From positions 1 to 34,796 of the forward strand of contig JAEEXH010000025.1 in assembly GCA_016291435.1 (NCBI GenBank): a stretch of DNA of 34,796 bases. Direction: 5' to 3'. A program made the position numbers and the translations under genes. The notes under the pieces were generated by a model. The model saw only the letters and a program-made list of their open reading frames with translations. It did not search any database and was not told the DNA's origin. Positions 1-34,796 of this stretch are shown here, one piece after another (positions within the stretch are counted from its first letter, which is position 1; every line of letters begins with the position of its first letter). This stretch comes from Oscillospiraceae bacterium (GTDB lineage Bacteria > Bacillota > Clostridia > Oscillospirales > Ruminococcaceae).

Positions 1-834
1 CCGAAGGGCGCGATCTACGGCTTTGTCGGCAGAAACGGAGCCGGCAAGACCACGCTGATCCGCGTGATCTGCGGATTGCAATCCGTGAGCGCGGGCAGCT
101 TCACGCTCTACGGCACAAAGAACACAGAGCTCGGCATCTCAAAGGCACGGCGCAGGCTCGGCGCCATTGTCGAAACGCCGTCCATCTATCTCAATATGAC
201 GGCGAAGGAAAACCTCAAGCAGCAGTACCGCATTCTGGGTCTACCGAGCTTTGACGGCATCGACGAGCTGCTGGCACTTGTCGGGCTCAGCGACACCGGC
301 AGCAAGCGCGCAAAGAACTTCTCGCTCGGCATGCGGCAGCGCCTCGGCATTGCGGTCGCGCTCTGCGGCAGCCCCGATTTTCTCATTCTCGATGAGCCGA
401 TCAACGGTCTTGACCCGCAGGGCATCATTGAGATCCGTGAGCTCATCCTGAAGCTCAACCGCGAGAAGGAGATCACGGTGCTCATTTCCAGCCATATTCT
501 CGATGAGCTGGCAAAGCTCGCGACGCACTACGGCTTCATAGATCAGGGGCGCATTGTCAAGGAGCTGAGCGCTGAGGAGCTCGAAGCTGCCTGCCGCAAA
601 TGCGTGCGCATGACCGTCACCGACACACAGGCGGCGGCGCGTGTGCTGGACGGCATGGAGCTGGAATACAAGGTGCTCGACGACAAGACCGTCGATGTCT
701 TTGCAAAGCCGGTCTTCTCCGATCTTGCAGCGGCGCTCGGCAAGGAAGGATGCCGCGTCATTTCGATCGAGGAGCGGGACGAAAGCCTTGAGAGCTTCTT
801 CATCTCCCTGGTCGGAGGTGAGAGCCGTGCGTAA
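1..834 (+). CDS. ABC transporter ATP-binding protein, BcrA-type (5' partial)
   Basis: The reading frame is open from base 1, so the start lies outside the window. It should power the ABC-2 permeases encoded directly downstream. Visible motifs are Walker A (GRNGAGKTT, bases about 28-54), the signature SLGMRQRLG (about 331-357), Walker B with its catalytic Glu (FLILDEP) and the H-loop SSH. The short ATPase with a C-terminal extension of about 80 residues is typical of the BcrA/LanF group that exports bacitracin or lantibiotics. Its stop overlaps the GTG start of the next gene by 8 bp, so the two are probably translationally coupled. Only a few N-terminal residues (part of the first strand before Walker A) are missing. 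The substrate cannot be read from the sequence; peptide-antibiotic resistance or immunity is inferred from the family and from the histidine kinase in the same operon. Confidence 0.93.
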   Translation, partial: PKGAIYGFVGRNGAGKTTLIRVICGLQSVSAGSFTLYGTKNTELGISKARRRLGAIVETPSIYLNMTAKENLKQQYRILGLPSFDGIDELLALVGLSDTGSKRAKNFSLGMRQRLGIAVALCGSPDFLILDEPINGLDPQGIIEIRELILKLNREKEITVLISSHILDELAKLATHYGFIDQGRIVKELSAEELEAACRKCVRMTVTDTQAAARVLDGMELEYKVLDDKTVDVFAKPVFSDLAAALGKEGCRVISIEERDESLESFFISLVGGESRA

Positions 835-1774
835 TCTGATCCGTGCATCGTTCGTGCGCTATCTGAAAAGCCCGCTCACATGGATCGTTGCGGGCATTAC
901 TCTGATCGCAGGCTTTCTCTATGGAATACAGAGTGTGATTGAGGGAAGCGACGGCTTACATGATCTCATACTGGACGATGTGGCATTTCTGTTCCCCGCG
1001 GCGCTCGGCGCGATCGTCGTGGTGCTGACGGTCGGGCGGGAATTCGCGGATCACACCGTCCGCAACAAGATCATCACCGGCAGCACAAAGCCGCAGATCT
1101 ATCTCTCGGAATCCGTCACGGCTGCGGCGGTCATGTCGTTCTATGCTCTGCTTGTCACCGTGCCGGTGTTTGCGCTGGCGCACAAGGGTTTTGCGCTGCT
1201 CCCGGAGGAGAGCATACCGCTGCTGTTTGTGATCTTTGTCCTGCTGTTTCCCGCGGCGGGCATCATCACGGTGCTCATCACCTGCCTGACCGCACAGCGC
1301 ACCGCTGCGGTCATTGTCTCAGGCGCTGTGCTTTTCGGGATGTATCTCGGGGGATTTGTGCTGCACAAGCGAATTTTCAATAGCTATGAGAAAACAACTA
1401 TAACATATGAAACGAAATATGTATCCGATGAAGCGGGGAACGGCGGAGTCACCGATGTTGAGAAAGAGGAGCCGAATCCGCTGTATCTGCCGGACAGCAC
1501 GCGGCATCTTTACCGCACGCTCGGCAGCCTGAATCCCGGATATACGCTTGTGGAAGGCGTCATGTATACGGCGTATCAGGGCCGCGAACTCATGCGCAGG
1601 CTCACAGCCGAAAACATGGAGGAGGCTTCATGGCAGCGCTACTGGGCGGAAATCGACCGGCGCCAGAAGGAAGACACCGATTATCTGACGATTGAAATAC
1701 TTATGCAGTGCGGGCTGATCGCGCTGCTGCTCGGCGCAGGTGCCTGCTGCTTCCGTCTGCGCGATCTGAAATAA
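827..1774 (+). CDS. ABC-2 type permease (copy 1 of a tandem pair)
   Basis: A membrane subunit of about 315 residues for the upstream ATPase. I chose the GTG at 827 because GGAGGTGAG lies just upstream and the protein then begins VRNLIRASFVRYLKSPLTW, matching the start of the next gene product. Upstream ATGs in this frame fall inside the ATPase gene. It has about six hydrophobic segments. After TM1 comes VLTVGREFADHTVRNKIITG, the conserved cytoplasmic segment of this permease family. A hydrophilic insert of about 110 residues (near 195-290) precedes the last helix and probably faces outward. The protein ends FRLRDLK. The family role (peptide export or resistance) is known; the exact substrate is not evident. 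Confidence 0.88.
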   Translation: MRNLIRASFVRYLKSPLTWIVAGITLIAGFLYGIQSVIEGSDGLHDLILDDVAFLFPAALGAIVVVLTVGREFADHTVRNKIITGSTKPQIYLSESVTAAAVMSFYALLVTVPVFALAHKGFALLPEESIPLLFVIFVLLFPAAGIITVLITCLTAQRTAAVIVSGAVLFGMYLGGFVLHKRIFNSYEKTTITYETKYVSDEAGNGGVTDVEKEEPNPLYLPDSTRHLYRTLGSLNPGYTLVEGVMYTAYQGRELMRRLTAENMEEASWQRYWAEIDRRQKEDTDYLTIEILMQCGLIALLLGAGACCFRLRDLK

Positions 1775-1787
1775 AGGAGGTGCGATT

Positions 1788-2735
1788 ATGCGGAATCTGC
1801 TGCGTTCATCCTGCATGCGCTATCTGAAAAGCCCGCTCACATGGGGCATTGCGGCTTTTATTCTGCTCGCGGAGATTCTGCTTGCCAGGCAGACCGTATA
1901 CACAGAGTACGACGGCACGCTGATTCTCTCGCTGAATGTTCTGTCATTTCTGCTGCCTCTGGCACTCGGGGCAATGGTCGTTGTGCTGACGGTCGGGCGG
2001 GAATTTTCCGATCACACCGTCCGCAACAAGATCATCACGGGCAGTTCAAAGCCGCAGATCTTCCTCTCGGAATCCGTCACGGCGGCAGCGTTCATGTCCT
2101 TCTGCTATCTGCTCACTACCGTGCCGCTTCTCTGCTTTGCGCAAAAGGGCTTTGCACAGCTCCCGGAAGGCACGGAGCCGAAGCTGTTTGTCATGTTTTA
2201 CCTGCTGTATCCGGCAGTCGGCATCCTCACGGTGCTGATCACCTGCCTTGCGGCACAGCGCACGGCTGCGGTCATCATCACAGGCGGCGTGCTCTTCGGA
2301 CTGTATTTCGGCGGCATCACACAGCACGGGCTGCTCTCTGTCAGTTTCGCGAAAACGAATACGGCCTATGTCGATGAAAATGTGTATGACGAAGAAGGAA
2401 ACTGTACCCTTGTCACGAAGGAATATGAGGAGCCGAATCCGTTTTATCTGCCCGATGGCAGGCGGCATTTTTACCGCACGCTCGGTGCGCTGAATCCCGG
2501 CTATACGCTGATGGAAGCTGTCATGTATACGGAGTATCAGGGGCGCGAACTCATGCGCAGGCTCACAGCCGAAGACATGGAGGAGGCTTCATGGCAGCGC
2601 TACTGGGCGGAACGCGAGCGGCGCCAGAAGGAAGACACCGATTTTCTGATGATTGAAATTCTCATGCAGTGCGGGCTGATCGTGCTGCTGCTCGGCGCAG
2701 GTGCGTTCAGCTTCCGCCTGCGTGATCTGAAATAA
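1788..2735 (+). CDS. ABC-2 type permease (copy 2 of a tandem pair)
   Basis: A 315-residue paralogue of the preceding permease, with the same length, topology and hydrophilic insert. The start ATG follows AAAGGAGGTGCGATT. DNA identity to copy 1 is very high at both ends: the first codons and the segment around 2550-2620 match 1590-1660 almost base for base, while the middle of the insert has diverged. This points to tandem duplication followed by divergence or gene conversion. It keeps the VLTVGREFSDHTVRNKIITG segment and the terminal FRLRDLK. The two copies may form a heterodimeric channel with the ATPase, but this is inference. Confidence 0.88.
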   Translation: MRNLLRSSCMRYLKSPLTWGIAAFILLAEILLARQTVYTEYDGTLILSLNVLSFLLPLALGAMVVVLTVGREFSDHTVRNKIITGSSKPQIFLSESVTAAAFMSFCYLLTTVPLLCFAQKGFAQLPEGTEPKLFVMFYLLYPAVGILTVLITCLAAQRTAAVIITGGVLFGLYFGGITQHGLLSVSFAKTNTAYVDENVYDEEGNCTLVTKEYEEPNPFYLPDGRRHFYRTLGALNPGYTLMEAVMYTEYQGRELMRRLTAEDMEEASWQRYWAERERRQKEDTDFLMIEILMQCGLIVLLLGAGAFSFRLRDLK

Positions 2736-2748
2736 AGGAGGTGCGATT

Positions 2749-3633
2749 ATGCGCAGTCTGATGCGTGCTGCAATGATCCGTTATCTGAACGACAGCTTCT
2801 GTCAGCTCGCGATGATCGGCTCGGCGGTGCTCGGATGCCTTGCCGTGCTGACCTCGATCGCGGGGACACAGCTCCATTTCGATTCCATGTGGTTTATCAT
2901 CATTCTGGTGCTCTGCTCTCTGCTCACGGCGCTTTCCGTCGGGCGGGAGTTTCAGGACGGCACCATCCGCAACAAGCTCGCGGTCGGGCACACAAAGGTG
3001 CATGTTTTCTTTGCGGAAACGGTCGGCTCCATGCTGATCTCCGTGATCTGCTATGTGCTCAGCGCGACCCCCTTCTTCCTCGCGACGGGCGAATACCGCA
3101 GAGGAATGACCGCCGGAGAACAGATCCGCATTTACTTTTTGCTGCTCTGCGTGTATCTTGTGTTCACCGCACTGACCGTGTCGCTTGATTTTGTTACGGG
3201 CAGCCGGATCGCCGCCGTGGTGGGCGTTCTGCTTGTGATGGGCGCAATGGCTGCGCTGAGCGATGTGCAGGAGGAGATACTCCGGCGCAGTGACCCCGAA
3301 ACACGCTACATCACGGAATATTACTTCACCGAAGAAGGCGAAAAGCAGCGGGAGGTTGAGCGGCTTGATTATATCGACCTCCCCTCTGTCACGCGCGGCA
3401 CGCTCATCTGGCTCAATCACTGCAACACATATTCCTCGCTGGAGCATTTCACTGAATTCTTCAACCGCTATGCGTATTTCGGCGGCGGCCCCGACGGATA
3501 TAAGCAGCAGTGGGAGCGTGAACGCCGTGAAGCACTGAACACTGCGGCAACGGATATTCCTCCGCAGCTTGTCGTGATCGCTTTTGTGCCGATCTTCGCC
3601 TGTATGGCATTCCGCAAGAAGGATCTGAAATGA
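2749..3633 (+). CDS. ABC-2 type permease (third, divergent)
   Basis: A 294-residue membrane protein with the same architecture as the two upstream permeases. It has six predicted hydrophobic segments, the segment LSVGREFQDGTIRNKLAVG after TM2, a hydrophilic insert before the last helix and the C-terminus FRKKDLK. It is clearly older than the copy 1/copy 2 duplication. The ribosome site AAAGGAGGTGCGATT-ATG is identical to that of copy 2, so the spacer was duplicated with the genes. The stop is followed 63 bp later by the histidine kinase start. Three permeases for one ATPase fit a transporter of the BcrAB/LanFEG type, in which two different permeases are usual; the third is extra. Confidence 0.87.
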   Translation: MRSLMRAAMIRYLNDSFCQLAMIGSAVLGCLAVLTSIAGTQLHFDSMWFIIILVLCSLLTALSVGREFQDGTIRNKLAVGHTKVHVFFAETVGSMLISVICYVLSATPFFLATGEYRRGMTAGEQIRIYFLLLCVYLVFTALTVSLDFVTGSRIAAVVGVLLVMGAMAALSDVQEEILRRSDPETRYITEYYFTEEGEKQREVERLDYIDLPSVTRGTLIWLNHCNTYSSLEHFTEFFNRYAYFGGGPDGYKQQWERERREALNTAATDIPPQLVVIAFVPIFACMAFRKKDLK

Positions 3634-3696
3634 CTGCTTTGAAGCATCCCTCTATCAGAAAAATGTCCGAAAGAAATAGAATCAGGAGGCTCCCGC

Positions 3697-4608
3697 ATGC
3701 TCTACGCCCTGCTCACTGCTGTGATCCTTGTGCTCGCGGCGAAATATGTTCTGCTGAAGACATCCCTCCGGCAGCTCGCCGACAGCTTCACCGAGAAGGT
3801 CACGCTCGATACGAATACGCTGATCTACACCGCCTCGCACGACCGCGATCTCTGCCGTCTCGCGCAGAGCATCAACGCGGCGCTGCGGGTCCTCCGGCAG
3901 GCGCATCACCGCTACACGCAGGGCGACCGCGAACTGAAAGAAGCCATCACGAATATCTCCCACGATCTGCGCACGCCCCTGACCGCAATCTGCGGCTACC
4001 TCGATCTCATGCGGGACAGCGGGCTCAGCGCGGAGACAAGGCAGTATCTCGGGATCATCGAAAACCGCGCTGCAATGATGAAGCAGCTCACGGAGGAGCT
4101 GTTCAGCTATTCCGTCATCCTTTCGCATGATCCCGCAGAACCCGCAGAGGAGATCGCCGTGAACGCCGTGCTGGAGGAAAGCATCATGGGGCTCTTTGCG
4201 GAATTCGACGCGCACGGCATCACGCCGGAGATCTCCATTCCCGAGACCCGCGTGATGCGGCGTGCCGACCGCGCCGCCCTGAGCCGCATTTTCTCGAATC
4301 TCTTAATGAACGCCGTCAAATACTCTGACGGCGACTTTTCCGTTTCTATGGACAGCGCGGGTACGGTCATTTTCGAGAACACCGCATCGCGCCTGACGGC
4401 ACTCCAGGCAGAGCGGCTCTTCGACCGCTTCTATACTGTCGAGCAGGCGCGCAATTCCACGGGGCTCGGGCTTTCCATCGCCCGCACACTCACCGAACAG
4501 ATGGGCGGCAGGCTCGAATCAGAGTTCCGTGCGCCGAGGCTGCGCATCATCTTCTCGCTGCCCGCAGAGCAAAACAATGCCGCCGACACAGCAGACACCC
4601 GCGCATGA
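3697..4608 (+). CDS. Sensor histidine kinase, small, one N-terminal membrane helix
   Basis: A 303-residue kinase that would autophosphorylate on His and pass the phosphate to a response regulator. A single hydrophobic helix (residues 2-19) is followed directly by a short linker with no recognisable extracellular sensor. The HisKA box NISHDLRTPLTAICGYLDL puts the phospho-acceptor at His89. The ATPase domain shows the N box (NLLMNAVKYSDG) and the G box (STGLGLSIARTLTEQMGG). The ATG at 3697 is preceded by AGGAGG with 7 bp spacing. Lacking a sensor domain, it may read transporter activity, as BceS-type kinases do, but those have two helices. Another ATG at 3630 opens only an out-of-frame ORF with no family resemblance. 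The kinase call is firm; the signal is inferred. Confidence 0.93.
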   Translation: MLYALLTAVILVLAAKYVLLKTSLRQLADSFTEKVTLDTNTLIYTASHDRDLCRLAQSINAALRVLRQAHHRYTQGDRELKEAITNISHDLRTPLTAICGYLDLMRDSGLSAETRQYLGIIENRAAMMKQLTEELFSYSVILSHDPAEPAEEIAVNAVLEESIMGLFAEFDAHGITPEISIPETRVMRRADRAALSRIFSNLLMNAVKYSDGDFSVSMDSAGTVIFENTASRLTALQAERLFDRFYTVEQARNSTGLGLSIARTLTEQMGGRLESEFRAPRLRIIFSLPAEQNNAADTADTRA

Positions 4609-4610
4609 TT

Positions 4611-4640
4611 TAAGCGCGGGGCTGCCGCTTCGGCGGCACA
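4611..4640 (+). terminator. Hairpin after histidine kinase (weak terminator)
   Basis: TGCCGC-TTCG-GCGGCA forms a 6-bp GC stem capped by a stable UUCG tetraloop (about 4624-4639) just after the kinase stop. No T-run follows, so efficient intrinsic termination is uncertain. Confidence 0.4.
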
Positions 4641-4712
4641 TCGCATCGCATGATGAGAGATTTCGTCATGAAGAAAGTAAAATATGTCATACACTTTTTT
4701 GCCGTTTGGGGG

Positions 4713-4718
4713 TATAAT
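4713..4718 (+). promoter_or_regulatory. Candidate -10 box of small RNA
   Basis: TATAAT lies in GGGGGTATAATAGAGAC. The -35 position 17 bp upstream (TACACT, 4690-4695) is a poor match, so the promoter may need an activator or be weak. Transcription would begin near 4725. Confidence 0.5.
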
Positions 4719-4724
4719 AGAGAC

Positions 4725-4828
4725 ATGGCAGAGAGGGTGCCCATTACCCGCGCATGTAAATGCAGATCTGCCGTATTTCCTCTCCCCCTTATGAGGCTTT
4801 GGCACCGCGGATGCGGGGCATTTTTTTT
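4725..4828 (+). ncRNA. Candidate structured small RNA (about 105 nt)
   Basis: The stretch between a -10 box and a strong T8 terminator holds no credible gene. It folds well by eye: GGTGCC (4736-4741) can pair with GGCACC (4801-4806) and enclose smaller hairpins such as GCAT-GTAA-ATGC and CCTC...GAGG. GAGAGG (4731-4736) can alternatively pair with CCTCTC near 4780. The GGCACC strand also forms the terminator stem, so the outer helix and the terminator exclude each other, as in an attenuator. The next gene downstream is convergent, so this is not a riboswitch for it. It lacks the SRP RNA core GGAAGG.AGCAGC and tRNA features. Family unknown. Confidence 0.45.
4801..4828 (+). terminator. Intrinsic terminator of the small RNA
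   Basis: GCACCGC-GGAT-GCGGGGC (one A-G mismatch) is followed by A and eight T. It faces the convergent ExbB/D operon. Confidence 0.7.
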
Positions 4829-4832
4829 GCTT

Positions 4833-5315
4833 TCAGGAAGCCGCCGGCTCAGTGTAGGAAATATTCGCCTCTTTAAGCGCGTCTGTCAGCGCATTGTAGG
4901 CGTTCAGCGATGCGTTGTCATCTGTGATGCGGACAACCGTGCCCGCTTCGAGCGATTTCAGCGATGTGAGCAGGTCATCAAGCGAAATGCTCTTGTTTTC
5001 GTAGAGATAATCGCTGCCGCTGACCGTAACAGAAACGGTCCTGACAACAGCCGTCGTGCTCTCCGCCGTGAGGACAGTCTCCGCGGTTATGTCCGCAGTG
5101 GTCTCTGCGCCCGCGGTCGCTTCCGCAGACACGGAAGTTGTGGTATCTCCGGCGCCGCTGCCCTGCGAGCTGCCGTCACCGTTCCCGCCGCCGCCGAAGC
5201 CGAAGCCCGCGCCGCAGTGCGTCAGAAGATAGGCACATGCGCCGAGCACGCCGACTGCACCGATGCCACCCGCGACCTTCGCGCCGGTCTTTCCTTTTTT
5301 CTTTCCTTCACTCAT
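4833..5315 (-). CDS. Membrane-anchored protein with ExbD-like C-terminal domain
   Basis: A 160-residue protein. A basic N-terminus (SEGKKKGKTGAK) leads into one hydrophobic helix (about 14-34), then a Gly/Ser/Thr/Ala linker (about 38-88) and a small folded domain (about 92-157). That domain has the strand-helix-strand-helix order and the spacing of the periplasmic domain of ExbD/TolR: VSVTVSGSDYLYENKSISL, then a helix, then TVVRITDD, then a helix ending in ALKEANI. Unlike true ExbD, the membrane helix carries no Asp, so it cannot be the proton-carrying subunit. It is the last gene of the operon, 9 bp after the ExbD-like gene, with GAGGTGGAAAC before its ATG. It probably partners or docks to the motor outside the membrane. 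The domain call rests on pattern alone. Confidence 0.7.
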   Translation of the reverse strand: MSEGKKKGKTGAKVAGGIGAVGVLGACAYLLTHCGAGFGFGGGGNGDGSSQGSGAGDTTTSVSAEATAGAETTADITAETVLTAESTTAVVRTVSVTVSGSDYLYENKSISLDDLLTSLKSLEAGTVVRITDDNASLNAYNALTDALKEANISYTEPAAS

Positions 5316-5324
5316 GTTTCCACC

Positions 5325-5930
5325 TCATTCAGATAAGTCTGTTTCAGATATGTATAAATTCGGGTAAACCTGCTTTACATCGCCCATGCACTCCGACACG
5401 CCGAGATATGCCGCACGCGACCCGGGATCATCCGCTGGATAGAGCAGCTCACAGAGCAGCGTATCCCCGGGAGAAAGCTCTGCGTCTCTGAGCGCCTTGA
5501 TCAGAATGAGCGCATTGTCTGCGCCGTTTTCAAGCACCGCGATCTCTTCGCCGCCGAGCCGCACGGTACAGCGCCATCGGCTCCCGCTGACAGTCAGCCG
5601 CATCTTCACGGCACCGCCCTCGCCGTAGGCAAGCAGCGCTTCCAGATTGGCAGCCTCCTGCGCATCATGCGCTTTCAGGGCATCGAGCTGCTTCTGTGCC
5701 TCTGCCGCAAGCGCTTCTGCATCCGACTGCATGCGCTCCGCCTCAGCGCGCTTCTCCTCTGCGCTGACGGATACCTCCTCCGCCTGCGTGATCGCATCAT
5801 TCGCCTGCTCCTGCGCCTTCTGCACATCCATCCGGCTGAACAGGATAAAGTAAAACAGAATGATCAGCGTGACATCAAGCAGCGAGGTGAAATCGAGGAT
5901 CACATCCCGTCTGCGTCTGCGCCGTTTCAT
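5325..5930 (-). CDS. ExbD/TolR-like motor stator protein with coiled coil
   Basis: A 201-residue protein. A very basic N-terminus (MKRRRRRRDV) is followed by FTSLLDVTLIILFYFILF, the ExbD/TolR membrane helix with its conserved Asp (D19), the residue that carries protons in the Ton/Tol motors. Residues about 38-96 are a long Glu/Ala-rich coiled coil, unusual in ExbD. A compact domain follows (about 108-197), with alternating strands and a helix (ALILIKALRDAEL) recalling the ExbD extracytoplasmic fold. The ATG overlaps the stop of the ExbB-like gene by 4 bp, so the two are coupled. In Gram-negatives this protein works with ExbB and TonB. No outer membrane is expected here, so the client is unknown. 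Confidence 0.82.
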   Translation of the reverse strand: MKRRRRRRDVILDFTSLLDVTLIILFYFILFSRMDVQKAQEQANDAITQAEEVSVSAEEKRAEAERMQSDAEALAAEAQKQLDALKAHDAQEAANLEALLAYGEGGAVKMRLTVSGSRWRCTVRLGGEEIAVLENGADNALILIKALRDAELSPGDTLLCELLYPADDPGSRAAYLGVSECMGDVKQVYPNLYISETDLSE

Positions 5931-6394
5931 ATACGCTCACGCTTTCCGCCGGGGCTTGTGCGCTCGATCATCTCTGCGGTATCCTCAAGCGTCTGCTCAA
6001 CCCACGAGGAGATAAACGCATTGGCGCATTTGAAGATCACCGCAAACACAATACCCCATGCAGTTGAGGTCAGCGCGTCAAAGAAATGCTGCTGTGCGCC
6101 TGCAAGATCATCCGTGAGATCGAGCCCCAGCAGGGCACGCACGGTCCCGAAAAGACCGAGCAGCGGGAAGATCGTGATGCCGGTGAGAAAGATCTCATAG
6201 AGCATATTGAGGAAGCGATACGGCATCTGTGCGCCCGGGGCATTGTATTTCCGCTTGCTTTCCTCCAGCATGCGCGTGAGCATCCGGCAGAAGACGATCA
6301 CCAGCACGAACGCCGTCAGCACGATCACTGCGGCGACCAGGATATAGGTATCGGATGCACCGATGCTGTGCATCATCTTTTCAAACATTTGCAC
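5927..6394 (-). CDS. ExbB/TolQ/MotA-family proton channel protein
   Basis: A 155-residue three-helix membrane protein (about 16-38, 65-90 and 107-130). The family hallmark is present: FPLLGLFGTVRALLGLD in helix 2 and FFDALTSTAWGIVFAVIFK in helix 3, including the Thr residues that line the proton path in ExbB/TolQ. It should form a pentamer around an ExbD-like dimer and turn ion flow into motion. It is shorter than E. coli ExbB (244 aa). The first codon is taken as GTG at 6394; the in-frame ATG at 6388 (MFEKMM) is equally possible, since AAGGA lies 4 and 10 nt upstream of the two. It is the first gene of the operon, after a strong promoter. Confidence 0.87.
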   Translation of the reverse strand: MQMFEKMMHSIGASDTYILVAAVIVLTAFVLVIVFCRMLTRMLEESKRKYNAPGAQMPYRFLNMLYEIFLTGITIFPLLGLFGTVRALLGLDLTDDLAGAQQHFFDALTSTAWGIVFAVIFKCANAFISSWVEQTLEDTAEMIERTSPGGKRERI

Positions 6395-6434
6395 ACCGTC
6401 CTTACGACATGTTTCGGCATTGCCGATCCCCTAC

Positions 6435-6463
6435 ATTATAGCACCCATACAGAAAAAAGTCAA
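6435..6463 (-). promoter_or_regulatory. Sigma-A promoter of the ExbB/D-like operon
   Basis: On the minus strand: -35 TTGACT (6463-6458), 17-bp spacer, -10 TATAAT (6440-6435). The match is nearly perfect, so the operon is likely expressed well in growing cells. Confidence 0.85.
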
Positions 6464-6479
6464 GGCACGGAAAAACAGC

Positions 6480-6512
6480 AAGCTGCCGCAGCATCATGCA
6501 CTGCGGCAGCTT
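6480..6512 (-). terminator. Terminator of the ROK regulator gene
   Basis: An 11-12 bp perfect stem (AGCTGCCGCAG / CTGCGGCAGCT) with a 9-nt loop. On the minus strand it is followed by TTGCTGTTTTT. It separates the ROK gene from the ExbB/D promoter. Confidence 0.8.
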
Positions 6513-6523
6513 TGGATTTGCGG

Positions 6524-7723
6524 TTATTCTGCATTTGCGTCAGCGCTCGGGCTCATACCGCCGAGATCATAGAACAGTCTCGCCATTGCAAGCTGACTGC
6601 CGGCAAGAAAGCTCTTGTCGCCCTCGACCTTGCTCCGCTCCAGTTTGATCTCCTGCCGTTCGCCGCAGATATCGGAAACGAGCTGCTGAAGCCGCTTCAT
6701 CGCAGGCTTGGTGATCAGGTAGCTGTGAAAGACCACGCGGCTGGCGCGGTGGCAGGCGCAGAGGTTATAAATCAAGACAGCGAGTTTGTCCAGCGCTTCA
6801 TTCGTAATACGCACTGCCTCGGGATCCTCCTTGATATATGCACTGCACATTTCCTCGATCGTGACATCTCTGCCGAGTGCTTCCCTTGCCTGCTCCTCGA
6901 GCGCGGACGCAGAGATCTCTGCGTGCACGGAGCCGTCCGGGTAGCCCGGAGTCTTTCTGCCGCCCGCGGTCAGGATGATGCGGTCAACAGAAGCGGAATC
7001 AGTCGCGATGCCGCCGACCAGCTCACCGTCGCGCACGACAGCGGTCTGATAGCCGGAGCCGGAATAAAGCAGAAGCTGGCAGCGATGGCGCTGATCGGTG
7101 AAGTCCGTATTGGCAACTGCATAGAGCCCGACTGCATTGCCGCAGAACACGGGCATCCCGAGCTCGCGGCTGACCTGCTCCTGAACAGAATCAAACAGCA
7201 CAGCGCCCTTTTCTGTGATCTCCACGCCGAGATTCTCCCAGCGGTCCTGCACGATGCCGATACCGAGACCGAGCACCTGATCCGGCTTGAGCGATGCCTT
7301 ACGGATCATATCACGGCAGCTTTTCACGATAAAGCTGATGATCTCCTTCTGAGCGGTCTCTGCGGTAATTGCCATTTTCGACTTGCCGAGCACATCATCG
7401 GCGAGGTTCGAGAGACCGACACTGACGAAATCCTCATCGACCACGGCACCGAGCACAAATTTATAATTCGGATTGATGCGGATCATGGTCTTGCGTCTGC
7501 CCTTCTTGCGCGGCATATCCAGCGCAGGCGCCGGTGTATTCATATCCTCAAGAATGCCCTGCGCGATCATCTGATTCGTGATGATCGTAACGGCAGCACG
7601 GGTGAGAGAAAGCTGCGCTGCAATATCCACGCGGGCGAGCATGCCTGCATTGCGGATTGCGAGCAGAATTTGCCGCCTGTTGCGGCGCTTGAGATCCAGT
7701 TTGCTGATACCTTTCGTATCCAT
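6524..7723 (-). CDS. ROK-family transcriptional regulator (NagC/XylR-like), degenerate kinase fold
   Basis: A 399-residue protein. The N-terminus (about 12-65) is a winged helix-turn-helix of the ROK/MarR type (NRRQILLAIRNAGMLARVDI followed by TRAAVTIITNQMI). The rest is a ROK domain recognisable from LGLGIGIVQDRWENLGVEI and the later GSGYQTAVVRDGELVGGIA. Key sites are lost: the zinc motif CxCGxxGCxE is replaced by TPGYPDGSVHAEISA, the preceding His of GEIGH reads as VDRI, and the catalytic END/NDA segment is CGNAV. It is therefore a sensor or regulator rather than a sugar kinase, and possibly binds a different ligand. AAGGAGGAATTTAC precedes the ATG. Its targets may include itself, since an inverted repeat lies upstream, or neighbouring genes; the inducer is not evident. 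Confidence 0.85.
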   Translation of the reverse strand: MDTKGISKLDLKRRNRRQILLAIRNAGMLARVDIAAQLSLTRAAVTIITNQMIAQGILEDMNTPAPALDMPRKKGRRKTMIRINPNYKFVLGAVVDEDFVSVGLSNLADDVLGKSKMAITAETAQKEIISFIVKSCRDMIRKASLKPDQVLGLGIGIVQDRWENLGVEITEKGAVLFDSVQEQVSRELGMPVFCGNAVGLYAVANTDFTDQRHRCQLLLYSGSGYQTAVVRDGELVGGIATDSASVDRIILTAGGRKTPGYPDGSVHAEISASALEEQAREALGRDVTIEEMCSAYIKEDPEAVRITNEALDKLAVLIYNLCACHRASRVVFHSYLITKPAMKRLQQLVSDICGERQEIKLERSKVEGDKSFLAGSQLAMARLFYDLGGMSPSADANAE

Positions 7724-7763
7724 GTAAATTCCTCCTTTTTTTAATCGTATATAGTTTATTGAA

Positions 7764-7800
7764 CCGTCTGAACGGATGAGATCACTTATTGTTAATTATA
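7764..7800 (-). promoter_or_regulatory. Promoter -10 and possible operator of the ROK gene
   Basis: On the minus strand, TATAAT (7800-7795) has no good -35 partner. About 20 bp downstream lies the inverted repeat CCGT-CTGA-ACGG (7764-7775), placed where a repressor could block the start of transcription. Suggestive only. Confidence 0.35.
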
Positions 7801-7979
7801 GAGGGTGAGAGTGAAACTATTGTGATAATATTATGAACAAATTGTAAACAAAAACGAAATCTTTAATATTTCATGTATTCTTATTAATTATCAGCATTTA
7901 TTTTACAGTTCCCGAATGTTTCAGACAAACCGCGCATGTGCATAAGCGCGGAAGATTCCGCTTATTTTTGCCGTTCCCA

Positions 7980-8008
7980 TTGCCTTTTTCCGGTTTATAT
8001 GATATAAT
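7980..8008 (+). promoter_or_regulatory. Sigma-A promoter of the DUF5662-U32-MATE operon
   Basis: TTGCCT (7980-7985), 17-bp spacer, TATAAT (8003-8008). The leader of about 30 nt contains AAAGGAG before the ATG at 8044. Confidence 0.8.
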
Positions 8009-8043
8009 AGAGGCAGCATGAAAAGTGAAAGGAGCTGCCGCTT

Positions 8044-8589
8044 ATGCATCCCATTGCTCATCTCCGCACGATCCTGCGGCACCGGCATCTGGTGCTGCGT
8101 CACTGCATCCGCGCAGGGATCCCGGTGCAGGGGCTGCTGCACGATCTCTCGAAATTCTCTCCCGCTGAATTCATCCCCGGGGCACTCTACTGGCAGGGCA
8201 ACCGCAGCCCGAATGAGGCAGAGCGCGAAAAATACGGCTATTCCGGCGCATGGATGCACCACAAGGGCAGAAACCGCCATCATTTTGAATACTGGAACGA
8301 CATCAATCCCGCGACCAAATGCTATGAACCGGTGCAGATGCCGACAAGGTATCTGATTGAGATGTTCTGCGACCGCGTTGCTGCAAGCAAGATCTACCGC
8401 GGCAAACACTACAAGGACAGCGATCCGCTCGATTATTTCTATTTCGGCATGCAGCATGACCGCCCGATTCACCCGGTCACGGCAAAGCAGCTTGAAATCC
8501 TGCTGAAAATGCTTGCGGAGCAGGGCGAGGACAAGACCTTTGCCTATATCCGCCATATCCGCAAAGAAGCAAAAAGAAGAGGAGAATGA
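8044..8589 (+). CDS. DUF5662 family protein
   Basis: A 181-residue soluble protein rich in His and Asp. The stretch LLHDLSKFSPAEF and the later HHKGRNRHHFEYW are what I associate with DUF5662, a family of small HD-like proteins common in gut Firmicutes and phages. The HD pair and the His-rich segment suggest metal binding, perhaps as a phosphohydrolase, but no activity is established. The start follows AAAGGAGCTGCCGCTT. It is the first gene of an operon, 3 bp before the U32-like gene. I saw no signal peptide or membrane helix. Confidence 0.72.
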   Translation: MHPIAHLRTILRHRHLVLRHCIRAGIPVQGLLHDLSKFSPAEFIPGALYWQGNRSPNEAEREKYGYSGAWMHHKGRNRHHFEYWNDINPATKCYEPVQMPTRYLIEMFCDRVAASKIYRGKHYKDSDPLDYFYFGMQHDRPIHPVTAKQLEILLKMLAEQGEDKTFAYIRHIRKEAKRRGE

Positions 8590-8592
8590 CAT

Positions 8593-9528
8593 ATGCCTGC
8601 ACATTTTCATATTCCCGGCATCGTCCAGACCTTTCATGTCAATCAGCTCCTGATTATGATGATGGAGAAGCACCCCGAAGCCTTCCGCCCGGAGACCGAT
8701 ATCGGCTCAATCTACGGTGAATTCCCGTCCTCCATGTGGAACGGCGGGCGCGTTGTCGGCGGCGGGATCGGCGAGGCGGATATGCGCTATATCATCGGCG
8801 AGATCAACGGGAAGGGCATTTCCCTGCGCTATACCTTCACAAATCCCCTGATCGGCAAAGCGCATCTCGATGACGCACACTGCAACCGCTGCTTAAAGCT
8901 CGCAGACCGTGCGGACAGGCTCAATGCCGTGATTCTTGTCTCGCCGGAGCTTGAAAAATACATCCGCAGGAAGTATCCGAACTATCGCATTGTTTCCTCG
9001 ACCTGCAAGCAGATCCGCGATTACGACAAGCTCTGCGAAGAGCTTGAAAAGGACTACGCCTGCGTTGTGCTCGATTACAATTTCAACAATCAGTTTGAGC
9101 TGCTCGAAAAGCTCCCGCACAAGGAGCGCATTGAAATCCTCTGCAATCCGCTCTGCCCGCCCGCATGTCCGCGCCGCGGCAAGCATTACAATTATCTCGG
9201 CAGATTGCAGATCGCCTTCAGCGAGCATCTGAAAAAGAACGGCACATCCCGCGGATTCCGGTTCTCGGAGGATTTTGAATGTCCGCACACGGAAAAGAGC
9301 ATCTACGATATTACGCAGCACGCGACACATGTGTCGCCGGAGGATATTTATGAGAAGTATATTCCGATGGGCTTTCAGAATTTCAAGATCGAGGGACGCT
9401 CGACCAATCTGCTCAATGTCATCGAAACTTATATGTACTACTTGGTGAAACCGGAGCACCGCGATGAGATACGTCTAAACTTTCTCCGGCTGATGGAAGC
9501 AAACAAACTGCTTCGCCTCGAGGGCTGA
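8593..9528 (+). CDS. U32-peptidase-like protein (PrtC/UbiU/V-related), short
   Basis: A 311-residue protein. The C-terminal half carries the U32 hallmarks: CNPLCPPACPRRGKHY (about residues 188-203), a further Cys in FECPHTEKS, and FQNFKIEGRS, which matches the family motif FKIEGR. In U32 proteins the four cysteines hold an Fe-S cluster, and members hydroxylate tRNA or ubiquinone precursors rather than cut peptides. Full-length relatives have about 400 residues or more, so this is a compact divergent member. AGAGGAGAATGACAT precedes the ATG. It lies between DUF5662 and a MATE exporter with 3- and 4-bp gaps. The substrate is unknown. Confidence 0.68.
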   Translation: MPAHFHIPGIVQTFHVNQLLIMMMEKHPEAFRPETDIGSIYGEFPSSMWNGGRVVGGGIGEADMRYIIGEINGKGISLRYTFTNPLIGKAHLDDAHCNRCLKLADRADRLNAVILVSPELEKYIRRKYPNYRIVSSTCKQIRDYDKLCEELEKDYACVVLDYNFNNQFELLEKLPHKERIEILCNPLCPPACPRRGKHYNYLGRLQIAFSEHLKKNGTSRGFRFSEDFECPHTEKSIYDITQHATHVSPEDIYEKYIPMGFQNFKIEGRSTNLLNVIETYMYYLVKPEHRDEIRLNFLRLMEANKLLRLEG

Positions 9529-9532
9529 CCGT

Positions 9533-10873
9533 ATGGCTGCCGCACTTGACATGACGCAGGGCAGCGAGGCAGGGCTGCTCATCCGCTTTGCACTGCCGCT
9601 GCTGGCAGGCAATCTGCTCCAGCAGGTCTACACGGCAACGGATACCGCGATCGTCGGCAAGGTGCTCGGCGATGACGCGCTCGCTGCCGTCGGCGCAACA
9701 GGCTCGATCACCTATCTTTTCTCGACGCTCTGCATCGGTCTCGGCATCGGTGCAGGCATTATCATTGCACAGCTCTACGGCGCCGGCTTCCTCGAACGCA
9801 TGCGATCCGCCGTCTGGAACTCCGCGCTGGTGACACTGCTCTTCGGCATCGTCATCAGCGTTATTTCTGTGCCGCTGACAGAGCCCGTGCTGCGCCTGCT
9901 CAATACCCCCGATGCGCTGCTTCCCATGGCGGCTTCCTACATGAAGATCGCGTGCGGCGGCACAATCGCCGTTGCCTTCTATAACTGGATCAATTCCGTG
10001 ATGCGTGCGCTCGGAGATGCACGAACACCGCTGGTGTTCCTCGGGGTCTCCTGCGGGCTCAACATCGCGCTCGATCTGCTCTTTATCCTTGTATTTCACT
10101 TCGGCGTGCAGGGTGCGGCGGCAGCGACAGTCATCGCGCAGGCATGCTCTGCGGTCGGCTGCACGGTCTATGCCTTCCGCAAAATGAAAGAGCTGCATCT
10201 CACACGCGCCGATCTCCGCACGGACACGCAGATGATGCGGCAGTGCATTGTCACGGGTGTCCCGATTGCAGTGCAGAACGGCATGATCTCCGTTTCGATG
10301 GTCGCGCTGCAAAGAGTGACCAACGGCTTCGGCGAGGCGGTCATGGCGGCATATACCGCGACGCTGCGCGTGGAGATGTTCGTACATCAGCCGTTCTCCT
10401 CCCTGAATGCCGCGCTCGCGACCTTCACCGGACAGAACACCGGCGCAGGCAAGGAGGACCGCGTGCGGCGCGGTCTGCGCACGGGTCTCATGATCGGCGC
10501 ACTGATCGGGCTTGTGATCGCTGCCGCCTTCTGGCTCTTCGGCAGAGCGGCGCTGCTCTGCTTCATTTCCCGCGAGGAATCCGTGCGCATCGGCACATGG
10601 GGGCTGCGGGTCAATGCCTGCTGCTATATCCCGCTCAGCATCATCTACACGACACGCGGCTTCTTAAACGGTGCCGGCGACACGGTCTATGCAATGATGA
10701 ACGGTGCGGCAGAGGTCATCAGCCGCATCGGGTTTGCACTGCTGCTGACGCCCATTGCTTCCGTCGGCTGGCACGGCATCTGGTACACAACCTGCATTAC
10801 CTGGTGTGCAACGGCGATCGTCGGGCTGCTGCGGTATCGCTCCGGGAAATGGAAATCCAAGGCAATCGGGTGA
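9533..10873 (+). CDS. MATE-family efflux transporter
   Basis: A 446-residue membrane protein with 12 predicted helices arranged as two related halves, the usual MATE size and fold. Family features include the N-terminal MTQGSEAGLLIRFALPLLAGNLLQQVY, TATDTAIVGKVLGDDALAAVG, and the second-half counterpart QNGMISVSMVALQRVTNGFG. It should export cationic drugs or metabolites using a Na+ or H+ gradient. The substrate cannot be read. The ATG is 4 bp after the U32-like stop, with GAGG inside that gene as ribosome site, so it is co-translated with the operon. The last gene of the operon; the stop is followed by an AT-rich stretch and the promoter of the large RNA. Confidence 0.93.
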   Translation: MAAALDMTQGSEAGLLIRFALPLLAGNLLQQVYTATDTAIVGKVLGDDALAAVGATGSITYLFSTLCIGLGIGAGIIIAQLYGAGFLERMRSAVWNSALVTLLFGIVISVISVPLTEPVLRLLNTPDALLPMAASYMKIACGGTIAVAFYNWINSVMRALGDARTPLVFLGVSCGLNIALDLLFILVFHFGVQGAAAATVIAQACSAVGCTVYAFRKMKELHLTRADLRTDTQMMRQCIVTGVPIAVQNGMISVSMVALQRVTNGFGEAVMAAYTATLRVEMFVHQPFSSLNAALATFTGQNTGAGKEDRVRRGLRTGLMIGALIGLVIAAAFWLFGRAALLCFISREESVRIGTWGLRVNACCYIPLSIIYTTRGFLNGAGDTVYAMMNGAAEVISRIGFALLLTPIASVGWHGIWYTTCITWCATAIVGLLRYRSGKWKSKAIG

Positions 10874-10943
10874 TACCTGACACATATTCATAAAATATCT
10901 CCAAATTGTTCACAGAAAATTCACATAAATATTCCAAAAATGC

Positions 10944-10972
10944 TTGACAAACCGGAAAAGTTATGGTATAAT
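10944..10972 (+). promoter_or_regulatory. Consensus sigma-A promoter of the large RNA
   Basis: TTGACA (10944-10949), 17-bp spacer, TATAAT (10967-10972): both boxes match the consensus exactly. This is the best promoter in the window. Transcription would start near 10980. No protein-coding gene follows for 700 bp. Confidence 0.9.
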
Positions 10973-10979
10973 GTAACCA

Positions 10980-11685
10980 TGGAACAGGAAAGACACCTGA
11001 GGGCAGAACATAAGACAGCAAGAAAAATGCTGCGGCTGACAAATAGGTGCTTTCGGAGCTGTTTCACGTAAGGATCATGCGGAGCTCCTGCCTTGTCGGA
11101 TACAGGGTTCGTGAGCGCGAAAGCGTTGGAGTATGCCGCAAATACAGATCCGGAAAGGTGCTGGGACCGATGGATACGGCAGAGAAGATCTCTGCGGTCG
11201 GCATTGGCTCACACAAAGTGCTTTCTGTGTAAATTATCGCAGCCCGCGCTCCCGACTTCCAGTTCATTCAGTCGGACATGCACTGCAATTCCTTGACGGA
11301 AGCTGACACAGAAGCCCGCCGCCCGACGGGGCAGCGCCGAAACGGTCATGTGTGAGTCGCAGAACAAAGCATGTGCATCCGGCAGGCGGAACCTGCCGAA
11401 GTAGCGCAGGACTCTGCTCGAAGAGAAAGGGCAGGATCAGCGGGCGCTGGGTTTCACTCCATACAGCCGATCGCAAATGAGAACCGACTTTACTCCTGAG
11501 GGAACGGGGGTTGTGCTCCCGGCGTTCCTGCAAGTGCTCCAAGGGGCGCAGTGAAAGACTGCGGAAACGGGCGCTTCTCATATCGCCGTGCGGTTCGGCG
11601 TGAATAAAGGCTGTAAAGGAATCAACCGCATTACAACTGAATACAAAATAAGGAGGGGCTTGAAACATGAGCCCCTCTTATTTTT
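10980..11685 (+). ncRNA. Candidate large structured noncoding RNA (about 705 nt)
   Basis: The stretch runs from a perfect sigma-A promoter to a strong terminator and has no plausible gene: the short frames in it have odd composition and no ribosome site. Hairpins seen by eye: CAGCA/TGCTG (near 11020) nested inside CACCT/AGGTG; CGC-GAAA-GCG; GCAGAGA-AGA-TCTCTGC (near 11180); CCGACT/AGTCGG (near 11252-11275); GGCAGG-CGGAA-CCTGCC (near 11380); GGAACG/CGTTCC (near 11500-11527); CGCAGT-GAAAG-ACTGCG (near 11550); CGCCG/CGGCG. Longer pairings include GCTTTCTGTGT with ACACAGAAGC and GGACATGCAC with GTGCATCC. I find no landmarks of RNase P, tmRNA, SRP RNA or group II introns. Size and style recall OLE, ROOL and GOLLD RNAs, but I cannot assign it to any of them. 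Confidence 0.72.
11653..11685 (+). terminator. Terminator of the large RNA
   Basis: GAGGGGCT-(9 nt)-AGCCCCTC forms an 8-bp GC stem followed by TTATTTTT. Confidence 0.88.
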
Positions 11686-11697
11686 GCAGTATCAGAA

Positions 11698-11741
11698 ATG
11701 CGCACTGCCCGGAGTTTCGGACAGTGCGCATCTTGTTTTTA
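11698..11741. terminator. Second hairpin between large RNA and whiA (tandem or bidirectional terminator)
   Basis: ATGCGCACTG / CAGTGCGCAT with an inner CCG/CGG pair; on the plus strand followed by CTTGTTTTT. On the minus strand it lies just after the whiA stop but the T-run is poor. It probably insulates the two convergent transcripts. Confidence 0.65.
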
Positions 11742-12650
11742 CGGTATTTTCGCGGCAATCTCAGAAATCTTTTGCAGACGGTGATGCACGCCGGAGCGCG
11801 AAATCGGCGGGTTCAGCATCGCGCCGAGCTCGCGGAGACTTGCCTCCGGCTCCTCCAGCCGCGCATAGGCGATCTGTCTGAGCGGCTCGGGCAGCGATTC
11901 CAGCCCGACTGTCGCGGCGATATGCTCGATCTCCGCGACCTGCTGTGCCCCCGCCGCAACTGCCTTGTCGATATTCGCAAGGTCGCAGTTCATGCGGCGG
12001 TTCGTCTGGCTGCGGATATCCTTTTTCACCTGCACATTGATCATCTCGATGGCGGCATTCTGTGCGCCGAAATACACCAGCGCATCACAGATCTGCTCAT
12101 TCTGCTTGAGATAAAGCAGCAGCTCATTCTTGCGGACGGTCGTCTTGAACGGGATCGGCGTCTCAAGCGCTGCGAGCATCTCCTGAAGCGCTACACCGAA
12201 CACGGCATCCGGGAGCGCCAGCTCCATGTGATACTCGCGCTCGGGATCGGTGATGCTCCCGCACATGACGAATACACCCGCGGAGAGGAGCATCTGTTCC
12301 CGCGGTGACAGCGCCCGGCGAAGCGTCTCTGCGCGTCTCTGCGGCGACACCTGCAATGTCTCACACAACACAGCGATCTCCTGCTTTCCCTCCAGCGTAT
12401 AGCACCAGAGCGGCAGCTTGCCTGTGCGCTGACGGTATTCTGTATCCAGCACATTCGGCGGCAGACCGGCTGCCTTCAGCAGCTTCGGAAACAGCACCGC
12501 GAATGCCTCACATTCCGTTTGCATTGCAAGCTCTGCCGATGAAAACCGCCGCACTGCCATCAGCACGCCTGTGAGAAACGCACGGCGATCCTCGGGCGAC
12601 TTCACGGCATTACAGATCTCGGTCTTGGTATCGTTTGAGAAGGATGCCAT
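11739..12650 (-). CDS. whiA: WhiA, DNA-binding regulator of division/sporulation
   Basis: A 303-residue protein. The N-terminal two thirds is the degenerate LAGLIDADG homing-endonuclease fold typical of WhiA (SNDTKTEICNAVKSPEDRRAFLTGVLM at the start, RKNELLLYLKQNEQICDALVYFGAQ in the middle). The C-terminus (about 215-300) is the helix-turn-helix ending LRELGAMLNPPISRSGVHHRLQKI. In Gram-positives WhiA supports cell division and chromosome segregation and, in actinomycetes, sporulation. Length is close to the usual 310-320. GGGGAGG precedes the ATG. It follows rapZ by 37 bp, the classic pairing. The gene yvcK/glmR, usually between the two, is absent here. Confidence 0.95.
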   Translation of the reverse strand: MASFSNDTKTEICNAVKSPEDRRAFLTGVLMAVRRFSSAELAMQTECEAFAVLFPKLLKAAGLPPNVLDTEYRQRTGKLPLWCYTLEGKQEIAVLCETLQVSPQRRAETLRRALSPREQMLLSAGVFVMCGSITDPEREYHMELALPDAVFGVALQEMLAALETPIPFKTTVRKNELLLYLKQNEQICDALVYFGAQNAAIEMINVQVKKDIRSQTNRRMNCDLANIDKAVAAGAQQVAEIEHIAATVGLESLPEPLRQIAYARLEEPEASLRELGAMLNPPISRSGVHHRLQKISEIAAKIP

Positions 12651-12687
12651 CCTCGCAACGCCTCCCCTCTTTCAGCTTCCTTCGGTT

Positions 12688-13575
12688 TCACGCGCCGCTG
12701 CGGTTCTTCTTGATATCCCGGTGATGTGTGATGATCTGCATATCGGCATCGCGCAGTGCATCGGAAACAAGCTCCGCAAAGGTCACGGAACGGTGCTGCC
12801 CGCCCGTGCAGCCGAAGCCGACGACAAGCTGTGTTCTGCCCTCATGGATATACAGCGGAATCAGGAATTTCAGCATCTCAGTCACACGCTTGAAATACTC
12901 CCGCGAATCATCGGAATCCATGACATAATCCTGCACGCACTTTTCCTGCCCGGTGTGGTCGCGCAGCTCCGGGACATAGTACGGATTCGGCAGGCAGCGC
13001 ATATCGAACACAAGGTCGGCTTCAAGCGGTGCGCCGTATTTGAAGCCGAAACTCATGACCTGAATCGGCATGGCATCGGTGATGTGCGGCATAAAAAGAT
13101 TCTTGATCTGATCCTTGAGCTGGGAGGTCGAGGTCAGCGAGGAATCCAGCAGCAGATCGGCGGAAGCGCGCAGCGGCTCCAGATGCGTCTGCTCATAGCG
13201 GATCGCGGCATTCACATCGCCCTCAAAGCGGCGTGCAGCAAGCGGGTGTGACCGTCTGCCGGTGCGGAAGCGCGTGATCAGCACATTTTCGGAGGCTTCC
13301 ATGCAGAGCATCTTGAAGCGCACCTCATTGTGCATTTCCTTTTTCAGCGAGCTGTAAGTCTCTGTCAGCTCGGTGTAGCGGTGACAGGAGCGGATGTCAA
13401 TGACAACAGCCGCACGCAGATAGCGCCCGCCCTTGCCGAGGCACAGCGTAATGAAGTCATGCAGCATCGGCAGCGGGAGATTATCGACGGCATAATAGCC
13501 GATATCCTCCAGCGCATTGAGCGCACAGCTTTTGCCTGCACCCGCCATGCCCGTGACAAGAATCAGTTCCATCAT
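12688..13575 (-). CDS. rapZ: RapZ/YvcJ-type nucleotide-binding RNase adapter
   Basis: A 295-residue protein, the normal length for the family. The N-terminal P-loop is MELILVTGMAGAGKSCALNALEDIGYYAVDNLP, with Walker A GMAGAGKS. The C-terminal domain shows VGFGCTGGQHRSVTFAELV, the conserved signature. RapZ in E. coli directs RNase E to small RNAs controlling glucosamine-6-phosphate synthase; YvcJ in Bacillus hydrolyses GTP and affects competence. The role here is probably in amino-sugar or cell-wall regulation, fitting murB and hprK upstream. The frame is open further upstream, but I chose the first ATG of MMELILV, with AAAGGA 11 nt before it; the upstream extension is low-complexity and unlike the family. 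Confidence 0.93.
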   Translation of the reverse strand: MMELILVTGMAGAGKSCALNALEDIGYYAVDNLPLPMLHDFITLCLGKGGRYLRAAVVIDIRSCHRYTELTETYSSLKKEMHNEVRFKMLCMEASENVLITRFRTGRRSHPLAARRFEGDVNAAIRYEQTHLEPLRASADLLLDSSLTSTSQLKDQIKNLFMPHITDAMPIQVMSFGFKYGAPLEADLVFDMRCLPNPYYVPELRDHTGQEKCVQDYVMDSDDSREYFKRVTEMLKFLIPLYIHEGRTQLVVGFGCTGGQHRSVTFAELVSDALRDADMQIITHHRDIKKNRSGA

Positions 13576-13607
13576 GTTTTGATCATTCCTTTTCTTCTGT
13601 GTTTCCC

Positions 13608-14813
13608 TCAGTCGCCGTACTCCGGCAGCTTCACGCGGAACCGCAGCAGATACATGAATACCATATACAGCAGCATTGCCGCGGGCAGCACAAGGATTGC
13701 CTTGCCGAAGCCGACAGACTGTGCCAGCGCGCCGAAGCACGCATTGAATACAATGTCAAATAAATTCGCAAGCCCGGTGATCCAGCTTGTTGCCGCGCCT
13801 TTATGCTCCGGCGCGTAATAGGAGCCGATCAGCAGCACCGTCATCGGCCAGAGGATCGAGAACATCGTGCCCGATGCACAAACAAGCCCGATGCCGCCGC
13901 GTCCGAGCAGAATGCCGCTGATGTAAAGCACGCCGCCGACCGTCACGGCACCGAGCAGGCTCTTCATGATGCCGAGCTTCTGCACAATCGGTGCGAGGAT
14001 CAGTCTGCCGACGGTGAGCCCCAGAAAGAAATATGACAGGAACTTCGCCGACTGCTCGCGTGTGTAGCCGAGATAATCACTGCCGTAGGTCACAAGCCAG
14101 TTTTGCAGCCCGTGCTCCGCGATGCAGTAAAGCCCGGTGATCATCAGCAGATATTTTGCCGCCGGATGCGAAAAAACTGCTTTCAGCGGATTGCCCGTTT
14201 TTTTCTGAGAATCCTGTTTTTCTGCCGGTACAACATCCGGAATGTAAAGCCCGAGGAGGAGCAGCAGCAGGCAGCCCGCCGCACCTGCCAGCACAATCAG
14301 ATTCATATGCTGCCAGGCGGAATATTTCCCGGAGAAGCGCCCGCCGACATTCTGAGAGATGAAAATACCGACGCCCTGTGCAAAATTGAACAGATTGACA
14401 AAGAGCGTCGGGCTCAGAAAGAGCAGCGGTGTTGTCAGGTTGACGCTCGTGGAGAGCATCGTCGAGGCGCCGAGGCTGAAGATCATGCCGGCATATATGA
14501 CAATCACCGATTTTGTGAACGCATATGCCGTCAGCGCTGCCATCCAGAAGCATGACATGACGCAGAGAAATTTCTTCCGCGTCCATTTCCCGATCAGCAT
14601 GCCGCCGACCGTCAGGAAAATCAGATTGCCGAGATAACTCAGCATGATGATCGCGGAGCCCTGCGCCTGCGAGAGCGCATATGTCTCACGCATGACCGGC
14701 AGGAAGACCCCGCGCATTGCATCGCTCATACCGAGCAGCACCATCATCAGAGAGAGATAGATCGCTGCAAGGATGCGGTTTTTTCGATTGTTCGTGCGGT
14801 TCTGTTCAGGCAT
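13608..14813 (-). CDS. MFS transporter
   Basis: A 401-residue membrane protein with about 12 predicted helices (start MPEQNRTNNRKNRILAAIYL). Helix 1 continues LSLMMVLLGMSDAMRGVFLP and a loop between helices 2 and 3 carries GKWTRKKF, an MFS A-like motif. A charged central loop (DVVPAEKQDSQKKTG) separates the halves. The overall look is of the FucP-like sugar or drug group, but the substrate is not evident. The ATG at 14813 overlaps the murB stop by 8 bp and GGAG lies 7 nt upstream, inside murB; an earlier in-frame start would run inside murB and is unlikely. Its insertion between murB and rapZ is not the usual order of this cluster. Confidence 0.9.
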   Translation of the reverse strand: MPEQNRTNNRKNRILAAIYLSLMMVLLGMSDAMRGVFLPVMRETYALSQAQGSAIIMLSYLGNLIFLTVGGMLIGKWTRKKFLCVMSCFWMAALTAYAFTKSVIVIYAGMIFSLGASTMLSTSVNLTTPLLFLSPTLFVNLFNFAQGVGIFISQNVGGRFSGKYSAWQHMNLIVLAGAAGCLLLLLLGLYIPDVVPAEKQDSQKKTGNPLKAVFSHPAAKYLLMITGLYCIAEHGLQNWLVTYGSDYLGYTREQSAKFLSYFFLGLTVGRLILAPIVQKLGIMKSLLGAVTVGGVLYISGILLGRGGIGLVCASGTMFSILWPMTVLLIGSYYAPEHKGAATSWITGLANLFDIVFNACFGALAQSVGFGKAILVLPAAMLLYMVFMYLLRFRVKLPEYGD

Positions 14814-15717
14814 TGAGTATCTCCGGCTCCATCTCCAGCTTGATCCCCTTCTGCGCCATGACGGTATTCTGCACATGGCGGCAGACTGCCATCACATCGG
14901 CGAAGGTCGCGCAGCCGCGGTTGACAACAAAGCCCGCATGCTTCGTGCTGACCTGTGCGTCACCGACGCGGTAGCCCTTCAGGCCGCACTCGTCAATCAG
15001 GGCAGAAGCATAGCCGACCTTCGGGCGCTTGAATGTGCTTCCGGCGCTCGGACATTCGAGCGGCTGCTTCTCCTGACGGCGGTGCAGAAGCTCGCGCATG
15101 CGGCTTTGAATCGCTTCGGGGTCTCCGGCTCTGAGCTGAAACTCCGCCGAGAGGATATGCCACGGGCGATCCATGAAAATGCTGTACCGGTAACGGAAGC
15201 CGAGCGCCTCCTTCGGCAGCGTGCGGAGCGTGCCGGTCTCATCGAGACATGTCACAGCGGTCACAACGCCGGAGATTTCGCCGTCATAAGCACCGGCATT
15301 CATGAAGACCGCGCCGCCGACGGAGCCCGGGATGCCGTATGCAAATTCAAGCCCTGTGAGCGAGGCACGCAGCGCCGAAAGACAGAGCGTTTTCAAAGGC
15401 GTACCGGCGCCGCAGATGAGTTTTTCGCCTTCCATGCGCGGAGCATCCGCCAGCGAACCTGTCAGGCGCAGCACCACGCCGTTGTAGCCCTCATCGGGGA
15501 CAAGGAGATTGCTCCCCTTTCCGATCAGCCGGTGCGGGATGCCCTCCTGCGAGAGATAGCCGATGATCTTCTGCGCGGCTTCGGTATCCGGCAGCTCGAC
15601 CATCGCGGCGCAAGGCCCGCCGATCCGGAAGGTTGTATATTGCGCAAGCGGCACATCTGCCGCAAATGCCGCACCGCAGTCTTTGCACAGTGCGGCGAGA
15701 GTTCTGAGATCCTGCAT
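14806..15717 (-). CDS. murB: UDP-N-acetylenolpyruvoylglucosamine reductase (MurB)
   Basis: A 303-residue FAD enzyme that reduces enolpyruvyl-UDP-GlcNAc to UDP-MurNAc in peptidoglycan synthesis. FAD-binding elements are YTTFRIGGPCAAMVELP and LIGKGSNLLVPDEGY near the N-terminus, then GIPGSVGGAVFMNAGAYDGE. The catalytic Ser lies in CPSAGSTFKRP and the C-terminal Glu in EMEPEI, as in type II MurB of Gram-positives. AAAGGAGATTCCC precedes the ATG. The gene follows hprK by 16 bp and overlaps the MFS gene by 8 bp. Length and motifs are normal. Confidence 0.96.
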   Translation of the reverse strand: MQDLRTLAALCKDCGAAFAADVPLAQYTTFRIGGPCAAMVELPDTEAAQKIIGYLSQEGIPHRLIGKGSNLLVPDEGYNGVVLRLTGSLADAPRMEGEKLICGAGTPLKTLCLSALRASLTGLEFAYGIPGSVGGAVFMNAGAYDGEISGVVTAVTCLDETGTLRTLPKEALGFRYRYSIFMDRPWHILSAEFQLRAGDPEAIQSRMRELLHRRQEKQPLECPSAGSTFKRPKVGYASALIDECGLKGYRVGDAQVSTKHAGFVVNRGCATFADVMAVCRHVQNTVMAQKGIKLEMEPEILNA

Positions 15718-15733
15718 GGGAATCTCCTTTCAA

Positions 15734-16702
15734 TCAGAATGCGTCAAAATCCTTGACAGTCTCCGTGCCCTCCATGTCCTCATATCCGAGACGCTGGAGC
15801 AGCTCACGGGTCGCGTTGTAACCCATCTTCTTCTGGCGGCTGTTCATTGCGGCGACCTCCATGATGACAGCCGTATTTCTGCCCGGCTTCACAGGGATCG
15901 TCATGGACGGCACCTTGACGCCGAGAATGTTGGCATACTGCTCATCAACGCCCATGCGGTCGTAGGTTTTGCTGGAATCCCACGGCTCAAGCTCGATGAT
16001 CATGTCGATCTCCTGCTGCATTTTGACAGCGCCCATACCGAACAGGCGGCGGACATTGATGATACCGATGCCGCGGAGCTCAAGGAAGTGGCGGATATTT
16101 TCAGGGGATGTACCGACAAGCTGTGTGTTGGAGACCTTGCGGATCTCAACGGCATCGTCTGCAACAAGGCGGTGTCCGCGCTTGACCAGCTCGATCGCGC
16201 ACTCACTCTTGCCGACGCCGCTCTCGCCGGTGATGAAGATGCCCTCGCCGTAGATCTCAATGAGAACGCCGTGGCGCGTGACACGCGGTGCAAGATGGAG
16301 ATTCAGGAAGGAGAGCAAAGCGGAGGTGAAATGCGAGGTCGATTCCGGCGTGCGGAGCAGCGGCACCTGATACTGCTGTGCGAGCGAAAGCATCTCGGCA
16401 AAGCAGGGCAGACCGCGGCTCAGGCAGAGACCCTTGATATGCTGGGCGAAGAGCGCAGTCAGATGCTGCACGCGCTCCTGCTCGTCGATCGTCGAAAGAT
16501 AGGCAAACTCCATCTTGCCGATGATCTGAAGACGCTCGGGATTGAAATACTCATAAAAGCCCATGAGCTGGAGCCCCGGGCGGGTAATATCATTCTCGCT
16601 GATGAGGATGGTCTCCGGGTCACAGGGGACATAGAGCACTTCGAGCTTGAATTCGTCGATGATCTGCTTCAATGTGACGGTAAAGCGCTGCTGTTCGGGC
16701 AT
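15734..16702 (-). CDS. hprK: HPr kinase/phosphorylase (HprK)
   Basis: A 322-residue bifunctional enzyme that phosphorylates HPr on Ser46 and so drives carbon catabolite repression. The C-terminal domain has Walker A GESGVGKSE and the conserved stretches LVADDAVEI and LELRGIGIINVRRLFGMGAV, with PVKPGRNTAVIMEVAAMN near the end. The N-terminal domain (about 1-125) has the regulatory HPrK_N pattern (QLMGFYEYFNPERLQIIGK). I chose the ATG of MPEQQRFTV, with GGAGG 9 nt upstream and after the promoter; the longer frame upstream crosses the promoter. First gene of the operon. Confidence 0.96.
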   Translation of the reverse strand: MPEQQRFTVTLKQIIDEFKLEVLYVPCDPETILISENDITRPGLQLMGFYEYFNPERLQIIGKMEFAYLSTIDEQERVQHLTALFAQHIKGLCLSRGLPCFAEMLSLAQQYQVPLLRTPESTSHFTSALLSFLNLHLAPRVTRHGVLIEIYGEGIFITGESGVGKSECAIELVKRGHRLVADDAVEIRKVSNTQLVGTSPENIRHFLELRGIGIINVRRLFGMGAVKMQQEIDMIIELEPWDSSKTYDRMGVDEQYANILGVKVPSMTIPVKPGRNTAVIMEVAAMNSRQKKMGYNATRELLQRLGYEDMEGTETVKDFDAF

Positions 16703-16720
16703 GATGTTCAGCCTCCTTAT

Positions 16721-16758
16721 TATGGTATGATGGGGGTATACTCTAATATCATACCATA
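16721..16758 (-). promoter_or_regulatory. 11-bp inverted repeat overlapping the hprK promoter (operator candidate)
   Basis: TATGGTATGAT (16721-16731) and ATCATACCATA (16748-16758) are perfect reverse complements 16 bp apart. One arm contains the -10 box; the other lies about 10-20 bp into the transcript. The 27-bp centre-to-centre distance is between two and three helical turns, so it could be two sites for a dimeric repressor, or fold as a leader hairpin. Confidence 0.65.
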
Positions 16759-16776
16759 AATCGCAGGAAAATGCAA
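16748..16776 (-). promoter_or_regulatory. Sigma-A promoter of hprK operon
   Basis: On the minus strand: TTGCAT (16776-16771), 17-bp spacer, TATGAT (16753-16748). Confidence 0.8.
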
Positions 16777-16830
16777 GAGCATAGAAACAAAACAGGGATT
16801 TTTGTGCAACATTTTGCTGTTTTTGGTAAC

Positions 16831-16893
16831 ATGCGCATCGATATGGAATATATGAAACAGCGCTGCGCAGAGGATGCGCAGAATTCTGCGCAT
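16831..16893. repeat. Cluster of TGCGCA palindromes between hprK and addB
   Basis: A perfect 20-bp palindrome, ATGCGCAGAATTCTGCGCAT, lies at 16874-16893. The core TGCGCA also occurs at 16832-16837 (in ATGCGCAT) and at 16864-16869 (in CTGCGCAG). That makes four copies in about 60 bp, upstream of the addB promoter. They could be binding sites for a regulator of either divergent operon. Confidence 0.6.
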
Positions 16894-16918
16894 GAATACA
16901 TGTCGGACACAAAAACTC

Positions 16919-16947
16919 TTTACAATCCAAATAATTTATGATATGAT
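16919..16947 (+). promoter_or_regulatory. Sigma-A promoter of addB-addA
   Basis: TTTACA (16919-16924), 17-bp spacer, TATGAT (16942-16947). The start codon of addB is about 50 bp downstream. Confidence 0.78.
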
Positions 16948-16998
16948 AGAAGCAGATTATCTGCATACATCACAAAATACAAAAGGATGTGAATTCAT

Positions 16999-19900
16999 AT
17001 GCTGCATATGATCCTCGGCGGCGCGGGCACGGGAAAATCGACCGCGCTCGGCACGCAGATCCGCGATGCCGCCGCATCCGGCAAAACGGTCTATACCCTC
17101 GTGCCGGAGCAGTTTGCGTTTACCTATGACAACCGGCTCTACTCGATGCTCGGCGCCGCACGGTTCAATCAGATCCGCACAGGGAGCTTCCGCAGTCTCA
17201 CAGCAGAAATTCTCTCTGAGATCGCCGCAGACCCGCGTGATGCCGCAGACGATGTCGTGAAGACGGTCGTGCTGCACCGCATTCTCGGGCGGCTCTCCTC
17301 TGCCAATGCCCTGCGCTACTACGGAAAGCAGGCGGAGCGTCCTGCATTTCTCCCGGAGATGCAGGCACAGCTCACCGAGCTCATGCAGTCGGGCAGCACG
17401 CCGGAACAGCTCGCGGATGTCTCAGCTGCGACGGAGGGCGTCCTCTCTGACAAGGTATTCGATATTGCGCGCATCTATGCGGAATATCTCGATGAGCTCA
17501 AGGCGCACGGGCTGCGTGACACGCTCTGTGATCTGACAACAGCCGCTGCTGCCGCAGAAGGCACCGGGTATCTGAGGGGATGTGTTGTCTTTCTCGATGA
17601 ATTTGAATCATTCACCGGCGATGAGTACACGATGCTGGAGGTTCTTCTGCGCGATGCGGAGGAGGTCTGGATCGCGCTGCGCACGGAGAATCCCGATCAG
17701 CCCGACTTCTCGCGCTTTGATGCCGTCAATGACACCGCACGCAGACTGCGCCGCATGGCAGCAGCGCTTGCCGTGCCGGTCGTCAGCGATCTCTGCGAGA
17801 CGCAGTATCGCTATGCAGCGCCCTCGCTTGCGCATCTCAGCCGCCATCTCTACACCGGTGCGCTCCCCGCGTATGAAGACGCATCTGCCGTGACGATCAC
17901 GGAGGCGCGGGATATGACGCTTGAAGCGGAATACTGCGCCGCACAGATCCGGCAGCTGCTCATGGAGGGCGATGTGCAGAGCGGCGAAATCATGGTCGTG
18001 ATGCACGATCTGGCAAGCTACGGTGCGCTGCTGGAGGCGGCATTCGAGCGCTATGAGATCCCCTGCTTCATGGATCTCAGACGCAGCGTGCTGCATACGG
18101 CAGTCATGAAGCTGCCGCTCTCGCTGCTGGCACTCGCAAAGCGCATCCGCACGGAGGATCTGCTCGTGCTGCTGAAAACACAGCTCTCCCCGCTGCATCC
18201 GCAGGAGGCTGCTGCACTGGAAAACTACGCATATACATGGGATATCGAAGGCGAGCAATGGGAGAAGCCCTTTGCGGAGGAGACCGATCCGAACGGCTTT
18301 TGCGAGAAGATCCGGCAAAAGCTCATTCCCCCGCTGATCACGCTGCAAAAACGCGCGGAAAAAGCGCAGAACGGCGCAGAACTCTGCGGGGCGCTCTATC
18401 GCTGTATCGAGGAAATGGGCATCCCGATGCGTGTCGGCGGGCTGGCGGAGCATATGAAGGATCAGGGCGATGTGACAGGTGCAAGAGCGCTCCACCGTCT
18501 CTGGAACCGCTTTACAGAGCTGCTGGACGCGATGCACGAGGCGCTCGAACAGACACCCGTCACGGCGCCGCAGCTTGCCGATCTCCTGACGGCGGTGCTC
18601 CGCGCAAACCAGATCCCCGTTCCGCCGCAGACACTGGATGCCGTCACGGTGCAGAGCGCTGCTGCTGCACGCTATGACAGGCCGAAGGTTATATTCGTGC
18701 TCGGCGTGAATGAAGGGCATTTCCCTGCGGAGATTGCGGAAACGGGCTTCTTCTCGGAGAATGAGCGCCTCGCACTCAGCGCACAGGGCATTGAGCTCTC
18801 CCGCTCCGTGCGCGATCTCTGCGCCGATGAACGCCTGATCGTTTACAAGACACTTTCTGCGCCGTCGCACAGGCTCTATCTCTGCTATGCGCTCGCAGAC
18901 GAAAGCGGCAAACAGCTGCTCCCCTCTGCGCTGCTGGAGGATGTGCGCACGCTGCTGCCGAAGACCGTCTCACAGCAGGCAGACCGTCTCGGCACTGAAT
19001 TCTTTGTCTCAACAGTTGCAGCGGCGTATTACAGCTTCGTGCAGGATTATACGGTCACGCCGACCGAGCGCGAAACCGTCCGGACGATGCTCGCTGCGAT
19101 CCCTTCAGAGAAATCAAGGCTTGAACGCCTGAGACGGCAGTCCGATCCCGGGGCACTGCGCGTCACTGACCGCGGACTCATGCAGAAGCTCACAGGCAGA
19201 GAGCTGCGCATGTCGGCGACACATATTGAGAACGCAGTCAAATGCCCGTTCATGGGCTTCTGCGCAAACGGACTGCGGCTCTATGTCCGCGAAAAGAAGA
19301 ATCTCAACGCGCTCTCTGTCGGCAATCTTGTCCACAGCTGCATGGAGCGGCTGTTCAAGGAGCACACCCGCGATGAATTCCTTGCGATGACGGACGCAGA
19401 CCTGCGGGCACATGCCGACCGCACGGCAGAGGTTTTTCTGCGCGAGGAGCTGGGCGGTGCCGCAGGAAGACCCCCGCGCTTCCTGATGAACTATCGCCGC
19501 ATGACAAACCGCATGCTCCGGCTCTTGCAGCACACGCAGGCGGAGCTGCGGCAGTCGGAATTCATGCCCGATCAGTGCGAGCTTGTGATCGGCAGGGTAG
19601 AAGGAGAAACAGGCACAGCGCCCTATACCCTCACGCTTTCAAACGGCGTCACGCTCTATCTGCGCGGCAAGATCGACCGCGTCGATGTCTGCGAACAGGA
19701 CGGGAAGCAATACCTGCGCATTGTGGATTATAAAACGGGGCAGAAGCAGTTTGATCTCGCGGATATCTACTACGGGCTGAATCTGCAAATGCTGCTGTAT
19801 CTCTTTGCGCTGCTCGACGACAATACCTATTACCCGGATGCGGAACCGGCGGGCGTGCTCTATATGCCGGCGGGTGCGCCGGGCTACGATCACAGCCGCA

Positions 19901-20400
19901 GTGATCCCGATTCGCTGGCAGATCATATCAACAAATATTTCCGCATGCACGGTACGGTGCTCTGCGACCGCGGGATTCTCACGAAAATGGAGCAGACGCT
20001 CGCGGGTGTCTATATTCCCGCAGCGCTTGCAAAGGGCGCAGACCCAGAGGCAGAGGCACTTTCGCTCTCGAAGGATTCCTCTGTGTTCACGCCCGTTCAG
20101 CTCAGGAATCTCCGCAGCTATGCCGAGGGACTGGTCGCGGCATGTGCAGAAAGCTATCTGGCGGGCGAGGTCGCACCGCACCCGATGAAAAAGCTCGAAC
20201 CAAGCAAGAAATTTTACGACAACACCTGCGATTACTGCAAATATCACGGGCTCTGCGGCATTGATCCGGACCATACGGCACATATGCACCTGCCGATGAA
20301 GCAGGAGGAGGCCGCAGCCGAAATGCGCCGCATCATGGACGGCGAACCGCAGGAGAACGATCCCGAAAGCGAGGTGACGGAACATGCCGCAGTGGACTGA
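16999..20400 (+). CDS. addB: AddB, ATP-dependent helicase/deoxyribonuclease subunit B
   Basis: A 1133-residue subunit of AddAB, the Gram-positive counterpart of RecBCD, which resects double-strand breaks for recombination. Walker A GGAGTGKST is at residues 7-15. The N-terminal half has the inactivated helicase fold that in the family recognises Chi. The C-terminal nuclease has RIVDYKTGQK with D910 and K912. The iron-sulfur staple is intact: C749 (KCPFMGFC) plus C1077, C1080 and C1086 (CDYCKYHGLC, spacing C-x2-C-x5-C as in B. subtilis AddB). AAAGGATG precedes the ATG at 16999. It overlaps addA by 17 bp. Length is normal. Confidence 0.96.
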   Translation: MLHMILGGAGTGKSTALGTQIRDAAASGKTVYTLVPEQFAFTYDNRLYSMLGAARFNQIRTGSFRSLTAEILSEIAADPRDAADDVVKTVVLHRILGRLSSANALRYYGKQAERPAFLPEMQAQLTELMQSGSTPEQLADVSAATEGVLSDKVFDIARIYAEYLDELKAHGLRDTLCDLTTAAAAAEGTGYLRGCVVFLDEFESFTGDEYTMLEVLLRDAEEVWIALRTENPDQPDFSRFDAVNDTARRLRRMAAALAVPVVSDLCETQYRYAAPSLAHLSRHLYTGALPAYEDASAVTITEARDMTLEAEYCAAQIRQLLMEGDVQSGEIMVVMHDLASYGALLEAAFERYEIPCFMDLRRSVLHTAVMKLPLSLLALAKRIRTEDLLVLLKTQLSPLHPQEAAALENYAYTWDIEGEQWEKPFAEETDPNGFCEKIRQKLIPPLITLQKRAEKAQNGAELCGALYRCIEEMGIPMRVGGLAEHMKDQGDVTGARALHRLWNRFTELLDAMHEALEQTPVTAPQLADLLTAVLRANQIPVPPQTLDAVTVQSAAAARYDRPKVIFVLGVNEGHFPAEIAETGFFSENERLALSAQGIELSRSVRDLCADERLIVYKTLSAPSHRLYLCYALADESGKQLLPSALLEDVRTLLPKTVSQQADRLGTEFFVSTVAAAYYSFVQDYTVTPTERETVRTMLAAIPSEKSRLERLRRQSDPGALRVTDRGLMQKLTGRELRMSATHIENAVKCPFMGFCANGLRLYVREKKNLNALSVGNLVHSCMERLFKEHTRDEFLAMTDADLRAHADRTAEVFLREELGGAAGRPPRFLMNYRRMTNRMLRLLQHTQAELRQSEFMPDQCELVIGRVEGETGTAPYTLTLSNGVTLYLRGKIDRVDVCEQDGKQYLRIVDYKTGQKQFDLADIYYGLNLQMLLYLFALLDDNTYYPDAEPAGVLYMPAGAPGYDHSRSDPDSLADHINKYFRMHGTVLCDRGILTKMEQTLAGVYIPAALAKGADPEAEALSLSKDSSVFTPVQLRNLRSYAEGLVAACAESYLAGEVAPHPMKKLEPSKKFYDNTCDYCKYHGLCGIDPDHTAHMHLPMKQEEAAAEMRRIMDGEPQENDPESEVTEHAAVD

Positions 20401-23400
20401 AATGCAGGAGGCGGCGATCACGGCGCGGGGCGCGTCACTGGTCGTCAGTGCGGCGGCGGGCAGCGGAAAAACCGCAGTGCTCGTCGAACGCATCATCCGG
20501 CTGCTGGAGGATGAGGAAACCGGCTGCAAGGCAGAGAACATGGTCATTGCGACCTTCACGAACGATGCTGCGGCAGAGGTGCGGCAGCGGCTCAGTGTTG
20601 CACTGACAAAGCGTGCGGCGGCAGATCCCGGGAATCAGTGGCTCCGCCGGCAGCTCATGCTGCTCCCGAGCATGCAGGTCTCGACAATCCATAGCTTCTG
20701 CATCAACCTGCTGCGGGCACAGGCGGCATCCCTGCATATTTCCTCGGGATTCCGTGTGATGGAGCCCGCGGAGGAAGACGCGCTGAAGCAGTCGGTCATG
20801 TCGGCAGCGCTCGACGAGGTGAGCCGTGCAGCGGAAGAAGATGCGGAGATCCGCACGGAACAGCAGACGCTGATCGAAGCCTTCTGCACTGCGGATGACG
20901 CCCCGCTCGAAGATGTGCTGCTCTCGCTCTATGAGATGACCGTGCTGACGCCCTTCGGCGAAACCCTCCCGGACGAAGCCGCAGAAGCCTGTGAAAACGG
21001 CAAAGCGGCAGATGCCGCCGCGGAGGAGATCACCGAACGGCTCATACATGCACGCGGGTATTATGAATATGCACTCGCATGGAATCAGCAGGCCGATCCT
21101 GCGATCAAGACCGTGATGACGGCACGCGGCATCCTGCTGGATGAGATCGCGTTCATTGATACGCTCTGTGCGCTCGTGAAGGAGCATCGTTTTTCGGAGG
21201 CAGCAGAAAAGCTCCGCACCGTGAAATTCGCAACGCTCCGTCAGGATAAGCAGCCGGACGAAATCAAAAACACCGTCAAGACGCTGCGCGACCGCGCAAA
21301 ATCCATGCTCACCGATAAAAAACGCGCAGGCGCACTGATCCACTGGGCAGAGGCACTGCAATTCGCAGACGAAGATCTCAGGCGCCATGCAGTCATTCTG
21401 CGGATCTGCGGAAAATACATCCGGCGGTTCACGGAGCTGCTCGACATCGAAAAGCAGACGCGCAATGCCCTCAGCTTTTCCGATGCGCTCGTGCTGGCGC
21501 TCAGACTGCTCGCGGAGAAACAGCCCGACGGCAGCATCGTCAAAACGCCGCTCGCGGAAACCCTCTCGCAGCAGTACACCTGCCTGATGATCGACGAATT
21601 CCAGGATGCGGATAACCTCAAGGAAATGATCTTCCGCATGCTCTCCCGCGGCGGCACAGAGGAACAGTACGGCGATGACCTCTTTGTGGTCGGCGACAGC
21701 AAGCAGTGCATCTATCGCTTTCTGAACGCAAATCCCGGCAATTTCTACCGTGCGATGCAGGAAGGAGCCGCATATCGGTCCCCTGCCCTCACGGAAAATA
21801 CCCGCATCGACCTCAACTGCAATTTCCGCAGCGGCGCAGAGGTCATTGCATTCATCAACCATGTGTTCACGCAGCTCATGACAGAGCGGGTCGGCGAGGT
21901 GAAATATGACGATTCGCAGAAGCTCGTACAGGGCGCGGAATACCCGAAGATCGAGGGCGGCAGACCCGTCGAACTGACGGTGCTCCCGGAGGACGGCGAT
22001 GAACCCGCTGCGGTTGCAGCCCGCATCGCATGGCACCTCGAACACCGCACGCCTGTCAAGGCGAAGGACGGCAGCATGGTGCCGTGTGCGCCGAAGGATT
22101 TTCTGCTGCTGCTCCGCACCTCGACGCATATGAAAGAATATGCCGATGCGCTCAAGAAGCTCGGCATTCCCGTCAGCGCGATCGGCGATGACAACTGCCT
22201 GAACGCACCTGAGATCACGCTGCTGCTGGAGCTGCTCCGCGCAATCGACAATCCCCTGCTGGAGGTCTCCGTCGCTTCTGCTATGCTCTCGCCGATGTTC
22301 GGCTTCTCGCTCGATGATGTCACTGCCGTGCGCGTTTACGACAGAAGCGCTTCGCTGTTCCGTGCGATGCAGAAGCTCTGCGCAGACGAAAATTCTGAGA
22401 ATACCCTGCGTGAAAAATGTGCGGCATTTCTCAGCTTCATGGAGGAGATGCGGCTCTGCTCCGCAATGGACACTCCCGAACAGCTCATCCGGCGCATCTA
22501 CCGTGAAACCGATTTTCTCGGCATGATGCAGATGCGTGACAGCGGCGGGCAGAAGAAGGCGAATCTCCGTGCGCTGGTCAGCTATGCACACAGCTACGAG
22601 GAAAATGTCGGCGGCGGACTCTCTGCGCTGCTCCGCTCACTCGACAATGTGATCGAACGGAAAGGCAAGCTCGCCGGCGGCAGCATCCCGGCGGCATCAG
22701 TCAACGCAGTCTCGCTGAAGACGATCCACGGCTCAAAGGGGCTGGAAGCGCCGTTTGTCATTGTCGCGGGGCTCAACACCCGTTTCTCCGCAAAGGAGGA
22801 GGCAAAGATCTGCCGCCGTCATGCAGATGTCGGCATCGGCTTCCGGCTCTATGATTCCGCGTCGCTCTCGCAGTCAAAAACGCTCCCGTGGATGACGATT
22901 GCCGCACGCTCCAAGCGCGAGGCACTGAGCGAGGAGATGCGCCTGCTCTATGTTGCCCTGACACGCGCAAGAGAGCATCTGATCCTGCCGCTTGTCACAG
23001 ACAGCACAATGCTGAAAAATGCGAAGGAATTTGCATTTGAGCAGTCGATCTTCGGCGGGCAGACCGATCTCCTGACCTCAGCCGCAGGGCGCATGTCCGA
23101 CTGGATCCTGATGGCGCTGATCCGGAATCCTTCCTGCGAGGCGCTGCGGCGCATCTTTGAGGCGGAAACTGACAGCGACCCGAAGCAGCCGTTCCTGCCG
23201 CTCTGTATCCAAGCGGCAGAAACAGAGGAAGCAGAGACAGACAGCGATGAGAACACAGACACAGCGGAAGAAACTGCTGCACCTGCTGCCGATCCCGCGC
23301 TGCTTGAAACCTTGCAGGCGGCATGCAGCTGGCAGTATCAGAACCCGCTCTCGGGGCTCACGGCGAAATACGGCGTCTCGGAGCTCTCGCATCATGAGGA

Positions 23401-23974
23401 TTTCTCGGCGCCGCTCCGCAGACCGCTTTTTGTACGCGAACGGCGCGGGCTCTCCGGCGCTGAACGCGGCACAGCGGTACATACCTTCCTGCAATATGCC
23501 GATTTCGGAAAGGCGCAGGCGGATCTTTCCGCTGAAACCACACGGCTCAAAGCTGCCGGACGGCTCACGGAAAAGCAGGCGGATGCCGTGCTCCGCAGCA
23601 AGATCGGCGACTTCTTCCGCGATCCTATCATGGCGCGGATACGCTCAGCAAAGCAGGTCTGGCGCGAGCAGAAATTCACCGTGCGGCTCAGCGACCTTGA
23701 TCTCACAGGCGATCTCGCCGAGCTCGGCGCACAGTATGCGGGAACAGAAGGCATGCTCATCGGCATCATGGACCTTGTCTTTGCGGAGGACGACGGCATC
23801 GTGCTTGTAGATTACAAAACCGACGGCGTACAGAGCGGTGCAGAGCTGCTTGACCGCTACACCGAACAGATCCGTCTCTACGCCGAAGCGCTCAGACTGC
23901 TGCACGGCAAGCCCGTCAAGGAATGTTGTCTCTATTCCGTTCAGCTCAGCAAGACCGTCCCTGTCATTTTATAA
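20384..23974 (+). CDS. addA: AddA, ATP-dependent helicase/nuclease subunit A
   Basis: A 1196-residue UvrD-type helicase with a C-terminal nuclease. Walker A is AAAGSGKT (residues 23-30), followed by motif Ia (MVIATFTNDAAAEVRQRL). Walker B is LMIDEFQDAD, then the conserved VVGDSKQCIYRF, and later SLKTIHGSKGLE and LLYVALTRAREHLIL. The PD-(D/E)xK nuclease has GIVLVDYKTDG with D1143 and K1145. GAGGTGACGGAAC precedes the ATG inside the end of addB. A Glu/Thr-rich insert (about 950-965) separates helicase and nuclease. All motors and nuclease residues look intact. Confidence 0.97.
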   Translation: MPQWTEMQEAAITARGASLVVSAAAGSGKTAVLVERIIRLLEDEETGCKAENMVIATFTNDAAAEVRQRLSVALTKRAAADPGNQWLRRQLMLLPSMQVSTIHSFCINLLRAQAASLHISSGFRVMEPAEEDALKQSVMSAALDEVSRAAEEDAEIRTEQQTLIEAFCTADDAPLEDVLLSLYEMTVLTPFGETLPDEAAEACENGKAADAAAEEITERLIHARGYYEYALAWNQQADPAIKTVMTARGILLDEIAFIDTLCALVKEHRFSEAAEKLRTVKFATLRQDKQPDEIKNTVKTLRDRAKSMLTDKKRAGALIHWAEALQFADEDLRRHAVILRICGKYIRRFTELLDIEKQTRNALSFSDALVLALRLLAEKQPDGSIVKTPLAETLSQQYTCLMIDEFQDADNLKEMIFRMLSRGGTEEQYGDDLFVVGDSKQCIYRFLNANPGNFYRAMQEGAAYRSPALTENTRIDLNCNFRSGAEVIAFINHVFTQLMTERVGEVKYDDSQKLVQGAEYPKIEGGRPVELTVLPEDGDEPAAVAARIAWHLEHRTPVKAKDGSMVPCAPKDFLLLLRTSTHMKEYADALKKLGIPVSAIGDDNCLNAPEITLLLELLRAIDNPLLEVSVASAMLSPMFGFSLDDVTAVRVYDRSASLFRAMQKLCADENSENTLREKCAAFLSFMEEMRLCSAMDTPEQLIRRIYRETDFLGMMQMRDSGGQKKANLRALVSYAHSYEENVGGGLSALLRSLDNVIERKGKLAGGSIPAASVNAVSLKTIHGSKGLEAPFVIVAGLNTRFSAKEEAKICRRHADVGIGFRLYDSASLSQSKTLPWMTIAARSKREALSEEMRLLYVALTRAREHLILPLVTDSTMLKNAKEFAFEQSIFGGQTDLLTSAAGRMSDWILMALIRNPSCEALRRIFEAETDSDPKQPFLPLCIQAAETEEAETDSDENTDTAEETAAPAADPALLETLQAACSWQYQNPLSGLTAKYGVSELSHHEDFSAPLRRPLFVRERRGLSGAERGTAVHTFLQYADFGKAQADLSAETTRLKAAGRLTEKQADAVLRSKIGDFFRDPIMARIRSAKQVWREQKFTVRLSDLDLTGDLAELGAQYAGTEGMLIGIMDLVFAEDDGIVLVDYKTDGVQSGAELLDRYTEQIRLYAEALRLLHGKPVKECCLYSVQLSKTVPVIL

Positions 23975-24001
23975 CACACAGCGAAAAAGGAGGTAACTGT
24001 C

Positions 24002-24727
24002 ATGGCATCCACGATCGAAGAACTCAAAGAAGCAGTCGCCGGTGCAAAGAAGATCGTATTCTTCGGCGGCGCAGGCGTCTCCACCGAAAGCGGCATCCCC
24101 GATTTCCGCAGCGTGGACGGGCTCTACAATCAGAAGTATGACTACCCGCCCGAGACGATTCTCAGCCACACATTTTTCATGCGGCACACGGAGGAATTCT
24201 ACAAATTCTACCGCGACAAGATGCTCAGCACCGACGCTGAACCGAATGCCGCACACTTAAAGCTCGCAGAGTGGGAGCGCGCCGGCAAGCTCAATGCGGT
24301 TATCACGCAGAATATCGACGGGCTGCACCAGAAGGCGGGCAGCCGGCATGTGCTTGAGCTGCACGGCTCTGTCCTGCGCAATTTCTGCATGAAATGCGGC
24401 AAGGCATATGACCTCTCTGTCGTCACAGGGAGCGAAGGCGTGCCGAAATGCCCGGAATGCGGCGGAACGGTCAAGCCGGATGTTGTGCTCTATGAGGAAT
24501 CCCTCGACAGCGATGTACTGACGGAATCCGTACGGTGCATCCGTGAAGCCGACCTCATGATCATCGGCGGCACCTCGCTTGCGGTCTATCCGGCGGCGGG
24601 GCTCATCGACTATTTCGATCACGCGCGCGGTGTGCTGGCACTCGTCAACCGCGATGCGACCCCGCGTGACAGGCAGGCAGATATTGTCATTCACGATTCG
24701 ATCGGAAAGGTCTTTGCGGCGCTGTAA
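24002..24727 (+). CDS. NAD-dependent protein deacylase, Sir2 family
   Basis: A 241-residue sirtuin that removes acyl groups from lysines with NAD. Motifs: FFGGAGVSTESGIPDFRS (NAD site), TQNIDGLHQKAG, the catalytic His in ELHGSV, and a zinc ribbon of two CxxC pairs (CMKCGKAYD and CPECGG). GTSLAVYPAAG and LVNRD close the NAD pocket. The first pair-to-pair spacing and length (about 240) are typical of bacterial CobB-like sirtuins. AAAGGAGGTAACTGTC precedes the ATG. It lies 27 bp after addA in the same direction and may be read through from it. Whether it acts on AddAB is not known. Confidence 0.94.
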   Translation: MASTIEELKEAVAGAKKIVFFGGAGVSTESGIPDFRSVDGLYNQKYDYPPETILSHTFFMRHTEEFYKFYRDKMLSTDAEPNAAHLKLAEWERAGKLNAVITQNIDGLHQKAGSRHVLELHGSVLRNFCMKCGKAYDLSVVTGSEGVPKCPECGGTVKPDVVLYEESLDSDVLTESVRCIREADLMIIGGTSLAVYPAAGLIDYFDHARGVLALVNRDATPRDRQADIVIHDSIGKVFAAL

Positions 24728-24742
24728 CGCAAAGCACAATGC

Positions 24743-24777
24743 GCAAAGCCCCGGTTCACTGTGAACCGGGGCTTTGC
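24743..24777. terminator. Bidirectional hairpin between sirtuin and flavin reductase genes
   Basis: A 16-bp perfect stem (GCAAAGCCCCGGTTCA and its complement) with loop CTG, 15 bp after the sirtuin stop and 2 bp from the stop of the convergent gene. T-runs are short on both sides (GGGGCTTTGC). Confidence 0.75.
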
Positions 24778-24779
24778 GA

Positions 24780-25352
24780 TTATCCCTTCATGAGATCCTT
24801 GCCTGCATTCCATGCCTGACCGACCTTCTCACCGACGGCAAAATAGCCGGAGCGGTACTGATCGAAGATCAGGGCGTTGACCTCCTCGGGCAGGATCTTG
24901 TTCTTATCGCCGATGACGCGCTCCTCCGCGCTCACATTGACAATCCTGCCGACGATCGCGTGCATGTGCTTTGTCTCAATCTCCTCCGCGAATTCGCATT
25001 CCAGTGCAACCGGGAATTCCGTAATCACCGGTGCATTGACAAATGCGCTTTTTACGGCATGACAGCCGGAGCGCTCAAACTTATCCGGCATCTTGTTGCC
25101 GGTTGCGATGCCGAAGAAATCAGCAGGAGCCATATTCGACACATCCGCGATATTCACCGTAAATGCGCGGGTTTCCATGATATTCTTCGTTGTCTTGTGA
25201 TCCGCGTCAATGAACAGCGCGATCTTGTCCATCGCACAGATCTGCGCCCATGCAGCATTCATCGCACAAATGCTGCCGTCGGCGCCGTATGCCGCGACAA
25301 TCACGACCGGCATCGGGAACAGTGCAGGCTGTACGCCCAGATTCTTTCTCAT
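24780..25352 (-). CDS. Flavin reductase family protein (flavoredoxin-like)
   Basis: A 190-residue FMN-binding protein of the split-barrel flavin reductase/flavoredoxin group. The N-terminus MRKNLGVQPALFPMPVVIVAAYGADGSICAMNAAW is the family pattern, with the later FTVNIAD and ADFFGIATG. It probably carries electrons between ferredoxin or NAD(P)H and flavin-dependent partners in an anaerobe. I chose the ATG at 25352 because GGAGGTAACTGTT precedes it; the in-frame codons further upstream are Lys-rich and unlike the family. The ribosome site is nearly identical to that of the convergent sirtuin. Confidence 0.9.
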   Translation of the reverse strand: MRKNLGVQPALFPMPVVIVAAYGADGSICAMNAAWAQICAMDKIALFIDADHKTTKNIMETRAFTVNIADVSNMAPADFFGIATGNKMPDKFERSGCHAVKSAFVNAPVITEFPVALECEFAEEIETKHMHAIVGRIVNVSAEERVIGDKNKILPEEVNALIFDQYRSGYFAVGEKVGQAWNAGKDLMKG

Positions 25353-25408
25353 AACAGTTACCTCCGTTTTCTTTTTATTACACCGCTGGCAGTCACCTGC
25401 CGCACGGG

Positions 25409-26089
25409 TCAATCCACCACGCTGAACGGCATGACGGTCGTTTCACCGCCGTCGGTCAGATCAATATGATAATTGCCGCTGTTGGTCTTGCCGCCGATTT
25501 TCCATGTCCACTCTGTATAACCGCTGCTGTCCGTCAGATGCGGCTCAAGCCCTTTCGCGGTGGAGGGCCCTGAGGAATAGTACACCTCTATGTTGTATAC
25601 TGTGTTCGGCTGCCCGATCATGCAGAGCGTGACCACTTCATTCCGCCGTACAGCAAAGGGATAAGGCGCAATCAGCAGAGAACCGATCTCCGTATACAGC
25701 GGCGGGAGCGTAATCTCCGACGCGGAAGACGATGCCGTGCTGACCGTTGTAACCGCTGCTGCGGTCGTGACCGAAGCAGAAGTTGCAGCCGTCACCGGGG
25801 GATCAAAGCCTGCACGCTCCGCTTCCGAGAGCACGGCGCGGAGATCCGTCATGCAGAGCAGGCCGTCTGTGTCATAATCTGCATTCCGGCGCGCCTCCGC
25901 AGTGAGCTGCAAGGACGGATCCTCTGCCATCAGGCGGCCCATGAGCACCGCATCGGCAACCGTGATTTCGTCATCACAGTTCAGGTCGCCCGGAATTGCA
26001 GCAGCACCGCCCGCAGGCATTGCAGCGAGCAGCACACATGCCGTCACAGCGGCGGACACGGCAGCAGTCAGACGCTTCAGCATATGCAT
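25409..26089 (-). CDS. Secreted protein with N-terminal dockerin-like module
   Basis: A 226-residue protein. A signal peptide (MLKRLTAAVSAAVTACVLLAAMPAGGAAA) is followed at once by a type I dockerin-like pair: GDLNCDDEITVADAVLMGRL (about 33-52) and ADYDTDGLLCMTDLRAVLS (about 70-88), each with the Asp/Asn calcium pattern. A Thr/Ser/Ala linker (about 97-128) leads to a C-terminal beta-rich domain of about 95 residues (ending TTVMPFSVVD) that I do not recognise. Dockerins bind cohesins on cellulosomal scaffolds; in Ruminococcus they also occur on non-enzymatic proteins. The second ATG (26083) has better ribosome spacing. It starts 6 bp after the CARF gene stop, so both are likely co-transcribed. 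Confidence 0.75.
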   Translation of the reverse strand: MHMLKRLTAAVSAAVTACVLLAAMPAGGAAAIPGDLNCDDEITVADAVLMGRLMAEDPSLQLTAEARRNADYDTDGLLCMTDLRAVLSEAERAGFDPPVTAATSASVTTAAAVTTVSTASSSASEITLPPLYTEIGSLLIAPYPFAVRRNEVVTLCMIGQPNTVYNIEVYYSSGPSTAKGLEPHLTDSSGYTEWTWKIGGKTNSGNYHIDLTDGGETTVMPFSVVD

Positions 26090-26095
26090 TCCCCC

Positions 26096-27442
26096 TCAGC
26101 CGGCAGTCACCTTTTTCTTCGGAAGATCCAGCACCTTCAGCAGTGCGTTCAGAATCTCGTCATCTGTCATCGTGTGCACCGCTTCGATCAGCTCGATTCC
26201 CATATCGGCAGCTCTTTGCAGCAGCGGTCCGCGGGAATTCCCGACCGCATGCTGCATGTCGGTCGTGATCAGCACCTTCTTGCAGTATCCTTTGCCGAAG
26301 CGCTCTCCGACCGAATAGAGCTTATAGAGCTCCTCAGAGTCAAAAAAGCCGTTCTTGCAGGAGATGAAGTACGGCATGAGCCCGCAGGTTGCCATGACAT
26401 CGACCTCATTGATTGTGTCAATGACGGAGCTGGGATCATCGGGATCATAGCAATATTTCGTACCGGTGCCGAGATCGTCATCACCGTCCCAGTCGATTGT
26501 CACGCTCGTCAGGCAGTCGCCGCCGCGCTCCTTGAAAAGCTGCTGGCAGAGCATGTAGATCTTCAGCTCCAACATGAGACCGCCGACGGTCAGGCAGAGC
26601 CGCACCATGTCGCTCTTGAAGATGATGATATCCTCATCGCTGCCGTCAGCGCCGGGGATATATTCCAGCAGATCCTCGCTGATGAACGCATACAGATACG
26701 CCAGAAACCGCGGCGCATCGTGATCTGGCAGGAAAAGGTCATTGAAATAGGACTTGCTGAACCGAATCACATTCGGATCCTCAAGACTGATCGCACCGGC
26801 ACAGAGCTCGCCGAGCGATTTCGTCACATAGTTCCAGTCCGCGGGCGGCGAATCGGAAGCATAAGAGGATACACCGCAGCAGCAGATTTCCCACATCGAA
26901 TTGAAATAGCTGAAAAATGCGAAATCCCACTGATAGCCCTCCGGGAGATGGTCACTGCCGTTGCAGGAAACGACGGAAGCGCCGTGCAGCAGCAGGTTTT
27001 CGCGCACGGTATTTGCGCAGGTAATATCGAGCTTGTCCTCGGTATCGCGCAGAACCGAATAAGAGCGGACGCAGCGCAGCCTGCCGCTGATCTGGCAGAG
27101 CTCCGTCTCAGGATGGCGCTGACAGAGAATTCCAAGTCCGATCAGGATGAGATCCTCTCCGCCGGTCACCTCCACATGGAAACGGCAGTCGTCGTTGGTC
27201 TCATAGATCTGCTCCAGCTTCTCTACAATATCCCGGAGGCTGTCTCTGCGCACCTGCACATATTCAATCTCCAGCGGGTCGATGCCCTTTTCGCGGTAAT
27301 AATTCCGCAGCACAGGAAGGCGCAGGCTGAAAAACTGCGCTTCATTGTCGCCGCCGACATAGATCACCTTATCCGGGTGAAAGCACAGTGCGCCGACGAT
27401 ATTGTTGATCGGCTTCTCGTCAAACAGCTCGACGATCGTCAT
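26096..27442 (-). CDS. CARF-domain nuclease, Card1/Can2-like (DUF1887)
   Basis: A 448-residue protein. Residues about 1-150 form a CARF-like Rossmann fold: IVGALCFHPDKVIYVGG, then VTGGEDLILIGLG (T93-G94-G95), the place of the TGGTK nucleotide motif in DUF1887 proteins, here TGGED. The C-terminal part has the restriction-endonuclease pattern GGLMLELKIYML (E292), NEVDVMATCGLMPYFISCKNG (D348, K363); the usual Glu of ExK is Ser361. Card1/Can2 enzymes are activated by cyclic tetra-adenylate from type III CRISPR and cut DNA or RNA. No CRISPR array or cas gene is visible here. I chose the ATG at 27442, with GCAGGTG upstream. Family call good, activity inferred. Confidence 0.78.
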   Translation of the reverse strand: MTIVELFDEKPINNIVGALCFHPDKVIYVGGDNEAQFFSLRLPVLRNYYREKGIDPLEIEYVQVRRDSLRDIVEKLEQIYETNDDCRFHVEVTGGEDLILIGLGILCQRHPETELCQISGRLRCVRSYSVLRDTEDKLDITCANTVRENLLLHGASVVSCNGSDHLPEGYQWDFAFFSYFNSMWEICCCGVSSYASDSPPADWNYVTKSLGELCAGAISLEDPNVIRFSKSYFNDLFLPDHDAPRFLAYLYAFISEDLLEYIPGADGSDEDIIIFKSDMVRLCLTVGGLMLELKIYMLCQQLFKERGGDCLTSVTIDWDGDDDLGTGTKYCYDPDDPSSVIDTINEVDVMATCGLMPYFISCKNGFFDSEELYKLYSVGERFGKGYCKKVLITTDMQHAVGNSRGPLLQRAADMGIELIEAVHTMTDDEILNALLKVLDLPKKKVTAG

Positions 27443-27509
27443 AGGATTCACCTGCCTGTCTCCGCGCACCTCACAGAGTATTCAGAGGAAACGCATAAAA
27501 TCTTCTTAT

Positions 27510-27539
27510 ATTGTACCACTTTTTCATTGCATATGTCAA
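27510..27539 (-). promoter_or_regulatory. Sigma-A promoter of the CARF-dockerin operon
   Basis: On the minus strand: TTGACA (27539-27534), 18-bp spacer, TACAAT (27515-27510). The leader is about 60 nt. Confidence 0.75.
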
Positions 27540-27567
27540 GAGGGGCCAGATCAAATCGCATCCGGAC

Positions 27568-27609
27568 AAAAAAAAGGACAATGCAGCCGGTGCCCCGGTC
27601 GCATTGTCC
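27568..27609 (-). terminator. Terminator of the polysaccharide operon
   Basis: Perfect 9-bp stem GGACAATGC/GCATTGTCC with an inner CCGG/CCGG pair; on the minus strand it is followed by eight T. It insulates the polysaccharide operon from the CARF promoter just downstream. Confidence 0.88.
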
Positions 27610-27615
27610 TTCTTT

Positions 27616-28284
27616 TTATTTCAGCACATGCACTGCTTCATCCAGCACATCCTGCCGTACCTTCTTTTTCAGCAGATCCCAGTTGGGTCTTCTGTCATCC
27701 AGATTGTGCGCGTCACTGCCGAACAGATACGGGTATCCGTCACGGATCAGCGACTTGACAAATTTCTTCTCCTTGTGATTGCCAAACGCTTCATTATTGA
27801 TCTGAAACACTGCATCTGTCCGCAGGACCTCATCCATTTCATCGCGACTGTAATCATCCAGATAGCGGTGGATATGCGCAATGATCGGCGTGAGGCCGTA
27901 TTCGCATGCAATCTCATTGATCTCCTCAAGCTGCCAGTGTGAGAAGGAACCGTATGGAAGCTCCAGCAGAATATAATCGGTGTCGCCGAGACGAAGCTGC
28001 TCAATGCCCTTCATCTGACTGATTCCGTGCTCGATTGCAACCTCTGCGCCCAATCGGATGGAGGCATTGGAGGCGTCTGCATCGGCCAGCTTCTGAAAAG
28101 CTGCCTGCCGCTTTGCGAGGTAGCTCGCGATGTCCTTCTCCCGGTGCGCATAAAAATGCGGTGTGGCGAAAATCTCATTCACGCCCTGCGCACGCATCAT
28201 CCCGATCATTTTCAGGGACATTTCCACACTGCGCGAACCGTCGTCGATCTGCGGCAGAATATGACAGTGGTGCTCAGTCAGCAT
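27616..28284 (-). CDS. PHP-type protein-tyrosine phosphatase (CpsB/YwqE-like)
   Basis: A 222-residue metal-dependent phosphatase that reverses the tyrosine phosphorylation of the upstream BY-kinase. PHP motifs run in order: HHCHILPQIDDGS (5-17), FATPHFY, GAEVAIE, ELPYGS, PIIAHIHRY and YLFGSDAHN, with His/Asp/Glu ligands for a Mn cluster. Length is slightly below the usual 240-255. The ATG at 28284 overlaps the kinase stop by 11 bp and has AAGGAG 7 nt upstream. Together with the kinase it would set chain length and output of surface polysaccharide. Last gene of the operon. Confidence 0.92.
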   Translation of the reverse strand: MLTEHHCHILPQIDDGSRSVEMSLKMIGMMRAQGVNEIFATPHFYAHREKDIASYLAKRQAAFQKLADADASNASIRLGAEVAIEHGISQMKGIEQLRLGDTDYILLELPYGSFSHWQLEEINEIACEYGLTPIIAHIHRYLDDYSRDEMDEVLRTDAVFQINNEAFGNHKEKKFVKSLIRDGYPYLFGSDAHNLDDRRPNWDLLKKKVRQDVLDEAVHVLK

Positions 28285-29791
28285 CGGCTTTCTCCTTCTC
28301 GGAAGCATGATGTCTGTATCCGTAGCCGCCGTAGCCGTAATCCTGATACTTATACCGGTACTTGTAATTGTAGTAAGAGGAGCCGCGGTTGGTATGCACA
28401 TCATTCATGACAAAGCCGAGCAGATTTGCCTGCGCAAGCTCGAGCTGCTTCATGCAGAGAGAGAGATCCTCATAGGTCGTTTCTGCGTAGCGGAGGACAA
28501 GCAGGATGCCGCTGATGGCGTCCTTCATGACCATCGCATCACTGACGACATTGACAGGCGGTGTGTCGATAATCACATAGTCATAGCTTTCGGAGAAGCG
28601 GTCGAGCAGCTTGCGGAAGGAATCGGAGGCAAGCAGCTCCGAGGGGTTCGGCGGCAGCGGACCGGAGGGCAGCACATCCAGATTCTTGATTACATTGTTC
28701 TTCACGGATTTTTCGAGCGTGGACTTGCGGATGATCAGCGTGGAGAGACCCTCTGCATTCTTGATCTTGAAGGTCTTATGCTGCACCGGCTTTCTCATAT
28801 CGCCGTCGATCAGAAGCACATGGGCATCTGTCTGTGCGAGGGCGATTGCGAGGTTCGCCGCGGAGGTCGATTTGCCTTCGCCGGGGTTCGGGCTGGAGAC
28901 TGCAATCACCTTGCGCTCGGCGTCTGCGATTGTGAAGAGGATATTCGTGCGGATCGACTTATAGCTTTCGACAACATTGAACGGCACATCTGCATCGGTC
29001 AGCAGACCTCTTGCTTCCATAATCTGACTGCCTTTTTTCCGCTTCCGCTTCTTCTTTTTGCCGTCTCCGAACTGCTGGATCTCGCCGATGATCGCCTTCT
29101 GATACTTCTTGCTGACGACATCGGGCTCCTTGATCGTATTGTCGAAGAAGTCGAACACGAAGATGAGCAATGCGATGAGCAGGAAGCCTGCCATCAGGCC
29201 GATCGCGGTATTCTTCATGATATTCGGAGCGACGGGATTGGTGTAGACCTTCGCCTTGTCAATCGTATTGATCGAACCGACGCCGACTGCCTCCTGCACA
29301 TAAGCCGGAGCGACCTGCGTCAGGTCGTTGCAGAGGTCGGCGGCAAGCTGTGCGTTTTCGGTGGTCGCCGTGATCTTGACCGCAGAGGTATCGGTCACGG
29401 AGCTGATCGTGAAGCACTTGCGGATCGCAGCGGGAGAGATCTTCCCCTCGCCGTTCAGTTCAAAATAACCGCCGATGTCGCCGCTGCCGTACTGCTCGGT
29501 CAGAAGATCGCCGACGGCATTCATCACGGCGTCATCCTTGAGCACCTCGATATAGGTATTGACAAGCTGCTTGGAATTGCTGATGTTGTTCACATTGTTT
29601 GCGTTTTCCGAGATGCCGGTGTAGCTCTGCACATACATTGTGATGTGCGAGGAATATTGCAGCGGAAGCACGAACTTCGAGATGCAGAACGCAGCCGCTC
29701 CGCCGCAGAGTGTCACAAAGATGATCAGGAACAGATGGTTTAAGAGGAGCCCCAGAAGCTCCCGGATCGAATAAGTGTTTTCGTTTTCCAT
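28274..29791 (-). CDS. Fused Wzz chain-length regulator and BY-kinase
   Basis: A 505-residue protein. The N-terminal Wzz part has TM1 (about 19-41), an extracellular domain (about 42-190) and TM2 (about 193-216). The C-terminal tyrosine kinase has Walker A in SSPNPGEGKSTSAANLA (about 299-315), Walker A' LLIDGDMRKP (326-335) and Walker B VIIDTPP. The tail (473-492) has ten tyrosines in 20 residues, the autophosphorylation cluster. In most Firmicutes these halves are separate proteins (CpsC plus CpsD, YwqC plus YwqD); the fused form is the Proteobacterial arrangement. A Lys/Arg stretch (KKKKRKRKK, about 245-253) links the two. The kinase-phosphatase pair regulates capsule or exopolysaccharide assembly. 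Confidence 0.92.
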   Translation of the reverse strand: MENENTYSIRELLGLLLNHLFLIIFVTLCGGAAAFCISKFVLPLQYSSHITMYVQSYTGISENANNVNNISNSKQLVNTYIEVLKDDAVMNAVGDLLTEQYGSGDIGGYFELNGEGKISPAAIRKCFTISSVTDTSAVKITATTENAQLAADLCNDLTQVAPAYVQEAVGVGSINTIDKAKVYTNPVAPNIMKNTAIGLMAGFLLIALLIFVFDFFDNTIKEPDVVSKKYQKAIIGEIQQFGDGKKKKRKRKKGSQIMEARGLLTDADVPFNVVESYKSIRTNILFTIADAERKVIAVSSPNPGEGKSTSAANLAIALAQTDAHVLLIDGDMRKPVQHKTFKIKNAEGLSTLIIRKSTLEKSVKNNVIKNLDVLPSGPLPPNPSELLASDSFRKLLDRFSESYDYVIIDTPPVNVVSDAMVMKDAISGILLVLRYAETTYEDLSLCMKQLELAQANLLGFVMNDVHTNRGSSYYNYKYRYKYQDYGYGGYGYRHHASEKEKADAD

Positions 29792-29813
29792 ACCGATGTC
29801 ATTTTCCTTTCAT

Positions 29814-31742
29814 TCAGCTTGCCTGCACTGCCGCAAGTGCTTTTCTGTTGAATTCTTCCGGCGTCACGAATGTCGGGACAATTCTGTGCAGTGCTTCGAC
29901 TGCTGCCTGCTCGTTGTTTTCCTGCGCAGCATCCCGCAGTCTTCGCAGCTCGTCGATAAATGCCTGCGGTTCAATGTCGATCTGCCTGCCGATAAAGATG
30001 AGCTTGTTCTTTGTCTTCTGGAGTCCCTCCTCATCCATCAGGAGCTCCTCCTTGATCTTTTCGCCCGGACGCAGCCCGGTAAACACAATCTTGACATCCT
30101 TATAGGGTGTCTTGCCGTACATGCGGATCAGGTTTTCCGCAAGCGCAACGATGCGGACAGGCTTGCCCATATCGAGCACGAAGATCTCGCCGCCCTTTGC
30201 AATCGCCGCAGCCTCCATCACCAGGCTCACCGCCTCCGGGATCGTCATGAAATAGCGGATGATGTCAGGATGCGTGACGGTCACAGGCTTGCCCTCTTCG
30301 ATCTGCCGCTTGAATTTCGGAATGACGGAACCGTTTGAGCCGAGCACATTGCCGAAGCGCGTGGTGACAAAGTCGGTGCCGCCCTTCGTTTTATCCTGTG
30401 CAAGATACTGCACGATCATCTCACAGCAGCGCTTGGAGGCACCCATCACGTTCGTCGGGTTCACAGCCTTGTCCGTCGAAATCATGACGAACTTTTTGAC
30501 ATTGTGATACTGCGCAAGCGTTGCGGTGTTGAAGGTGCCGATCACATTGTTCTTGATCGCCTCCATCGGGCTCTCCTCCATCAGCGGCACATGCTTGTGA
30601 GCTGCCGCATGGAAGACAATATCGGGCTTGAATTCGCTGAAGAGCTGATTCATGCGGAAGTAATCGCGGACAGATGCGATGCGGACGACCAGATCCAGAC
30701 TGTCGCCGTAATCCATTATCAGCTCCTGCTGAATGTCATAGGCGTAATTCTCGCAGATGTCGATAATAATGATCTGCTGCGGATCATATTTTGCGATCTG
30801 CCGCACGAGCTCCGAGCCGATGGATCCGCCGCCGCCTGTCACCATGCAGACCTTGCCGCGGATGAATGCACGGATATCCTCATTGTCAAAGCGGATGGGA
30901 TCACGCCCAAGCAAATCCTCGACCTTGATATCGCGCACCTGCCCGAGCAGAGAGGTGTGTGTCTCATCGAAAATCAGATTGCCGAGGAACGGGATCACCT
31001 TGATCGGGAGACCCGTCTTCGAGCAGACATCGAGGATGCGTCTGCGCTCATCCTCCAGACAGGACGGAATGCAGAAGATGATCTGCTGGATCTCCATTTC
31101 ACTGACGAATTTTTCAATTTCATTGGTCGAGCCGACGATCTGCACATTCTCGACCTTCTCGCCGATCTTATCGCGGTTATCGTCAATGATGCACACCGGC
31201 TCATAGTTTGCCGCGGACTTGTCCTCCGCGTAGGGAGAATTCTGTGCATTGCGGATCTCCCTGATCAGCATTTTGCATGCTCTGCCGCCGCCGATAATCA
31301 TTGTGCGCTGATATGCCGCATCATTCTTTCCGACATTCACAAGCTCGATGAAGGTCGTCTTGAACGCAAAGCGGAAGAGACAGATGCCAATGATCGCAAT
31401 GACTGCTTGCAGCAAGGCGAAGCGCAGTGCCGTTTCACCCTTCACGATGTAAACCGCGATCACGGTCGTTGAAAGGCCGATTACGATGCCGTTGACGCAG
31501 GAGAGATAATCCCTGCGGTTAAAATAGCGCCACAGCTTGCTGTAAGCGCCGCTGATATACAGACCGCCGACGCAGGTCAGCACGGAAAGCGTCACGCTGA
31601 CCAACAGCATACGGGTTGAGATGCCGCCCTCCAGCAGATTGAGCGCCGTGAAGGCAATCAGTGCAGAAACCGCAACGATGAAGGCATCTGCCAGAGCAAG
31701 CAGCACCTTCCGGAAACGAAATTTTGACAGAATCGACTTCAA
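29814..31742 (-). CDS. Membrane-bound UDP-sugar 4,6-dehydratase (CapD/WbpM/FlaA1 family)
   Basis: A protein of about 642 residues that starts synthesis of a deoxyamino sugar, probably from UDP-GlcNAc. Four N-terminal helices (within 1-135) are followed by a CoA-binding-like Rossmann domain (RTMIIGGGRACKMLIREI) and the catalytic extended SDR domain with MVTGGGGSIGSELVRQIAKY. The active triad is SMK, as in WbpM: STDKAVNPTNVMGASKR. The frame opens with TTG at 31760, but no ribosome site precedes it; I prefer the TTG at 31742, with AAGGGGG 8 nt upstream (protein starting MKSILSKFRFRKV). No ATG is available. First gene of the polysaccharide operon. Confidence 0.93.
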   Translation of the reverse strand: MKSILSKFRFRKVLLALADAFIVAVSALIAFTALNLLEGGISTRMLLVSVTLSVLTCVGGLYISGAYSKLWRYFNRRDYLSCVNGIVIGLSTTVIAVYIVKGETALRFALLQAVIAIIGICLFRFAFKTTFIELVNVGKNDAAYQRTMIIGGGRACKMLIREIRNAQNSPYAEDKSAANYEPVCIIDDNRDKIGEKVENVQIVGSTNEIEKFVSEMEIQQIIFCIPSCLEDERRRILDVCSKTGLPIKVIPFLGNLIFDETHTSLLGQVRDIKVEDLLGRDPIRFDNEDIRAFIRGKVCMVTGGGGSIGSELVRQIAKYDPQQIIIIDICENYAYDIQQELIMDYGDSLDLVVRIASVRDYFRMNQLFSEFKPDIVFHAAAHKHVPLMEESPMEAIKNNVIGTFNTATLAQYHNVKKFVMISTDKAVNPTNVMGASKRCCEMIVQYLAQDKTKGGTDFVTTRFGNVLGSNGSVIPKFKRQIEEGKPVTVTHPDIIRYFMTIPEAVSLVMEAAAIAKGGEIFVLDMGKPVRIVALAENLIRMYGKTPYKDVKIVFTGLRPGEKIKEELLMDEEGLQKTKNKLIFIGRQIDIEPQAFIDELRRLRDAAQENNEQAAVEALHRIVPTFVTPEEFNRKALAAVQAS

Positions 31743-31788
31743 ATCAAGTGCCCCCTTCAAGAAACAAGCCGAAACCCTTTCCCCGATC

Positions 31789-31811
31789 GCACAGTGCAGA
31801 TTGTACTGTGC
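31789..31811 (-). promoter_or_regulatory. Leader hairpin of the polysaccharide operon
   Basis: GCACAGT/ACTGTGC (7 bp, loop 9 nt) lies in the untranslated leader between the promoter and the TTG start. It could be an attenuator element or a protein site. No T-run follows, so it is not a terminator by itself. Confidence 0.4.
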
Positions 31812-31841
31812 AGTCTTCCTAACTATTATAATAACATTATG

Positions 31842-31870
31842 ATTATACTACATTTGCCGTACAATTTCAA
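31842..31870 (-). promoter_or_regulatory. Sigma-A promoter of the polysaccharide operon
   Basis: On the minus strand: TTGAAA (31870-31865), 17-bp spacer, TATAAT (31847-31842). The leader is about 90 nt. Confidence 0.82.
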
Positions 31871-32059
31871 GCATTTCGCGCCGGCGCTGCACGGAAATCA
31901 TCGTTTTTAACAATGTACTCTCAGCTTCATAATTCAATATAGTTATTTCTGATAAACAGGAAACTGCTGAAAATGCCGTATACCCAGATGCAGCTTCGGA
32001 GAATTACCTGCATAGATTCCATCCTCCGAAGTCACGAACGCCGTTTTTTTATCTGAGTG
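31871..32059. other. Noncoding stretch with long-loop inverted repeat
   Basis: Within the divergent gap between the polysaccharide operon and the large secreted protein gene. CTTCGGAG (31994-32001) and CTCCGAAG (32024-32031) are perfect complements with a 22-nt loop, and a T7 run lies 12 bp further at 32044-32050. No credible gene. It may be a remnant of a lost gene or a weak terminator. Confidence 0.4.
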
Positions 32060-32088
32060 TTGCATTTTTCTGTGCAATGTGTTATAAT
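32060..32088 (+). promoter_or_regulatory. Sigma-A promoter of the large secreted protein
   Basis: TTGCAT (32060-32065), 17-bp spacer, TATAAT (32083-32088). The leader is about 60 nt and contains AAAGGAGCTGTCTCC before the ATG. Confidence 0.82.
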
Positions 32089-32154
32089 ATAGGCAGATGT
32101 GTGCAGTATCACGCACCGGACACCATTCCCATGACACAGAAAGGAGCTGTCTCC

Positions 32155-34796
32155 ATGAAACGTACAAACCGCCTGTACGCAATGCTCTGCGCATCCGTCT
32201 TTGCGCTTTCCGCACTGCCTGCCGCGCCCGCTTCCGCAGAAGAAGCAGCGGATCTTTTCTGCGTAACATACAGCGGAAGCAACGCCAACAGAAACGATTA
32301 TTCCCGCTGGGCATCCCCTGTCACCTCTGCGCTTCAGCCTGTCAGCGGCGGCTGGATGCGCGTACAGGGCAATACCCCGAGCGGCAAAGCGCTGGTCGAA
32401 TATTACAGCGATGATTTTACGCTCACCGACCGCATGCTGATCGACATGCAGCTCCCTGTCTGGGGCGGCTTCTATGCAGCCTCCGACGGCAATTATTATC
32501 TGATCACCGGGCAGGAAAACGACGATCACGATGACACCCTCCCGGTGCTCGATATTGCACAGTATGACAGCAGCTGGAACCTCATCAAGCATGTGCAGCG
32601 CGGCAATATGAAGGTCGCGATCCCCTTTGACGCCGGTTCCATGCGCTGCACCGATGACGGTACATGGCTCGTTCTGCGCATGGCACGCGAGATGTACAGC
32701 GGGCATCAGGCAAATCTCACGCTGCTCGTGCGAATGTCGGATCTGACGGTCACGGAGGATGACAGCGCGATCCAGTATCTGCACATGGGCTATGTCAGCC
32801 ACTCCTTCAATCAGTATGTCCTGCTGGACGGAACACATATCGTCGGCATCGACCACGGCGACGCCTATCCGCGTGCGGTCGTGCTGAATTACTATCAGTC
32901 TGATTACACCACAGGCTCCTTTATGCCGGATTACTTCGATTCTCCGTGCGTGGAGGTCAATATGCTCACCTTCCCGGAGGCATCCGATTCAGCCAACATG
33001 TATGAGGTCAACTACACCGGCGCTGCTGTCGGCGGCTTTATGCAGAGCAGCACGCATTACATCATTGCGTACAACACGGTGGATCAGTCGAAGCTCTCAG
33101 AATACTGGGAGGATTATTCCGGCAATCCGACGCGGAATATTCACATTGCCGCTGTGCCGAAAAATGCGCTGAAGGATGACAGCGTCAGAGATTTTACCCT
33201 GACGGACATCGCGGACGGCGATCCGACGGCACATGCACCGCAGCTCGTGCAGCTTGCGGAAGACCGCTTTGCCGTGCTCTGGCAGCAGGAAAATGATGTT
33301 TACATCACCGAGCTGGACGGCAGCGGTGCGCCCGTCGGCGAGGCTGCACATTTTGCGGGAGAGATCTCCGACTGCGTGCCCCGGTTCCATGACGGGAAGC
33401 TCGTCTGGTATGTCTGGAACAGTGATACCGTCACATTTTACAGCGTCGATCCTGCGCAGCCCGACGCGCCTGAGATCACGGCATATGTCGGCGGACACGA
33501 CTATCAGCAGATCGGCGATGCGGATGAAAACGGTACCGTCACGCTGAAATGCAGCAAATGCAGCGAGGAGAAAACCGTCACGGTGCCGACGGATTTCCGC
33601 GCTTACTGGAACAGCTCGCACTATGATAACGAATATACCTATTCCTCTCGCATACCCGATGCGCTCGATGCAGGCATGTATGTGAAGGTGCAGCTGACTG
33701 CCTCTGCGCCGGATAATCCCGATGTTCAGAACTTTATCATTGAAAGCAGCGATGATTCTGTTCTTGCGGCGCGCACGCCTGGCACCGCATACCGCATTCA
33801 GACCTTTGATATCAACGATTTTGACGAGCCGCAGCGCACGGTCACGCTGCGCATCCATCCTGAATATAACGAGAAATGCGTGAAGGAATTTACGCTCACG
33901 CTCGCACACAGCTATGAGACCACCGCATCTGTCCGACCGACCGCGGAAGCAGAAGGCTATATTGAGCACACCTGCTCCGGCTGCGGGCATGTATACCGCG
34001 AGGTGCTCCCGAAGCTGACAGATCTCTCCGCGGACAGCATCACGGTCACAATGCCGGAGGAGCCCTGCGTTTTTGACGGGACGGAACACAAGCCCGTGCC
34101 CGCTGTCACGCTGACGCAGGCAGACGGCACGGAGATCACGCTCGCGGAAGGCACCGATTACACTGTCTCCTATTCCGACAATCTCCACGCCGGCACAGCG
34201 TCTCTCCTGCTCACGGCTTCGGAGGAAAGCCTCTATGTCGCCGGCAGCCGGACTGCGACATTCACCGTCTCGCCGCAGCCGCTCTCTCCGGAGCAGATCA
34301 CCCTCGCGGAGAATCCCGGCCGTGACCCCGAGAAAGTCTTTGCGCCGGATTTCACTGTGAAGGATCAGGCGGGCACTGTGCTCACCGCAGAGGTTGATTA
34401 TCTCTTTGCATTCAGCGAAGACGGCACTGCGCTCACTGTCACGGGGCAGGGCGACTATACCAGCAATGCCGTGAAAACGCTCGACCCGAAGCTGCTGGAC
34501 ATTTCAGAATGCACGCTCACCTTCGCGGATGCTGAGTTCAGCGAAACCCCGGAAACCTATTACACCGGCAAGGAACAGACGCCGGATCTCATCGTGGCGG
34601 ACGGCGAACGCATCCTGCGCGCAGATCAGGATTACACTGTCACCTACGAAAAGAACGTAAACGCGGGCACGGCGGAGATCACGGTCAGCGGCACCGGCGC
34701 CTACACCGGCACGCTCACCGCCAACTTCCGCATTCTGCCGCTCAGCATCGAAGACGATACCGCATTCACCGCGGCGCTCTCAGAGGAAGGTCCGTT
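32155..34796 (+). CDS. Large secreted multidomain surface protein (3' partial)
   Basis: The frame stays open for 880 codons to the window end. A signal peptide (MKRTNRLYAMLCASVFALSA, cut near PASA-EE) starts it. Residues about 30-440 are beta-rich with repeated aromatic and Gly motifs, possibly a propeller; I do not recognise the fold. Two small CxxC units follow: CSKCSEEKTV (about 466-475) and CSGCGHVYRE, seen in many Firmicute surface proteins. From about residue 625 come at least three Ig-like repeats of the type YTGKEQTPDLIV...DYTVTYEKNVNAGTAEITVSG, often near the cell-wall end of adhesins. The C-terminus, where an anchor or dockerin may sit, is missing. AAAGGAG lies upstream of the ATG. 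The reverse-strand frame here is an artefact. Confidence 0.85.
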   Translation, partial: MKRTNRLYAMLCASVFALSALPAAPASAEEAADLFCVTYSGSNANRNDYSRWASPVTSALQPVSGGWMRVQGNTPSGKALVEYYSDDFTLTDRMLIDMQLPVWGGFYAASDGNYYLITGQENDDHDDTLPVLDIAQYDSSWNLIKHVQRGNMKVAIPFDAGSMRCTDDGTWLVLRMAREMYSGHQANLTLLVRMSDLTVTEDDSAIQYLHMGYVSHSFNQYVLLDGTHIVGIDHGDAYPRAVVLNYYQSDYTTGSFMPDYFDSPCVEVNMLTFPEASDSANMYEVNYTGAAVGGFMQSSTHYIIAYNTVDQSKLSEYWEDYSGNPTRNIHIAAVPKNALKDDSVRDFTLTDIADGDPTAHAPQLVQLAEDRFAVLWQQENDVYITELDGSGAPVGEAAHFAGEISDCVPRFHDGKLVWYVWNSDTVTFYSVDPAQPDAPEITAYVGGHDYQQIGDADENGTVTLKCSKCSEEKTVTVPTDFRAYWNSSHYDNEYTYSSRIPDALDAGMYVKVQLTASAPDNPDVQNFIIESSDDSVLAARTPGTAYRIQTFDINDFDEPQRTVTLRIHPEYNEKCVKEFTLTLAHSYETTASVRPTAEAEGYIEHTCSGCGHVYREVLPKLTDLSADSITVTMPEEPCVFDGTEHKPVPAVTLTQADGTEITLAEGTDYTVSYSDNLHAGTASLLLTASEESLYVAGSRTATFTVSPQPLSPEQITLAENPGRDPEKVFAPDFTVKDQAGTVLTAEVDYLFAFSEDGTALTVTGQGDYTSNAVKTLDPKLLDISECTLTFADAEFSETPETYYTGKEQTPDLIVADGERILRADQDYTVTYEKNVNAGTAEITVSGTGAYTGTLTANFRILPLSIEDDTAFTAALSEEGP

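Follow-up and report, generated by a model that had tools for sequence, protein, structure and literature searches.

A segment of approximately 706 nt on the plus strand (10980-11685, the start being approximate) of the 34,796-nt stretch of Oscillospiraceae DNA analysed here, hereafter the window, is almost certainly a real stand-alone RNA gene, judging from sequence comparison, and represents a class of RNAs of about 700 nt that lies outside Rfam. Its relatives occur among gut bacteria of and near Ruminococcus. The decisive support for the gene is provided by homologues, which were invisible to the first-pass annotation of the window. That annotation had described a large structured noncoding RNA, possibly of a new class. 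Large size, structure and a place outside Rfam are upheld here, whereas "noncoding" may not hold strictly, since a translation-start module and the mini-frames of relatives had been overlooked. Its further suggestions, of an abundant RNA (prompted by the promoter alone) or a catalytic one (to which no result here points), are conjectural. The start module and its short frame (11153-11232) are the best-kept part of the RNA and were absent from the earlier description.

Architecture of the RNA gene

The span of the RNA is delimited by a promoter and a terminator, and is matched by homologous copies and by a model of its core. The promoter (10944-10972, plus strand) comprises TTGACA (10944-10949), a 17-nt spacer and TATAAT (10967-10972), with TG before the -10 element. 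It matches the consensus at 12 of 12 positions, as the first-pass annotation had stated, and is the only sigma-70-like site in 10800-11800; shuffled sequence is expected to yield 0.5 sites at a looser threshold of 9 of 12. The roughly 700 bases that follow had been described as gene-free, and no recognisable protein gene was found in them. The Pfam check covered the largest internal frame, of 134 aa on the minus strand (11264-11668), and gave no match; two smaller frames overlap the ends (10797-11042, minus strand, and 11588-11881, plus strand). The strong folding proposed for the segment is borne out by a folding energy of -271.6 kcal/mol against -246.0 +/- 9.7 kcal/mol in 20 dinucleotide shuffles (z -2.65), none of which folds as well.

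Transcription is predicted to end at an intrinsic terminator (11651-11685, plus strand), in which a 12-bp, covarying stem (11651-11679) is followed by a T-run; the hairpin and T-run had been recognised before, with a stem given as 8 bp. The second GC-rich hairpin reported after it is present at about 11700-11729, as read from the sequence, between the RNA and the convergent gene whiA, which it may serve. Upstream, the neighbour of the RNA is a MatE transporter gene, itself preceded by a frame of 311 aa (8593-9528) with no Pfam match at E 0.001.

Catalogued families do not account for the RNA. The window has no Rfam match at the gathering score, a permissive scan of 10870-11750 (E up to 10) returned chance-level matches only (best E 0.71), and no family was found over the RNA in eight homologous loci scanned at E up to 0.01. 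The models of OLE, ROOL, GOLLD, HEARO, raiA, group II intron and SRP were not reached over the RNA in the window, the segment or these eight loci. No tRNA or tmRNA was detected in the window by ARAGORN. Neither RNase P (RF00010) nor 6S RNA (RF00013) has a match in the window, and the single match to each in the same genome (G000) lies elsewhere, on contigs C78 and C66, respectively. Identity with a known RNA family was rejected on the basis of the Rfam scans, ARAGORN and the RNase P and 6S matches at other sites. The first-pass annotation had seen no landmark of RNase P, tmRNA or SRP and had suggested an Rfam search as the check; both outcomes agree with its view. Among the matches listed in a search of open-licence papers, no description of the RNA was found, and to our knowledge no RNA with such a plan has been described. 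Pieces of it could be among the unnamed predictions of large computational surveys.

Homologues and genomic place

Collinear pieces of the RNA were recovered by BLASTN from 7 of 60 other genomes, or 8 of 61 once the window's own genome is counted, and the aligned copies share the promoter and the terminator. The motif GAAAGGN{6,12}CCRATGGA matches 29 of 30 genomes of the genus, mostly at unrelated places; 23 sites beside that of the window were chosen by eye for a GTGAG-like spacer, giving 24 loci. A perfect TTGACA-17-TATAAT is present in 23 of these. The remaining locus, L091, was judged unrelated and dropped, so that the later set of 23 copies holds only loci with a perfect promoter. By an end rule of our own setting, these copies span 612-829 nt. 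A core model of 108 positions, derived from the 23 copies, matches 26 of the 30 genus genomes; the search of related genomes that the first-pass annotation had called for therefore finds the RNA kept across species. Of the four genomes missed by the model, three (G011, G015 and G026) yielded no copy; in the fourth, G014, a diverged candidate with a perfect promoter lies next to DUF1292 and is matched weakly by profile (E 0.0097). In a family draw of 197 genomes, under stricter filters, the core model matched only the window's own genome.

The usual neighbour of the RNA is 6S RNA. Both were found in 22 genus genomes, and in 19 of these they share a contig on opposite strands, with 6S no more than 0.9 kb from the core; the exceptions are the window's genome (G000), G004 and G017. 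In 19 of 23 loci, a frame separates the two RNAs; it belongs to cluster c3 in 9 loci and to c1 in 10, the c1 frame being read as the opposite strand of the c3 gene, which we take to be DUF1292-like. A tblastn search with the DUF1292-like frame gave matches in 14 of 18 loci fetched for the 6S/DUF1292 neighbourhood, and profile search of this neighbourhood in other families found no homologue. The window RNA adjoins whiA instead of 6S and the DUF1292-like gene, and downstream frames vary among homologues. Two further observations concern single genomes. The window's genome has a second core-model match (G000:C90:6000-6106) whose RNA stretch reads the same as that of G027, the two contigs agreeing at 4919 of 5782 positions by simple offset; this copy is either a paralogue or contamination. 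In G017, whose RNA is on another contig, the locus L111 (contig C118), beside a DUF1292-like gene, has a perfect TTGACA-17-TATAAT at the RNA's usual place.

A stricter motif, searched over genome contigs, returned 71 stretches, of which 13 were set aside by eye on organism and frame. Twenty of the remainder are the genus copies again, and the new material consists of 38 loci with 39 sites, including Ruminococcus flavefaciens FD-1, other Ruminococcus records, Acutalibacter and Neglectibacter. The related sites differ from those set aside in having a promoter (55 of 59 versus 0 of 13), a hairpin of at least 8 bp (51 of 59 versus 1 of 13) and a frame no longer than 34 codons (59 of 59 versus 4 of 13), of which only the hairpin is a fresh test of the split, because the split was made by eye after promoters and frames were known. 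A cmscan search of 16 related loci found 6S in 11 (a seventeenth locus scanned, L115, is unrelated). The core model gives the Ruminococcus and Acutalibacteraceae relatives weak scores, at a level that some unrelated motif hits also reach, so that the link between the groups rests on architecture and place, both of which the window RNA class shares with these relatives. Later counts for these groups cover the 30 of 39 sites at which a promoter was found (22 Ruminococcus, 8 Acutalibacteraceae).

A wide spread in the order is not indicated, the exact motif occurring in 5 of 394 genomes; three of these were judged real and two not real. Of the three, one is new, and the other two lie on contigs that match L141 and L175 in length and so add no further copy. 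Phage origin was likewise rejected, the strict motif having no match (0 stretches) in viral contigs. Outside the genus, the profile scores best (E 5.7e-6) at positions 162-186 of L142, a locus that was set aside. It sits at the end of a 4.5-kb contig in a MAG named Cryptobacteroides, of another phylum, and is perhaps a stray contig.

Start module, short frame and helices

The best-kept elements of the RNA are GAAAGG, a spacer like GCGUGAGNCC and ATGGA. The Shine-Dalgarno-like GAAAGG (11153-11158, plus strand) lies just 5' of a hairpin and is invariant in eight copies, namely that of the window and seven BLAST finds, which involve no pattern selection. The 5' arm of this start hairpin (11159-11168) is the spacer between the Shine-Dalgarno motif and the ATG, and its 3' arm (11206-11215) is inside the frame; both belong to a consensus helix of 23 sequences. 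In these, the spacer pairs with GGCUCGCGC inside the frame through 12 consensus pairs, the inner two of which involve the U and G of the ATG, and 97.4% of cells are paired against at most 50.7% in slid controls, a comparison biased towards the start hairpin, the structure having been derived from the same alignment. Its covariation score is reached by 21 of 500 shuffles, a modest excess because much of the hairpin is invariant. The window copy forms 10 of the 12 pairs, with one mismatch and one gap. When the partner of the spacer was sought freely, the same one came out best in 18 of 23 genus copies, and other pairings were preferred in the remaining five (the window, L072, L081, L084 and L090). 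At the 26 Ruminococcus and Acutalibacteraceae sites listed, the partner forms 5-10 pairs and begins 22-39 nt after the A of the ATG.

The short frame, ORF1 (MDTAEKISAVGIGSHKVLSV), has 20 codons in the window (11170-11232, plus strand), and its ATG (11170) is at the top of the start hairpin. ORF1 is 20-26 codons long in all 23 genus copies and 16 or 19 codons long in all 21 distinct Ruminococcus copies, which none of 1000 null replicates matches in either group (null means 4.5 and 11.7 codons); the null leaves out RNA-structure constraint, and the length ranges were chosen after the data had been seen. Stop codons are TGA in 17, TAA in 5 and TAG in 1 of the genus copies; the 22 Ruminococcus sites have 11 TAA and 11 TGA, and the 8 Acutalibacteraceae sites 4 TAA, 3 TAG and 1 TGA. 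Codon positions 1, 2 and 3 change by 6.2, 6.3 and 7.1 in 14 distinct genus frames, and by 3.9, 4.1 and 5.3 and by 7.5, 7.2 and 9.5 in the other two groups. The interchange of stops and the nearly equal change at the codon positions indicate that the frame conserves its start, length and stop, with the peptide left to drift. The third position is slightly more variable in all three groups, and some selection on the peptide is possible. The peptide differs between groups, with some residues common within a genus. Among copies found without the ATG pattern, the ATG is kept in G006 and G016, and GTG takes its place in G014, where homology is based on place, promoter and a weak profile hit.

Covariation, which the first-pass annotation had named as a test of the RNA, gives a divided answer. 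When substitutions in 23 sequences were shuffled along the tree, three helices lay beyond all 40 nulls: 11318-11323/11330-11335, the terminator stem and 11369-11374/11388-11393 (k=6). Tests of single pairs (G-test) found no significant covariation. The strongest signal is that of the hairpin at 11318-11335 (plus strand; 0 of 40 nulls), which has one mismatch in the window copy. At the positions aligned to 11369-11374/11388-11393, the window copy is unpaired and has instead a seven-bp hairpin (11380-11398, plus strand), the probable counterpart. Among 17 Ruminococcus RNAs, one helix exceeds 30 nulls.

Two helices are marginal, 11196-11204/11464-11472 (E 0.05-0.075) and 11346-11352/11560-11563 (E 0.075). 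The former appears in the window copy as a long-range helix of seven pairs between 11196-11202, within ORF1, and 11466-11472 (both plus strand), with compensatory changes seen. At the end of ORF1, 11222-11230 forms nine pairs with 11306-11314 (both plus strand) in a helix that belongs to the alignment-fold consensus and is weak in the null test (E 0.175). The helices 11220-11225/11311-11316 (0.175) and 11211-11216/11345-11353 (0.225) are suggestive, and some of those listed are mutually exclusive.

Proposed ribosome engagement and alternative readings

The 3' tail of 16S rRNA reads GGCTGGATCACCTCCTTTCTA in the window's genome and five others, and the 22 nt before ORF1 were compared with long frames of the same loci for duplex formation with it. 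The mean duplex energy is -19.1 kcal/mol in 22 Ruminococcus sites versus -11.3 for 75 long frames (p 2e-12), -22.0 kcal/mol in 8 Acutalibacteraceae sites versus -12.2 for 31 long frames (p 8.6e-6) and -18.3 kcal/mol in 23 genus copies versus -12.3 for 130 long frames (p 1.7e-11), by Mann-Whitney tests that ignore relatedness and motif selection. The score of the homologues is inflated because most were found with a pattern requiring GAAAGG and CCRATGGA; the yardstick is lowered because the long frames are mechanical and some are perhaps not genes; and the spacer sequence is needed for the start hairpin regardless of 16S pairing. The window copy is ordinary in this respect, at -13.3 against a mean of -13.0 for 25 window genes. 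Every one of the 10 matches to the pattern AAAGGN{0,4}TGAGTCCNATG falls at the RNA locus; they come from 5 of 7 genomes, the spacers of the other two, G000 and G002, not fitting it.

The Ruminococcus RNAs carry additional sites of Shine-Dalgarno plus ATG that open frames like MR, ME and MRK, including ATG-AGA-TAA mini-frames after further Shine-Dalgarno motifs, and 11 of the 16 Ruminococcus rows listed have a closing frame of 10 codons. Sites past an energy cut-off, ORF1 included, number 2.71 per RNA in Ruminococcus versus 0.39 in shuffled sequence (17 of the 22 RNAs, with both L125 copies counted) and 2.00 versus 0.51 in the 8 Acutalibacteraceae. The excess is weak in the 23 genus copies, at 1.87 versus 0.51, a mean reached by 49 of 460 shuffles. 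Duplex energy with 16S is not unusual at the further Ruminococcus mini-ORF sites (58 sites, mean -11.4). Frames of two or three codons after a strong Shine-Dalgarno motif belong to the Ruminococcus relatives; the window frame has 20 codons, and the other sites of the window copy, which start either a long frame or, inside the terminator, one of six codons, are not of the Ruminococcus kind. In R. flavefaciens FD-1 (L170), GAAAGGTGAGTCCCATGAGATAA occurs four times at 70-nt spacing in RNA positions 439-657, each time as a two-codon frame. The 3' part of Ruminococcus RNAs, for example those of L167 and L137, has an element like GAAAGGGTGAGTCCACAGGG, without an ATG, followed by a hairpin with a variable stem and a GAAAG-like loop.

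At the level of sequence, these comparisons establish the gene and its conservation, the start hairpin, some other helices and the keeping of frame length and stop, as well as an unusual 16S complementarity in the relatives. The preferred reading, that the RNA engages ribosomes as a sensor or as a decoy or sink, is given a probability of about one half. The spacer after the Shine-Dalgarno motif would have two alternative partners, namely the 3' arm that closes the hairpin on the ATG and, in most relatives, the 16S 3' tail. A 30S subunit that binds the Shine-Dalgarno motif could exchange the intramolecular hairpin for pairing with its own 16S tail, open the hairpin, start, read the very short frame and stop. 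Reading would also open the long-range helix made of ORF1 codons, and in this way ribosome loading would refold the RNA. The outcome may be sensing of ribosome supply, holding of ribosomes or protection of the RNA, the ORF1 peptide itself being a presumed by-product. A narrower form, proposed tentatively and considered rather unlikely, is that of a ribosome decoy, which would mimic translation starts and detain idle ribosomes or 30S subunits on mini-frames gated by hairpins.

The most credible alternative, if an unlikely one, is an OLE-like RNA with a purely structural or protein-binding role, in which GAAAGG..ATGGA would be an untranslated docking motif resembling a start site. Such a motif would suit a peptide whose sequence is barely conserved, a 3' arm fixed by pairing, the ordinary 16S complementarity of the window copy and the GAAAGGGTGAGTCCACAGGG-like element, which lacks an ATG. 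It fits poorly with stop codons that interchange, with frame lengths kept beyond the null and with mini-frames such as ATG AGA TAA after further Shine-Dalgarno motifs. The strongly diverged G014 candidate, homologous by place, promoter and a weak profile hit, also speaks against it in having GTG, another start codon.

RNAIII is a long structured RNA with an embedded short frame. A dual-function RNA of this type, which would base-pair with mRNAs and encode a working peptide in ORF1, is distinctly improbable here. The likeness includes a long structured RNA, one embedded short frame and a start inside a hairpin, and both the residues common within a genus and the slight third-position excess point the same way. 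Against it, the peptide varies from group to group and shows only a weak codon-position signature; unlike RNAIII, the window RNA class has a hardly conserved peptide and, in its Ruminococcus versions, several mini-frames.

A leader or attenuator of a downstream gene, which the embedded short frame, alternative pairings and terminator call to mind, is very improbable and was disfavoured, given that the next gene in the window, whiA, is convergent and that downstream frames differ between homologues. Equally remote is an RNA that has diverged from one of the known families (RNase P, tmRNA, 6S, SRP, OLE, ROOL, GOLLD, HEARO, raiA or group II intron): OLE, ROOL and GOLLD are of a similar size class (PMC12286853), but Rfam models matched neither the window nor the RNA in the eight homologous loci, and the genome has its RNase P and 6S at other sites.

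The proposed ribosome engagement has partial parallels in known systems. Like the window RNA, the bacterial or phage RNAs OLE, ROOL and GOLLD are 600-800 nt long, heavily folded and of unsettled function. According to PMC12286853, ribosomes bind GOLLD in pull-downs, OLE could sequester RpsU, and ROOL and GOLLD are often near tRNA islands. In contrast to this last setting, eight loci of the window RNA class that were scanned have 6S in seven cases and tRNA in one; the class further differs from all three RNAs in its start hairpin and short frames and in having no Rfam match. Prolonged engagement of ribosomes, with toxicity, is reported for some two-codon minigenes (PMC8708949). The likeness lies in the ATG AGA TAA frames after Shine-Dalgarno motifs of the Ruminococcus relatives, not in the window copy, and the cases considered there are leaders, operon-internal or synthetic, whereas those described here are in a stand-alone RNA. 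In Staphylococcus aureus, extended Shine-Dalgarno starts involve 16S pairing beyond the canonical motif, which amounts to two extra pairs on ordinary mRNAs (PMC13009471); here, the predicted complement is longer and imperfect and lies in a structured RNA.

The neighbouring 6S RNA is a separate molecule, with a model of 187 positions, and the window RNA is several times longer. 6S RNA mimics an open promoter. By analogy, one idea is that the window RNA could be the translational counterpart of 6S, resembling a translation start as 6S does a promoter.

New classes of large bacterial RNAs are few, and most come without a testable function. The class described here, whose family includes a strain named Ruminococcus flavefaciens FD-1, offers a handle on function in the form of a conserved start codon enclosed by a hairpin, whose stem in most relatives shows complementarity to the 16S tail as well. 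If the RNA does engage ribosomes, it would represent global control of translation by an RNA, beside 6S RNA doing likewise for transcription.
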